DNA from: Verrucomicrobiia bacterium
Lineage (GTDB): Bacteria; Verrucomicrobiota; Verrucomicrobiia; Limisphaerales; UBA11358
NCBI GenBank assembly: GCA_025451535.1
Contig: JANWKE010000173.1
Coordinates: forward strand, 1-49,273
Direction: 5' to 3'
Length of the DNA: 49,273 bases
Shown here: positions 1 through 49,273 of the stretch, one piece after another
Position numbering within the stretch: the stretch's first letter is position 1
Layout of the letters: every line of letters starts with the position of its first letter
Made by a program: the position numbers and the translations under genes
Notes under the pieces: model-generated
What the model saw: the letters and a program-made list of their open reading frames with translations, nothing else
Databases searched by the model: none
What the model was told of the DNA's origin: nothing

Positions 1-1
1 G

Positions 2-1864
2 CCCGGCCACGTGGATTTCACCGCCGAAGTTGACCGTTCCATGCGCGTGCTCGACGGCGCGGTGGCGGTGTTCTGTGGTGTCGCGGGCGTGCAACCGCAA
101 TCGGAAACCGTCTGGCGGCAGGCGACCAAGTACAAGGTGCCGCGCATCGCGTTCGTCAACAAGATGGACCGCACCGGCGCGAATTTTGAAAATGCGCTCA
201 ACGACATGCGCACCAAGCTCAAAGCGTATGCGTATCCCGTTCTCCTGCCCATCGGCGCCGAGGAGCATTTTGAAGGCGTCATTGACGTGGTGAACCAGAA
301 AGCGATTGTCTGGGGACCGGGTGACGTGGTCAATGAGGGCCTGAATTTCGAGGCCAGGGAAATCCCCGCCGAACACAAGGAACGGGCGGCAGCGGCGCTG
401 GCGGAATTGATTGACGCAGTTTCCAACAAGGATGACCAGATTGCCGACCTTGTGCTGCACGAGAAGCCGGTCACGCCGCCGGAACTCAAGGCGGCGATCC
501 GCCGGTTGACCTGCAAAATCGAACTGGTGCCGGTGCTATGCGGTTCAGCCTTCAAGAAGAAGGGCGTGCAACCCCTGGTTGACGCGGTGGTGGATTATCT
601 GCCCAGCCCGCTGGACGTGCCGCCGGCCACCGGCGAAGTGCCGGGCCAGGCCGACCAAAAGGTCGAAGTGCCCACCGATGACGGCAGCAAGTTTTGCTCG
701 CTGGCGTTCAAGCTGTGGACCGATCCCTATGCGGGCAAGCTGGTGTTCTTCCGCGTTTATTCCGGTCAGATCGAAAAAGGCGACATGATTTACAATCCGC
801 GCACGCGCAAACGCGAGCGCGTCAGCCGCCTGATGATTATTCAAGGCAGCGAGCGCAAGGACATCCACCAGGTTTTTGCCGGCGACATCGCCGCGCTGGT
901 CGGCCTGCGCAATATCACCACCGGCGACACGCTTTGTGACGAGGATTTTGAAGTGACACTCGAACCGCCGACGTTCCCGGAACCGGTCATCAGCATGGCG
1001 GTCGAGCCCAAGACGAAACAGGACCGCGACAAGATGTCCGAAGGTTTGCAGCGGCTGGCCGAGGCAGACCCGACATTCCGTTGTTTCACCAACGAGGAGA
1101 CGGGCCAGCTCATCATCGCGGGCATGGGCGAGCTGCATTTGGAAATCATCATTGACCGCCTCAAGCGCGAGTTCAAGGTGGACGCCAACACCGGCGCGCC
1201 GCAAATCGCCTACCGTGAAACCATCACCAAACCGGCGGACGGCGAAGGCAAGTTCATCCGCCAATCCGGTGGTCGCGGCCAATACGGTCATGCCTGTGTC
1301 CAGGTTCAACCGAACGAGAAGGGCAAGGGCATCGAGATCGAGAACAAGATTGTCGGCGGTGCGATCCCCAAGGAATACATCCCGGCGGTCATTGACGGCA
1401 TCGAGGAAGCCATCAAGGGCGGCGTCTATGCGGGCTATCAGGTCATTGACGTCAAGGTACAGATTGTGGATGGCACGTTCCACGAGGTGGACTCAAATGA
1501 ACTGGCATTCAAGATGGCCGGAATTTTCGCGCTCAAGGACGCCTTCAAAAAAGCGCATCCGATTTTGCTCGAACCCATCATGAAGGTGGAATGCACCACG
1601 CCCGACGAATACCAGGGTGATTTGATCGGTGACATCACGCGTCGTCGCGGTCACATCATCAACATTGAAGCCAAGCAGGGCCAGACGGTGGTCAATGCCA
1701 ATGTGCCGCTGGCCGAAATGTTCGGTTATGCCACCGCCATCCGTTCGCTCTCTAAGGGCCGCGCTTCCTACTCGATGGAGCCGCTGACGTTTGAGCAGGT
1801 TCCGAACAGCGTGCTGACAACGATATTGGATCAGGCCGCCAAGAAACCAGCGGCGCGGACGTAG
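2..1864 (+). CDS. fusA: Elongation factor G, 5' end cut by window
   Basis: EF-G is the GTPase that drives translocation on the ribosome in the cytoplasm. The frame is open from the first bases and begins inside the G3 motif (PGHVDFT, after the missing DT), followed by RVLDGAVAVF and the G4 motif NKMD. Domains II to V follow, including the family-typical FHEVDSNELAFKMAG and ITRRRGHI segments. About 85 residues (P-loop and switch I) lie outside the window; 620 residues remain, consistent with the usual length of about 700. rpsJ follows after 118 bases with no tuf gene between, unlike the classical str operon order. Identification is certain; only the start is missing. Confidence 0.97.
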   Translation, partial: PGHVDFTAEVDRSMRVLDGAVAVFCGVAGVQPQSETVWRQATKYKVPRIAFVNKMDRTGANFENALNDMRTKLKAYAYPVLLPIGAEEHFEGVIDVVNQKAIVWGPGDVVNEGLNFEAREIPAEHKERAAAALAELIDAVSNKDDQIADLVLHEKPVTPPELKAAIRRLTCKIELVPVLCGSAFKKKGVQPLVDAVVDYLPSPLDVPPATGEVPGQADQKVEVPTDDGSKFCSLAFKLWTDPYAGKLVFFRVYSGQIEKGDMIYNPRTRKRERVSRLMIIQGSERKDIHQVFAGDIAALVGLRNITTGDTLCDEDFEVTLEPPTFPEPVISMAVEPKTKQDRDKMSEGLQRLAEADPTFRCFTNEETGQLIIAGMGELHLEIIIDRLKREFKVDANTGAPQIAYRETITKPADGEGKFIRQSGGRGQYGHACVQVQPNEKGKGIEIENKIVGGAIPKEYIPAVIDGIEEAIKGGVYAGYQVIDVKVQIVDGTFHEVDSNELAFKMAGIFALKDAFKKAHPILLEPIMKVECTTPDEYQGDLIGDITRRRGHIINIEAKQGQTVVNANVPLAEMFGYATAIRSLSKGRASYSMEPLTFEQVPNSVLTTILDQAAKKPAART

Positions 1865-1887
1865 ATGAGAATACCGCCAAAAACTTG

Positions 1888-1915
1888 TTGCACGGGACTG
1901 TTTTATTGCTACACT
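1888..1915 (+). promoter_or_regulatory. Sigma70-type promoter candidate for rpsJ
   Basis: TTGCAC at 1888-1893 and TACACT at 1910-1915 are separated by 16 bases, in the fusA-rpsJ gap. Each hexamer matches the consensus at four positions. It would start the rpsJ-rplW transcript with a leader of about 60 bases. This is an inference from motif and spacing only. Confidence 0.45.
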
Positions 1916-1982
1916 TTGTGCCCGCTTTTGAAGAATTGAAGCGGTGAACTATTGAAACCATTAACAGACAATTGCTCTTTGT

Positions 1983-2291
1983 ATGGCTGCTCAACGCATT
2001 CGAATTCGGCTTAAGGCCTATGACCATCGCGTCATAGACCAGTCGGCGCGCGAAATTGCCGACACGGTCAAACGCACCGGCGCACGCGTCGCCGGCCCCA
2101 TCCCGCTCCCGACCCGCATCGAGCGCTTCACCGTCCAACGCTCGCCGCACGCGGACAAGAAGTCGCAGGAAACTTTCGAGCAACGCACGCACAAGCGGCT
2201 GATTGACATCCTGGACCCGACCGCCAAGACCGTGGACGAATTGAAGAAGCTCAATCTTCCGGCCGGCGTGGACATCACAATTAAAATTTAG
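1983..2291 (+). CDS. rpsJ: 30S ribosomal protein S10
   Basis: S10 belongs to the 30S head and in many bacteria also acts in transcription antitermination as NusE. The 102-residue product has the normal length and the family pattern [14 protein letters not shown] near the start, GPIPLPT in the middle and HKRLIDI in the second half. The ATG at 1983 is the only sensible start. The bases before it lack a Shine-Dalgarno motif. It opens the S10 operon and is followed by rplC after a 94-base spacer rich in short repeats. Confidence 0.97.
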
Positions 2292-2385
2292 AAGTTAAAT
2301 GAGTAACTCGTTCGTTAAACAAGTAAATGAGGAAACGCCCGCGAGACTGATTTAACCAACCACCAATTTAACCAATTACGAACCC
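2292..2385 (+). repeat. Short-period inverted repeat spacer between rpsJ and rplC
   Basis: The spacer holds GTTAAAT and GTAAATGAG units on the left and TTTAACC-type units on the right, in inverted orientation, with roughly 7-nt repetition (TTAACCA, ACCACCA, TTAACCA, ATTACGA). It ends ACGAACC directly before the rplC ATG. The spacers before rplW and rplP end almost identically. No Shine-Dalgarno motif is present. Confidence 0.6.
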
Positions 2386-3114
2386 ATGCCCCTCGGACTT
2401 TTAGGAAAAAAACTCGGCAGCACGCGCGTTTATAATGCCAGCGGAGTGCTGATTCCGGTAACGGTTGTGCTCGCCGGCCCCAACCGCGTTTTGCAGGTCA
2501 AGACCCAGGCGGGCAAGGACGGCTACAATGCCGTTCAACTCGGTTTTGACGATCAGAAGGAACAGCGCGTGACGAAGCCGTTGCTCGGGCACATTAAAAA
2601 ACAGAACGGCGTGGCGGTGAAACGCATCAAGGACTTCCGCAATTTTTCCAGGGAAGTGAAGCCTGGCGACATCGTCGGACCGGCGCTGTTCGCCGTCGGT
2701 GATTTTGTCGATGCCATTGGCGTCACCAAGGGCCGTGGTTTTGAAGGCGTTATGAAGCGCCACGGTTTTGGCGGCGGCCCCGCAACGCACGGCCATAAAG
2801 GCTGGCATCGCCGGGTCGGCGCCATTGGCCAGCGCCTGTTCCCCGGCACGGTCTTGCGCGGCTTTCGGATGCCCGGCCACATGGGACAAGTCCGGCGTAC
2901 GACGCAGAACCTCGAAGTCATCCAGGTGCGCGAGGCGGAAAATCTTTTGCTCATCAAAGGCGCGATTCCCGGTGCGGAAGGCGATTATGTGGTTATTCGT
3001 GAATCCAAGAAACGGCCCAAGGGCTGGAAACCGCCGGTGAGCGTCGCGCCCATGAAGCGGAAGGGCGCCGCTGAAAAGAAACCTGAGGCCAAACCAGCCG
3101 AGACTAAAAAATAG
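2386..3114 (+). CDS. rplC: 50S ribosomal protein L3
   Basis: L3 is an early assembly protein of the 50S subunit near the peptidyl-transferase centre. The product begins MPLGLLGKKLGSTRVY and contains the family core VTKGRGFEGVMKRHGF with the following GGPATHGHKGWHRR segment and FPGTVLRGFRMPGHMG. At 242 residues it is about 30 longer than typical bacterial L3. The extra length is a C-terminal Lys/Ala/Pro/Glu tail ending KPEAKPAETKK, which resembles the tail of L17 in this window. The stop codon touches a palindromic repeat that separates it from rplD. Confidence 0.96.
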   Translation: MPLGLLGKKLGSTRVYNASGVLIPVTVVLAGPNRVLQVKTQAGKDGYNAVQLGFDDQKEQRVTKPLLGHIKKQNGVAVKRIKDFRNFSREVKPGDIVGPALFAVGDFVDAIGVTKGRGFEGVMKRHGFGGGPATHGHKGWHRRVGAIGQRLFPGTVLRGFRMPGHMGQVRRTTQNLEVIQVREAENLLLIKGAIPGAEGDYVVIRESKKRPKGWKPPVSVAPMKRKGAAEKKPEAKPAETKK

Positions 3115-3165
3115 GTAGGGACGCCGCACCGCGGCGTCCGGACAGCGCGGCGCACTGTCCCTACC
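3114..3165 (+). repeat. REP-like compound palindrome between rplC and rplD
   Basis: Outer arms GGTAGGGAC (3114-3122) and GTCCCTACC (3157-3165) are perfect inverted repeats. Inside is a perfect 8-bp hairpin, GACGCCGC/GCGGCGTC (3120-3138), with loop ACC. A second arm pair, GGACAG/CTGTCC, lies further right. The layout can fold like a clover and is typical of dispersed REP elements. It overlaps the last base of rplC. Confidence 0.75.
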
Positions 3166-3175
3166 AAAGATTGCC

Positions 3176-3802
3176 ATGAAAATTGCTATCAAGAATATCG
3201 CAGGTAAGAGTCAGGGTGAACTGGAAGTGAAGTTTCCGCTGGTTGAAGACGGAAAGGGCACGCAGGCCGTCCATGATGCCGTCGTCGCTTATCAAGCGGC
3301 GCAACGCAGCGGCACGGCCAACACCAAGAACGTCGGCGAAGTTTCCGGCACGAACAAAAAGCCGTGGCGGCAGAAGGGCACCGGCCGCGCCCGCGCCGGT
3401 TCGTTCCAATCGCCGTTGTGGGTTGGTGGCGGCGTGGTCTTCGGCCCGAGGCCCCGTGATTTTGCGAAGAAAATTTCCAAGAAAACCCGCGCGCTCGCGT
3501 TGCGCAAGGCGCTGAGTGAACGCCTTAAGGCCGGCGACGTGATCGTCGTGGACGATCTCAAGCTGGCTTCGCCGAAGACAAAGGAATTTATCGGAGTGAT
3601 TTCGGCCCTGGAATTGAAAGGCACCACGCTGGTCGTTTCGACCGTTACCGACGAGAATTTGGCCCTCGCTTCACGCAACCTGCCGGATGTGGCGGTGACC
3701 ACCAGCGACTCGTTGAACACTTACGACATTTTGCGGCCCGACAAATTGCTCTTTACCCGGAGCGCGTTTGAGAAGGTTGAGGCGCGGTTGACGAAAGAGT
3801 AA
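3176..3802 (+). CDS. rplD: 50S ribosomal protein L4
   Basis: L4 binds 23S rRNA and extends a loop into the peptide exit tunnel; in gammaproteobacteria it also represses its own operon. The 208-residue product has the normal length. It shows the basic tunnel-loop signature [16 protein letters not shown] followed by [16 protein letters not shown], then a C-terminal Rossmann-like half ending in [15 protein letters not shown]. The start ATG at 3176 lies 10 bases after a palindromic repeat. rplW follows after a 106-base spacer with tandem ATTTAAC units. Confidence 0.96.
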
Positions 3803-3908
3803 TTCGTAACAGGTTAAATGAGTTAAATACGTTGCGGAACCATGACCAACTTCTCATTTGACCAATGACTCATTTAACTGATTTAACAATTTAACGATTC
3901 AACGAACC
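3803..3908 (+). repeat. Tandem and inverted ATTTAAC-type repeats before rplW
   Basis: The left side has GTTAAAT units. The right side has ATTTAAC repeated with one or two separating bases (ATTTAAC, ATTTAAC, ATTTAAC, ATTCAAC). The two sides are inverted with respect to each other and could form a long imperfect hairpin. The spacer ends CAACGAACC before the rplW ATG, matching the end of the rpsJ-rplC spacer. Confidence 0.65.
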
Positions 3909-4190
3909 ATGAACGCTTTCGAAGTCATCAAGACCGTCCGTCTGACGGAAAAGGGCACGCGCCAGGGCGAAAAGTACAACCAATACACGGTTGTGGCCGA
4001 TCGGCATGCGAACAAGACGGAAATCCGCCAGGCCGTCCAGGAATTGTTCAAGGTCAAGGTCACGAAGGTCAATACGCTGAATGTGCATGGCAAACTGCGC
4101 CGTCAGCGGACAACCCAGGCTGGCAAGGCGCCCGATTGGAAAAAAGCCATTGTGACGCTCAAGGAAGGCGACAAGATTGTTTTGACCTGA
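3909..4190 (+). CDS. rplW: 50S ribosomal protein L23
   Basis: L23 sits at the tunnel exit and is the docking site for trigger factor and SRP. The 93-residue product starts MNAFEVIKTVRLTEKGT and contains the family segment VKVTKVNTLNVHGKLRR with a C-terminal VTLKEGDKIVL. Length is normal. In almost all bacteria rplB follows directly. Here an intrinsic terminator sits 18 bases downstream and rplB is 2.4 kb away. Confidence 0.95.
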   Translation: MNAFEVIKTVRLTEKGTRQGEKYNQYTVVADRHANKTEIRQAVQELFKVKVTKVNTLNVHGKLRRQRTTQAGKAPDWKKAIVTLKEGDKIVLT

Positions 4191-4208
4191 ACGAGATTTG
4201 AAATCACG

Positions 4209-4246
4209 AACGGCGCAGATATTTATCAGCGCCGTTTTGTTTTTTT
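4209..4246 (+). terminator. Intrinsic terminator after rplW
   Basis: AACGGCGC (4209-4216) pairs perfectly with GCGCCGTT (4229-4236) around a 12-base loop, followed by TTGTTTTTTT. This is a textbook Rho-independent terminator. It implies that the first part of the S10 operon ends here. Confidence 0.88.
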
Positions 4247-4323
4247 GGGTTGGACAGCCTTTGTCCGTGCCAGCATGGGAGGATTTGACACGGCTCGAAT
4301 TTTGGTTCAATTAAGGTTTGCCC

Positions 4324-5682
4324 GTGAATGCCAAAACACCCATTCGCATCCTGCACGTGGACGGTGACAGCTTCTTCGCCAGTTGCGAGATCGCCTTGAA
4401 TCAAAAGCTGCAGGGCCGTCCGGTCTGGGTCGGCGGCGGCCGGCGAGGAGATGGCATTGTTATCGCCGCCAATCGTGCGGCTAAAAAATTCGGCATCCAA
4501 ACCGGCATGGCCTGCTTTGAAGCGAAGCGGCTTTGTCCGAAGGGCGTTTTATGCCGTCCGCACTATGACGAATACCGGCGGCTCTCGGCCGAGATGTTCC
4601 ACATTCTCGAAGAATATTCACCGACCCTCGTACCCATCTCGATTGACGAAGGTTTCCTTGATTTCACGACGATGGACCGGCACGTCTGGCGGGGCACCTC
4701 ATCGGAAAGCTATGTGAGGGAAATCTGCCGGCGGATTTTGCAGGAGGTGAAATTGCCTGTGTCCGCCGGTCTGGCGAATTCTTCGCGGCTGGCCAAGCTC
4801 GCCACGGACGCGGCCAAACCCGGTTTCATCGAGATTCCATCTGGCGCGGAAAAGGAATTTTTGAAGGATCGTTCCGTGCGCGAGCTTTCCGGCATCGGCA
4901 AGAACCGGCAACGCGCGCTGGCCGCGCTCGACGCGACGACGTTCGGCCACGTCGCAAAACTGCCATCACCGTTGCTCAAGAAGAAATTTGGCATCTGGGG
5001 GACGCAACTCTGGCTGTTTGCCAAAGGCCTGTGGAGCGAGCCGCTGCTGCTTGAAGTGAAGGACCGCACGACCATTTCCAGCAATACCACGCTGCCTTAC
5101 GATGAGCCGGATTATGAGGCGGCGCTGACCTTCACCTTGAGCGAGGCGACGCGGCTGGTCGGCCAGTTGCGCCGCGAACAGTTGCAGGCGCGCGAACTGG
5201 GTCTGACGATCCGTTTTACGGATTTCAGCGAAGTCAGCGGCGGCCATCGCTTTCACTCGCCGCAGTTCCAGAATTCGATTATCAACACGGTGCTGGAGGG
5301 TGTTTTCCGCGGGTTGATGGACAAACAGTTCAAACCCGTCCGGCAAATCCGCATTGCGTTCTGGAACCTGGCGCGGTTGGACACGCAGCCGACGCTTTGG
5401 GGCCGCACGCACGCGGAACGCTGGGGTGCACTCGACGACGCGGCACACAAATTAAACTCGCAATTTTCGCGTGCGGAAAAGCCGGCGGTGATGACCGGTG
5501 CGCAACTGGCCTTGCGCGAGTTGGAGGATGCCTTCAAAAATCCGAAGGCGAAGTGTCCATTTGTGCCGCAACGGGAAATGGTAAAAAAACTTTGGGGCAC
5601 GGATGCCGACCCGCTGGCGCACAAGGGCGAATGGGAAAAGCGCCTGGCCAAGGTCAGCAAACAAGCCCAGTTCCGGCACTGA
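4324..5682 (+). CDS. Y-family DNA polymerase (DinB/UmuC-like)
   Basis: Y-family polymerases copy past damaged template bases. Catalytic carboxylates are present: HVDGDSFFASCE near the start (Asp13) and SIDEGFLD (Asp108, Glu109), so the enzyme should be active. A thumb with the helix-hairpin-helix-like SGIGKNRQRAL follows, then a little-finger domain. At about 452 residues it is longer than E. coli Pol IV (351) and carries a C-terminal extension. I chose GTG 4324, which has AAGG 7 bases upstream; TTG 4318 is in frame but too close to that site. A perfect TTGACA at 4285-4290 may be a -35 element with a poor -10. No LexA-type box is visible. It lies inside the split S10 operon. DinB versus UmuC subgroup is not settled. 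Confidence 0.9.
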   Translation: MNAKTPIRILHVDGDSFFASCEIALNQKLQGRPVWVGGGRRGDGIVIAANRAAKKFGIQTGMACFEAKRLCPKGVLCRPHYDEYRRLSAEMFHILEEYSPTLVPISIDEGFLDFTTMDRHVWRGTSSESYVREICRRILQEVKLPVSAGLANSSRLAKLATDAAKPGFIEIPSGAEKEFLKDRSVRELSGIGKNRQRALAALDATTFGHVAKLPSPLLKKKFGIWGTQLWLFAKGLWSEPLLLEVKDRTTISSNTTLPYDEPDYEAALTFTLSEATRLVGQLRREQLQARELGLTIRFTDFSEVSGGHRFHSPQFQNSIINTVLEGVFRGLMDKQFKPVRQIRIAFWNLARLDTQPTLWGRTHAERWGALDDAAHKLNSQFSRAEKPAVMTGAQLALRELEDAFKNPKAKCPFVPQREMVKKLWGTDADPLAHKGEWEKRLAKVSKQAQFRH

Positions 5683-5875
5683 CGGTTTACGCCGCGATTT
5701 TCCAGCGCATGGCAGCGCAAAGGTTCCTGTCTGCTGGTTGGCGGGACTTTCCGGTCCCGTGTTCACAAATTGGCGGTTGGAAAACCGCTTGAATGCGCCG
5801 GTCCGAAAGCCTGCGCTGCGTTAGCTGGCCAAATCTCGAACACGCCACCGGGAAGCATGTCGAATTTTCGATGGT

Positions 5876-6049
5876 ATGAAACTGAGTTTGGGCAAGTTGC
5901 TGTTTCCGCGCCTGCCAGAGGACTGGCGCCGTTATCAACTGCGTATTTTGCTGACGACCCTGGTGGTGGGTTTGATCATTTCGGGGATTATCGTCTTTAT
6001 CATGCTCATGAGCGATCAGGTGACGAAATACTGGCTGACGAGACTTTGA
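5876..6049 (+). CDS. Tiny single-pass membrane protein
   Basis: A 57-residue reading frame starts ATG 5876 and encodes MKLSLGKLLFPRLPEDWRRY, then a strongly hydrophobic stretch (about residues 23-45, rich in L, V, I), then a short polar tail. The pattern is one transmembrane helix with a positive N-terminal side. I do not recognise a family. It lies 67 bases upstream of the NrtS-like gene in the same direction. Codon use looks ordinary for this genome. It may be a partner of the transporter or simply a small membrane peptide; a chance frame is possible. Confidence 0.5.
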   Translation: MKLSLGKLLFPRLPEDWRRYQLRILLTTLVVGLIISGIIVFIMLMSDQVTKYWLTRL

Positions 6050-6116
6050 ATCCCGGGAGGGCGCGCAGATTTCGACACCTTGAGTCCGGGGGGAGGAATG
6101 CCTTATTTTTATAAGC

Positions 6117-6347
6117 ATGAAAGAATGGTTCCAACTGGCCTGTCAGCCTTCGGTGGTCAAGCGAGCGCTCAAATATGCAGCCGTTGTCGGTCTGATTCTC
6201 ATTGGCATCAATCACGGCGCCGCAATCCTGGCCGGCCAAATCACCCGCGCCGGTCTGCTGCAAATGCTGTTGACGCTGATGGTGCCTTATGTGGTCTCCA
6301 CCCTGTCGAGCGTTGGCGCCATGCGGGAAAAGCGCGGTAAATCGTGA
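6117..6347 (+). CDS. nrtS: NrtS-type small nitrate/nitrite transporter subunit
   Basis: The 76-residue product has two hydrophobic segments (about 18-38 and 45-65) and the pattern PSVVKRALKYAAVVG, INHGAAILAG and LTLMVPYVVSTLSSVGA. I recognise this as the short NrtS family, described as a nitrate/nitrite transporter in marine cyanobacteria where two small subunits act together. Length is in the family range. The assignment rests on remembered motifs, not on a search. No nitrate reductase gene is nearby, so the substrate is inferred from the family alone. The gene lies between the Y-family polymerase and the rplB promoter candidate. Confidence 0.7.
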   Translation: MKEWFQLACQPSVVKRALKYAAVVGLILIGINHGAAILAGQITRAGLLQMLLTLMVPYVVSTLSSVGAMREKRGKS

Positions 6348-6605
6348 TGGAAACCCTGTTGCGATCAAGGTATTTGCGGATGGTTTGGACCTCCAAAATT
6401 CTTCAAAAAAGTAGTTGCGTTGGGACACGTATTTGATATTTTCTTCGCTCCGTTTCGCTCGGAAGAGAACCCCGCCGGGTTACAACAGTGCGGTTAATCG
6501 TTTCGGGCAAATGGACAGCATGTTTGTAGACCGATAACTGATTCCCTGCCGGGACAGGAATGATGGCCTGCCGACTTCAAAGTTGCTGCTGAAATTTTTG
6601 TTTTT
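6348..6605 (+). promoter_or_regulatory. Promoter candidate and leader upstream of rplB
   Basis: TTGCGT (6415-6420) and TATTTT (6437-6442) are 16 bases apart. They would give a leader of about 155 bases before rplB. The leader holds a small imperfect hairpin around 6542-6560 (TTCCCTG and CAGGAA) and ends in an A/T-rich run without a Shine-Dalgarno motif. A new promoter is expected here because a terminator stands after rplW. Motif-based inference. Confidence 0.45.
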
Positions 6606-7460
6606 ATGCCAGTCAAGACATTTAGACCGCTAACGCCGTCTCTGCGCTATGTTACATACGCGGATTACAGCGATATTACGAAGACGAAGCCCGAGAAGCG
6701 GCTGGTCGTCACGCGGAAGAAGACCGGTGGCCGCAATGCCTACGGTCGCGTGACCGCGCGCGGTATCGGCGGCGGTCACAAGCAGAAAATCCGCCTCGTG
6801 GATTTCAAGCGCCAAAAGCACGGTGTCGAGGCGACGGTGGCGGCGATTGAATACGACCCGATGCGTTCAGCGCGATTGGCGCTGCTGCAATACAAGGACG
6901 GTGAAAAGGCTTACATCATCGCTCCGGCGGGCATCAAGGTGGGCGGCACCATTTCCAGCGGTCCGGCCGCTCCGCCGGAGGTCGGCAATGCATTGCCGCT
7001 GAAAGCGATTCCCGTTGGTCTGGCGATTCACAACATCGAGCTGACGCCGGGCCACGGCGGGCAGGTGGTGCGTTCGGCGGGGGGCGCCGCCACGCTGATG
7101 TCGCGGGACGAAGGTTATGCGCAAATCCGCCTGCCTTCGGGTGAAATCCGCAAGGTGAATGAAAATTGCTACGCGACCATTGGCCAGGTCGGCAACGCGG
7201 AACACGAAAATGTGATTTTGGGCAAAGCCGGTCGCACGCGGCATCGCGGTCATCGTGGCATCAACCGCGGGGTGACGCGCAATCCGGTGGACCATCCGAA
7301 TGGCGGCGGCGCCGGCAAGTCCAAATCCGGCGGCGGCTGGCAGCAGTTGATGTCGCCGTGGGGCAGGATCGCCAAGGGCGGCAAGACGCGCCCAAAATAC
7401 AAATATTCGAACCGTTTTATTATTGTGCGCCGCAACGGCCGGCCGATGAAGATCAAATAA
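6606..7460 (+). CDS. rplB: 50S ribosomal protein L2
   Basis: L2 is a core 50S protein needed for subunit joining and the peptidyl-transferase centre. The 284-residue product is of normal length. It has the N-terminal [17 protein letters not shown], the RNA-binding [15 protein letters not shown] and the C-terminal [19 protein letters not shown] with GGGAGKS. The conserved catalytic-centre-proximal histidine lies in this last segment. No Shine-Dalgarno motif precedes ATG 6606; the upstream bases are T-rich. It starts the second ribosomal transcript after the 2.4 kb interruption. Confidence 0.97.
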
Positions 7461-7465
7461 TTTTT

Positions 7466-7747
7466 ATGGGACGCTCGATTAAAAAAGGTCCGTTTGTAGA
7501 TTTTCACCTGCTGGATAAAATCCAGAAGGCGAAGAGCACCAGTCAAAAAACGCCGATCAAAACCTGGTCGCGGCGTTCGATGATTACGCCGGATTTCGTC
7601 GGGCTGACGTTCAGCGTCCACAACGGCAAGGTTTTTAACCCGGTGTTTGTGACGGAAAACATGGTCGGCCACCGGCTCGGCGAGTTTTCCTTGACGCGGA
7701 TATTCAAGAAACACGGCGCGCACACGGCCAAAGCGGAGGCGAAATAA
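7466..7747 (+). CDS. rpsS: 30S ribosomal protein S19
   Basis: S19 lies in the 30S head and contacts A-site tRNA together with S13. The 93-residue product has the family start [12 protein letters not shown], then [39 protein letters not shown] and a short basic tail. The ATG at 7466 begins five bases after the rplB stop with only T residues between, so no Shine-Dalgarno site exists and translation is probably coupled to rplB. Length is normal. Confidence 0.96.
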
Positions 7748-7748
7748 C

Positions 7749-8081
7749 ATGGAAGTTCATGCCATCTTGAAAAACGTGCCGATGTCCGCGCAAAAGATGC
7801 GTGAGGTCGTGCGGCAGATTCAGGGGCTGCCGGCCTTGCAGGCGCAGGCGGTGCTGCAGTTCGTTCCGCGCAAGGGGGCGCGACTGGTGGCCAAGACGCT
7901 CCGGTCGGCCATCGCCAACGCGGAAAACAATAACAAACTCAAGCCGGAAAGTTTGCGGATCAAGGAAGCGGTTGCCGGCACGGCCATGATCATCAAACGT
8001 TTCACCCCCAAAGCCCGCGGTTCCGCCGGACCAATCCTCAAACGCCGTTGTCACATCAAAATCACCTTGTCAGACGAATAG
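7749..8081 (+). CDS. rplV: 50S ribosomal protein L22
   Basis: L22 lines the exit tunnel through a long beta-hairpin. The 110-residue product shows [17 protein letters not shown] at the start and the hairpin/C-terminal signature [21 protein letters not shown]. Its length matches the family. It starts one base after the rpsS stop, and a GAGG lies about 13 bases upstream. rpsC follows after one base, so the four genes rplB to rpsC are tightly packed. Confidence 0.96.
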
Positions 8082-8082
8082 T

Positions 8083-8760
8083 ATGGGCCAAAAAACAAAT
8101 CCAATCGGTCTGCGGGTCGGCGTCAACAAGGACTGGCGCTCGAAGTGGTTTGCCGGGAAGAAGGAATTCGGCCCGCTGCTCAATGAAGACCGGCAAATCC
8201 GCACCCTGCTGAAGAAGAAGCTCGAAACGGCGTCCGTCCCGAAAATTTTGATCGAGCGGGCGACCAACCGCTGTCGCGTGACGATTTTGACCGCGCGCCC
8301 GGGCGTGGTCATTGGCCGCAAGGGTGCGGAAATCGACAAGCTCAAGGAAGAGTTGAGCCGCATGACCGGCAAGGAAGTCTATGTGGACATTGTCGAGGTG
8401 AAGACCCCGGAATTGGATGCGCAACTCGTGGCGGAAAATGTCGCACTGCAATTGGAACGCCGGGTGTCGTTCCGCCGCGCGATGAAGAAGGCCTTGCAGA
8501 CCGCCAAGGATTTCGGCGCGGAAGGCATCAAGATTCGCTGCGCGGGCCGGCTGGGTGGCGCGGAACTCGCGCGGGTCGAGCAATATCATTGGGGCCGCGT
8601 GCCGTTGCATACGCTGCGCGCGAACATTGATTACGGATTTGCCGAGGCGCTTACCGTTTATGGCAAGCTCGGCATCAAATGCTGGATTTGCCGCGGCGAG
8701 AACAAGCCGCAGAAGAAAGAACAGCCGCAGGCGCCGGCCGAGCCGGTGCCGGTGAAGTAA
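8083..8760 (+). CDS. rpsC: 30S ribosomal protein S3
   Basis: S3 forms part of the mRNA entry site and helicase activity of the 30S subunit. The 225-residue product starts [13 protein letters not shown] and has the KH domain GXXG-like loop in [17 protein letters not shown], then the C-terminal domain [26 protein letters not shown] and DYGFAEA. A short Lys/Pro/Ala tail ends the protein ([11 protein letters not shown]), in keeping with the low-complexity tails on L3 and L17 here. Length is normal. Confidence 0.96.
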
Positions 8761-8796
8761 AACGGGTGACTGACTATTTAACCATTTGACGAACCT

Positions 8797-9219
8797 ATGC
8801 CGTTGCAACCAGAAAGAGTAAAATTTCGCAAGATGCACCGCGGCAGCCGTGCCGGGCTGGCGTCCCGCGGCAATGCGGTGGCTTTTGGTGAATACGGATT
8901 GATGGCGCTCGAACGTTGCTGGATGGATTCCAAGCAGCTGGAAGCAGCCCGCGTCGCGATTGCCCGCAACATGAAGCGACGCGGCAAGATGTGGCTTCGC
9001 GTCTTCCCGCAGAAGTCGTTTACGAAAAAGCCGCTCGAAACCCGCATGGGCAAGGGCAAAGCGCCTTTGGAAGGCTGGGTGGCGGTCATCCGCCCGGCGA
9101 ACGTGCTGTTTGAAGTGGATGGCATTACGGAAGTGGAGGCGCGCGAGTCGTTGCGGCTGGCGGCGACGAAACTGCCCATCAAAACGAAATTTATCGCCCG
9201 GCACCGGCGGGCAATTTAA
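8797..9219 (+). CDS. rplP: 50S ribosomal protein L16
   Basis: L16 helps shape the tRNA A and P sites of the 50S subunit. The 140-residue product begins MPLQPERVKFRKMHRGSR and shows the family features AFGEYGLMALE, RVFPQKSFTKKPLETRMGKGKG-like wording (here MGKGKAP) and GWVAVIRPANVLFEVDG. Length is normal. The 36-base spacer before it contains ATTTAACC and ends GACGAACCT before the ATG, matching the repeat-type leaders of rplC and rplW. Confidence 0.96.
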   Translation: MPLQPERVKFRKMHRGSRAGLASRGNAVAFGEYGLMALERCWMDSKQLEAARVAIARNMKRRGKMWLRVFPQKSFTKKPLETRMGKGKAPLEGWVAVIRPANVLFEVDGITEVEARESLRLAATKLPIKTKFIARHRRAI

Positions 9220-9225
9220 GCGGCT

Positions 9226-9426
9226 ATGAAATTTTCTGAAATCAAGGACATGACCCTGGTGGAATTGGCGGCCAAGAGCCGCGATCTGCACCATGAAATG
9301 TTCAATCTGCGGTTGCAGCAGGCGAGTGCGCAACTGGAAAAACCGGCGCGGCTGCGCGTATTGCGCAAAGACATCGCGCGTTTGGAAACGCGCATCTCGC
9401 AACTGCGCAACCAGGCGGCTAATTGA
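9226..9426 (+). CDS. rpmC: 50S ribosomal protein L29
   Basis: L29 is a two-helix protein at the exit tunnel rim. The 66-residue product has the family layout: MKFSEIKDMTLVEL, then a long helix with HHEMFNLRLQQASAQLEKPARL and a C-terminal helix IARLETRISQL. It starts six bases after rplP and ends six bases before rpsQ. Length is normal. Confidence 0.95.
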   Translation: MKFSEIKDMTLVELAAKSRDLHHEMFNLRLQQASAQLEKPARLRVLRKDIARLETRISQLRNQAAN

Positions 9427-9431
9427 ATTGT

Positions 9432-9737
9432 ATGGCTGAAACAGCAAACCCAACGGCAACGGCACGCGGGCATCGCAAACAACGCGAAGGCGAAGTCATC
9501 TCCAACAAGATGGCCAAGACCATCGTGGTGCGCGTCCAGCGTCGGTTCCCGCATCCGCGGTTCCGCAAGGTCGTGACCGCTTACAAGAAATTTTACGCCC
9601 ACGATGAAAAGGGTGAAGCGAAGCCGGGCGACCGCGTGCGGATTGAGGAAACGCGGCCGTTGTCGAAAACCAAGCGCTGGCGGCTCATTGCCGTTGTAGT
9701 GCGGAACGAGGCCGAAACGCCCGTGGCTGCAGCCTGA
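9432..9737 (+). CDS. rpsQ: 30S ribosomal protein S17
   Basis: S17 is an OB-fold protein that binds 16S rRNA early in 30S assembly. The 101-residue product has GEVISNKMAKTIVVRVQR, then YKKFYAHDE, PGDRVRIEETRPLSKTKRWRL. It carries a short N-terminal extension (MAETANPTATARGHRK) and an Ala-rich end. I start at ATG 9432; a TTG start at 9423 would add MNC and overlap rpmC, which is less likely. Confidence 0.95.
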   Translation: MAETANPTATARGHRKQREGEVISNKMAKTIVVRVQRRFPHPRFRKVVTAYKKFYAHDEKGEAKPGDRVRIEETRPLSKTKRWRLIAVVVRNEAETPVAAA

Positions 9738-9746
9738 GCGGACTTT

Positions 9747-10112
9747 ATGTTGCAAATTCGTTCCCATTTGGATGTGGCTGACAACACCGGTGCCAAGGTT
9801 GCCTGGGCCATCGGCGTGTTGGGTCGCAATCAGCGATATGCCCGCGTCGGCGATGTCATTAAAGTGCACATCAAGGACGCCGCACCGGACGGGCAGGTGA
9901 AGAAGGGCGAAGTCCATAATGCCGTGATCGTTCGCACCCGGCAGCCGATCCGCCGCAGCGACGGTTCGTATCTGCGCTTCGACAGCAACGCGGTGGTTAT
10001 CATTGACCCGGAGCTGAACCCGAAGGGCACGCGCATTTTCGGGCCGGTGGCGCGCGAGTTGCGTGAGAAAAAGTTCATGAAAATTATTTCGCTCGCGCCC
10101 GAGGTGATTTGA
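9747..10112 (+). CDS. rplN: 50S ribosomal protein L14
   Basis: L14 sits at the subunit interface near helix 14 of 16S rRNA. The 121-residue product begins [17 protein letters not shown] and has the signature [15 protein letters not shown] with [19 protein letters not shown] and [30 protein letters not shown]. Normal length. The frame starts nine bases after rpsQ. Identification is beyond doubt. Confidence 0.97.
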
Positions 10113-10116
10113 AGCT

Positions 10117-10395
10117 ATGTCAAAATCTCATGTTAAAAAAGGCGATGAAGTGGTCGTGCTGGCCGGTGCCGAGAAGGGCAAGCGCGGCAAAATCATTGCC
10201 GTCAGCCCGAAAAAAAACCGGGCGATTGTTGAAGGCCTGAAGATGATCAAGCGGCACACGCGCAAGAGCCAGGACCATCCGCAGGGCGCGATTGTCGAGC
10301 GGGAAGGCACGATTCACCTTTCGAATTTGATGAAGGTTGACCGGTTCGACGCGCGGACGGCCAAACATGGAAAGGCGGAGCCGGCCCCGGCCTGA
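10117..10395 (+). CDS. rplX: 50S ribosomal protein L24
   Basis: L24 is a primary assembly initiator of the 50S subunit. The 92-residue product has the KOW motif GDEVVVLAGAEKGKRGKII, then VEGLKMIKRHTRKSQDHPQGAIVEREGTIHLSN. It is slightly shorter than E. coli L24 (104), mainly at the C-terminus, which ends in HGKAEPAPA. It starts four bases after rplN. A hairpin occupies the spacer to rplE. Confidence 0.95.
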   Translation: MSKSHVKKGDEVVVLAGAEKGKRGKIIAVSPKKNRAIVEGLKMIKRHTRKSQDHPQGAIVEREGTIHLSNLMKVDRFDARTAKHGKAEPAPA

Positions 10396-10421
10396 GGTTG
10401 CAATTCAAATGTAGAATGAAG

Positions 10422-10439
10422 TTACGGCAAAACCCGTGA
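10422..10439 (+). promoter_or_regulatory. Leader hairpin directly upstream of rplE
   Basis: TTACGG (10422-10427) pairs with CCGTGA (10434-10439) around CAAAAC; one pair is T·G. The rplE ATG begins seven bases later and no Shine-Dalgarno motif is present. A near-identical hairpin precedes rplR at 12226-12243. It could affect initiation of L5 synthesis; this is inference. Confidence 0.4.
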
Positions 10440-10446
10440 CCAAAAA

Positions 10447-10989
10447 ATGAAAGCCAGACTTTACAACAAATACGTGAGCGACGTGGTGCCGGCCCTGAAG
10501 GAAAAGCATAAATTCGCCAACGTCCACCAGATTCCACGGATGATGAAGATCGTGGTCAACATGGGCGTGAGCGCGTCGTTGGAGAAAAACGCCATTGAAG
10601 ACGCGGCGAAAGACCTGGCGCAGATCACCGGCCGCAAACCGGTCATCAGCAAGTCGCGCCACAGCATTGCGAATTTCAAACTGCGCGAAGGACAGCCCAT
10701 CGGCTGCCGGGTAACGTTGCGCCGCGATGCGATGTACGAATTTTTCGACCGGCTGGTGGCGACGGCGCTGCCGCGCATTCGCGACTTTCGTGGATTGTCG
10801 CCGCGCAAATTTGACGGCCGGGGCAATTATACGTTCGGCGTCGCGGACCAGACGATTTTCCCGGAGATTGAACTGGACAAAATCAAACGCCAGCAGGGCA
10901 TGGACATCACGATTGTGACCAGCGCCCGGAATGATGTCACGGCGCTGGATTTATTGAAACTGATGGGCTTTCCGCTCGCCGAAAAATAG
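10447..10989 (+). CDS. rplE: 50S ribosomal protein L5
   Basis: L5 belongs to the central protuberance and binds 5S rRNA. The 180-residue product has MKARLYNKYVSDVVPAL, the region VHQIPRMMKIVVNMGVS, then GRKPVISKSRHSIANFKLREG-type text, RDFRGLSPRKFDGRGNYTFGV and DITIVTSARND. Length is normal. ATG 10447 is preceded by a run of A residues instead of a Shine-Dalgarno motif. Confidence 0.96.
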   Translation: MKARLYNKYVSDVVPALKEKHKFANVHQIPRMMKIVVNMGVSASLEKNAIEDAAKDLAQITGRKPVISKSRHSIANFKLREGQPIGCRVTLRRDAMYEFFDRLVATALPRIRDFRGLSPRKFDGRGNYTFGVADQTIFPEIELDKIKRQQGMDITIVTSARNDVTALDLLKLMGFPLAEK

Positions 10990-10998
10990 AAAACGATT

Positions 10999-11268
10999 AT
11001 GGCCAAGAAAGCATGGTTTGAACGCAACAAGCGCAAAGCCGGGACGGTGAAAAAATACGCCGCGATTCGCGCGGAATTGAAGGCGAAGCGCGATTACGCC
11101 GGCCTCGCCAAGCTGCCGCGCGATGCCAGTCCGACCCGGCTGGTGAATCGCTGTTCGTACAGCGGCCGCCGCCACGGTTATCTCCGCAAGTTTGGCGTTT
11201 CCCGCCTCACGTTCCGAGAGGCCGCGCTGAACGGTTTGATTCCGGGCGTTGTGAAGGCCAGTTGGTGA
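10999..11268 (+). CDS. rpsN: 30S ribosomal protein S14, zinc-free form
   Basis: S14 is a late-assembling protein of the 30S head. The 89-residue product has the long form of the family without paired CxxC motifs, so it should not bind zinc. Family segments are [36 protein letters not shown]-type text and [25 protein letters not shown]. It begins nine bases after rplE. The upstream bases are AT-rich without a Shine-Dalgarno motif. Confidence 0.96.
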
Positions 11269-11286
11269 TTAAGAATAAGATTTGAT

Positions 11287-11673
11287 ATGACTGATCCCAT
11301 TTCCGACATGTTGACTCGCATCCGCAACGCCGGGCGCGCGCTGCGGCCGACGGTGGCCATGCCGCACTCCCGCCTGAAGGAAAGCATTGCCGCGATTCTG
11401 AAAAAGCAAGGCTATGTTGCGGAGGTGGTTGTTGAGGGAAAGGTGCCCAAGACCATCAACATCAAATTGAAGTATCAAGGCAAGAAAACGGTGATTGAAG
11501 GCTTGCGCCGCATCAGCCGGCCGGGGCTCCGCCATTACGTCGGGGCAACGAAAATCCCCCGCGTGCGCGGAGGCCTGGGTGTGGCGGTGATTTCGACGCC
11601 GGAAGGCGTGATGACCGATGTGCAGGCCCGCAAGAAAAACCTGGGCGGCGAATTGCTTTGTTACATCTGGTAG
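11287..11673 (+). CDS. rpsH: 30S ribosomal protein S8
   Basis: S8 binds the central domain of 16S rRNA and represses the spc operon in E. coli. The 128-residue product starts MTDPISDMLTRIRNAG and ends with the RNA-binding signature GLGVAVISTPEGVMTD and GGELLCYIW. Length is normal. ATG 11287 lies in an AT-rich leader with no Shine-Dalgarno motif. No S8-binding mimic was identified near rplE by eye. Confidence 0.96.
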   Translation: MTDPISDMLTRIRNAGRALRPTVAMPHSRLKESIAAILKKQGYVAEVVVEGKVPKTINIKLKYQGKKTVIEGLRRISRPGLRHYVGATKIPRVRGGLGVAVISTPEGVMTDVQARKKNLGGELLCYIW

Positions 11674-11680
11674 AAATTTT

Positions 11681-12217
11681 ATGTCGCGAATAGGAAAACA
11701 GCCGATTGTCATACCTCCCAAGGTCAAGGTGGAGGTCAAAGGGCAGAAGGTTCTGGTCGAAGGCCCAAAGGGGAAACTCGACTGGGAATTGCCGCGCCGC
11801 ACGAGTCTTAAGGTTGAGGACGGCAAAATCGTCGTGAGCCGTGATGGCGAAGACGCACAGGCAAAGGCATTGCACGGCCTCAGTCGTGCGCTCGTCAACA
11901 ACATGGTCAAAGGCGTGGCGGAAGGCTTCGTCAAGAAACTCGAAATTCAGGGCGTCGGTTTCAAGGCCGCGGTGCAGGGCAAGAATGTCAACCTCAACCT
12001 CGGCTATTCGCATCCGATTAATTACGCAATTCCCGACCAGATCAAGGTGACGGTCGAGGAAAACACAAAGCTGACGATTGAAGGCCCGGACCGGCGCGTC
12101 GTTGGCCAGGTCGCCGCTGAAATCCGCGGTTTCTATCCACCTGAACCATACAAAGGCAAGGGTGTGCGTTATGTGGGCGAGCATGTCCAGCGCAAGGAAG
12201 GCAAGACGGTCCAGTAA
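11681..12217 (+). CDS. rplF: 50S ribosomal protein L6
   Basis: L6 lies near the factor-binding site of the 50S subunit. The product from ATG 11681 has 178 residues. It starts MSRIGKQPIVIPPKVKVEV and has GPKGKLDWELPR, then SRALVNNMVKGVAEGFVKKLEIQGVG, GYSHPINYAIP and the C-terminal GQVAAEIRGFYPPEPYKGKGVRY. An upstream in-frame start inside rpsH would add non-homologous residues and is rejected. Length is normal. Confidence 0.96.
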   Translation: MSRIGKQPIVIPPKVKVEVKGQKVLVEGPKGKLDWELPRRTSLKVEDGKIVVSRDGEDAQAKALHGLSRALVNNMVKGVAEGFVKKLEIQGVGFKAAVQGKNVNLNLGYSHPINYAIPDQIKVTVEENTKLTIEGPDRRVVGQVAAEIRGFYPPEPYKGKGVRYVGEHVQRKEGKTVQ

Positions 12218-12225
12218 AATTTGAT

Positions 12226-12243
12226 TCACGGCCAAATCCGTGA
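12226..12243 (+). promoter_or_regulatory. Leader hairpin directly upstream of rplR
   Basis: TCACGG (12226-12231) pairs perfectly with CCGTGA (12238-12243) around CCAAAT. The rplR ATG is nine bases downstream. Stem sequence and distance resemble the hairpin before rplE. The role is unknown; it may modulate initiation, or the stem may be a small recurring repeat. Confidence 0.42.
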
Positions 12244-12252
12244 TGCATTGAA

Positions 12253-12669
12253 ATGAGAACGGAAAAGAAACAACAATTGGCGCAATTCCGCCACTGGCGG
12301 GTGCGGAGCAAGGTGTGCGGCACCAGGGAACGTCCACGGATGAGTGTTTGTTTCACCGGCAGAAACATTCACGTTCAGTTCATTGACGATAACGCCGGGG
12401 TGACGCTGGCAGCCGTTTCGACCACCAGCAAGACGGTACCGGACCGCGACAAACTGGCCGCCAACGTGGCCAGCGCCAAAGTTGTCGGCAAGCTGGCGGC
12501 GGAAACCGCGCTGGCGAAGGGAATCAAAACGGTCGTTTTCGATCGCGGCGGCGCGCGTTATCACCGCAGCGAGAGCAAGGGCAAAGGCAAGGACAGCAAG
12601 CCGGTGCTGGTGTTCGGCAAGCTGGCGACCCTGGCCGATGCGGCCCGCGCGGCGGGATTGAAATTTTAA
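12253..12669 (+). CDS. rplR: 50S ribosomal protein L18
   Basis: L18 binds 5S rRNA with L5. The 138-residue product shows the family layout RHWRVRSKVCGTRERPRMSV, then NIHVQFIDDNAGVTLAAVSTTS and AKVVGKLAAETALAKGIKTVVFDRGGARYH. The C-terminal end is about 15 residues longer than usual (LATLADAARAAGLKF with a preceding insertion KGKGKDSKPVLVFG). ATG 12253 follows a leader hairpin and lacks a Shine-Dalgarno motif. Confidence 0.94.
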   Translation: MRTEKKQQLAQFRHWRVRSKVCGTRERPRMSVCFTGRNIHVQFIDDNAGVTLAAVSTTSKTVPDRDKLAANVASAKVVGKLAAETALAKGIKTVVFDRGGARYHRSESKGKGKDSKPVLVFGKLATLADAARAAGLKF

Positions 12670-12688
12670 CCTGTAACAATAAATTACC

Positions 12689-13312
12689 GTGGCTGAAATC
12701 ATTAAAACCGAAACTGAAGAACAACGCGGCCTGCGCGGCCGGGGCCGCCGCGCCAAGCCGGCCGCCGAAGCGTCTGAACATGGGTTCGAAGGCGGCGCTG
12801 CGGAAGAGTTGGTGGAAAAGGTTGTTTATATCAACCGCTCCGCAAAAGTGGTCAAAGGCGGACGCCGCTTCAACTTCAGCGCGCTCGTGGTGGTGGGGGA
12901 CAAAAGGGGGCGCGTCGGGGTTGCGCTCGGCAAAGCCGGCGAAGTGGCGGATGCCATTCGTCGCGGCGGCGAATTGGCCCGCAATCAGATGGTCTCCGTT
13001 TCCCTCAAGGACGCGACGATTCCGCATGAAGTTTTTTCCGAGTTTGATGGCGCGAGAATCCTGTTGCGGCCGGCGTCGCCGGGAACCGGGATCATTGCCG
13101 GCAAGACGGTGCGGGCAGTTTTGGAATCCGCCGGGGTGAAGGATATTTTGAGCAAATCGCTCGGGTCGAAAAACGCGGCGAATGTGGTAAAAGCGACGGT
13201 GAAGGCCTTGTTGAGCCTGCGATTGCGCGAAGACATTTACAGAGGGCGCGGGTTGGAAATTAAGAAAGTTGAGCCGCCAAAAGCTCCTGAAGCGAATCCG
13301 GCTGCTGTTTGA
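12689..13312 (+). CDS. rpsE: 30S ribosomal protein S5
   Basis: S5 acts in translational accuracy near the mRNA entrance. The 207-residue product has an N-terminal extension of about 40 residues (acidic then Arg-rich, [19 protein letters not shown]) before the conserved [23 protein letters not shown]. It continues with [21 protein letters not shown] and [27 protein letters not shown]. The start is GTG 12689. rpmD, the usual next gene, is absent; a 104-base repeat-bearing spacer leads to rplO. Confidence 0.95.
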
Positions 13313-13332
13313 TGAACCTGATTTTACCAATG

Positions 13333-13409
13333 GTTAGTAGTCAGTGGTCAGTAGCATCCCGCTATGGACGCCAGCTGTTAACTACTGACTGCTGACCGCT
13401 GACTACTCA
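13333..13409 (+). repeat. Inverted heptamer array between rpsE and rplO
   Basis: The right arm consists of CTACTGA, CTGCTGA, CCGCTGA, CTACTCA in strict 7-base register (13382-13409). The left arm (13333-13354) is the reverse complement type: read backwards it gives CTACTGA, CCACTGA, CTACTAA. A 27-base loop separates them. The array occupies the place where rpmD (L30) would normally stand. Confidence 0.8.
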
Positions 13410-13416
13410 CGATTTT

Positions 13417-13890
13417 ATGCGATTACATGATTTAAAACCCCGTCCGGGCGCGAAACACCGGCGCAAGCGGCTCGGCCAGGGCGAGTCCAGTGGCCATGGC
13501 AAAACCAGCGGGCGCGGCGGCAAAGGCCAGACGGCACGCTCGGGCAGTTCCATCCGTATCGGTTTCGAAGGTGGTCAGATGCCGCTCATCCGGCGCATCC
13601 CCAAGCGCGGGTTCAACAACGTGCGCTTTGCCAAACAATTCGTCGCGGTGAACGTCGGCGAACTGGACCAATTTGACGACGGCGCGCGCGTGGATGAAAC
13701 GGCCTTGCGTGCCATCGGCCTGGCCAACGGTCGCGCGAGCGGAGTCAAGATCCTGGGCGACGGCGAATTGACCAAAAAACTCACGGTGAGTGCGCACGCA
13801 TTCAGCGTTTCGGCGAAGGCCAAGATTGAGGCCAAAGGTGGCACCTGCGAAATCACCGGCCGCAAAGCCGCCGAGCCTGCGAAAGCCTGA
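13417..13890 (+). CDS. rplO: 50S ribosomal protein L15
   Basis: L15 is a 50S protein whose long N-terminal arm penetrates 23S rRNA. The 157-residue product begins MRLHDLKPRPGAKHRRKRLGQG and has the Gly-rich SSGHGKTSGRGGKGQTARSG, FEGGQMPLIRRIPKRGFNN and a C-terminal domain with VKILGDGELTKKLTVSAHAFS. Normal length. secY follows after 13 bases. Confidence 0.96.
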   Translation: MRLHDLKPRPGAKHRRKRLGQGESSGHGKTSGRGGKGQTARSGSSIRIGFEGGQMPLIRRIPKRGFNNVRFAKQFVAVNVGELDQFDDGARVDETALRAIGLANGRASGVKILGDGELTKKLTVSAHAFSVSAKAKIEAKGGTCEITGRKAAEPAKA

Positions 13891-13903
13891 GCGGGACTGA
13901 GCC

Positions 13904-15301
13904 ATGTTCCGTAACATCTTCAACACATTTGCCAACTGCTTCAAAATTCCGGAGCTGAAGTCCCGAATTTTGTTCACGATGGCATTGTTGGGGGTTTGCC
14001 GTTTGACGGCCTACATTGTTATTCCGGGCCTGGACGGGACGGCGCTCTCCAACTTTTTCAAGGAAAATGAACAGAGTAATGGCGGATTGCTCGGCATGTA
14101 CAACATGTTTGCCGGCGGTGCCTATGGGAATTGCGCCATTGGGGCGCTGGGGATCATGCCGTACATCAGCGCCACGATTATCATTCAATTGCTTACAGCC
14201 GTCTGGCCGAAGCTCAGCAAGCTGGCGCGCGAAGAGGGCGGCCGCGCCCAAATCATCAAGTACGGTCGTTATCTGACGGTGTTGATTTGCCTGGGGCAGG
14301 GTTTGTATTTTGCCAATGGCTGGCAACATCCCCAAACCATTTTCCATGGATTCCAGGGCCAACTCGTCCTGATTGGCAACCCCATCTGGTATCTCATTCA
14401 AACCACGCTCATCATGACAACCGGCACGATGCTGCTCATGTGGCTGGGCGAACAAATCACCGACCGCGGCGTGGGCAATGGTGTTTCATTGGTCATTACC
14501 ATCGGCATTGTGGCCCGGTTGCCGCGCGCCGGCACGGCGTTGATGGACATGTTTCATCCCGCTGGCGGGATTGAATCGAGTTATCATCTGATGGGCACGG
14601 GGGTGATGCTGGTGCTGTTGCTGGCCATGGTGATTGGCGGTGTCATTGCCATTACCCAGGCGCAACGGAAAATTCCGGTCCAGTACGCGCAGCGCGCCGT
14701 GGGGCGCAAGCTGTATTCCGGCGGCACCTCGTTCATGCCGTTACGGGTAAATTACTCGGGCGTGATGCCGATTATTTTTGCCCAATCCATCCTGATGTTT
14801 CCCGGGCCGGCGTGTGAATGGCTGGCAGATGTGGCTTTTAAGAATGTTCCGTTTTTGCACGATTTCTTTTTGAAAATAGTCATGCTGCTCGGTTATGGGT
14901 CCGGCACGTACCTGACGGTTTACGGTCTGATGATTCTGTTCTTCTCGTATTTCTGGGTGGCCACGCAGTTCAATGAATTGCAAATCGCCGACGATTTGAA
15001 GAAAAACGGCGGCTATATTCCCGGAGTGCGTCCGGGGCAGGGGACCAGCGACTATCTCCACAAGGCCATGAGCCGGATCACTCTGGCCGGTGCGATTTTC
15101 CTCACCGTCATCGCGGTCATCCCCATCCTGATGCGCAACGCCATGAATATTCCCTACGATGTCTCCCAGTTCTTTGGCGGCACAAGCATTTTAATCACCG
15201 TCGGTGTCTTGCTGGACACCATGCGACAGGTTGAATCGCATTTGATGATGCGCCATTATGACGGTTTTTTAAGGAAGGGCCGCTTGCGCGGGCGGTTCTA
15301 A
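13904..15301 (+). CDS. secY: Protein translocase subunit SecY
   Basis: SecY is the channel of the Sec translocon in the cytoplasmic membrane. The 465-residue product has ten hydrophobic segments and family motifs: ELKSRILFTMALLGVCR in helix 1, ALGIMPYISATIIIQLL, ITDRGVGNGVSLVITIGI, the cytosolic loop ending QAQRKIPVQYAQR, and GTSILITVGVLLDTMRQVESHLMMRHYDGF near the C-terminus. Length is slightly above E. coli (443). map starts three bases after its stop. adk, which often follows secY, is missing. Confidence 0.97.
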   Translation: MFRNIFNTFANCFKIPELKSRILFTMALLGVCRLTAYIVIPGLDGTALSNFFKENEQSNGGLLGMYNMFAGGAYGNCAIGALGIMPYISATIIIQLLTAVWPKLSKLAREEGGRAQIIKYGRYLTVLICLGQGLYFANGWQHPQTIFHGFQGQLVLIGNPIWYLIQTTLIMTTGTMLLMWLGEQITDRGVGNGVSLVITIGIVARLPRAGTALMDMFHPAGGIESSYHLMGTGVMLVLLLAMVIGGVIAITQAQRKIPVQYAQRAVGRKLYSGGTSFMPLRVNYSGVMPIIFAQSILMFPGPACEWLADVAFKNVPFLHDFFLKIVMLLGYGSGTYLTVYGLMILFFSYFWVATQFNELQIADDLKKNGGYIPGVRPGQGTSDYLHKAMSRITLAGAIFLTVIAVIPILMRNAMNIPYDVSQFFGGTSILITVGVLLDTMRQVESHLMMRHYDGFLRKGRLRGRF

Positions 15302-15303
15302 AG

Positions 15304-16080
15304 ATGATTATTTTGAAAAGTGAACGGGACCTGGACTCGATGCGGCCGGCCTGCGCGGTGGCGGGCACGGTGCTGGAGGAAATTGCCGCCTTCATCAAAC
15401 CCGGTCTCACGACGCGGCAGGTGGACGAATTTGCGGCCAAGCGCATCAAGCAACTTGGGGCAAAAAGCGCGTTTTTGGGTTATCGCAAATACCCATGCCA
15501 TACTTGCCTTTCCGTAAATGAAGAAGTGGTGCACGGACTGGCAGGTGACCGTGAATTGCACTTTGGCGACATTGTTAGCGTGGACGTGGGCGTGTTTCAC
15601 AAAGGATTTGTGGGTGACACGGCGCGTACGCTGGCGGTCGGCGGCTGCAGCGTCGCGGCGCAGCGTCTCATGGACGTGACGGAACATGCGCTCTACGAAG
15701 GCATTGCGGCGGCGGTTCCGGGCAATCGTGTGACGGATATTTCGCGCGCGATTCAGACTTACGTGGAAAGCAACGGTTTTAGCGTGGTCCGCGAATTTGT
15801 GGGGCACGGTGTCGGGCGTTCGATGCATGAGGAGCCGCAGGTGCCGAATTTTGTGGACCCCAAGAGCAATCAAAAGCTCCGGTCGGGCATGACCCTGGCC
15901 ATTGAACCGATGGTTAATGCCGGCCAGGCCGGCGTAAAAATTTTGAAAGACGGCTGGACAGTCGTTACGCAAGATGGTTTACTATCTGCTCATTTTGAGC
16001 ATACGGTCCTGATCGCTGAGGGTGAACCGGAGATTTTGACATGCCCGGAAACGAAGCCTTCCAGGTTGAAGGTTGGGTGA
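15304..16080 (+). CDS. map: Methionine aminopeptidase, type I
   Basis: This enzyme removes the initiator Met from nascent proteins. The 258-residue product has all five metal ligands in context: Asp in VSVDVGV, Asp in GDTARTL, His in EFVGHGVGRSMHEEPQVPN, Glu in LAIEPMVN and Glu in FEHTVLI. Length matches the short type Ia form. It starts immediately after secY, and its last 40 bases overlap the beginning of infA in another frame, which suggests translational coupling. Confidence 0.96.
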   Translation: MIILKSERDLDSMRPACAVAGTVLEEIAAFIKPGLTTRQVDEFAAKRIKQLGAKSAFLGYRKYPCHTCLSVNEEVVHGLAGDRELHFGDIVSVDVGVFHKGFVGDTARTLAVGGCSVAAQRLMDVTEHALYEGIAAAVPGNRVTDISRAIQTYVESNGFSVVREFVGHGVGRSMHEEPQVPNFVDPKSNQKLRSGMTLAIEPMVNAGQAGVKILKDGWTVVTQDGLLSAHFEHTVLIAEGEPEILTCPETKPSRLKVG

Positions 16081-16271
16081 GGGAAGCTCTGGCGAACGGA
16101 ACCTATCGCGTGGAGCTGGCCAATGGACACCGGTTGACGGCGTTCGTGGCGGGGCGGGTGAAACGGAATTTTGCCGGCCTGAAACCCGGAGACAAAGTGA
16201 AATTGCAATTGACGCCCTACGATTTGTCCGCGGGGCGGATTTTGGTTGAAACGAATACAACAGGAACATGA
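16041..16271 (+). CDS. infA: Translation initiation factor IF-1
   Basis: IF-1 occupies the ribosomal A site during initiation. The 76-residue product has the OB-fold family text [26 protein letters not shown], then [30 protein letters not shown]. The N-terminus MPGNEAF replaces the common MAKED. The gene overlaps the 3' end of map by 40 bases. No shorter start keeps the first beta-strand, so the overlap looks real. Its stop overlaps the rpmJ start as ATGA. Confidence 0.93.
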
Positions 16272-16381
16272 AAGTCCGTGCGTCAGTTAAAAAATTGTGC
16301 GAGCACTGCAAAATAGTGCGGCGTCGCGGTGTCATTCGTGTGATTTGCTCGAACAAACGGCACAAACAACGGCAAGGTTGA
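16268..16381 (+). CDS. rpmJ: 50S ribosomal protein L36, zinc-binding form
   Basis: L36 is the smallest 50S protein. The 37-residue product [20 protein letters not shown] and following residues keep the zinc set Cys11, Cys14, Cys27 and His32. It starts within the infA stop (ATGA overlap) and ends four bases before rpsM. The order infA-rpmJ-rpsM is the conserved one. Zinc-binding L36 next to zinc-free S14 and S4 is a mixed state. Confidence 0.95.
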
Positions 16382-16384
16382 TTT

Positions 16385-16780
16385 ATGGCACGCATCATTG
16401 GAGTGGAAGTTCCGCCGAACAAGCGCATCGACATCGCGTTGCGCTACATTTATGGCATCGGTCCGTCCAACTCGAAAGAGATTCTGGAACACGCCAATAT
16501 TGATCCGAGCATCCGCGCGAAGGATTTGACCGAACAACAGCTTTCTCAAATTGTCCATGCCATTCAGGAGGGCAGGTACGTCATAGAAGGCGACCTGCGC
16601 CGTGAAATTGGCATGAACCTCAAACGGCTGCAGGGCATCAAATGTTACCGCGGCGTCCGGCACATGCGCGGATTGCCGGTGCGCGGCCAGCGTACCCAGA
16701 CCAACGCCCGCACGCGCAAAGGGCCGCGCAAGACCGTCGGCGTGCAACGCAACCCGAACGCCAAGACCGGCATCCATTGA
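16385..16780 (+). CDS. rpsM: 30S ribosomal protein S13
   Basis: S13 lies in the 30S head and bridges to the 50S subunit. The 131-residue product has [21 protein letters not shown]-like text, [30 protein letters not shown], and the C-terminal [26 protein letters not shown] signature. Length is normal. It is followed by a spacer with 7-base repeats before rpsK. Confidence 0.96.
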
Positions 16781-16790
16781 TCAATTTTTT

Positions 16791-16818
16791 ATTTACGATT
16801 TAAGATTCACGAATTGAA
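16791..16818 (+). repeat. Tandem heptamers before rpsK
   Basis: ATTTACG, ATTTAAG, ATTCACG and AATTGAA follow each other in exact 7-base register at 16791-16818. Only one arm is present, without an inverted partner. The rpsK ATG is seven bases downstream and no Shine-Dalgarno motif exists. The units resemble the GATTTAC repeats at 34718-34779. Confidence 0.6.
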
Positions 16819-16825
16819 ACCTCAT

Positions 16826-17452
16826 ATGGCTGACGAACCAAAAAAGAAAGCGCCCGTAAAGAAAGAGGCCAAACCCGCCGCCGAAAAAGTGGCAGCGAAG
16901 GAAACTGCCCCGGCCGAAAAAGGTGCCAGGCCGGCCGAGGACAAGGCGCCTAAGAAAGCGGCGCCAGGTGCTGAAGCACCGGCGACAGGAGAAACGCCCG
17001 CCGCCGCCGCCGCCACGCCGGCCGCCGGTTCTGCGCCGAGTGCCGCTGAGCTTTTGGGTGAGGATGCTGCGGCCAAGAAAATCATCAAGGCCAAGCACGC
17101 CAAGAATATTGTCACCGGCGTGGCCAATATTCTGGCTACGTTCAACAACACCCAGGTCACCATTACGGACCTGCACGGCAATCTCATTGGCTGGTCGAGT
17201 GCCGGGCGCGTTGGTTTCAAGGGGTCGCGCAAAAGCACGGCTTACGCCGCGCAGCAGGTCGCCCAGGACGCAGCCCGCCAGGCGATGGCGCATGGCATGA
17301 AGGAAATTGAAGTGCGTGTCAAAGGCCCGGGTTCTGGCCGGGAATCAGCCATTCGCGCATTGCAGGCCATCGGCCTGGAAATCAGCGCTATAAAAGATGT
17401 AACACCGGTTCCGCATAACGGTTGTCGCCCCCGTAAGAAGCGTCGCGTGTAA
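16826..17452 (+). CDS. rpsK: 30S ribosomal protein S11 with long N-terminal extension
   Basis: S11 forms part of the mRNA exit platform. The conserved domain begins near residue 85 ([19 protein letters not shown]) and contains [33 protein letters not shown] and the C-terminal [18 protein letters not shown]. From ATG 16826 the protein has 208 residues against about 130 normally. The extra 80 residues are almost only Lys, Ala, Pro and Glu, with no predicted fold. A TTG at 16814 would add four residues. The extension has the codon phase and composition of real coding sequence and resembles tails on L3 and L17. Confidence 0.94.
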
Positions 17453-17480
17453 AATCGCAAACCGAAAACCGCAAATTATA
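17453..17480 (+). repeat. Tandem heptamers before rpsD
   Basis: AATCGCA, AACCGAA, AACCGCA and AATTATA run in 7-base register from the base after the rpsK stop to 17480. rpsD starts nine bases later with no Shine-Dalgarno motif. The unit differs in sequence from other spacers but keeps the same period. Confidence 0.55.
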
Positions 17481-17488
17481 AAATTCCT

Positions 17489-18097
17489 ATGGCTCGTTAT
17501 ACCGGTCCTCGCGTTCGCATCAGCCGCCGTTTCGGGACGCCTATTTTTGGCCCATCGAAGTATTTGGAACGCCGCAATTATGGCCCCGGCGTTCATGGTC
17601 CGAAGTCGCGGCGCAAGCATACCGATTACGGTCTGGGGCTGATCGAGAAGCAAAAATTGCGTTATTACTATGGTTTGCTGGAACGCCAGTTTCGCGGGGT
17701 TTACGAGAAGGCTCTGAAACGCCGCGGCGTGACCGGCGAGCAGATGCTGCAAATTTTGGAAACACGTCTGGACAATGTCGTTTTTCATCTCGGGTTTGCG
17801 ACCACGCGTGCCGCCGCGCGCCAGATGGTTTCGCATGGACACGTTCTGGTGAACGGCCGCAAGGTGAACGTGCCGTCCTACGGCCTCAAGGTGAATGATG
17901 CCATTGAGGTGAAAAATTCAAACGTGTCGCGCCAGCTGGCGACAAAGAATCTGGAAATGGCCACGAGCCGCGCCGTGCCGGATTGGCTCTCGTTGAGCAA
18001 GGAAGAGTTCAAAGGCACGGTCATGCGGATTCCGACCCGTGATGAGATTCAACCGATTGCCAATGAGCAGGCGGTTGTCGAATTTTATTCCCGCTAA
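17489..18097 (+). CDS. rpsD: 30S ribosomal protein S4, zinc-free form
   Basis: S4 nucleates 30S assembly and controls fidelity; in E. coli it represses the alpha operon. The 202-residue product starts MARYTGPRVRISRRFG, lacks the N-terminal zinc cysteines, and has RYYYGLLERQFRGVYEKA, the S4 RNA-binding domain LETRLDNVVFHLGFATTRAAARQMVSHGHVLVNG and the C-terminal QAVVEFYSR. Length is normal. rpoA follows after a 90-base structured spacer. Confidence 0.96.
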   Translation: MARYTGPRVRISRRFGTPIFGPSKYLERRNYGPGVHGPKSRRKHTDYGLGLIEKQKLRYYYGLLERQFRGVYEKALKRRGVTGEQMLQILETRLDNVVFHLGFATTRAAARQMVSHGHVLVNGRKVNVPSYGLKVNDAIEVKNSNVSRQLATKNLEMATSRAVPDWLSLSKEEFKGTVMRIPTRDEIQPIANEQAVVEFYSR

Positions 18098-18112
18098 ACA
18101 GTAACCAAGTTG

Positions 18113-18176
18113 AACAATTATACGGGCTTTGCCGGTTGCGGGAATAAATCGCCGGTGAAGCCAGATTAAAATTGTT
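18113..18176 (+). promoter_or_regulatory. Structured leader hairpin upstream of rpoA
   Basis: AACAATT (18113-18119) pairs with AATTGTT (18170-18176). Inside, GGCTTTGCCGG (18125-18135) pairs with CCGGTGAAGCC (18152-18162), leaving a small TG/TG internal loop. A GAAAGGA Shine-Dalgarno motif follows at once (18177-18183) before ATG 18188. The strong two-part stem next to the ribosome site suggests translational control or an RNA processing site between rpsD and rpoA. Confidence 0.55.
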
Positions 18177-18187
18177 GAAAGGAAAAT

Positions 18188-19204
18188 ATGCCAGTACGTC
18201 TCGGACGTTTTGAAATGCCGAAACGGTTGCAGAAGGACGACGCGACCGCCACGGAAACCTACGCCAAATTCGTCGCCGACCCCTTTGAGACCGGTTACGG
18301 CCACACCATCGGCAACTCGCTGCGCCGCGTGTTGTTGTCCTCGCTCGAAGGCGCGGCCATCACGTCGATGAAGGTGGATGGTGCCATGCACGAGTTTGCC
18401 ACAATCGACGGAGTGGTGGAGGATGTGACGGACATCGTTTTGAATCTGAAGAAGATCAAATTCAAGGCCCACACCCGTGATCCTCAGACGTTGTTGCTGT
18501 CCGCGAACAAGGAAGGCGCGGTGACCGCCGGGGACATTCAGCTCAACCAGAATGTCGAATTGGTCAATCCCGACCAGCATATCTGCACGCTGGATAAAAA
18601 GAAGAAGTTTGAGATGGAGCTGGAGCTCAAAATCGGGCGCGGCTTTTGCCCGAGCGACGAAAATAAAAAGCCCGGCCAGCCCATCGGCGTCGTCGCGATT
18701 GATTCACTGTTCTCACCGGTGTCCCGCGTGCGTTACGCCGTGGAAGCCGCGCGCGTCGGCAATCGTACGGATTACGACCGGCTGGTTGTGGAGATTTGGA
18801 CCGATGGACGCATTTCGCCCGATGACGCATTGACGCAGGCGTCGGCGATTCTCGCGCACCATCTGGACGTTTTTGTGGGTTATGACAAGAACGCCGTCGA
18901 ATTTGAAGAAGCGGAATCGAAGCAGGATGACGAGAAGGCGAAACTTAAGAAACTGCTCAACATGAGTGTCAATGAAATCGAGTTGAGTGTTCGCGCGGCG
19001 AATTGCCTGAACAACGCGAACATCACCACCGTCGGTCAGTTGGCGATGAAGACCGAGCAGGAGATGCTCAAATACCGCAACTTCGGCAAGAAATCGTTGA
19101 ATGAAATCAAAGACAAACTCCAGGCTTTGGGTCTGTCCCTGGGCATGAACTTTGAAGCGGGTCTGCTCGATACGCCGCCCAAGGAAGCCCCGGAGAATAA
19201 TTAA
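18188..19204 (+). CDS. rpoA: RNA polymerase alpha subunit
   Basis: Alpha dimerises to start RNA polymerase assembly and its C-terminal domain binds UP elements and activators. The 338-residue product has the N-terminal DPFETGYGHTIGNSLRRVLLSS, then GAAITSMKVDGAMHEFATIDGV, and a linker. The C-terminal domain reads VNEIELSVRAANCLNNANI with TVGQLAMKTEQEMLKYRNFGKKSLNEIK; the DNA-contacting Arg of SVRAANCL is present. It has a clear Shine-Dalgarno sequence, unlike most genes upstream. Length is slightly above E. coli (329). Confidence 0.97.
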   Translation: MPVRLGRFEMPKRLQKDDATATETYAKFVADPFETGYGHTIGNSLRRVLLSSLEGAAITSMKVDGAMHEFATIDGVVEDVTDIVLNLKKIKFKAHTRDPQTLLLSANKEGAVTAGDIQLNQNVELVNPDQHICTLDKKKKFEMELELKIGRGFCPSDENKKPGQPIGVVAIDSLFSPVSRVRYAVEAARVGNRTDYDRLVVEIWTDGRISPDDALTQASAILAHHLDVFVGYDKNAVEFEEAESKQDDEKAKLKKLLNMSVNEIELSVRAANCLNNANITTVGQLAMKTEQEMLKYRNFGKKSLNEIKDKLQALGLSLGMNFEAGLLDTPPKEAPENN

Positions 19205-19212
19205 GCGTTCCT

Positions 19213-19731
19213 ATGCGACATTTAAAGCACACGGCCAAACTGGGTCGCACCTCCGAGCATCGCAACGCGATGCTCGCGAACCTGGTTTGCAGCCTCATCA
19301 AGCACAAACGCGTGACGACAACCCTGGCGAAAGCCAAGGCGGCGCGGCCGGTGGCTGAAAAAATAATCACGCTCGGCAAGCGCGACACCCTTCAGGCCCG
19401 TCGTTTGGTTACAGCGCGTTTGCGAACGCATGGACCGACGATTCAATTGACCAAAGACGAGCGTCGCAAATGGCGTCAAAACGAAGACGTGTTGAGGATT
19501 CTTTTTGAAGAAATCGCACCCTCGTTCAAAGAGCGCAACGGCGGTTACACCCGCATCGTCAAGATGGAGCAGCGTACGGGCGATGCCGCCCAGCGTGCGA
19601 TTCTGGAATGGGTGGATTATACTCCCGCCACTCCGGAGTCGGCGGAAGCCGCTCCGGCCGGGGAAAGCAAACCTGCGGAAACCAGGCCGGCGGAGACAAA
19701 GCCGGCGGAGACTAAAACCGAGAAGAAGTAA
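19213..19731 (+). CDS. rplQ: 50S ribosomal protein L17 with repeated C-terminal tail
   Basis: L17 lies near the exit tunnel of the 50S subunit. The 172-residue product has MRHLKHTAKLGRTSEHRNAM, VCSLIKHKRVTTTLAKAKAARPVAEK and a C-terminal family part GYTRIVKMEQRTGDAAQRAILEWVDY. A tail of about 35 residues follows with four PAET-type repeats ending KTEKK, similar to the L3 tail. The gene closes the ribosomal operon; a strong terminator lies 20 bases downstream. Confidence 0.96.
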   Translation: MRHLKHTAKLGRTSEHRNAMLANLVCSLIKHKRVTTTLAKAKAARPVAEKIITLGKRDTLQARRLVTARLRTHGPTIQLTKDERRKWRQNEDVLRILFEEIAPSFKERNGGYTRIVKMEQRTGDAAQRAILEWVDYTPATPESAEAAPAGESKPAETRPAETKPAETKTEKK

Positions 19732-19750
19732 ATCGGTCGAGTTTTTTCGC

Positions 19751-19780
19751 AGCCCGCTCGCTTGAGCGGGCTTTTTGTTT
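19751..19780 (+). terminator. Intrinsic terminator of the ribosomal operon
   Basis: AGCCCGCTC (19751-19759) pairs perfectly with GAGCGGGCT (19764-19772) over a GCTT loop, followed by TTTTGTTT. Nine G/C-rich pairs with a T tract make this one of the clearest terminators in the window. Confidence 0.92.
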
Positions 19781-19791
19781 CGTCCGCGGAA

Positions 19792-20061
19792 TCACTGCAG
19801 CCACAGATAAACCAGGCTGGCCGTGACCAGGATTGCAATTATCCACCAGAACCAGTGGATGCCGCGGGGAGTGATTCGCCTCCCCTCAAATTCGCGCTGG
19901 ACAAAATCATCGTAGTCAAAATCCTCATCCGGCAGGTTAAGGTTGTCAGAACGCGCCTGTTCAGACCAGCCGGTCCTTTCATCCGAGCCGCATTCCGGGC
20001 AGGCTTGGGCGCCTGGAGGAACTTCCGCGCCGCAGTTGGGGCAGATGTCCGGCGGCATCAC
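19792..20061 (-). CDS. Zinc-ribbon protein with C-terminal membrane helix
   Basis: The 89-residue product starts MMPPDICPNCGAEVPPGAQ and has two CxxC knuckles (CPNCG and CPECG), which form a zinc ribbon. A linker rich in Asp follows (DEDFDYDDFVQREFEG), then one transmembrane helix, FWWIIAILVTASLVYLWL, at the very end. It is therefore a tail-anchored protein with a cytoplasmic zinc ribbon. The start overlaps the stop of the upstream acetyltransferase gene (ATGA type), so the two are co-translated. No specific function can be given. Confidence 0.8.
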   Translation of the reverse strand: MMPPDICPNCGAEVPPGAQACPECGSDERTGWSEQARSDNLNLPDEDFDYDDFVQREFEGRRITPRGIHWFWWIIAILVTASLVYLWLQ

Positions 20062-20648
20062 CCTCCCACGCCGGCATATTCCTCGTCAGTTTTCAGTTCC
20101 AGTCCCATCAAAATGTAATCGTGGGAAATGGCCTGCATATCCTTGACGTAATCTTCCAGCCGCAAAAGCTGGCTGAAACCGAGGATGGCGAACATTTTGA
20201 CGGCCGTTTCCTGTTCACCGATAAATTCAGCTTCAACGCGTTCCAGGCCAGCGCCACGTGCAATGTCAATGATTTCACCCACCAACGCCCGCGCCAGGCC
20301 ACGCCCCCGAAATTCCGGGTGCACCAGCACGCTCACGCGGCCAATGTGCCGCCTCCAGCCGCCGAGTTGTTGGTGCAATGTGGCATCGCCGACGATTTTG
20401 CCGCCGATCAACGCGACGAGCGGCAGGTTGCGGCCGTAATCAATGTTCCGGCACCAGTCATGGATGACCTCGAGGTCGGTGACGCGGTGCTTGATGAACA
20501 TCCGCTCCGGTTCGGGGATGCCGAGAAAGAGTTTGTGAAAATCCTTTTCGTCGTTGCGGCGCAACGGACGCAACGTCGCCTTCTTCCCGTCCTTGAGCGT
20601 GACGACTTTGGGAAACTTCTGCAGTTCAAGTTCAATTTTGAATGACAT
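20058..20648 (-). CDS. GNAT family N-acetyltransferase
   Basis: GNAT enzymes move an acetyl group from acetyl-CoA to an amine. The acetyl-CoA motif A is clear: VSVLVHPEFRGRGLARALV (R-G-R-G-L-A loop). The N-terminus contains KKATLRPLRRNDEKDFHKLF, usual for the first strand and helix. I start at ATG 20648, which has GAAAGGAAG just upstream; an in-frame start 12 codons earlier lacks such a site. The product has 196 residues. The substrate is unknown. It overlaps the zinc-ribbon gene by four bases. Confidence 0.85.
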   Translation of the reverse strand: MSFKIELELQKFPKVVTLKDGKKATLRPLRRNDEKDFHKLFLGIPEPERMFIKHRVTDLEVIHDWCRNIDYGRNLPLVALIGGKIVGDATLHQQLGGWRRHIGRVSVLVHPEFRGRGLARALVGEIIDIARGAGLERVEAEFIGEQETAVKMFAILGFSQLLRLEDYVKDMQAISHDYILMGLELKTDEEYAGVGG

Positions 20649-20711
20649 GAGCTTCCTTTCTATTTCTGTTGCACTTTGCTGCAAACGCCGCGCGTCCGCA
20701 ACCTAATCTTG

Positions 20712-21452
20712 TCAAAGCCGGACCGACCGGCCGGCGAGGCCGTCGGGAGGGGTCGGCCAATTCCCGTCCGCGGCCGTCGGATCAAAGCTCCAGCGAGCCG
20801 ACAACGCATGAATTTGTTCAACGTTGGCTGTGGCATATTCCTCCGTGGTAGCGTCGTCCATTCCTGCATCTTCGCCGTAGCTGAAGCATTTCATATTCAA
20901 TTCGATTTCAGCGATGGATTTGACCCCTTGATTCCACACCGTTTCATTTATCCAGGCGTAGGCGCGCTTCACGGCGCCATTTTCCACGCGTGCCCAGGCA
21001 TGATGATGTAAAAGGGGGTCGGCCATAAAGAATTGAACCTCACCCGCCACACGGCTCAGTCGAATTAAAAAATGAAAGCAGAGATCCACGTCATTACCCG
21101 GATGCGGCAGTCCGGAACCGGTGACAACTATCCAATCATTCACCGGGGCCCCAATGAAAAAGTCGTGCCCGCCGGCGATGCCTTCCGACCATGGGCAGGG
21201 TGCGGGATAACTGAGGCCCAATGCAGCCTGAACGGCCTTGGGATTGGACGAATGGATGGCCAGCCAAAGGGTGGGATGGCAAGCAAAGCTCGAGCCCGCC
21301 GAAGACAATATACCAGAGGCCTGGGCTCTTCGCTTCACCGCGCGCGCACGGTGATGCAGGACAATCATTCCTAAAAAAATGACCCCGCCCACGCTCAGGG
21401 CCAGCAAATGCAGGGCGAACAGCATCAACGGAACCGTGTCCACTGGATTCAC
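20712..21452 (-). CDS. Membrane-anchored protein of unknown function
   Basis: The 246-residue product begins with one hydrophobic helix (about residues 8-33, VPLMLFALHLLALSVGG and on) followed by a basic stop HHRARAVKRR. The rest is soluble and without any motif I recognise. It contains GGHDFFIGAPVNDWIVVTGSGLPHPG, a LLHHHAWARV segment and near the end ALSARWSFDPTAADG. The regular secondary-structure-like pattern, lack of frameshifts and length support a real gene. The gene lies 63 bases upstream of the GNAT gene on the same strand. Confidence 0.75.
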   Translation of the reverse strand: MNPVDTVPLMLFALHLLALSVGGVIFLGMIVLHHRARAVKRRAQASGILSSAGSSFACHPTLWLAIHSSNPKAVQAALGLSYPAPCPWSEGIAGGHDFFIGAPVNDWIVVTGSGLPHPGNDVDLCFHFLIRLSRVAGEVQFFMADPLLHHHAWARVENGAVKRAYAWINETVWNQGVKSIAEIELNMKCFSYGEDAGMDDATTEEYATANVEQIHALSARWSFDPTAADGNWPTPPDGLAGRSVRL

Positions 21453-21546
21453 AAGGCGAATTTACGCCCGCTGGGCAGACGTTCAAACAATAATTGTCAG
21501 GATTATGCCAAGCGATGACCATGCGAATACCATGCGCTGAGGATCG

Positions 21547-21582
21547 AATAAAGGCCGGCAGGCGACTTTCGCCGCCCGCCGG
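21547..21582 (-). terminator. Terminator after the PEP-CTERM gene cluster
   Basis: Read on the minus strand, CCGGCGGGCG (21582-21573) pairs with CGCCTGCCGG (21564-21555) with one G·T pair, loop of eight bases, followed by CCTTTATT. The T tract is short, so strength is uncertain. It sits 30 bases after the stop of the last PEP-CTERM gene. Confidence 0.6.
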
Positions 21583-21611
21583 TTTGTCCATTTGCGAGGT
21601 GTTTCAGTTCA

Positions 21612-22214
21612 CTAGGCTGTCTGTCGCCGCTTCATCGACAGCAGCACCGTCCCGCCCGCCAGAATAGCCAATGCCACGGTCCCCGGCTCAGGGACATCAC
21701 TGATAATATTGTATTGGATCACCACTCCTGCCAGGGTGGAACCGGGCGCACCTGCGGGTGGGATGTAGGTGGCGCCGTTGTTTCCCTCAGGACCCACCTC
21801 GGGTATGAAAATCGGACTGATTAACTGTGCTGGTAATCCGGTGTCCGCTGGAGAGTCTGCCGGATCTGTTGCCGAAACGTCCGAATAGAATATAATTTGG
21901 GTTAAGTTGATGCCCGTTGGGTTCCAGAATCGGACAATGTCGGAATTTTGACCTCCCGTTGAAGGATTCCCCGGCTCAGTCAGCACGACATCTCCGGTTA
22001 GAATCGGAAGTGGCAGTGTGTAAACCAGGACGGGACCAGACACTCCGCCGGAGGGATCCGGTTGCAGGACTCCCGGTGAAATAGGAGGAGCGGATGAGGG
22101 TCCGCTTGAATTGCCGAACTCGTCGAAGGTATAGATCAATTGGGCAAATGACGAAGCCGCCGTAATCACATACACGCAACTGAAGACAAACAGGGTTTTA
22201 ATTGAAGATTTCAT
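21612..22214 (-). CDS. PEP-CTERM secreted protein, paralogue 3
   Basis: The 200-residue product has a Sec signal peptide (MKSSIKTLFVFSCVYVITAASSFA), a mature part with YTFDEFGNSSGP, GVLQPDPSGGV and YSDVSATDPADSPADTGLP, and a C-terminal sorting signal: DVPEPGTVALAILAGG, a hydrophobic helix and the basic end MKRRQTA. The PEP-CTERM signal is cut and anchored by exosortase. It is the last of three tandem copies and has a strong Shine-Dalgarno sequence (AAAGGAAAT). It differs from the other two by a few insertions. Role in the envelope or matrix is unknown. Confidence 0.9.
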   Translation of the reverse strand: MKSSIKTLFVFSCVYVITAASSFAQLIYTFDEFGNSSGPSSAPPISPGVLQPDPSGGVSGPVLVYTLPLPILTGDVVLTEPGNPSTGGQNSDIVRFWNPTGINLTQIIFYSDVSATDPADSPADTGLPAQLISPIFIPEVGPEGNNGATYIPPAGAPGSTLAGVVIQYNIISDVPEPGTVALAILAGGTVLLSMKRRQTA

Positions 22215-22258
22215 GATAATTTCCTTTTTCTTTTGTTTAGTTTGGTTTGGGGCAGGCT

Positions 22259-22861
22259 TTATCGAACACTGGCCTGGCGCCGGCGCTTCAGGGCGAACAG
22301 CAGCAGTCCGGCACCCACGATGGCCAACGCCAAAGTGTCCGGCTCAGGGACATCACTGATGATGTTATACTGCAGGCCCACCGTACCCGGGATGGTGCCT
22401 TGTGCTCCGCCGGGGGTATAGATGGCGCCATTATTGCCCTCCGGGCCTATCTCATTTATGTAAATAGGGTTGGTAGGAGCGATGATTAACTGAACAGGCA
22501 GTCCCGTATCCGCAGGAGAATCAGCCGGATCTGCCGCCGAAACATCCGAATAGAAAATAATCTGACTTTGCGGAGCGCCAGTCGGATCCCAAAATCGGAC
22601 AACGTCAGAATACGGTCCTGGTGCAGGTTGCCCCGGTTCCATCAACGCCACATCTCCGGTCACGACTGGAAACGCTAAATTGTAAACCAGGACGAGGCCA
22701 GGCAGTCCGCCTGAGGGATCTGGTTGTAGCACACCCGGCGAAATGCCAGGCCCGGAGGAGTTGCCGAACTCGTCGAAGGTATAGATTTGAGCAAAGGACG
22801 AGGCGGTGGTAATTGCGTAGGCGCAGGCGAGGGTAAACAGGATTTTGATTGAAGGTTTCAT
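22259..22861 (-). CDS. PEP-CTERM secreted protein, paralogue 2
   Basis: Same layout as its neighbours in 200 residues: signal peptide (MKPSIKILFTLACAYAITTASSFA), mature domain with FDEFGNSSGPGISPGVLQPD, DVVRFWDPTG, IIFYSDVSAADPADSPADTG and EIGPEGNNGAIYTPGG. It ends with a DVPEPDTLALAIVGAG helix and KRRRQASVR. GAAAGGAAATCACC precedes the ATG. Spacers of 44 bases downstream and 92 upstream separate it from its paralogues, consistent with tandem gene duplication. No exosortase gene lies in the window. Confidence 0.9.
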   Translation of the reverse strand: MKPSIKILFTLACAYAITTASSFAQIYTFDEFGNSSGPGISPGVLQPDPSGGLPGLVLVYNLAFPVVTGDVALMEPGQPAPGPYSDVVRFWDPTGAPQSQIIFYSDVSAADPADSPADTGLPVQLIIAPTNPIYINEIGPEGNNGAIYTPGGAQGTIPGTVGLQYNIISDVPEPDTLALAIVGAGLLLFALKRRRQASVR

Positions 22862-22953
22862 GGTGATTTCCTTTCGTTTTGTAGGTTTGATTGGTTGGAT
22901 TGGCGCGGTGGCATTACACCACCAGCCGGTTTTTATGTTGGTTAAACGTATTA

Positions 22954-23547
22954 TCAGACATTGGTTGGATAGCGCCTCTTAAGTGTGAACAGCAGCAGTC
23001 CGGTACTCAAAATAGTCAGTGCCAACGTGTCCGGCTCGGGCACATCGCTGATGATGTTGTATTGCAAACCGACTGCGCCCGGGAGGGAGCCCGGACCGCC
23101 AGCGGGCGGAGTATAGAGGGCGCCATTATTGCCCTCCGGGCCGACTTCGTTGATGAAGACAGGGTTTATTAAGTTTACCGGAAGTCCAGTATCCGCAGGA
23201 GAGTCCGCCGGGTCCGTCGTTGAAAAGTCCGAATAGAAGATTACTTGAGTGGCATTGACGCCCGTTGGGTTCCAGAACCGGACGACATCCGAAAACTGGC
23301 CATTGGCCGGAGAACCCGGCTCCAGAAGCACGACATCTCCGGTTATGGCCGCAAATGGCAGTGTATAAACCAGCACCGGAGCAGGCACCACTCCTCCCGA
23401 CGGGTCCGGTTGCAGAACTCCCGGCGTAATCCCCGGTCCGGTGGAATTGCCAAACTCGTCGAAGGTGTAGATCTGGGCAAACAACGAAGCGGTTGTAATC
23501 GCGTACGCGCAGCCGAGGGCAAACAGGGTTTTGGTTGAAGGTTTCAT
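22954..23547 (-). CDS. PEP-CTERM secreted protein, paralogue 1
   Basis: The first of the three copies on the minus strand, 197 residues. It has signal peptide MKPSTKTLFALGCAYAITT with ASLFA, mature motifs FDEFGNSTGPGITPGVLQPD, GDVVLLEPGSP, DVVRFWNPTGVNATQ and VGPEGNNGALYTPPAGGP. The sorting signal is DVPEPDTLALTILSTGLLL followed by KRRYPTNV. AAGGAAGT precedes the ATG. The promoter probably lies in the 347-base upstream gap, but I see no clear one. Confidence 0.9.
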   Translation of the reverse strand: MKPSTKTLFALGCAYAITTASLFAQIYTFDEFGNSTGPGITPGVLQPDPSGGVVPAPVLVYTLPFAAITGDVVLLEPGSPANGQFSDVVRFWNPTGVNATQVIFYSDFSTTDPADSPADTGLPVNLINPVFINEVGPEGNNGALYTPPAGGPGSLPGAVGLQYNIISDVPEPDTLALTILSTGLLLFTLKRRYPTNV

Positions 23548-23894
23548 GGTAACTTCCTTTCTTTGTTTTTTGGTTTTGATTTCGCACCGCCGGCACCGTC
23601 AACTTCCCGGGAAATAAGTTTCCCATCAGTCTAACGTCCATCGTTCTGAGTGGTCGTGATGAAAGCCGCCTACCCTTGGCACGCAACCCCGCTTTGGCCT
23701 GCACCGCGACTTTTGGGTGCTTATCCCCGATTTAACCCCGGCAGGAACTCAATTACAAGCTATAGTTATTCACAGGTTTAGTAATACTGAAACGTAGCCA
23801 GAGAATCTTCGTTCCCAGAAAGTTGCAGAATTCGTCGGAAAGTTATTCACACGGCTGGCGATACGACCAGCCCTGGTGGGTGTGAATGGATGAT
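23548..23894. other. Intergenic gap of 347 bases with two DnaA-box-like sites
   Basis: No convincing gene is present. TTATTCACA occurs at 23766-23774 and again at 23843-23851, both matching the broad DnaA-box pattern TTWTNCACA. The gap lies between cutA and the PEP-CTERM genes, both on the minus strand, and should hold the PEP-CTERM promoter. The boxes may be chance or may link expression to DnaA. Confidence 0.35.
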
Positions 23895-24242
23895 TCAGGG
23901 TGTCGGAGCATACTCGCGGCGCGTGTTCAGATTCAGCCATCGGAGGTAGCGTTGACTGCCTGCGAGCAAAGGTAGAACGAGGAATTCCGGCGTGTCGTAA
24001 GGATGTCTGGCGAGAACCAATTTTTCCAGGGCGGGCAGGCTGGACTTCCGTGTTTTTAAAACCAGCAAAACCTCCGCACCCGATTCGATTTTTCTCCGCC
24101 ACCAGTAGTGCGATTCGATTTTGGGGAGAAGGTTTGCGCAGGCAATCAATCGCGCCTGCAACGCCGCCCTGGCCAGCAAGCGGGCGGTTTTCAAATCCGG
24201 TGCCGTGACCAGAACGATATTGAACTTTCCGGCGGATTTCAT
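23895..24242 (-). CDS. cutA: CutA-type divalent cation tolerance protein
   Basis: CutA proteins are small trimeric PII-like folds linked to metal tolerance. From ATG 24242 the product has 115 residues. It has KFNIVLVTAPDLKTARLLARAAL, then ARLIACANLLPKIESHYWWRRKIESGAEVLLVLKTR and ARHPYDTPEFLVLPLLAGSQRYLRWL, all typical of the family. A GTG start at 24281 would add 13 non-family residues and has little support. It is a single gene with no close partner. The exact biochemical role of the family is not settled. Confidence 0.92.
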   Translation of the reverse strand: MKSAGKFNIVLVTAPDLKTARLLARAALQARLIACANLLPKIESHYWWRRKIESGAEVLLVLKTRKSSLPALEKLVLARHPYDTPEFLVLPLLAGSQRYLRWLNLNTRREYAPTP

Positions 24243-24718
24243 GGCGGAGTCATATTGCCCGGTATCAGAAGGCTCCGCCACCTCGGCGCGCGCGATTGTA
24301 GTGCCAGGCCGCCGTTCACGGCGTCCTGCCTCTGATGAGCTTGAGCGTGCGAGTGACTATCTCCTCCCGTCGCGGGTGGTGACAATAGAAACGGCTGCCA
24401 TGACCAAGGACATACTCGCAATGGTGCGGCGGTGGGACCAGGCATTCGGCGGATTCATTGATGCTCCATAAAGACCTGGCCCGGCACGTCTCCGCAAAAC
24501 CCAGGGGAGACTTCGGATCACCTGACGAAGCCGGAGATACTGGTTTGTTTTTTGCGCCGGACATACGGTGTTCTAACAAGCTTAACCTGTACCATACGAG
24601 GGCCCGATGCAAGAACGAACACGTGCATTCCGGAATGCCTTCCATTCCCTATAGCCGTCGGTGCCTGCGTTGATCAAATCAGATTTATTTCGCTTTTGTT
24701 TTATGATTAAGTCAAGCC
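24243..24718. other. Intergenic gap of 476 bases, no supported gene
   Basis: Frames of about 110 codons exist on both strands, but none shows family motifs or a good ribosome site. A small perfect hairpin CGCCG/CGGCG (24310-24323) is visible. The right end contains the rsmI promoter. The stretch may contain decayed coding sequence; I see nothing firm in it. Confidence 0.4.
24702..24707 (+). promoter_or_regulatory. -10 element close to the rsmI start
   Basis: TATGAT lies 11 bases before ATG 24719, matching TATAAT at five of six positions. No good -35 hexamer is seen at normal spacing. The transcript would start only about five bases before the start codon, so the mRNA may be nearly leaderless. 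Confidence 0.4.
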
Positions 24719-25417
24719 ATGGATGCTCAATTGCCGCCGCTCCAGCCGGGCACGCTGTATCTGGTTGCCACACCCATCGGTAACCTGGAGGACATCACGT
24801 TGCGCGCGCTGCGCGTGTTGCGCGAGTGCGACGTGATCGCCGCCGAGGATACGCGTCACACCGGGCAGTTGCTTAAGCGCTTTGATATCGTTAAACCGCT
24901 TCTAAGTTATTTCCAGTTCAACGAAGCCCGGCGCAGCGAGGAAATCATCGAACGCCTCCGGCGCGGCGACAAAATCGCTCTGGTTACGGATGCCGGCAGC
25001 CCCGGCATCAGCGATCCCGGCGAACGGGTCGTAAAGGCCGCCATCGCCGCCGGTTATCGCGTTGAATCCGTGCCGGGTCCGTGTGCGTTGGTCGCCGGGC
25101 TCACAGCCGGCGGCCTGCCGACGGATGAGTTTCACTTCGTCGGTTTTTTGCCGCACAAATCCGGCCAGCGGCGGAATAAATTGGAATCGCTAAAAACGAT
25201 TCGCGGCACGTTGGTGTTATACGAATCGCCATATCGAATTGAGAAATTGCTGATCGAAATGAGTGCAGTTTTTCCCGGGCGCAAAGTCGTCCTCGCCCGT
25301 GAGCTGACCAAAAAGTTCGAGGAGTTTCTGCGCGGCAAGCCGGCCGAACTACTGGCGGTCATTCAAAAACGCCCGGTAAGAGGCGAGTTTGTGGTTCTGG
25401 TTGGCCCTGGCGGGTGA
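24719..25417 (+). CDS. rsmI: 16S rRNA (cytidine1402-2'-O)-methyltransferase
   Basis: RsmI methylates the ribose of C1402 in the 30S decoding centre using SAM. The 232-residue product has the tetrapyrrole-methylase fold: GTLYLVATPIGNLEDITLRAL, CDVIAAEDTRHTGQLLK, then ALVTDAGSPGISDPGERVV, VPGPCALVAGLTAGGLPTDEFHFVGFLP and LVLYESPYRI, with GRKVVLARELTKKFEEFLRG. It is shorter than E. coli RsmI (286) because the small C-terminal domain is missing; this short form is common. The gene stands alone, converging with the next one. Confidence 0.95.
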   Translation: MDAQLPPLQPGTLYLVATPIGNLEDITLRALRVLRECDVIAAEDTRHTGQLLKRFDIVKPLLSYFQFNEARRSEEIIERLRRGDKIALVTDAGSPGISDPGERVVKAAIAAGYRVESVPGPCALVAGLTAGGLPTDEFHFVGFLPHKSGQRRNKLESLKTIRGTLVLYESPYRIEKLLIEMSAVFPGRKVVLARELTKKFEEFLRGKPAELLAVIQKRPVRGEFVVLVGPGG

Positions 25418-25432
25418 AGGACCGGCTGCGCT

Positions 25433-25660
25433 TTATTTCGATTTGCGGGCTCTGACTTTCGCCCAGCGGGCCTTGGCCGCCAGGGAGATTTTCCGGCGGG
25501 CAGCGGCACTCATTTTCCGGCGTTTGCGGCCGGTTTTGGCAGGTGACGACGAGGCGTTTCCCGCCACTGCTTCGAGTTGTGATTGAAGCCGCTCGATTTT
25601 CGCTTTTAACGCCGCCAGGCGCTTCAGCTTGGCGACCGAAAGATTCAGTAGTTCGTTCAT
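25433..25660 (-). CDS. Small basic coiled-coil protein
   Basis: The 75-residue product starts MNELLNLSVAKLKRLAALKA and forms a predicted coiled coil to about residue 34 (KIERLQSQLEAVAG). A very basic tail follows (TGRKRRKMSAAARRKISLAA and then KARWAKVRARKSK). The end resembles AAARRKIS/AAKARWA repeats seen in small nucleic-acid-binding proteins of soil bacteria. DNA or RNA binding is inferred from charge only. It lies between convergent rsmI and the FAD oxidase gene. Confidence 0.72.
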   Translation of the reverse strand: MNELLNLSVAKLKRLAALKAKIERLQSQLEAVAGNASSSPAKTGRKRRKMSAAARRKISLAAKARWAKVRARKSK

Positions 25661-25712
25661 GGGTAGTCAGAGTAAGTTTTGGGAAACAAAATCAAAAGCA
25701 TTAAATTCTAAG

Positions 25713-27092
25713 TTAAACAAACTTGCCCGGATTCAAGATGCCCTTAGGATCGAGCGCCCTTTTCACGGTACTATGCAATTCACGGGCTGCTTTTGAAACG
25801 GCTCGGGGCCACCAGCGTTTTTTGGCGAGGCCGATGCCGTGTTCGCCGCTGATAGCACCGCCCCAGGCGATGACCTGGGCAAAAAGTTCATCCAGCGTGG
25901 TCTCGGCACGGCGAGCCGCCCCCGCCTGGTTGAAGTCCACCATGACGTTGGTGTGGATGTTGCCGTCGCCGGCATGGCCGAAGCAGGCGATGGGCAGGCC
26001 ATGTTTCTTTTGGAGCCTGGCTGCAAATTGAAAAAGGTCTTCCAATCGGCCCCGCGGCACGACGATGTCTTCATTAAGCTTGGTCAGGCCGGTGTCGCGC
26101 AGAGCGTAGGAAAATTCGCGGCGGATTTTCCAGATTTCTTCGCACTGGTTGGTGCCGAGACCGCGTTCAACAAACAACGGTTTATGGCGGCGGACAATTT
26201 TTTCCAAATCAGCCAATTCGTGCCGGACGGACTTTTCCTGCCCGTCGAGTTCTACAATCAGATGAGCGCGGCAGCCGCGTAATCGCTCGCTTTTGGTGCG
26301 TTGGTAAGCGGCGGCCAGCGTGAATTCGTCCGCCAGTTCCAGTGCGCAGGGGAGAAAGCCGGCAGACAAAATGGCCTGCAATGCCCGGACGGCGTTTTTC
26401 ATTGAGGCAAAACCGATGGCCAGGTTCGCGCGAAAGGGCGGTAACGGAATCAATTTCAGGGTCGCTTCGGTGACCACACCCAGCAAACCTTCCGAGCCGA
26501 CAAACAGGCGCGTCAGGTCGAACCCGGTTTTATTTTTGTGCGTGCGCCCGCCGACACGCACAACCGTACCGTTGGCCAGCACGATTTCGAGGCCGAGGAC
26601 ATAGTCGCGAGTGACACCATATTTCAAACAGCGCGGTCCGCCGGCATTGGTGGCGATGTTGCCGCCGATGAAATTATCCGCGCGGCTGGCAGGGTCGGGG
26701 GGATAAAACAGGCCGCGTCTTTCAACGGTTTCCTGGAGTTTTTGTGTGACCACAGCCGGCTCCACGACGGCGACGAAATCGGCAAGACTAATTTCCTTGA
26801 TCCGGTTCAGGCGTTCCAGGGAAAGCACGATGCCGCCATAAACCGGCACACAGCCGCCGACGTAACCATGGCCGGCGCCGCGGGCGGTAACGGGAATTTT
26901 GTGTCGATTGGAAAATCGCAAAACTGCCGAAACCGATTTGACCGAGCGCGGCAGGGCGACGGCATCGGGCTGCTGGGCGGCGAACCATTTGTCGCCGGCG
27001 TAGTTTTTGAGCGTCCGCGGATTCAATTGCAATTCACCGGCCGGCAGGGTGGACTTGAGTCGGTGAAGAAGCTTTAATTTCGCGGCCGTCAT
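25713..27092 (-). CDS. FAD-linked oxidase of the GlcD/D-lactate dehydrogenase family
   Basis: These flavoenzymes oxidise 2-hydroxy acids such as glycolate or D-lactate. The 459-residue product has the FAD-binding-4 domain: ALPRSVKSVSAVLRFSNRH, PVTARGAGHGYVGGCVPVYGG, YPPDPASRADNFIGGNIATN and AGGPRCLKYGVTRDYVLGLE. It also has the C-terminal substrate domain with CFGHAGDGNIHTNVMVD and SGEHGIGLAKKRW. Length fits GlcD. Substrate cannot be fixed. The gene is last in a six-gene overlapping operon; its start overlaps the stop of the DUF2007 gene. No iron-sulfur subunit is next to it. Confidence 0.9.
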   Translation of the reverse strand: MTAAKLKLLHRLKSTLPAGELQLNPRTLKNYAGDKWFAAQQPDAVALPRSVKSVSAVLRFSNRHKIPVTARGAGHGYVGGCVPVYGGIVLSLERLNRIKEISLADFVAVVEPAVVTQKLQETVERRGLFYPPDPASRADNFIGGNIATNAGGPRCLKYGVTRDYVLGLEIVLANGTVVRVGGRTHKNKTGFDLTRLFVGSEGLLGVVTEATLKLIPLPPFRANLAIGFASMKNAVRALQAILSAGFLPCALELADEFTLAAAYQRTKSERLRGCRAHLIVELDGQEKSVRHELADLEKIVRRHKPLFVERGLGTNQCEEIWKIRREFSYALRDTGLTKLNEDIVVPRGRLEDLFQFAARLQKKHGLPIACFGHAGDGNIHTNVMVDFNQAGAARRAETTLDELFAQVIAWGGAISGEHGIGLAKKRWWPRAVSKAARELHSTVKRALDPKGILNPGKFV

Positions 27093-27304
27093 TCGGCGGG
27101 CGGGTTGAGAAATTCCCGGGCATCGGCAGCCTCGGTTTCCGGAACCTGGACACGAATGCCTCCGGCGGCAAGCGAGTAGCCCTCGATGCTCAGGGCCGAA
27201 AGTTCATCGGCGACGAACGGATGAAAACCAGCCGCTTCCAGCCGGGAGTGGACAAGTTGGGCTTCCGCCGGGCTGAACGCAGTAAAGATAGTGGCAGGAT
27301 TCAT
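27089..27304 (-). CDS. DUF2007 small signal-transducing-type protein
   Basis: The 71-residue product contains the pattern AEAQLVHSRLEAAGFHPFVAD and a C-terminal GGIRVQVPETEAADAREFL, which is the fold and layout of the DUF2007 family (a PII-like ferredoxin-fold domain with proposed signalling role). It overlaps the neighbour genes on both sides by four bases, so it is translated with them. No ligand is known. Assignment rests on the repeated pattern of this very short family. Confidence 0.8.
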   Translation of the reverse strand: MNPATIFTAFSPAEAQLVHSRLEAAGFHPFVADELSALSIEGYSLAAGGIRVQVPETEAADAREFLNPPAE

Positions 27305-28320
27305 GCGACCTGCGCCGTCTTGGTATCGGCGAAGACTATAATGCCGGCACCGGTTTGCAGCAGGCTTTGGACCTCGACCTCCACCTGCTGACCGATGTGC
27401 GACTGGCCGTGGTTGACAACGACCATCGTGCCATCAGGCATATAACCGACACCCTGGCCTTTGTCCTTCCCTTCGCGCACGATTTTCAGGCGCAAAATTT
27501 CACCGGGGAGCAAAATCACTTTCAGGCTTTTGGCGACCTCATGCAGATTGACATAATTGATCTTCTGCAGTTCGGCGACCTTGGCGAGATTATAATCGTT
27601 GGTGAAAAGCCGCGCATTAAGATTGCGCGCAAGCCGGACGAGTTTGGAGTCCACGTCCTTTTCCTCGGGAAAATCACCGTCATGAATGCGGACCTCGATG
27701 CCGGTGTTGTGCTGAATGCGGTTAAGCATTTCAAGTCCACGCCGGCCGCGGGCCCGCTTGATGGGATCGGTGGAATCGGCGATTTGCTGAATTTCCCTGA
27801 GCACAAACCGCGGCACAACGATCAAGCCCTCCAGAAAACGGGCTTCAATCAAATCGGCGATCCGCCCGTCAATGATGACGCTGGTATCGAGCAACAGCAA
27901 ATTGTCTGCCTGTCCTTGCTGGCGAAAACGAACATAGGGGATGATGAGTGAAAAATCCTCTTTATTGCTGCGCATGGCGAGAATGATGCCGATATAACTG
28001 AAGCTTAGAAATAACCCGAGACGGACAAACCATGCCACTTTCTCGTCGGCGTTTTCCATCAAGGGCGATTTGCCAATCAACAGCGCGACCAGCATGCCAA
28101 GCAGCAAGCCAAAGGTCGTGGCAGAGAATGCGCGAAGCGAAAACCCCTTGAGCATCTCGTCCATGGCAATCATGAAGCCGCCAAACCCGAACCCGATCAA
28201 CATGCCGAACACCTCGCCGTGGTTGACAGCGGTAAACTCCGGACGGACCTGGCTGATGGCATAACCGGCCGCGGTACACAGGCTCAGAAACAAAAGGCGA
28301 ATGGTCCAAAGCGGCGTCAT
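27301..28320 (-). CDS. Membrane PIN-TRAM domain protein (YacL-like)
   Basis: The 339-residue product has four N-terminal hydrophobic helices (about residues 7-115), then a PIN nuclease domain starting LLLLDTSVIIDGRIADLIEA with further acidic residues in DVDSKLVRLARNL and LFTNDYNLAKVAEL. A C-terminal TRAM domain follows (LPGEILRLKIVREGKDKGQGVGYMPDGTMVVV). This is the layout of Bacillus YacL. RNA cleavage or RNA binding at the membrane is expected; the target is unknown. It sits inside the mla operon with four-base overlaps on both sides. Confidence 0.92.
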   Translation of the reverse strand: MTPLWTIRLLFLSLCTAAGYAISQVRPEFTAVNHGEVFGMLIGFGFGGFMIAMDEMLKGFSLRAFSATTFGLLLGMLVALLIGKSPLMENADEKVAWFVRLGLFLSFSYIGIILAMRSNKEDFSLIIPYVRFRQQGQADNLLLLDTSVIIDGRIADLIEARFLEGLIVVPRFVLREIQQIADSTDPIKRARGRRGLEMLNRIQHNTGIEVRIHDGDFPEEKDVDSKLVRLARNLNARLFTNDYNLAKVAELQKINYVNLHEVAKSLKVILLPGEILRLKIVREGKDKGQGVGYMPDGTMVVVNHGQSHIGQQVEVEVQSLLQTGAGIIVFADTKTAQVA

Positions 28321-29291
28321 GGCTTTTTACTGGTTTCGCGGGGTGGCGAGTTGGTGGGTGGCAGTTCGTGGTGCCAGAGAAAGTGCCATAACCCGAGGCG
28401 GTTCAAATTACTCGTGGCGACGGCCAGGTTGGCTGCGACCGCCTGCACATTGGTTGAGAGTTGCTCATTTTTCAGCAAGGTCCCCGCCAGGCCATTGCCG
28501 GACTGCAAATCATCCGTCAATTGCTTCAAGGTTTCAGTTGAAGATTCAATGTTTTTCACCGCAGTGGAAATTTCCGTGCTGTTGGTCGCGATTAATCCGT
28601 GGGCGTCATCGGACAGGCGGATGAGGTCCTGCGAAAAGAAAACCACGTTGCTGACCGCAAGATCAATCTGCGTGCCGTCGGTTGCGACGAGGGCGTTGAC
28701 ATTGCTGATCGTGCCCGTTGCCTGTTCGGAAAACGTGCGCAAGTTGCCGACAGTAACGGACAAATTGGTCAAAGTTTGTTCATTCAGCACCAGACGGCGC
28801 ACGTCGCCGATCGCGGCGTCAAGTTTCTTGGCCGTATCATCAATGCGTTGAATGAAACCGGCGGCGGCCCGGGCCGTTTCCTGCAAATTGAACGGTGCTT
28901 CGCACTCAACGTCCGCGCCGTTGGTCCACACCGGCAGCTGGTTGGCTGTGGGAATGATCGCGATGTACTGGTCGCCGAGAAAGCCGGATTGCTGGATGAC
29001 AAACCGCGCGTCGTGATAAATTTTGCGGCCTTTGTAAATTTTCAGGAGGATGGTCACGCTCTTGCCGTCTTCGGGCAGCTGGATGTCCGAGACACCGCCG
29101 ACCTGCACGCCGGCGAGCAGCACAGCGGCGCGTTGCTTGAGGCCGCCGACGTTGTCCGCATGCAGGCGCAATTCGTAGGTACCGCGAAAAATGCTGGTGC
29201 CCTTGCTGAACTGGATCAGCAATACGGCCAGCAGCACCAGTCCGACAAACACGAACAGGCCGACTTTGGTTTCCAGACGCGATTTGTCCAT
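28317..29291 (-). CDS. mlaD: MCE-domain lipid transport protein MlaD-like
   Basis: MlaD-type proteins are membrane-anchored and bind phospholipids in the periplasm between inner and outer membranes. The 324-residue product starts with a short cytoplasmic end and one helix (KVGLFVFVGLVLLAVLLIQF). The MCE domain follows (TYELRLHADNVGGLKQRAAV, GVQVGGVSDIQLPEDG, SVTILLKIYKGRKIY, DQYIAIIPT). The C-terminal half (about residues 150-310) is a long helical region rich in Thr/Asn and Leu, likely coiled. Order mlaE-mlaF-mlaD matches the Mla system. Its stop overlaps the PIN-TRAM start. Confidence 0.92.
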   Translation of the reverse strand: MDKSRLETKVGLFVFVGLVLLAVLLIQFSKGTSIFRGTYELRLHADNVGGLKQRAAVLLAGVQVGGVSDIQLPEDGKSVTILLKIYKGRKIYHDARFVIQQSGFLGDQYIAIIPTANQLPVWTNGADVECEAPFNLQETARAAAGFIQRIDDTAKKLDAAIGDVRRLVLNEQTLTNLSVTVGNLRTFSEQATGTISNVNALVATDGTQIDLAVSNVVFFSQDLIRLSDDAHGLIATNSTEISTAVKNIESSTETLKQLTDDLQSGNGLAGTLLKNEQLSTNVQAVAANLAVATSNLNRLGLWHFLWHHELPPTNSPPRETSKKP

Positions 29292-29294
29292 GAT

Positions 29295-30041
29295 TCAAAA
29301 CGGAGTTTCCTTCGGATCGGCCACGCCGTCAATGAATTGCCGCACCACCGGGTCCCGCGACGCAAAAAAATCATCCGGCGCACCGCTCGCGTAAATCTTT
29401 TTATCGTGCATCATCAACACGCGCTGGCCGACGCGCCGGGCCGTCCGCATGTCGTGCGTGACCACGACCGTCGTCACCTTCAGCCGGTCGCGCACGCGCA
29501 ACATCAACTGGTCAATGCTGTCCGACATAATCGGATCGAGGCCGGTCGTTGGTTCATCGTAAAGCACGATTTGCGGTTCATAGACAATCGCGCGCGCCAG
29601 GCCGACGCGTTTGCGCATGCCGCCGGACAGTTCCGCCGGGTTTTTGGTTTCCGTGCCCGGCAAATCCACCATTTCCAGCGTTTCGGCCACGCGCCGCGCG
29701 ATTTCCGTCTCGGTCAGATGTTCATGCCGGCGCAACCCGAACGCCACATTTTCCGCAACCGTCATCGAATCAAACAGTGCCGAGCCCTGGAACACCATGC
29801 CGAATTTCCGGCGCACGCGCAGCAACTGGCGTTCATTCATCGGCACGATGTTTTCGCTGTCAATCAGCACCTCGCCCGCGTCCGGCTGCAGCAGGCCGAT
29901 GAGGTGCTTGAGCAAAACGCTTTTGCCGCATCCGCTGCGCCCGATGATGGCGACCGATTCGCCATTTTCAATCCGAAAGCTGACGCCGTCGAGCACTGGC
30001 TGCGTGCCGAAACCCTTCTTCAAATTGCGCGCCTCAATCAT
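29295..30041 (-). CDS. mlaF: ABC transporter ATPase MlaF-like
   Basis: This ATPase powers phospholipid exchange with the permease MlaE. From ATG 30041 the product has 248 residues. It has Walker A IIGRSGCGKSVLLKHLIGLL, the ABC signature PAELSGGMRKRVGLARAI, Walker B QIVLYDEPTTGLD and the switch VVTHDMR. An upstream start would run 47 codons into mlaE and is rejected. The ATG overlaps the mlaE stop by four bases and mlaD follows after three bases. Confidence 0.95.
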   Translation of the reverse strand: MIEARNLKKGFGTQPVLDGVSFRIENGESVAIIGRSGCGKSVLLKHLIGLLQPDAGEVLIDSENIVPMNERQLLRVRRKFGMVFQGSALFDSMTVAENVAFGLRRHEHLTETEIARRVAETLEMVDLPGTETKNPAELSGGMRKRVGLARAIVYEPQIVLYDEPTTGLDPIMSDSIDQLMLRVRDRLKVTTVVVTHDMRTARRVGQRVLMMHDKKIYASGAPDDFFASRDPVVRQFIDGVADPKETPF

Positions 30042-30817
30042 AACAGGCTTGCGATTTTGCCCAGCACCAGCGTCAGGAAAAAGTTTGTGATGAGAATGGT
30101 GATGGATGAATACACCGCTGCTTCCGTCGTCGCGCGCCCGACGCCTTCCGCACCCAGCCGGCACGTCAGGCCCTTGTAGCAACTGATGAGCGCGATCAGG
30201 CCGCCGTAAACGAACGCCTTGATCAGACCGATCATCACGTCAACGTCGTGGGTGTATCTAAGCATGTTGACCCACGAATAGGTCGCGTCAATCCCGAGCA
30301 GGTAAACGCCGACGAGGTAGCTCGCGCCGATGCCGACACAAATCGATTCAATGGTGAGCAGCGGCAACGCGATGTGTCCGGCGGCAATCCGCGGTACGAC
30401 CAGATAGTCCACCGGATGCGTCGCCAACGTGCGCAGCGCGTCAATCTGTTCCGTCACGCGCATCGTGCCGAGTTCGGCGGCGATGGCCGCGCCGACGCGG
30501 CCGGCGACCATCAATCCCGTGAGCACCGGACCGAGTTCGTCGCACAGGGAAACGCCGACGACCGCGAGCGTGGCCGTGTCCATTTTGACCTTGTGAAACT
30601 GGTAATACGTTTGCGCGGCGAGCACCATGCCGGTGAACGCGCCGGTGACGAGTACCACTGCTTGCGATTTCACGCCGATGAAATAGACCTGATACAGCAG
30701 ATCACGCCAGGCAACTTTGAACGTAACCAGGGAAGCAAGGGCCTCTTTGGCCAGCCAGGTAAACCGACCCAATCCGGCAAGAGATTCTGTCACGCGCTGT
30801 TTGGCGGAATAAATCAT
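30038..30817 (-). CDS. mlaE: ABC transporter permease MlaE-like
   Basis: MlaE is the inner-membrane permease of the Mla phospholipid transport system. The 259-residue product has five to six hydrophobic helices and the family core AFTGMVLAAQTYYQFHKV, LCDELGPVLTGLMVAGRVGAAIAAELGTMRVTEQIDAL and LVVPRIAAGHIALPLLT. Its C-terminus has YKGLTCRLGAEGVGRATTEAAV. It is the first gene of the six-gene operon. TATTTT lies ten bases before its ATG. Confidence 0.95.
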   Translation of the reverse strand: MIYSAKQRVTESLAGLGRFTWLAKEALASLVTFKVAWRDLLYQVYFIGVKSQAVVLVTGAFTGMVLAAQTYYQFHKVKMDTATLAVVGVSLCDELGPVLTGLMVAGRVGAAIAAELGTMRVTEQIDALRTLATHPVDYLVVPRIAAGHIALPLLTIESICVGIGASYLVGVYLLGIDATYSWVNMLRYTHDVDVMIGLIKAFVYGGLIALISCYKGLTCRLGAEGVGRATTEAAVYSSITILITNFFLTLVLGKIASLL

Positions 30818-30827
30818 TGGCGGCTGT

Positions 30828-30833
30828 AAAATA
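30828..30833 (-). promoter_or_regulatory. -10 element just upstream of mlaE
   Basis: On the minus strand TATTTT lies at 30833-30828, ten bases before the mlaE ATG, so transcription would begin a few bases before or at the start codon. No Shine-Dalgarno motif is present. A matching -35 hexamer is not clear. Confidence 0.35.
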
Positions 30834-30926
30834 TCAAACTCACACAGGGTTTGACCAGTGTTGGATTCACGTTCGCATCATTGCGGTTTGGCCTGAAATT
30901 TGCAATGTTCAGCCGGCGTGGCTGGA

Positions 30927-31496
30927 ATGCGAAAATGGTTTTTGCGGGTTGCCCTTGTCGTTTTCACCCTCTTTATCCTGCTGGGGGTCGCCGTTTTTCT
31001 TTTCCCGCAGAAATATTTGTGCGTGGACGGCGGTCCGGTAAAAGCCGACGTGCTGGTGGTTTTGGGTGGCGGTTCGCATGACCGGCCCGAACGCGCGGCG
31101 CAGCTTTTTAAGGAGCGCGCGGCACCGCGGGTTCTGGTCAGCGGGCTGGGTGATTGCAAAATCTACCGGCGCGCCATGATTGAGGCCGGCGTGCCTCCGC
31201 GCGCGATTCAAATGGAGGATCAATCGCGCACGTCAAAGGAAAATGCCATTTTTGCCGTCAAACTGCTTCGTAAACAGGGCGCGCACCGTGTCATCATTGT
31301 CACCTCGTGGTATCATTCGCGCCGGGCGCTGGCTTGCTTCGAGCATTACGGGCCGGAGATGCAATTTTACTCGCGTCCTTCCTATTTCGGCTATGCCCGT
31401 GCCGACTGGTCACAAAACAAACTCGCGAATCGTATCTATCTGGAGTATTTCAAACTGCTCGGTTATTGGATGTGTTATGGGGTCTCGCCTTTCTGA
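30927..31496 (+). CDS. YdcF/DUF218 family membrane protein
   Basis: The family includes ElyC and SanA, linked to envelope integrity. From ATG 30927 the 189-residue product has an N-terminal anchor (FLRVALVVFTLFILLGVAVFLF). The DUF218 domain follows: ADVLVVLGGGSHDRPERAAQ, PRVLVSGLGDCKIYRRAMIE, QSRTSKENAIFAVKLLRKQG and RVIIVTSWYHSRRALACFEH, with the conserved Thr-Ser-Trp-Tyr-His. A TTG at 30900 could extend it by nine residues. It is divergent from mlaE. Confidence 0.9.
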   Translation: MRKWFLRVALVVFTLFILLGVAVFLFPQKYLCVDGGPVKADVLVVLGGGSHDRPERAAQLFKERAAPRVLVSGLGDCKIYRRAMIEAGVPPRAIQMEDQSRTSKENAIFAVKLLRKQGAHRVIIVTSWYHSRRALACFEHYGPEMQFYSRPSYFGYARADWSQNKLANRIYLEYFKLLGYWMCYGVSPF

Positions 31497-31553
31497 TTTC
31501 CTTTAAAAATTCTTGCGGTGGGCGGTGACATCAGGCAAATTGGAAGTTCTTAG

Positions 31554-31630
<77 letters not shown>

Positions 31631-31682
31631 ATTTATAAACGGCCAAAAAGTGGAATCGGCTTTCAGAGCTTAACGGATGTCC

Positions 31683-31751
31683 GGCGGAGCGAGTTCAAGT
31701 TCATAATCCCGCGATGCGGGATCCCAGGTTCAAATCCTGGTTCCGCAACCA
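31683..31751 (+). pseudogene. Degenerate copy of the initiator tRNA
   Basis: The 3' half is identical in the T-arm (CCAGGTTCAAATCCTGG) and keeps a partner acceptor (GGCGGAG with TTCCGCA) and the CCA end. The D-arm is lost. The anticodon region keeps TTCATAA, but the stem is replaced by a perfect hairpin ATCCCGC/GCGGGAT. It lies 52 bases after the intact tRNA and looks like a decayed duplicate, not a working tRNA. Confidence 0.55.
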
Positions 31752-31853
31752 ATTTCCAGGTTCCACGGAAAAATGTGGGGCGATTTTATGGCGGTCGGAA
31801 ACAGCTGCCAGGTTTACGTCCTGCAGAATCCCGATGGGAGATATTGCAGTGCT

Positions 31854-32426
31854 TTATTTCAGACGCCCAAATCGGGTCTGACTTGAAAGCAACATGGTTG
31901 GACGAAAACGCGATTGGCAGGGAGCGGTAGCCGCTCGATGCGCAAAACCACCTCGCGTTTTTGTCCTGCAATTGACTGTAGAAACCGGCAGAGACACTTT
32001 GTCTTGTTCTGCGACAAGCATAACTGGCCTCGGTGGAACAACTGCCAGAGGGTTCATCCTTGTCGGGATACCCATGGAATATTCAACATGCGGCTGGGTT
32101 CGTTTTCGGTTGCGTTGCCCGCCGTATAGATAACAACTCGCCCCTAACCAAAGCGCTCCAAGACCGGACAAGCCCGCGACCGACTTCATGGAAAGCAATT
32201 TTGTCAACGTGCCGCCGGTGTTTGCTTGGGCAATGGCCACGGGAGAACTCTCGGCTGGCTGGCTGAACGGATTATCATAGGTATAAACTGGAAAATTCAC
32301 CGGATGCCGTGCCGCAGCCGGATGCCGTGTAGTTGAGGCTACCAGGAGAGCAACTGCAGCCAGCGAACAGGCCGAAAACAGGAGTATCGTCTGCGCAAGC
32401 TTCTTTGTCAGGGTTTCAAGATGCAC
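31854..32426 (-). CDS. Hypothetical membrane protein
   Basis: The frame starts with GTG 32426 and encodes 190 residues. There are two hydrophobic segments (about 13-31, TILLFSACSLAAVALLVA, and about 83-101, VAGLSGLGALWLGASCYLYG) with a Pro/Ser/Thr-rich linker between. The last 80 residues are basic and have no family motif. No strong ribosome site is seen. It may be a lineage-specific protein; the C-terminal part could be a run-on of frame, since it overlaps no other gene. Confidence 0.4.
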   Translation of the reverse strand: MHLETLTKKLAQTILLFSACSLAAVALLVASTTRHPAAARHPVNFPVYTYDNPFSQPAESSPVAIAQANTGGTLTKLLSMKSVAGLSGLGALWLGASCYLYGGQRNRKRTQPHVEYSMGIPTRMNPLAVVPPRPVMLVAEQDKVSLPVSTVNCRTKTRGGFAHRAATAPCQSRFRPTMLLSSQTRFGRLK

Positions 32427-32586
32427 GCCTTAGCCTAAGCAGAAGGCATACCAGTCAGGTGTCGCCAACCGTGGGTTTGACCATGCGGTAACCCCCTTTG
32501 GGAGTGGAATAAACGCATTTCTGGAACGGGCGGCAATGCCGGGTAGTGTCACAGGCAACCGGGACACAGTCGCGGGCTGCAAACCT

Positions 32587-32614
32587 TTGACATGCGGAGA
32601 GTAGTCATTATTCT
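32587..32614 (+). promoter_or_regulatory. Promoter of aroB, apparently leaderless
   Basis: A perfect TTGACA (32587-32592) and TATTCT (32609-32614) are 16 bases apart. The GTG start of aroB lies at 32621, seven bases after the -10, where transcription would begin. No Shine-Dalgarno site exists between. Confidence 0.6.
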
Positions 32615-32620
32615 AGGCGC

Positions 32621-33703
32621 GTGCGCACTGTCAATGTACCGCTCGGCGATCGAAGTTATGAGATTACAATCGGCGGCGGCTTGCTCGCAAGTTTGGGCAG
32701 CAAATGTGCGCGCCAGAAACTCGGTCCGCGCTGCGCCATCATTACCGATACCAACGTTGGCAAACGGTTTGCCAAACCGGCTTTCAATTCCCTGGCCAGG
32801 GCCGGCTTTTCTCCGGCCTTGATTGTGGTTCCCCCCGGGGAAGCCGCCAAAAGTTTGAAGTGTGTCCAGAGTTGTTATGACCAGCTCGCCGTGCATCGGC
32901 TGGAGCGGAAATCTTTCATCATTGCGCTCGGCGGCGGTGTGGTCGGCGACCTGGCGGGATTTGTTGCGGCAACTTATTTGCGCGGCATCGCGTTCGTGCA
33001 AGTACCGACGACGTTGCTCGCCCAGGTGGACAGTTCCGTGGGCGGCAAGGTCGGCGTCAACCTGAAAGCCGGCAAAAATCTGGTCGGCGCATTCTATCAG
33101 CCGCGGCTCGTCTTATGCGATCTGGATACGCTTCAAACATTGCCGGAACGCGAGTATCGCGCTGGAGTGGCCGAGGTCATCAAATACGGCATCATCTACG
33201 ACGCCCGGTTGTTCACACAGCTCGAACGCGACTTTCCTGGATTATTGCGTCGTGATTATGAAACCCTCGCTGCCGTAGTTGCCCGCTGTTGTGAAATCAA
33301 GGCGGAGGTGGTTGGCCAGGACGAAACCGAAGGCGGCCTGCGCGCGATTCTGAACTTCGGCCACACCGTTGGACACGCCCTGGAAGCCATTTGTGGCTAC
33401 GGCAAGTTTTTGCATGGCGAGGCGATTTCCATCGGGCAGGTCACCACGGTGAACATTTCCCGCCGCGCCGCGGGTTTGTCGAAACGTGACGCCGATCGCA
33501 TCATAAATTTGTTCAAACTCGCCGACCTCCCGACGCAAATCCGATTGAATTCCGTGCAACGCCGTAAACTGTTCGCGGCCATGCGGCTTGACAAAAAAGT
33601 CCGCGCCGGCGAAGCCCGCTTTGTGCTCGCCCAAAGAATTGGAAAGGCCTTATGGGGGCGGCGCGTGCCTGAAGTGTATATCCGCGAAGCCCTGGATTCG
33701 TGA
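32621..33703 (+). CDS. aroB: 3-dehydroquinate synthase
   Basis: AroB turns DAHP into 3-dehydroquinate in the shikimate pathway, using NAD and a divalent metal. The 360-residue product begins [20 protein letters not shown] and has the NAD/phosphate motif [48 protein letters not shown], and metal-ligand regions [14 protein letters not shown] and [14 protein letters not shown] with HGEAISIG. The GTG start is supported by alignment of the N-terminus and by the promoter position. Length is normal. Confidence 0.95.
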
Positions 33704-33740
33704 TTTGCAAAGCCGGTACGGTAAGGTAGTTTTTCCACTC

Positions 33741-34310
33741 ATGGTCCTGGTCATAGACAATTACGATTCGTTCACCTATAACCTCGTGCAATACCTCGGC
33801 GAGTTGAACGTCGAGCTGCAGGTGCGGCGGAACGATGAGATCACGCTCGATGCGATACGTGAGCTGAAGCCGGAGCGCATTCTCGTATCCCCCGGCCCCT
33901 GCTCGCCGCGCGAGTCCGGCCTCTCGAACGAGGTCATCCGCCAATTCGGCAGCCGGCGCATTCCGATCTTTGGCGTCTGCCTGGGCCACCAATGCATCGG
34001 TCACACCTTCGGTGCGGAAGTGGTTGTGAATTACCGGATGATGCACGGCAAAACGTCGCTGATTAAACACAACGGCAAGGATTTGTTCGAGGGCATGCCG
34101 AACCCGTTTTCCGCGACCCGCTACCATTTACTCGTCATCAAACGCGATACCATGCCCGATTGCTTGGAAATCACCGCCGAGACCGATGAAAATGAAATCA
34201 TGGGTGTGCGCCACAAGGAGCTGCCGATTTGGGGCGTGCAATTCCATCCTGAAAGCATTCTCACGGAGAACGGCCGGCAAATCATGAGGAATTTTCTCAA
34301 GTTGAAGTAG
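33741..34310 (+). CDS. Glutamine amidotransferase TrpG/PabA
   Basis: This subunit supplies ammonia from glutamine to anthranilate synthase or aminodeoxychorismate synthase. The 189-residue product starts [20 protein letters not shown], has the oxyanion motif [15 protein letters not shown], nucleophile Cys in [14 protein letters not shown] and the catalytic pair in [11 protein letters not shown] long upstream extension into aroB is rejected because the family begins at [17 protein letters not shown] (33705-33710) and TAGTTT (33727-33732), 16 apart, may be a promoter. It lies between aroB and panD, fitting chorismate or folate supply. TrpG versus PabA cannot be told. Confidence 0.92.
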
Positions 34311-34329
34311 CTGCGTCGCACGCTATAAT
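34302..34329 (+). promoter_or_regulatory. Promoter of panD, near-leaderless
   Basis: TTGAAG (34302-34307) and a perfect TATAAT (34324-34329) are 16 bases apart. ATG 34339 lies nine bases after the -10, so the leader would be only a few bases. The -35 overlaps the stop of the upstream amidotransferase gene. Confidence 0.6.
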
Positions 34330-34338
34330 AAACCGTCC

Positions 34339-34701
34339 ATGCAAGTATTTTTGCTCAAATCGAAGATTCATCGCGCCACCGTCACCGACGGCAACGTGGA
34401 TTACGAAGGCAGTCTCACCATCGCCGCCGACCTGATAAAAGCCGCCGGGTTGCGCCCCTACGAACGCATCCTGTGCAGCAATATGAACAATGGCAACCGG
34501 TTTGAAACCTACGTCATCAGCGGAAAGCGTGGCTCCGGTGAAATTGTGCTGAATGGCGCCGCTGCGCACCTCGGCAAAAAAGGTGACCTGCTCACCATCA
34601 TGAGCTTTGCCGCCATCAGTAAAAAGAAGGCGGAGAAGTGGAAGCCTCGCGTTGTCGTGCTGGGCAAGGGCAACAAGATTGTCGGCAGGCGCGGGATCTA
34701 A
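34339..34701 (+). CDS. panD: Aspartate 1-decarboxylase
   Basis: PanD makes beta-alanine for pantothenate and CoA synthesis. The 120-residue proenzyme starts MQVFLLKSKIHRATVTDGN and has the self-cleavage site at Gly24-Ser25 in YEGS, which forms the pyruvoyl group. Other family parts are NMNNGNRFETYVISGKRGSG, VLNGAAAHLGKKGDLLTIMSF. Length is normal. No panB or panC gene is in the window. Confidence 0.96.
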   Translation: MQVFLLKSKIHRATVTDGNVDYEGSLTIAADLIKAAGLRPYERILCSNMNNGNRFETYVISGKRGSGEIVLNGAAAHLGKKGDLLTIMSFAAISKKKAEKWKPRVVVLGKGNKIVGRRGI

Positions 34702-34717
34702 GCCGCCACTTCTTTTC

Positions 34718-34779
34718 GATTTACGATATATGATTTACGCGGTGCGCCCGATGGAGGACGCGCGCGTAAATCGTAAATC
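34718..34779. repeat. Inverted heptamer array between panD and sodA
   Basis: Left arm: GATTTAC, GATATAT, GATTTAC (34718-34738) in strict 7-base register. Right arm: GTAAATC, GTAAATC (34766-34779), the reverse complement. The loop is GC-rich. The array lies between two convergent genes and could act as a two-way terminator or processing hairpin. Confidence 0.75.
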
Positions 34780-34792
34780 CAATATCTTAAGT

Positions 34793-35407
34793 TCAGAAAT
34801 TCTTCGCGACGGCGTTCCAGTCAATCACGTTCCAGACCGCCTTCAGATAATCCGCGCGCTTGTTCTGGTACTTGAGGTAGTAGGCGTGTTCCCAAACGTC
34901 CACGCCCAGCAGCGGCTTGCCTTCCACGCCGCAGACGGATTTGCCCATGAGCGGGTTGTCCTGGTTGGCGGTGGAGGCGATTTCCAGTTTGCCGCCATTC
35001 GAGAGGAGCCAGACCCAGCCACTGCCGAACCGGCCTACCCCCGCCGCCTCGAATTTCGCCTGAAAATCGGCAAAGGAGCCAAAGGTGGACTTGATGGTGT
35101 CGCCGAGTTTGCCGGAGGGCGCGCCGCCCGCCTTGGGCGCGAGAATCTTCCAGAAGAACGAGTGGTTCCAATGACCGCCGCCGTTGTTGCGGACCGGGCC
35201 GCGGATATTGTCGGGCACGGACGCGAGGCCGCCGATGAGCGCGTCGAGTGATTTGCCTTCGAGCGCGGCGTTGCCGGCGATGGCCTTGTTGAGATTGTCC
35301 ACGTAGGCCTTGTGATGGCGGTCGTGATGGATTTCCATCGTCAGCGCGTCGATGTGCGGTTCCAAAGCTTCCTTGGGATAGGGTAATGCAGGTAGTTCAT
35401 GTGCCAT
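34793..35407 (-). CDS. sodA: Superoxide dismutase, Mn-type
   Basis: The enzyme disproportionates superoxide. The 204-residue product has metal ligands His27 (in [13 protein letters not shown]), His in [13 protein letters not shown], and Asp/His in [15 protein letters not shown]. Gln in ASTANQDNP, placed near the active site, is the choice of manganese enzymes, though cambialism is possible. [12 protein letters not shown] is conserved. GAAAGGA precedes the ATG by about nine bases. It is cytoplasmic, with no signal peptide. The SDR gene lies 61 bases upstream in the same direction. Confidence 0.95.
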
Positions 35408-35468
35408 AGTTTTTAATCCTTTCGTTTCAATTCGTTAATCTTGAGCCGCAAATTGCGTCACCTTTCGG

Positions 35469-36260
35469 TTAAAAGCAAGCCCGCACCACGCCACCGTCCA
35501 CGCGCAGGGCTGCGCCGTTGGTAGCCGAGGATAGAGGGCTGCAAAGGTAAACCACCAGGTTCGCAACCTCTTCCGTGGTGGCGAAACGTTTGATAAGCGA
35601 ACTTGGCCGGACACTTTTGAAAAATTCCTTTTCAAACTCGGCAAACGGTTTGCCCCCGCTTAGCTGTTTGACAAATTCATCCACACCGTCGGAACGCGTG
35701 GGACCGGGCAGGACGGCGTTGACGGTCACGCCGGTGCCGGTGCAGGTCTCGGCGATCCCGCGTGAAACGGCCAGTTGCGCGGTCTTGGTCATGCCGTAAT
35801 GGATCATTTCAGCGGGAATCTGGATGCCGCTCTCGCTGCTGATAAACACAATGCGGCCCCAGTTTTTCTGCTTCATGCCCGGCAGATAGGCGCGGCTCAG
35901 CCGGACACCGCTGAGCACGTTCACCTCAAAAAACCGCCGCCAGTCGTCGTCAGGAATTTCTTCAAACGGTTTCGGCTCAAAGATGCCGAGGTTGTTGACG
36001 AGGATGTCAACAGCGGGAAATCGTTTGACCAGGTCATCGACGGTTTCATTGTCAGATAAATCACCCGCATGGCCTTCCAGAACTTTGGTGTCCGGAACAG
36101 CATTGTTAATCTTTATTTGCGCATTGATAACGGACTTTTCAGTCCGGCCGTTGACGATGAGCTTTGCGCCTTCCCGCGCCAGGCCGGTGGCGATGGCCAG
36201 GCCGATGCCTTTGGTTGAACCGGTAATGAGGGCGAGTTTGTCGGACAATTTTAGATCCAT
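35469..36260 (-). CDS. Short-chain dehydrogenase/reductase
   Basis: SDR enzymes oxidise or reduce alcohols and ketones with NAD(P). The 263-residue product has the cofactor motif TGSTKGIGLAIATGLA, VDILVNNLGIFE, the catalytic Ser in IVFISSESGIQIP, Tyr and Lys in IHYGMTKTAQLAVSRGIAE and VNAVLPGPTRSDGVDEFVKQ. The end VAYLCSPLSS-like text (VVYLCSPLSSATNGAALRVDGG) is typical. Substrate unknown. A TTGACA/TAAATT promoter candidate lies upstream. Confidence 0.93.
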   Translation of the reverse strand: MDLKLSDKLALITGSTKGIGLAIATGLAREGAKLIVNGRTEKSVINAQIKINNAVPDTKVLEGHAGDLSDNETVDDLVKRFPAVDILVNNLGIFEPKPFEEIPDDDWRRFFEVNVLSGVRLSRAYLPGMKQKNWGRIVFISSESGIQIPAEMIHYGMTKTAQLAVSRGIAETCTGTGVTVNAVLPGPTRSDGVDEFVKQLSGGKPFAEFEKEFFKSVRPSSLIKRFATTEEVANLVVYLCSPLSSATNGAALRVDGGVVRACF

Positions 36261-36270
36261 AATGGCGTCA

Positions 36271-36297
36271 AATTTACACAGGTCTGTCCCATGTCAA
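36271..36297 (-). promoter_or_regulatory. Promoter candidate of the SDR gene
   Basis: On the minus strand TTGACA (36297-36292) and TAAATT (36276-36271) are 15 bases apart. The ATG is ten bases after the -10, as at panD and mlaE. Spacing is one short of the usual 16 seen at other promoters here. Confidence 0.4.
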
Positions 36298-36427
36298 CCT
36301 CCCCGGCTCAAGTAGTTTGAAGTCAGCGAAACCAGCGCCGTGGCTTTCGGCCGCAAGCCGCGCTCTCCATTTTACAGTTTGCGGCGCTCTACCGGGACGC
36401 CGCTGCGGTCGTTTCTGGCGACCGGGT

Positions 36428-37045
36428 TTAATTCTCGAGGTAAGGCGTACCCCACCGCAAATCCTTGTGCACCGTACCTTTCTCCTTCACCGTGCGCATG
36501 ATTTCCGACACCTGCTGCCAATCCAGTTGCAGCGTGGAATTGTCCGGCCAGCCATTTCCTCCCATCCAAAACTCCAGTTGCAACTCCAGGCGATTGTTCC
36601 TTTCCACCGGCGTTGCCAGGGTAAACAATTGCACGGCTTTCGCGAAGTCCTTGCCGGTTGCCTTCGACCAGTACCATAACACTTCATCGGTGATGTCCAG
36701 CGCCGGGCTGGGAGCTTGCACGGCGAACAACCGTGGCTTGGTGCCTCGGGGATCATCCGGGTCCGGCGACACGTAAGCTTTGTCGCCCACAAAAATCGCC
36801 AGGTCGCCTTTAATGAACACGTCCGTTCCGTACAAGGATGGCCAGATCAAAATGGTTCTGCCGTTGGGTCCCCGATAATCGAGGGAAACCCGGGCGTCAG
36901 CCGGGTCCATGGATTTGCTCGGATGGACAATTTCTTCGTAGCCGCCGCTCAAAGGTTGAATCCTGGGAGGTGTCGTGCATCCAGCCGGGCCAAAGCAAAG
37001 CAGGGCGGTTGCAAAACAGAAAACCAGTTTCTTAATCAGTTCCAT
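36428..37045 (-). CDS. Putative lipoprotein of unknown function
   Basis: The 205-residue product has a lipoprotein signal peptide with a lipobox (VFCFATALLCFGPAGC, Cys23). The mature protein has no motif I know; it is mainly beta-strand-like with ARVSLDYRGPNGRTILIWPS and the end VHKDLRWGTPYLEN. It follows hisH on the same strand after nine bases, so it may share its transcript. The 167-base gap downstream of it has no gene. Confidence 0.75.
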   Translation of the reverse strand: MELIKKLVFCFATALLCFGPAGCTTPPRIQPLSGGYEEIVHPSKSMDPADARVSLDYRGPNGRTILIWPSLYGTDVFIKGDLAIFVGDKAYVSPDPDDPRGTKPRLFAVQAPSPALDITDEVLWYWSKATGKDFAKAVQLFTLATPVERNNRLELQLEFWMGGNGWPDNSTLQLDWQQVSEIMRTVKEKGTVHKDLRWGTPYLEN

Positions 37046-37054
37046 GATGGCAGC

Positions 37055-37675
37055 TCAAGGTTTTGCCAGTTGCACAAAGTTCTTCAGCAGTTGCAGGCCT
37101 ACCTGCTGGCTTTTTTCCGGGTGGAATTGCGTCGCGAAAACATTGTCGCGCCAGACCGACGAGGCAAACGCGTCGCCATACTCCGTCCGGGTGGCGACGA
37201 TGCCGGCCTCGATCGGCTGCGGATAAAAGCTATGGACGAAATAAACGTAGCTGCCATCCGCCACGCCGCGGAACAACGGACAATCCGGTTTTGTAATTTG
37301 AATCTGGTTCCAGCCGATTTGCGGAATTTTTAGCCCGTTCTTTTTCGGGAAGCGGATGACGCTGCCTTTGAAAACGCCCAATCCGGCGGCACACGAGTTG
37401 AACTCCTCGCTCTTCTCAAACAGCGCCTGGTAGCCGACGCAGATACCGAGAAACGGTTTGCCGGATTTGATAAAGTCGCGCGCGGCTTCGAGCAATTCCT
37501 GTTTGCGCAGGGCATTGATGCAATCATCGAACGCGCCGACGCCGGGCAGCACCATCGCCCGGGCATCGCCGATTTTATCCGGCGATTGCACAATGCGCAC
37601 GTCCGCGCCGGCCTTGAGCAGGGCCTTATGGACGCTGCGCAGATTGCCGGAACCGTAATCGAGCAGAGCAATCAC
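37055..37675 (-). CDS. hisH: Imidazole glycerol phosphate synthase, glutaminase subunit
   Basis: HisH frees ammonia from glutamine for HisF in histidine synthesis. The 206-residue product starts MIALLDYGSGNLRSVHKAL (GTG start), has PGVGAFDDCI, nucleophile Cys in FLGICVGYQALFEKSEE and the catalytic pair in FATQFHPEKSQQVG. HSFYP is also typical. hisF is not nearby, so the histidine genes are scattered or split. The lipoprotein gene follows after nine bases. Confidence 0.95.
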   Translation of the reverse strand: MIALLDYGSGNLRSVHKALLKAGADVRIVQSPDKIGDARAMVLPGVGAFDDCINALRKQELLEAARDFIKSGKPFLGICVGYQALFEKSEEFNSCAAGLGVFKGSVIRFPKKNGLKIPQIGWNQIQITKPDCPLFRGVADGSYVYFVHSFYPQPIEAGIVATRTEYGDAFASSVWRDNVFATQFHPEKSQQVGLQLLKNFVQLAKP

Positions 37676-37754
37676 GGGTTAAGGTTATGTCTTGTGGTGC
37701 CCGCTGGCAACCGGGAGATGGACCAGTACAATTTTGTTCACACAATTAGCATTA

Positions 37755-37787
37755 ATTGGTTAGAAGTATTGTTGGCGATTAACCAAT
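37755..37787 (+). promoter_or_regulatory. Palindromic operator candidate upstream of the ACAD-ETF operon
   Basis: ATTGGTTA (37755-37762) and TAACCAAT (37780-37787) are perfect inverted 8-base arms with 17 bases between. They lie 46 bases upstream of the acyl-CoA dehydrogenase start in an AT-rich stretch unlike the flanking genes. This fits a dimeric repressor site covering the promoter. The regulator is unknown and not in the window. Confidence 0.5.
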
Positions 37788-37832
37788 AATTCTTATTGTA
37801 AAACCAGATCGGCGTTCAGTCCGCCGATCCCC

Positions 37833-40136
37833 ATGTCGAATTCGTCGTCAGGCGTGGGAGCGGCCAAAATCGCTATCACAATGAACAAAGGCAAATTTAT
37901 GGAAGCGCTTGCCGAAACCAAATCATACGTGTCCCTCCAAACCCTGCCCGGCGATGACGTCCGCCAGCTTATGTGGCGCTTTGCCGACCGCTACGAATTG
38001 CAGATGCTCGTTCAGGCGGCGCGCAACGTCGCGCGCGGGCCGGTCGCGCGGCTCGTCGCCGGCGGTGGGCGTAATTCGCACGAGTGGACGCCGGACAAGG
38101 CCGCGTTGCTTCCGCATTTTGACGAGAGCGGCATCACCGCCGCCTTTCTTGACCCTGAGCAAGGCGGCTTTATTGCTGGACCGAAGAATTTTGTGCTGGC
38201 GTTGATTGCCTTTGAATTGGCCTGGGTGGACGCGGGTGCCGCCACCTGCAGCCTCGCCGGCAATCTCGGTCTGGCGCCCATCCATGAACGCGGCACGCCG
38301 GAACAGCGCGCGAAATACATCCCCGCTGCCGCGCCGCTGAAACCGGGCGAACAGCGCAAACAAATCCGTGCGGCATTCGCGTTGACTGAGCCCATCCCGT
38401 TCGTCGGTGTCGAGACCGGCATGTTGGCCGGCAAGGTGCGGGTTGCCGATTGGAAATCGGGCTGCGAACCGATGCTGCAAGTGGACAAGCGCGGTCGATT
38501 TATCACCAACATGGGCTTCGCCAACGTCGTTACCGCTGCCGTGGATTCGGACGATAATCGCATCAAAGGCAGTTGCATGGTGGTTCTGGAGGAAGGCTAT
38601 CCCGGCATCTGGGACCGCGGCACGCCCACCAAAAAACTCGTTCATCAGCTTTCCTCGACCAACGATCCGGTCTTCAACCTGCGCGTTCCGGCCAACCGCA
38701 TTGTTGGCGGTTACACGGTCAAGGATGGCGTCATCGTCCCGAACTATTCACACGGCGAAATCATCGAGGCCGTCTTTCGCCGGACGCGCGTGACCGTCGG
38801 TTTGATGACGAGCGCGAAGCTGCTGTCCGCTATCGAGCCGATCATTCTTTATCAGCGCCGCCGGTTTCGCGGTGGCGAAGGCGCGCCGGGCACGCCGCGC
38901 TACGAACTGGGCATCCAACAGAAGGAAGACGCGCTGCATCGGCTGGTGGATATTTGGGCCACCGGCGAAGCGAGCGCATCATTGGGATTTGCTGCCGCGC
39001 GGTTGTTTGATGAACTGGATTCACTGGAAAAACAAAAAGATCAGTGGCTGGGGAAGAAAAAGTTGACGGGTCGCGCGGCATTCAAGGAATTAAACAAGAA
39101 ACAAACAGAAGCCTTGGAACTTTTGCGGATTATGTCCCGGCCGGTCGGCGAGCGCGACCACAAGCGCGAAGAAGAATTGCAGGCCGATCCGCTGGTGAAA
39201 TTTTCCATGCTCGACTCGCTGGCCAATGTTTTGTGTCCGGCCTGCAAGCTCTGGAACACCGGCCATGGCGCGAATATGATGCGCGAGGCTGTCAGCCTGA
39301 TGGGCGGTTACGGTATTACGGAGGATTGCCCCGGATTTCTCGGCCAGAAATGGATGGATGCCCAGCTCGAAGCGACCTACGAAGGGCCGGAAGCGGTGCA
39401 ACGGTTGCAGCTTTCCATTACGATGACCAACGAGTTGTTCCTCGCTCAATTCGAACAATGGATTACCGGGATGCGACGGATTGCTTCCGACCGGTCCGGC
39501 ACCGGTGCCTGCACACTTGCCACCGCCATGCAACTCTGGCTCTGGACGCTCAAACATGTCCAGACCGCCACCGATGCTGATGGATCGAAGCTTTACCATA
39601 AATCGCGCCAGGGCGTGACTTTCCCGCTCGCGGATGCGCTGTGCTGGCTGCTCGCCGCCCGGCAATTCATTTTGGATATTGCCGAACTGGACGCCAAAGG
39701 CGGGGAAAATCCCGCGGTCGCGGAAAGCCTGCCTGGAACCGTCGCGTTCTTCACCGATCTTTGCCACGTGCAAACAGCGCGGGCGGCAGGCGAGGCTGGC
39801 CGCATTTGTGCCGAAATCGTCCATGGTTACAATCGACATCCGGCCTGGGATGAAACCAGTTGTCACGCCTGTTTTTGTGCCAGCGAATTGGAAACCCTCG
39901 AGGGTCTCATCCCCGGCATTGACGGCTCGGCCCGGGCTTATTCGGATGTCTATGAAAGCGGTGAATCGCATCCATTGAAAGCCGGTCCCTGCGTGAGATT
40001 TGACGGTTTGGAAGCCTTTGTCCGCCTCCGCGCCAAACTGGATGGCTGTCTCACCGGTTGCCGTCTTGCCAAAGATCGTGCCGCCGAGGCACTGACCAAA
40101 GTGATGACGCGGGAGGCGTTGGATTACCCCGCTTGA
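37833..40136 (+). CDS. Large acyl-CoA dehydrogenase family protein
   Basis: Acyl-CoA dehydrogenases introduce a double bond into acyl-CoA and hand electrons to ETF. The 767-residue product is much longer than the usual 380-600. The ACAD core shows AAFALTEPIPFVGVETGM (FAD loop), VSLMGGYGITEDCPGFLGQK and the catalytic Glu region LEATYEGPEAVQRLQ. A C-terminal domain of about 200 residues follows with HKSRQGVTFPLADALCWLLA. An alternative start is ATG 37881; neither has a good ribosome site. It heads an operon with ETF:quinone oxidoreductase and both ETF subunits. The substrate is unknown. Confidence 0.88.
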   Translation: MSNSSSGVGAAKIAITMNKGKFMEALAETKSYVSLQTLPGDDVRQLMWRFADRYELQMLVQAARNVARGPVARLVAGGGRNSHEWTPDKAALLPHFDESGITAAFLDPEQGGFIAGPKNFVLALIAFELAWVDAGAATCSLAGNLGLAPIHERGTPEQRAKYIPAAAPLKPGEQRKQIRAAFALTEPIPFVGVETGMLAGKVRVADWKSGCEPMLQVDKRGRFITNMGFANVVTAAVDSDDNRIKGSCMVVLEEGYPGIWDRGTPTKKLVHQLSSTNDPVFNLRVPANRIVGGYTVKDGVIVPNYSHGEIIEAVFRRTRVTVGLMTSAKLLSAIEPIILYQRRRFRGGEGAPGTPRYELGIQQKEDALHRLVDIWATGEASASLGFAAARLFDELDSLEKQKDQWLGKKKLTGRAAFKELNKKQTEALELLRIMSRPVGERDHKREEELQADPLVKFSMLDSLANVLCPACKLWNTGHGANMMREAVSLMGGYGITEDCPGFLGQKWMDAQLEATYEGPEAVQRLQLSITMTNELFLAQFEQWITGMRRIASDRSGTGACTLATAMQLWLWTLKHVQTATDADGSKLYHKSRQGVTFPLADALCWLLAARQFILDIAELDAKGGENPAVAESLPGTVAFFTDLCHVQTARAAGEAGRICAEIVHGYNRHPAWDETSCHACFCASELETLEGLIPGIDGSARAYSDVYESGESHPLKAGPCVRFDGLEAFVRLRAKLDGCLTGCRLAKDRAAEALTKVMTREALDYPA

Positions 40137-40138
40137 AC

Positions 40139-42133
40139 ATGGACGACGGTGTGCAGACTCAGATCGAACGTCAGCGGATGGATGCGGACATCGTCTGTGT
40201 TGGGTTTGGGCCGGCGACGGCAGGCTTCCTGGCCACGTTGTCCAAACAACTGGTTAATGCCGACGGTACTCCTGCTATCGAAAGCGCCGTGATGCCCGGG
40301 TTGCCGCCGCAGGTGCTCTGTTACGAACGCTCGGATGACATCGGCTTTGGCGTTTCGGGCGTGGTCACGAAGGCGCGGGCGTTGCGCGCCACGTTTCCCG
40401 ACCTTGACCAGGCACAGATTCCCATGGCGACACCGGTCGGTGAGGAAAAAGTGCTTTACCTGCTCGACCCGCATGGTGCCAGCCGGCGTTCGGCGGCGTT
40501 GCGTCTTGCCGATGCGTTCATTCGCGCTTTCCAATGGATGCTGCCGTTTGAGCAACACGGGCTGAAATTACCGTGGACGCCGCCGTTTCTCCACAAGCAC
40601 GGTGGCATGGTGCTTTCCCTGGGCCAGTTCATGCAATGGGCCGGCGCCCAGGTGCAAGCCACGGGCACGGTCCAAATCTGGCCGGGCACGCCGGTCGCAA
40701 AAATATTGATTGAGGATGCCAATCCGAATATGGCGCAGGCGTCCTCGCCTGCGAGTTCAGCCGGCGTCTCGCCGGGTGTTTCCATTGGCAGTGGGGCGCT
40801 GCCCCAACCCGCAGCCGGGACGGACTGCGCTACTCTGACGAGCCGCTCAAAAGTCGTCGGCGTCCGCTTGCTCGACCAGGGTGTGGACAAAAAAGGAAAT
40901 CCCTTGGAAGGCTTCACACCCGGCATGGACATCCGCGCGGCGCTCACAGTTGTTGGCGATGGGCCAATTGGTCCCATCGGTCAGCAACTCGAAGCTCATT
41001 TCGATATGCCGCACGATCACCATAAACGTGATTGGGCGGTGGGCATGAAATTTGTGGTAGATTTGCCGGAAAACACGGCGCTCAAACCCGGTACCGTGCT
41101 GCATACATTCGGTTATCCCGAACCCGAGATTTTCGGCTTTCTCTACGTTCACCCGGAGCGTGTCGCGTCGCTCGGCATTTTTGTACCGTCGTGGTTCGAC
41201 AGCCCGGTGCGCACCGCTTACCGTTATCTTCAACATTGGATGCTGCATCCTTACCTCTGGCGTTACCTGCAAGGCGGTAAACTTCGATCATGGGGCGCGA
41301 AAACACTCGGTGAATCCGGCCGGCGCGGCGAACCGCATCTCGTCGGTGACGGTTATGCGCGCATCGGTGAAGGGAGCGGCAGTACCAACGTCCTTACTGG
41401 TTCGGGTGTGGACGAAGCCTGGGCCACGGGTACGCAGCTCGCCGAGGCCGTGCTCGAATTGCTGAAGGTGAAAAAATCGTTCACAAAGGAGAACCTCGAA
41501 GCAACTTATGTAAAGCGTCGTCGTGCAAGCTGGGTGGAGCGGGAGGCGCGGGTGGCTGAAAAATCCCGCGACGGCTTTCAGCAAGGCGTCGTGCGCGGCT
41601 TGATGGGTATGGCACTCGCGGGTTTGACAAAGGGAAAACTTACGCTGGGCGGCGAACCGGTTCAACCGTGGAAAAGAATTCCGTCCCCCGAGGAATATTA
41701 TCGCGGAAAAATCCCCGTCGCGGAAATCCAGAAGTTGCGCAAGGAATGTACCATCAAAGGCGTCTCCTTGCACGGCGTGCTGATGGATCGTCTCGGCTGG
41801 CCGGCCATTCCGTTTGACGGGCAACTGCTCGTATCGCATCAGGACGCGCTGCTCATGGGTGGCAAGGTGCAGGCGCCGCCGGGTTACGCCGATCACGTCG
41901 TGTTTCTCTACCCGGAGCTCTGCCAGAAGTGCGGCACGAAAATCTGCATCGAAGCCTGCAGCGGCCAGGCCATTGCGCCGGGCGAGAACGGCGTGCCGAA
42001 TTTTGATCGCGAGAAATGTGTCCACTGCGGCGCCTGCCTGTGGAATTGCTCGCAGCCGCTGCCATACGACTCCGAACGCGGCAATATCGCCTTCCGCGCC
42101 GGAACCGGTGGCCTGCACTCGGCGGAGAACTGA
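40139..42133 (+). CDS. ETF:quinone oxidoreductase-like flavoprotein with two Fe-S cysteine sets
   Basis: ETF-QO takes electrons from reduced ETF and gives them to membrane quinone. From ATG 40139 the product has 664 residues. It has an FAD dinucleotide motif IVCVGFGPATAGF (residues 18-30) and GDGPIGPIGQQLEAHF, the FAD C-terminal motif GDGYARIGEGSGSTNVLTGSG, and near the end CQKCGTKICIEACSGQAI and CVHCGACLWNCSQPLP. These are two four-cysteine sets, where the classic enzyme has one 4Fe-4S cluster. A low-complexity insertion at about residues 199-235 corresponds to three DNA hairpins of repeat type. An alternative start is ATG 40178. It lies two bases after the ACAD gene. Confidence 0.85.
   Translation: MDDGVQTQIERQRMDADIVCVGFGPATAGFLATLSKQLVNADGTPAIESAVMPGLPPQVLCYERSDDIGFGVSGVVTKARALRATFPDLDQAQIPMATPVGEEKVLYLLDPHGASRRSAALRLADAFIRAFQWMLPFEQHGLKLPWTPPFLHKHGGMVLSLGQFMQWAGAQVQATGTVQIWPGTPVAKILIEDANPNMAQASSPASSAGVSPGVSIGSGALPQPAAGTDCATLTSRSKVVGVRLLDQGVDKKGNPLEGFTPGMDIRAALTVVGDGPIGPIGQQLEAHFDMPHDHHKRDWAVGMKFVVDLPENTALKPGTVLHTFGYPEPEIFGFLYVHPERVASLGIFVPSWFDSPVRTAYRYLQHWMLHPYLWRYLQGGKLRSWGAKTLGESGRRGEPHLVGDGYARIGEGSGSTNVLTGSGVDEAWATGTQLAEAVLELLKVKKSFTKENLEATYVKRRRASWVEREARVAEKSRDGFQQGVVRGLMGMALAGLTKGKLTLGGEPVQPWKRIPSPEEYYRGKIPVAEIQKLRKECTIKGVSLHGVLMDRLGWPAIPFDGQLLVSHQDALLMGGKVQAPPGYADHVVFLYPELCQKCGTKICIEACSGQAIAPGENGVPNFDREKCVHCGACLWNCSQPLPYDSERGNIAFRAGTGGLHSAEN
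40734..40805 (+). repeat. REP-like hairpin cluster inserted in frame
   Basis: Three perfect hairpins follow each other: CGCAGGCG/CGCCTGCG (40734-40753), CCGGCG/CGCCGG (40761-40775) and GGGGC/GCCCC (40793-40805). They lie inside the ETF-QO-like gene and keep its frame, encoding an Ala/Ser/Pro/Gly-rich stretch. This looks like an intergenic-type palindromic repeat that landed in a tolerant loop. Confidence 0.7.
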
Positions 42134-42142
42134 TTAAAACTT

Positions 42143-42952
42143 ATGAACACCGTCTATCAAATTGTCGTCTGCGCCGGCATCGTGCCGGACCCGTTGCAGA
42201 CGCTGGAACCCGTCGCGTCGCCAAGCGGGCCGGCGTTGAAAAATGAAATGATGCTGCCCGCCGTCCTCGACCCGTGGGCGAGCCACTCGCTTTACGAGGC
42301 GGCGAATCTGGCAAAGCATCTACCCGGCAGCAAAGTCTGGCTCGTCAGCCTCGGACCCAAGGCCAAGCTCCAGCAGGTCATGATGACGGTCGCGCAAAAG
42401 GTGCCGTTTGAACTTGTGGCGCTCGATGGTCCGGGGGGTGGATTTACCGAGGCGGCTGAAGTGGCGGCCATGCTGGCTGAAGCCATTCAAGCCATACCCG
42501 GGCTCGATAAATCGAAGTTGCTGGTCTTTGGCGGTTGGGAATCGGCCTCGCGCGGCGCCGGCGCCACCATGCAAATGGTCGGTGAACGGCTGGGCATCAT
42601 GGACCAATTTCAAGGCGTGGATGAGTTGAAAATCGCCGCCGATGGTTCATTGGAAATTCTGGAGCGCATTGAAGGGGGTAAACATCAAATTTCAAAATGT
42701 GCCGGGTTGCCGGCATTGCTCGGCTGGGCGACGGGTAATTTGCCGGAGCCGAAGAACAATCCGCAGATCGGCATGGTCAACATGCGCACAGTGATGCCGG
42801 CGCTGCAAAAGGCCAAACCGGTAAAGTTCGCCGGGGACGGTTTAAGCTTTGTCAACGTGGCGCTGCCGAAACAATTGCGGGAAACCAGGATTGTGAAAGA
42901 CAAATCGCCGGACGATGTCGCAAAGGAAATCATCGAGTGGATTAAAAAGTGA
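42143..42952 (+). CDS. etfB: Electron transfer flavoprotein beta subunit, divergent
   Basis: EtfB binds AMP or FAD and forms the ETF dimer with EtfA. The 269-residue product starts MNTVYQIVVCAGIVPDPLQT and keeps the family patterns LDPWASHSLYEAANLAK, VWLVSLGPKAKLQQ, LLVFGGWESASRGAGATMQMVGERLG and LPALLGWATGNLPEPK. Compared with standard EtfB several glycine-rich loops are changed, so the family assignment also uses its place between ETF-QO and EtfA. Length is normal. It follows ETF-QO after nine bases. Confidence 0.85.
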   Translation: MNTVYQIVVCAGIVPDPLQTLEPVASPSGPALKNEMMLPAVLDPWASHSLYEAANLAKHLPGSKVWLVSLGPKAKLQQVMMTVAQKVPFELVALDGPGGGFTEAAEVAAMLAEAIQAIPGLDKSKLLVFGGWESASRGAGATMQMVGERLGIMDQFQGVDELKIAADGSLEILERIEGGKHQISKCAGLPALLGWATGNLPEPKNNPQIGMVNMRTVMPALQKAKPVKFAGDGLSFVNVALPKQLRETRIVKDKSPDDVAKEIIEWIKK

Positions 42953-42982
42953 GACACGAATTGCACAAATTTACTGAAGCAT

Positions 42983-44020
42983 ATGGAAACAATTCTTCTG
43001 TTAGCGCATACCGAAACTGATGGTTCACTGGCACAATCGGCCCGCGAGGCACTGCATGTCGCGGCCACCTTGCACAAATCAGTCGCGGTTTCACAGCTTG
43101 TCGTCGGTTTGATCGGCGAGAATGTTCAATCGGCGGCTGATGCCATTGCCGCTTGTCCAGCCACAAAGTATTTCGGTGTCATCGGCAAGGATTTCAGTCA
43201 GTCGCGGTATGCCACCGACACGGCGGCCGCCGAGGCCATTTGCAGGACCAGTGGCGCCACCGTCGTTGTTGCTCCGGCCACTTCGCGGTGGAACCGTGTT
43301 CTGGCGGGTGTGGCGCAGCGGCTCGGCGGGCACGTAGACACGCATATTAACGGCGTATCGGCAAACGATGGCAAGATCGCGGTCAACCGCTGGTATTACC
43401 GCCAGCGCATGGAGGCCGTTTTGAACCGGAAGCAACGACCGTGGTTCATGCTCATTGATCCCGGCAGCCAGCCGGCGTGCCAGTCCCGAAGCGGAACGGC
43501 CTCGATCAAAAACGTTGTCGTCGAGCTTTCAGACGCCTGCAAACGTACGACGGTCATCGGCGTCCGGGAACCTGCGGCCGATGCGCAAACCATCCGGCCG
43601 GATGCGCAGTTGTTGTTCGTCACCGGAGCCGGCTGGACGAAGAAGCAGGCCGACGGCCAGCCGCACGTGCCGGAGGCGGAGAAATTGATCCGCGGGTTTC
43701 TCCAACTCAGTCGCGCCTCGCTCGGCAGCAGTAAATCGTTGGTGGACCAGAGCGGGGAAGGGCAGGCGATACTGTCGTTTTTGTCGCACCTGAACCAGAT
43801 CGGCCAGACCGGCGCGACCCCGCGGCATCCCAAGGGACTTTCCACTTGCTGCCATGGCGAAGAGCCGCACACCGTCGGCTGGCGTTTCGTCGCCGAACGC
43901 CGCGCCATCAATCTTGATCCGAACTGCGGCTGGGCGCGCGGCAAGGCCGACGTTCTTTACGTGGCCGACGCCTTCAAAGTGATGACCAAAGTCAACGAAT
44001 TGCTGGCGGCGAAGACATAG
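42983..44020 (+). CDS. etfA: Electron transfer flavoprotein alpha subunit, divergent
   Basis: EtfA binds the electron-carrying FAD. The 345-residue product has the N-terminal ETF fold (LLLAHTETDGSLAQSAREAL, TSGATVVVAPATSRWNRVLAGVAQRLGG) and a C-terminal half in which LNQIGQTGATPRHPKGLSTC matches the usual GQTGK...P FAD loop. RRAINLDPNCGWARGKADVLYVAD matches the INKDP...AD segment of ordinary EtfA. Other FAD-contacting residues differ, for example STCCHGEEPHTVGWRFV in place of the GISGA loop. I infer a distinct ETF subclass with altered flavin or partner binding. A hairpin terminator follows. Confidence 0.82.
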   Translation: METILLLAHTETDGSLAQSAREALHVAATLHKSVAVSQLVVGLIGENVQSAADAIAACPATKYFGVIGKDFSQSRYATDTAAAEAICRTSGATVVVAPATSRWNRVLAGVAQRLGGHVDTHINGVSANDGKIAVNRWYYRQRMEAVLNRKQRPWFMLIDPGSQPACQSRSGTASIKNVVVELSDACKRTTVIGVREPAADAQTIRPDAQLLFVTGAGWTKKQADGQPHVPEAEKLIRGFLQLSRASLGSSKSLVDQSGEGQAILSFLSHLNQIGQTGATPRHPKGLSTCCHGEEPHTVGWRFVAERRAINLDPNCGWARGKADVLYVADAFKVMTKVNELLAAKT

Positions 44021-44021
44021 C

Positions 44022-44049
44022 CGCCGATGTCAATCGGCGCATATTTCTT
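44022..44049 (+). terminator. Terminator candidate of the ACAD-ETF operon
   Basis: CGCCGAT (44022-44028) pairs perfectly with ATCGGCG (44033-44039) over a GTCA loop, directly after the etfA stop. The following CATATTTCTT is only partly T-rich, so strength is uncertain. Confidence 0.55.
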
Positions 44050-44075
44050 GGCAGGCAAGGACTGCTAATCGAGTT

Positions 44076-44687
44076 TTACTTCACGTTAATCGGCTGGATC
44101 GCGTTCGTTGCACCGTCTGGTTCGGCCCTCACTGTCTGAGGTTGGTCGTCCACTTTCAAGCTCCCGTCTGGATTGAATGTCCATTGGTCGGAGTACGCCA
44201 CTTCCCAGAGATAGCCATCGGGATCGGAGAAATATCCGCTGTAGCCTCCCCATGACGCTTCTTTGGCAGGCTTCACGATTTTACCTCCTGCTGCCAGCGC
44301 CTGTTTCAGGACTTCGTCCACCAGCCCTCGTTTTCGGACGCAGTGGCCAAACGTAATTCCGGTAAACCGGCGGCCAGCGTCAGCCGGACGCTGTGCCTGG
44401 ATACCGACGTCCTCTGCGAGTTTCGTGTACGGATACAGGAACATTCGGGTCCCCGTCGTGGCGAACAGGACAATCCCGCCGTCCGGCGTCATCTTTGTCG
44501 GGAAACCCAGTCCGTCCTTGTAGAACTTGAACGACCGATTCAGGTCGGCGACACCCAGGGTGACCACGCTGATCCGGGGTTCCATGGGGGACGGGCTGCT
44601 GGACGGACCAGCGGTTGCGGTCGAGACGACGCATAACAGGAAAGCAACTGCCGGACAGCATAATTGGCAGAGGGATTTAGATTTCAT
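44076..44687 (-). CDS. Secreted VOC (glyoxalase-like) protein in an integron cassette
   Basis: VOC proteins include glyoxalases, dioxygenases and antibiotic-binding proteins. The 203-residue product has a signal peptide (VAFLLCVVSTATA), then ISVVTLGVADLNRSFKFYKDGLGFPT and FATTGTRMFLYPYTKLAEDVG. GYSGYFSDPDGYLWEVAYSDQWTF is the typical VOC end with DPDG and Glu. The gene starts ten bases after a complete attC site, as expected for a gene cassette, and ends in a half attC. Function is unknown; ribosome site is weak. Confidence 0.85.
   Translation of the reverse strand: MKSKSLCQLCCPAVAFLLCVVSTATAGPSSSPSPMEPRISVVTLGVADLNRSFKFYKDGLGFPTKMTPDGGIVLFATTGTRMFLYPYTKLAEDVGIQAQRPADAGRRFTGITFGHCVRKRGLVDEVLKQALAAGGKIVKPAKEASWGGYSGYFSDPDGYLWEVAYSDQWTFNPDGSLKVDDQPQTVRAEPDGATNAIQPINVK
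44091..44126 (-). other. Half attC site at the end of the VOC gene
   Basis: On the minus strand the segment begins GCCGAAC (44126-44120) and matches the first arm of the complete attC nearby at 30 of 36 positions, ending CAGCCG. The second arm with GTTCGGC is missing. The end of the VOC reading frame lies in it. This is a truncated integron recombination site. Confidence 0.7.
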
Positions 44688-44696
44688 AGTTCTTTT

Positions 44697-44798
44697 GCCG
44701 AACGCAAAGGTCAGCTACGGGAGCCAGCCGCCGATGACGCTCGTTTTGTCTCGTGAGCTGAACGGCTGACTCCCATTCGCTGCACCGTCTCGTTCGGC
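44697..44798 (-). other. Complete integron attC recombination site
   Basis: On the minus strand GCCGAAC (44798-44792) opens and GTTCGGC (44703-44697) closes a 102-base imperfect palindrome. The arms pair well (GTGCAG with GTCAGCT type, GGGAG/CTCCC, CAGCCG/CGGCTG) with unpaired single bases, as in attC sites that recombine as folded single strands. It separates two genes in the same direction. No integrase gene is present in the window. Confidence 0.82.
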
Positions 44799-45115
44799 TT
44801 CTTCTTTCTGATCATCGTCTCGGAATCAGTGTATGTGTGTGTGAATTCAATCTTGTCATTGGCTGTAAGCTGAATCAGGCACCTCATGAATCTCCCAGTC
44901 GAGTTCCAGTGGCCAGCAAATGATAATATCCCCTTCTTTTTGTCCCACTTCTCTTCATAGATGTCTGCCTTTTCATTGTCGTAGGTATCAATGGCGGTGA
45001 CGCAGTATGTGCCCTTCCTCCTCCGGATTGTGTACTCGCTGTTGGTGCTCCATTCATCGACTCCTTTCCATGTGCCGACGAGCAAGTCACCGGAGGTTTC
45101 ACGCTTGGATTTCAT
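44711..45115 (-). CDS. Hypothetical protein of an integron cassette
   Basis: From ATG 45115 the product has 134 residues. The first 105 form a small beta-rich domain, DLLVGTWKGVDEWSTNSEYT, with KKGILSFAGHWNSTGRFMRC and IEFTHTYTDSETMI, recalling lipocalin-like or calycin folds. The last 27 residues (from NETVQRMG on) are translated attC sequence and probably have no function. An ATG at 45133 is possible, but the later start stands eight bases after a GTTCGGC motif, as in the next cassette. No known family. Confidence 0.7.
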   Translation of the reverse strand: MKSKRETSGDLLVGTWKGVDEWSTNSEYTIRRRKGTYCVTAIDTYDNEKADIYEEKWDKKKGILSFAGHWNSTGRFMRCLIQLTANDKIEFTHTYTDSETMIRKKKPNETVQRMGVSRSAHETKRASSAAGSRS

Positions 45116-45121
45116 GATTTC

Positions 45122-45194
45122 GCCGAACAGCATTATTAGGACAAACTGACTTTGTCATTTAATGACTTTTGCCGGGAAAAGGCAAAGGCCGAAC
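45122..45194 (-). other. Two isolated attC-like GTTCGGC cores
   Basis: On the minus strand GTTCGGC occurs at 45194-45188 and 45128-45122, upstream of the cassette gene. Neither has a proper partner arm. They may be remains of attC sites lost by recombination, which would mark the left border of the cassette insertion. Confidence 0.4.
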
Positions 45195-45357
45195 GCTTTG
45201 TCTTTTTCCTTCTTTTCTGACTAGGGAGTCATGATGCTCCCATGACACAACCAGTCAACTTCTTTTGGTTTAACTGCGGCTGGGAGCAAGGCAAGACCGC
45301 TGGCCGATTCTTCACGATCTGAAGATATTGGAGACTCGTCACCTCGTCTCCTGCAAA

Positions 45358-46482
45358 TCAAGTTGAGGTCAGTTCGCGTTCGGTTTTCAGCCGCAACTGG
45401 CCGCACGCGGCGTCAATGTCACCGCCTTTTTCGCGGCGAAGCGTGGCGGGGACCTTTTGCTTTTTCAAAACGGCCAGGAACGATTCACAAACCTTTTCTT
45501 CCGGACGTTCCCACGACAGGCCTTCGACCTTGTTGTAGGGAATCAGATTGACCTTGGCGAAGAGCCTTTTGGCAAGTGCAGCCAATGGTCTGGCTTGTTC
45601 AACGGAATCATTGATGCCGGCGATTAAAATGTACTCAAACGTGAGCATCCGACCCTTTTGGCCCTGGTAATCCTCACAGGCGACAACCAGTTCCTTAAGC
45701 GGGTACCTGCGGTTTACGGGCATAATTTTGTTGCGCACTTCGTCGGTCGCACCGTGCAAGGAAATGGCGAGGCGAAATTGTTCCGGTTCGCCGCCCAGCC
45801 TGCGAATCTGCGGCGCGAGGCCGCTGGTGGAAATGGTGATTTTACGCGCCCCGATGCCGCCGCCCCATGGGGCATTCAGAATCCGCAACGCTTTCAGGAG
45901 ATTTTCGTAATTCGCCAGCGGCTCGCCCATGCCCATCACAACAACATTGTCCACGGCACGTGACACGTGACGCGTGACATGTGACAAGACCGGCTTTCCT
46001 GTCACGTGCCACTTGTCACTTGTCACTTCCCTTTCCACCGCCAGGACCTGCTCAACAATTTCGTCCGGCGTCAGGTTGCGTTTCCAGCCATCAAGGCCGC
46101 TGGCGCAGAATTTGCAGCCGTAAGCGCAGCCGACCTGCGTGGAGATACACAGCGTGTGCCGGTCGCTGGCGTCGCCGTAAAGTGCCGGGTTGGCCGGAAT
46201 CAAAACGCTTTCAATCAAAGCGTGGTCACGCAGCCGCCACAGGAATTTTTGAGTGGTATCGTGGGCACCCTGTTTGCGGACAAGTTCCAGGGTCTGAAGT
46301 AAAAAGGCATCAGCCAATTTTGCACGCAATGCCTTGGGCAGATTGGTCATGGCGTCCCAACTGGTGACGCGGCGGGAATAAAGCCACGTGAGCAACTGGG
46401 TGACGCGATAAACCGATTCATTCCAGCCTTTAAACTGCGTCTCCAGTTCGTCGCGCGACAGGGATTTAATGTCAGTGGGCAC
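45358..46482 (-). CDS. rlmN: Dual-specificity RNA methyltransferase RlmN
   Basis: RlmN methylates C2 of A2503 in 23S rRNA and A37 of some tRNAs by radical SAM chemistry. The 374-residue product has QVGCAYGCKFCASGLDGWKR with the CxxxCxxC cluster motif, VVMGMGEPLANYENLLKALR, ITISTSGLAPQIRRL, ISLHGATDEVRNKIMPVNR and the methyl-carrying Cys in GGDIDAACGQL. About 23 residues between VEREVTSD and RAVDNVVVMG come from an in-frame heptamer array absent from the family. The gene is otherwise complete. Confidence 0.95.
   Translation of the reverse strand: MPTDIKSLSRDELETQFKGWNESVYRVTQLLTWLYSRRVTSWDAMTNLPKALRAKLADAFLLQTLELVRKQGAHDTTQKFLWRLRDHALIESVLIPANPALYGDASDRHTLCISTQVGCAYGCKFCASGLDGWKRNLTPDEIVEQVLAVEREVTSDKWHVTGKPVLSHVTRHVSRAVDNVVVMGMGEPLANYENLLKALRILNAPWGGGIGARKITISTSGLAPQIRRLGGEPEQFRLAISLHGATDEVRNKIMPVNRRYPLKELVVACEDYQGQKGRMLTFEYILIAGINDSVEQARPLAALAKRLFAKVNLIPYNKVEGLSWERPEEKVCESFLAVLKKQKVPATLRREKGGDIDAACGQLRLKTERELTST
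45960..46027. repeat. Inverted heptamer array inside rlmN
   Basis: Left arm: GTGACAC, GTGACGC, GTGACAT, GTGACAA (45960-45987) in exact 7-base register. Right arm: TGTCACG, TGCCACT, TGTCACT, TGTCACT (46000-46027), the inverted type. The loop has 12 bases. It sits within the rlmN coding sequence, around codons 152-174, and keeps the frame. Confidence 0.88.
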
Positions 46483-46484
46483 GG

Positions 46485-47513
46485 CTAATAAATCAGCAAT
46501 TCCACTTCACGCAATCCTTCATTTCCCAGTTCCCAATGTCCGCGGCGCAGGACGACGAGGTGTCGGCAGGGATTGGCCCTTTGCTCGGCCTCGTTTACGG
46601 AGAGCAACTGGATCCGGGCGGGACTTTTGATTTCCGACGCCGCGCGCGGCATCAGGGCGAACGCCAACCCGTTGTAGTTGAGCGCGATTTCATAGCCGGC
46701 CACGCCCTCTTTTTCGGCAACAGGATTTTTCAGGATGAGCATCGGGTAACGACGCAAATAGGGAAAATTGGTCGCGCGCACGAGCACGCGGCAGAGCTCC
46801 GTCTGGCCGTGGAGGAATTTCGACAGGCTGAAGGTTCCACTGGTATTGTGCTCTTGCAGGAGAATCTGGCGCACGTCCAGGCCGTTCAGATTCTGTCCAT
46901 TCCACTCGCCGTGGTCATTACGCTCGCCGGGCGAGGCTTTCCGAAACCAGAAGGCAAACCGGTCGTTGACCAAAAGGTTCAATTCAAAATGGACATGGGC
47001 GCGCTCTTTCAAAATCGTTTCTGCATTTGAAGTCCGTCCCATCGTGGCGATGACGTCGCCGGCTTTGACGGCGTCGCCGATCTTCAGGCCGGGCCGGACT
47101 GCGCTCAGATGCGCGTAGAGCGAATAGATTTCGATATTTTCGACGACGTGGCGAACGACGAGGTATCGGCCGTAATTTGAGAGCGCCGGTTTGGTGCTGA
47201 AATATACCACGGTGCCGTCGGCGGTGGCCATGACCGGGTCGGTCGGCTCGCCGTGCCGGTCGGTTTGCAGATGGCGAATATCCAGGCCTTCGTGCAAACG
47301 TGTGCCGTTGTTACGCACACAGCCGAAACTTCCGCTCGTCCAGGGCTTGTCAGGCGCCGTAGGCGCGAAAAACTTCAGTTCAGCGCCCGGCTCATACAGA
47401 AAATGATTGGCCGTGGGAAATCGAAACGGTTCCTGGGCACAGGATACTTTTAGAATTGCCGACAGGAGACCGACAGTCAGTAACCCGGTGCGACACACGA
47501 AAGGAAAAGTCAT
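46485..47513 (-). CDS. M23 (LytM-type) peptidase, exported
   Basis: M23 enzymes cut peptidoglycan cross-bridges or act as amidase activators. The 342-residue product has a signal peptide to about residue 25 (LLTVGLLSAILKVSCA). The zinc-peptidase motifs are HEGLDI (His74, Asp78) and HVHFEL (His173, His175), with VMATADGTVVYF, YSLYAHLSAV and GDVIATMGRT between. All ligands are present, so it may be active. A C-terminal domain of about 130 residues is of unknown fold. The start overlaps the stop of the lipoprotein gene by four bases. Confidence 0.9.
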   Translation of the reverse strand: MTFPFVCRTGLLTVGLLSAILKVSCAQEPFRFPTANHFLYEPGAELKFFAPTAPDKPWTSGSFGCVRNNGTRLHEGLDIRHLQTDRHGEPTDPVMATADGTVVYFSTKPALSNYGRYLVVRHVVENIEIYSLYAHLSAVRPGLKIGDAVKAGDVIATMGRTSNAETILKERAHVHFELNLLVNDRFAFWFRKASPGERNDHGEWNGQNLNGLDVRQILLQEHNTSGTFSLSKFLHGQTELCRVLVRATNFPYLRRYPMLILKNPVAEKEGVAGYEIALNYNGLAFALMPRAASEIKSPARIQLLSVNEAEQRANPCRHLVVLRRGHWELGNEGLREVELLIY

Positions 47514-48034
47514 TTGAATTGTTTATTATAAAATCGGGCGGTATTGCTCAGTCCCAGCATAAATTGATCGGCTTCCGGGCGCGACATGTCCGGGGTAAAG
47601 GCGATCATTCCATTGCCAATGCGATGGCTGATGAGCGGCGCCGCCAGCCATCGGCCGTCAGCCGCTTTATCGCCCCATTGGCCAAAAATGACGAGGTGTC
47701 GGCCGGTGTTGGCGGCGGTGTATTGTTCCAAAATCCAGCTGCCGGTTTCGTCAAAACGAACTCCGAGGGCAAACCCGCCCGGCGCATCGATAATCTTTGC
47801 CGACACGAGGTTTGCTTCGGTCAGAACGGGCTGTTGCATGATGGTGACCAGGACCGGATCACCGCGCGGCACGGAGATGGTCTGGGTCATGCCCGCAGGG
47901 TCGGGGCTGGCTTCGATGTGGACCCGCAAGGCGGCAGTGGGACCGTGAGGTTTGTTGGTGAGGCAGCCGGAGAGCAGCACCACGGCTGTCGCCAGCGTCA
48001 AATAGATGTTGAATTGTCGCGACCGAGCTTCCAT
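47510..48034 (-). CDS. Lipoprotein resembling the SecD periplasmic head
   Basis: The 174-residue product has a signal peptide with lipobox LATAVVLLSGC. The mature part ends in GVRFDETGSWILEQYTAAN, GRHLVIFGQWGD, ISHRIGNGMIAFTPDMSRPEADQFMLGLSN. This order of elements matches the repeated head segment of SecD (ferredoxin-like fold with an 'FT.E.A..L' helix). No membrane helices of SecD are present. It is translated with the M23 peptidase, so an envelope role is likely. Similarity is by eye. Confidence 0.7.
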   Translation of the reverse strand: MEARSRQFNIYLTLATAVVLLSGCLTNKPHGPTAALRVHIEASPDPAGMTQTISVPRGDPVLVTIMQQPVLTEANLVSAKIIDAPGGFALGVRFDETGSWILEQYTAANTGRHLVIFGQWGDKAADGRWLAAPLISHRIGNGMIAFTPDMSRPEADQFMLGLSNTARFYNKQFK

Positions 48035-48081
48035 AGTGCCAACACAAAATCGGAATACGTGGCCGATGTAAAGACACTTGT

Positions 48082-48195
48082 ATGAGCAAACAATCCAACA
48101 AAGTTGAAAACCGGAAACGCCGGGCGCGTTATCTCAAACGGAAAAAGCAGACGGCCAAGGCCAAAAAGGCCCCACCCGCAAAAGCTGCGGCTTAG
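48082..48195 (+). CDS. Very small basic protein
   Basis: The 37-residue product MSKQSNKVENRKRRARYLKR with a following Lys/Ala/Pro-rich end has about 15 Lys or Arg. It has its own start in a divergent gap and its own terminator 35 bases after the stop, both of which support expression. Such tiny Lys/Arg/Ala proteins are seen next to other genes in this phylum; nucleic-acid or ribosome binding is inferred from charge. No family name is claimed. Confidence 0.65.
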   Translation: MSKQSNKVENRKRRARYLKRKKQTAKAKKAPPAKAAA

Positions 48196-48229
48196 CGTCC
48201 GGGTTAATCGCACTCCTTCGTCAGGCGGG

Positions 48230-48257
48230 GCCGCCTTTTGGCGGCTCTCTTTTTTTT
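48230..48257 (+). terminator. Intrinsic terminator after the small basic protein
   Basis: GCCGCC (48230-48235) pairs with GGCGGC (48240-48245) over a TTTT loop, followed by TCTC and a long T run. It ends the transcript of the 37-residue gene. Confidence 0.85.
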
Positions 48258-48344
48258 GGCCGGCAGAGAGCTCCGCCAGGGTTGGAATTTCGATGTTTCG
48301 ACAAAACAAACTTGTTCACCGCGACTGTTTTTGCCCGTAAAAGC

Positions 48345-48452
48345 TGTGGATAAATCGCGGAACCGGAACCGCGAAATACTTGATTTACCGGCTGATTCAG
48401 GTTTGTTCACCCTCTGTTCACCTGCACTTTTCAGTGAACAAATTGTGGATAT
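48345..48452. promoter_or_regulatory. DnaA-box-like sites and repeated GTTCACC motifs
   Basis: TGTGGATAA (48345-48353) is a perfect DnaA box on the opposite strand, and TGTGGATAT (48444-48452) differs by one base. GTTCACC occurs at 48314, 48405 and 48416, and GTGAAC at 48434. They lie upstream of the structured RNA. They may control the RNA, or may be unrelated. Confidence 0.35.
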
Positions 48453-48459
48453 CAATTCA

Positions 48460-48487
48460 TTGTCGGTTTGCAGAACTGAGTTATGAT
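48460..48487 (+). promoter_or_regulatory. Promoter candidate of the structured RNA
   Basis: TTGTCG (48460-48465) and TATGAT (48482-48487) are 16 bases apart, the spacing preferred in this window. Transcription would start near 48494, just before the first hairpin of the RNA locus. Confidence 0.45.
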
Positions 48488-48493
48488 GTTCGC

Positions 48494-49273
48494 AGTTCAT
48501 TGAAAGAACGAAGCAGGCAATGGTGGTTGAAAGATTGCCATGTTTGTTTCCAGGATAATCCCAGGCGACTGGGGAAAGGTCGGGTCAGGCTGGTTGACCC
48601 GGTCCCTCTGAAGTCGGGTCGAAAGGTCCGGCGGGGAGGCAGGATTCACCAGTTCCTCTGGCATGTTCGCAAATGCCAAAAGCGAATGAGGGACTTGGCG
48701 GCCAGGAACGATTGAGAAACCGTTCCGAGCCGGGTCAAGTAGTTCAGGCTGGTTTCGAGCCTGAGCGAATCGCAGTTACCCAGAGGGTAAACGGTTGTTA
48801 CTGTGCACCGGCACGGTGCCAGCGACTCTGGCGGATTGAATCGAAAGATGAAACCGCCCAATGAAACCCGCCGAAAGGCGGACAAAGGGAGCGCAGGTGC
48901 CGGGAAGGCCACGCAGACGAGGCAGGTCGCGTGAAAACCTTTCCAAGCTGGCGATGTTAAAAACGATGTCGCTGGGCTGTGAGCCAAAAGCAACCTGAGA
49001 GTGAAGAGGCGAGACCCGTGGTACCGGGCGAACGCGCCGCCAAAAGCGGTGGCTGACCCGGCACTAAGCGGTCAAGACGCGAAAAGCCGATCACAGGCGT
49101 GTCTTGACCTGGTTCACAGGCAGGTGGCGCAACCACCCGCCGAAGTGAGCTGAAAAGCCTCACTCGAAATCCGGCGACCGTAAGGCGCTGGACGGCCCTG
49201 CTACGAGGCCGAAAACTCCGCTTGCCGTGGAGAATGGCGTCGGGAAACCGGCAGCCCCCGCGAGGGTGCGCGC
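48494..49273 (+). ncRNA. Large structured RNA of unknown class, 3' end outside window
   Basis: No protein frame with family features covers these 780 bases. Perfect stems are closely packed: GGCAAT/ATTGCC (48516-48539), CGGGTCA/TGACCCG (48581-48601), GGAACG/CGTTCC (48705-48726), TCAGGCT/AGCCTGA (48744-48764), TTACCC/GGGTAA (48776-48790), GCACCG/CGGTGC (48805-48819), CCGCC-GAAA-GGCGG (48868-48881), TCAAGAC/GTCTTGA (49072-49107), GGTGG-CGCAA-CCACC (49123-49137) and AGTGAG/CTCACT (49144-49164). GNRA and A-rich loops on the + strand point to + strand transcription. The classic motifs of RNase P RNA and tmRNA are not seen. A group II intron 5' half, or another long bacterial RNA, is possible. Confidence 0.6.

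Follow-up and report, generated by a model that had tools for sequence, protein, structure and literature searches.

The window, a stretch of 49,273 nucleotides that constitutes contig C173 of a 4.4-Mb verrucomicrobial genome in 188 contigs, runs at its right edge into a MISL RNA (Rfam RF03079). A cmscan search of the whole window against Rfam 15 matched the family at 48553-49273 on the forward strand with 540.9 bits (E 1.7e-163), twice the gathering cut-off of 274.6 bits, and returned a tRNA at 31554-31627 as the only other match; a permissive rescan of 48000-49273 gave no further Rfam family over its cut-off. The copy is alike to the family in sequence, consensus helices, size and hosts, and model positions 1-713 of 751 are present, the 3' side being cut off. 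We regard the family identity as virtually certain, and it is very probable that the right edge holds a verrucomicrobial MISL RNA gene that the end of the contig cuts short. A sequence-only reading of this DNA had described 48494-49273 as a large structured non-coding RNA with at least ten perfect hairpins in 780 non-coding bases, and rightly so: the hairpins are consensus helices of the MISL family, and the stretch folds with a minimum free energy of -354.3 kcal/mol (z -9.17, with 0 of 20 shuffles as good). Its remark that the stretch matches no house-keeping RNA holds for the classical ones and fails for MISL, which Rfam has. With this match, the fold and the promoter described below, the observation stands and the word "unassigned" falls; a significant Rfam match, named beforehand as evidence against an undescribed element, was found, and a new RNA class is thereby rejected.

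The same reading had offered, as an alternative, the 5' half of a group II intron, with the reverse transcriptase located beyond the window. Group II introns resemble MISL in GNRA loops and in size, and the many hairpins with GNRA and A-rich loops, together with the large size, speak for such an element. However, the stretch is spanned by the MISL model, cmscan with all Rfam families matches neither an intron nor a domain V in the window and the initial 10 kb of the continuing contig C160, no reverse transcriptase or HNH match to Pfam occurs in the nine neighbours scanned (C160 to 7.8 kb), and the extension to the right, as had been advised, supplies the 3' end of MISL followed by a terminator and ordinary genes. 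In view of the significant match to RF03079 we reject the intron, which is exceedingly improbable, along with the new class.

The right limit of the RNA in the window is an assembly edge, the end of C173. The start of C160 is identical to the last 127 bases of the window (127/127), as would be expected if the assembly graph had been cut at a k-mer of this length, and C160 carries the missing MISL 3' end (locus L003). This 164-base piece alone scores under the Rfam gathering score, and the joined copy, at 91% over 756 bases against the complete copy L008, owes its full length (model 1-751) to the overlap and the L008 alignment, the Infernal scores being those of the separate pieces. Contigs ending inside MISL recur in the relatives G002, G005, G013, G020 and G023, perhaps because the assembly graph breaks where species present together share conserved sequence.

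As a large bacterial RNA family, MISL already has a name and a model; a 2017 survey is said to be the source of many such families, MISL reportedly among them. In the literature searched we found no mention of the accession RF03079 and, among the matches listed, no account of a function. "MISL RNA" appears as a chemical-mapping example in the Ribonanza preprint (PMC10925082). Beyond the catalogue we find the elements at the ends (promoter, boxA-like element, P0 and terminator), the strength of the core covariation and five extra helices. The limits of the transcription unit, together with the closing stem P0 and the covarying long-range pairs, indicate which RNA to make, probe and delete.

Ends of the probable transcription unit

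Around MISL, and beyond the Rfam entry, we find what appears from its sequence to be a complete transcription unit with a candidate promoter, a boxA-like element, a stem-loop (P0) and a putative intrinsic terminator. The boxA-like element, P0 and the terminator lie outside the covariance model. The features in the window are the following.

48227..48248, forward strand: terminator-like site after a 37-aa ORF, the one such site in 48050-49273, separating MISL from the preceding gene
48460..48465, forward strand: -35-like hexamer TTGTCG (promoter scan), with T-t-G columns conserved in 39 TCATTGA-form copies
48482..48487, forward strand: -10-like hexamer TATGAT (promoter scan), with tG.TA...T conserved in the same 39 TCATTGA-form copies
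48495..48509, forward strand: boxA-like element and hairpin GTTCATTGAAAGAAC, at the predicted 5' end of the transcript, outside the Rfam model
48510..48550, forward strand: P0 stem-loop, directly 5' of the Rfam start and outside the Rfam model, a closed hairpin in 118/118 copies
48553..49273, forward strand: MISL core, model 1-713 of 751 with 540.9 bits, going on in C160 (L003 128 to about 164)

The promoter TTGTCG-16-TATGAT at 48460-48487, already proposed from the letters, is the sole match of the promoter scan over 48050-49273, the shuffle mean being 0.2. The terminator-like site at 48227..48248 is weak when taken alone, as shuffles average 2.5 such sites. The start chosen earlier for the RNA, 48494, lies one base before the conserved 15-nt element, and since this element stands outside the Rfam model, the chosen span fits the probable transcript better than the Rfam match does; the right limit chosen is the end of the contig and not that of the RNA.

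Upstream of the Rfam start the element takes the form GTTC[ACT]TTGANAGAAC. Using patterns that, for this element as for P0 and the terminator, were picked after inspecting the sequences, TC[ACT]TTGA is found within 130 nt upstream in 119 of the 122 copies whose 5' end is intact and whose upstream sequence is long enough (the misses being L019, L131 and L070), as against 3.4% in shuffles and 3/116 stretches further upstream. The form with both arms (GTTC...NAAC) occurs in 99/122. In the window the element begins 8 bases after the -10 hexamer, its 15 nt can also form a 4-bp hairpin, and its pattern has one occurrence in the 4.4-Mb genome. Three distant copies (L053, L054 and L113) have lost the arms and kept TCTTTGA; the same three show a hairpin-like stretch with a GTTCC loop directly 5' of the GATCTTTGACAGA form of the element.

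As with the boxA of rRNA leaders, the core in MISL is UCUUUGA-like and sits close to the 5' terminus of a long RNA that is not translated. Comparing 17 genomes, TCTTTGA is found in the 16S rRNA leaders of 15 out of the 16 with a full 300-nt leader (G062 is without it, and the leader of G316 is cut at 91 nt), and the MISL TC[ACT]TTGA in 16/17 (the contig of G026 starts too late). The MISL element is identical to TCTTTGA in 7/16 genomes, whereas in 9/16 it has A or C at base 5, a U in the rRNA leaders; it is thus not a canonical boxA, and the GTTC/GAAC arms are not seen at the rRNA leader sites either. The boxA of rRNA is described as being bound by NusB with S10, as necessary and sufficient for the antitermination complex, and as unable to support that complex after one point change (PMC10250234). 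We consider the likeness suggestive, the difference at base 5 being the main counterpoint, and the chance that the MISL element acts as a boxA, i.e., recruits Nus factors, falls a little short of even. Such a role may link MISL to the machinery that shields rRNA transcription from Rho.

The 15-nt GTTC-N7-GAAC element could instead be a DNA operator (e.g., LexA-like) at the promoter rather than an RNA signal, as its arms in 99/122 copies, its start just after the -10 hexamer and the DnaA-box-like and TTRTTCAC/GTGAAYAA repeats immediately upstream would allow. However, the pattern has a single copy in the whole genome, unlike the operator of a regulon, a ground on which the LexA reading was discarded, and L053, L054 and L113 keep TCTTTGA in the absence of arms. 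An operator seems to us unlikely, though well within consideration.

P0 was scored as closed if, with each copy folded alone, the outermost pair lay no more than 6 nt from both ends and at least 6 pairs were formed. All 118 copies gave a closed hairpin as compared with 199/590 shuffles, so that a third of the shuffles also do, which counts against our reading, and the mean energy was -18.2 versus -11.7 kcal/mol in shuffles. The stem letters vary by group with pairing kept (GAAGC/GTTTC, AGTCG/CGACT and GGGA/TCCC), and in the 53-copy set with the TCCTTGAT form the P0 pairs switch from G-C to A-U, 662/688 cells being paired where the shuffle maximum is 640. RNAalifold on a MAFFT alignment of the TCATTGA set of 41 returned the boxA-like hairpin alone and not P0, for which reason the copies were folded one by one.

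At the other end, a G+C-rich stem followed by a T run is present downstream in 110/137 copies, as against 8.3% of shuffles and 2/129 stretches further down, and falls outside the rule used in 27/137. These 110 terminators comprise 88 distinct stems; that of the window's own copy is at L003 177-208 on C160.

The stretch upstream of the promoter (48300-48460) contains GTGAAYAA/TTRTTCAC and TGTGGATAA (48345) motifs resembling DnaA boxes, and TGTGNATAA is found on the same strand upstream in 11/37 and 6/53 copies, with none in shuffles or downstream controls. A replication origin at MISL was rejected: in the 8 genomes (11 searched) with both on one contig, MISL lies from about 63 kb to 2.2 Mb away from dnaA, and the G+C skew keeps its sign at MISL in G057, the one genome sampled for it, in 20 stretches of 6 kb each.

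Consensus fold and long-range helices

The homologues that the sequence-only reading had advised collecting amount to 138 distinct MISL sequences (identical RNAs merged), including the phage contig L177, which stands outside the counts for the element, terminator, P0 and core pairs; the 125 with intact ends were aligned. On the Rfam structure, 17489/20323 cells of the core pairs are paired in these 125 copies (86.1%). Shuffling the columns lowers this share to 71.3%, and shifting the 3' partners by 1-3 lowers it to 37-42%. Double changes occur in two or more sequences at 141/172 core pairs, the shuffle average being 93. The MISL consensus structure is supported by strong covariation. On this alignment some Rfam helices are poorly kept, namely those starting at columns 437/473, 568/604, 614/638 and 674/737 (0.54-0.66), along with two single pairs (0.42 and 0.62); pairing in 42-66% of copies there counts against our reading. 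A protein-coding region, to which stop-free runs (median 145 aa, any frame, within the RNA) might lend some credit, is contradicted by copy lengths that spread modulo 3 as 42, 55 and 41 of 138 (some ends extrapolated, L177 included) and by double changes that keep base pairs, and we give it practically no chance.

Long-range pairs were sought with an APC-corrected G statistic in 102 copies less than 93% identical (identical RNAs had been merged beforehand and, for the pseudoknots, copies at least 93% alike were dropped too), by retaining antiparallel runs of at least 4 columns with pairing in at least 85% of copies; parallel-strand runs served as a control that preserves relatedness. The scan recovers Rfam stems, and 44/60 of the best runs are non-Rfam stems. 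From these covariation patterns we find five probable helices outside the Rfam structure, mostly pseudoknots, which score 220, 148, 104, 97 and 91 (PK1 to PK5), the best control runs scoring 75 and 51. Their strands and those of a sixth, tentative helix, all from the covariation scan, are listed below.

48793..48798, forward strand: PK1 5' strand, pairs with 48990-48995; 98-101/102 paired, with as many as 22 double changes in a pair
48990..48995, forward strand: PK1 3' strand
48977..48982, forward strand: PK2 5' strand, pairs with 49091-49096; 89/97 and 94/102 at worst, 100/102 at best, up to 40 double changes
49091..49096, forward strand: PK2 3' strand, in a hairpin loop
49199..49203, forward strand: PK3 loop strand, pairs with 49235-49239; 101-102/102 paired, up to 38 double changes
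49235..49239, forward strand: PK3 3' strand
48667..48671, forward strand: PK4 loop strand, local, pairs with 48681-48685; 84-96% paired, up to 34 double changes
48681..48685, forward strand: PK4 3' strand
48590..48594, forward strand: PK5 5' strand, in the loop of the second hairpin, pairs with 48807-48811; 100/101 to 101/102, up to 11 double changes
48807..48811, forward strand: PK5 3' strand
49271..49273, forward strand: tentative PK6 5' strand, with its fourth base at C160 128 and its partner in the loop of the last hairpin, C160 155-158

The PK1 pairs occur as G-C, A-U, U-A and C-G. PK6 is paired in 102/102 copies with 7 double changes in all, and its score of 56 is below the best of the control; PK7 scores 45 and is not claimed. 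As a covariance model cannot hold pseudoknots, the absence of these helices from the cmscan output is no proof that they are unpublished.

Long-range pairing of this kind is typical of RNAs that act as machines, ribonucleoproteins (RNPs) or oligomers. We postulate that transcription of MISL would begin near 48490 and yield a free-standing, untranslated RNA roughly 860 nt long, that the boxA-like element at its 5' end would recruit Nus factors as boxA does on rRNA, and that Nus loading could let RNA polymerase cross the long untranslated folded stretch without Rho termination. P0 would close the leader, the body would fold into a compact pseudoknotted globule with its helices tied by the long-range pairs, and the intrinsic terminator would end the transcript. 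The globule would then act as an RNA, i.e., as the core of an RNP, a homo-oligomer or possibly a ribozyme, and not as an mRNA leader, an intron or a messenger. We give a globular RNP or oligomer about an even chance; in a milder novel reading, MISL may be a ribozyme-like pseudoknotted RNA machine transcribed with rRNA-style antitermination.

Among known large RNAs, MISL is comparable to ROOL, GOLLD and OLE in size class, ornate fold, long-range pairing and poorly understood role, and the raiA motif RNA is likewise a large bacterial RNA; cmscan gave no Rfam cross-match to any of these four in the window. GOLLD, ROOL and OLE are reported as homo-oligomers and the raiA motif RNA as a monomer by cryo-EM, ROOL and GOLLD being linked to prophages or phages (PMC12286853). 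In contrast to these phage-linked RNAs, MISL is situated in chromosomal neighbourhoods kept within groups, and a MISL oligomer is a conjecture.

Gene neighbourhood and distribution

To the left of MISL the window encodes rlmN, an M23 peptidase, a SecDF-like protein and a basic ORF of 37 aa that matches no Pfam family; downstream, C160 encodes a beta-lactamase-family protein, a PALP enzyme that we call cysK (cysK-like), rho and a WYL regulator. The 37-aa ORF, at 48082-48195, is very basic, and similar small ORFs are found 378-537 bases upstream of MISL in L079, L092, L094 and L153. Over 173 MISL loci, duplicates and many short flanks included, cysK is matched in 41 (always downstream and on the MISL strand), rho in 30 (in L150 upstream on the other strand) and M23 in 27 (in L125 far upstream on the other strand), and among 80 matches listed, cysK and rho are absent at the loci labelled Opitutaceae, Opitutae, Opitutia, Opitutales, Opitutus and Lacunisphaera. 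This pattern suggests a neighbourhood kept within groups and different between groups, as for a gene with its own signals.

MISL might be the cis-acting leader of a cysK-rho operon, given that cysK follows on the same strand in those 41/173 loci (duplicates included), in 37 at a distance of 117-265 bases from the RNA. However, a terminator closes the RNA in 110/137 copies, the beta-lactamase-family gene stands between in the window's genome, and loci with Opitutaceae-type labels among the 80 matches listed show no cysK or rho match. A leader is therefore very unlikely to our mind, and we consider it highly likely that MISL is a stand-alone RNA gene.

MISL was recovered from 27/40 relatives, the genome itself counted (26 over the cut-off), and from 0/14 control genomes. 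In a sample of 288 genomes from the phylum it occurs in at least 24 (own genome counted), 22 of the same class and 2 outside, a lower bound as two candidates per genome were scored. A pattern scan of a named genome collection gave at least 119 contigs with the MISL pattern, all 119 of which match the MISL profile built in this analysis; among 80 matches listed, 78 titles name Verrucomicrobiota groups and 2 say "bacterium".

The window's genome has one MISL copy. A second, diverged MISL exists in some Opitutaceae (L057 in G194; L132 with L068 in JAEUGX), both copies of G194 being over the cut-off, and the diverged sequences form a clade of six (L057, L071, L084, L089, L125 and L132) with a support of 0.98. 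In G036, the match at C218:1787-1927 (L030) is limited to model 605-750 and lies inside a 12.7-kb contig; it is either a partial copy or an assembly fault.

MISL in RNA phage contigs

MISL patterns match 14 distinct IMG/VR contigs, of which the profile, run over 206 viral loci, confirms four. L177 (5357 nt) carries MISL at 62-813 (model 1-751, 543.2 bits); L178, which starts inside MISL, at 1-480 (254.5 bits, below the gathering score, E 2.4e-75); and L205 at 47-322 (210.5 bits, below the gathering score, E 7.5e-61), essentially covering model 1 to about 258. The fourth, a 15.1-kb contig (L369:33-165), has profile positions 1-126, 95% identical to the window copy, before a phage-like gene that we take to encode a tail protein. 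L177 encodes RNA_replicase_B (E 3e-42) with a maturation match below the Pfam cut-off, and L178 encodes Phage_mat-A (E 7e-28) with a coat match below that cut-off, PHROGs agreeing on both; the ORFs of L205 are, by our reading, maturation, coat and replicase with YGDD, and its proteins match the L178 maturation protein (33%) and the L177 replicase (28%). In L177, L178 and L205 MISL is in sense orientation 5' of the maturation gene. In a MISL tree, L177 groups with the window copy in a clade of 29 members (support 0.90), in the same part of which L205 is placed (0.86). L178 belongs to a clade of 10 that includes copies titled Opitutaceae (0.94), which implies at least two origins of MISL in phage contigs.

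Repeated capture of MISL from verrucomicrobial hosts by single-stranded RNA phages (Leviviricetes), as a whole or partial 5'-terminal genome module, is a scenario that we hold to be quite improbable; chimeric cDNA behind the joins is likelier. Against a chimera, three different phages have MISL at the same place and in the same orientation, an RNase P control pattern in 34 viral contigs (RNA- and DNA-derived pooled) gave no match to four proteins of these phages in the stretches examined, and L177 has a stem at the place of P0 and no boxA-like element in the 61 bases before MISL, where 119/122 bacterial copies have one. For a chimera, none of the 158 relatives of the MISL-bearing phages among the matches listed has MISL, many being cut 5'; the join in L178 (480) lies at the point that corresponds to the contig start (4) of its relative L291; and the L369 fragment, nearly the same as the window copy, is joined to another phage-like gene. 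Moreover, the most conserved positions within their spans are all intact in the truncated L205 (35/35) and L178 (64/64), L177 missing 2/117, and as a piece evolving in a phage should not keep them like bacterial copies, the phage pieces look like ordinary host copies, which makes chimeric cDNA likelier. Such joins would be expected if reverse transcription ran past the 5' end of the phage RNA and onto an abundant transcript of MISL. A blastn search of MISL against a phage record collection gave no match, and the long 5' ends of 20 other levivirus contigs gave no host RNA at the gathering score.

If the capture were true, MISL would be an RNA fold usable by a phage genome and would name the hosts of these phages and, if the fusions are real, L177, L178 and L205 would to our knowledge be the first leviviruses with a host structural RNA. 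As leviviral contigs derive from RNA, MISL should have been in the RNA pool of the samples however the fusions arose, and it was probably transcribed in the IMG/VR samples with leviviral contigs, the alternative being DNA carry-over.
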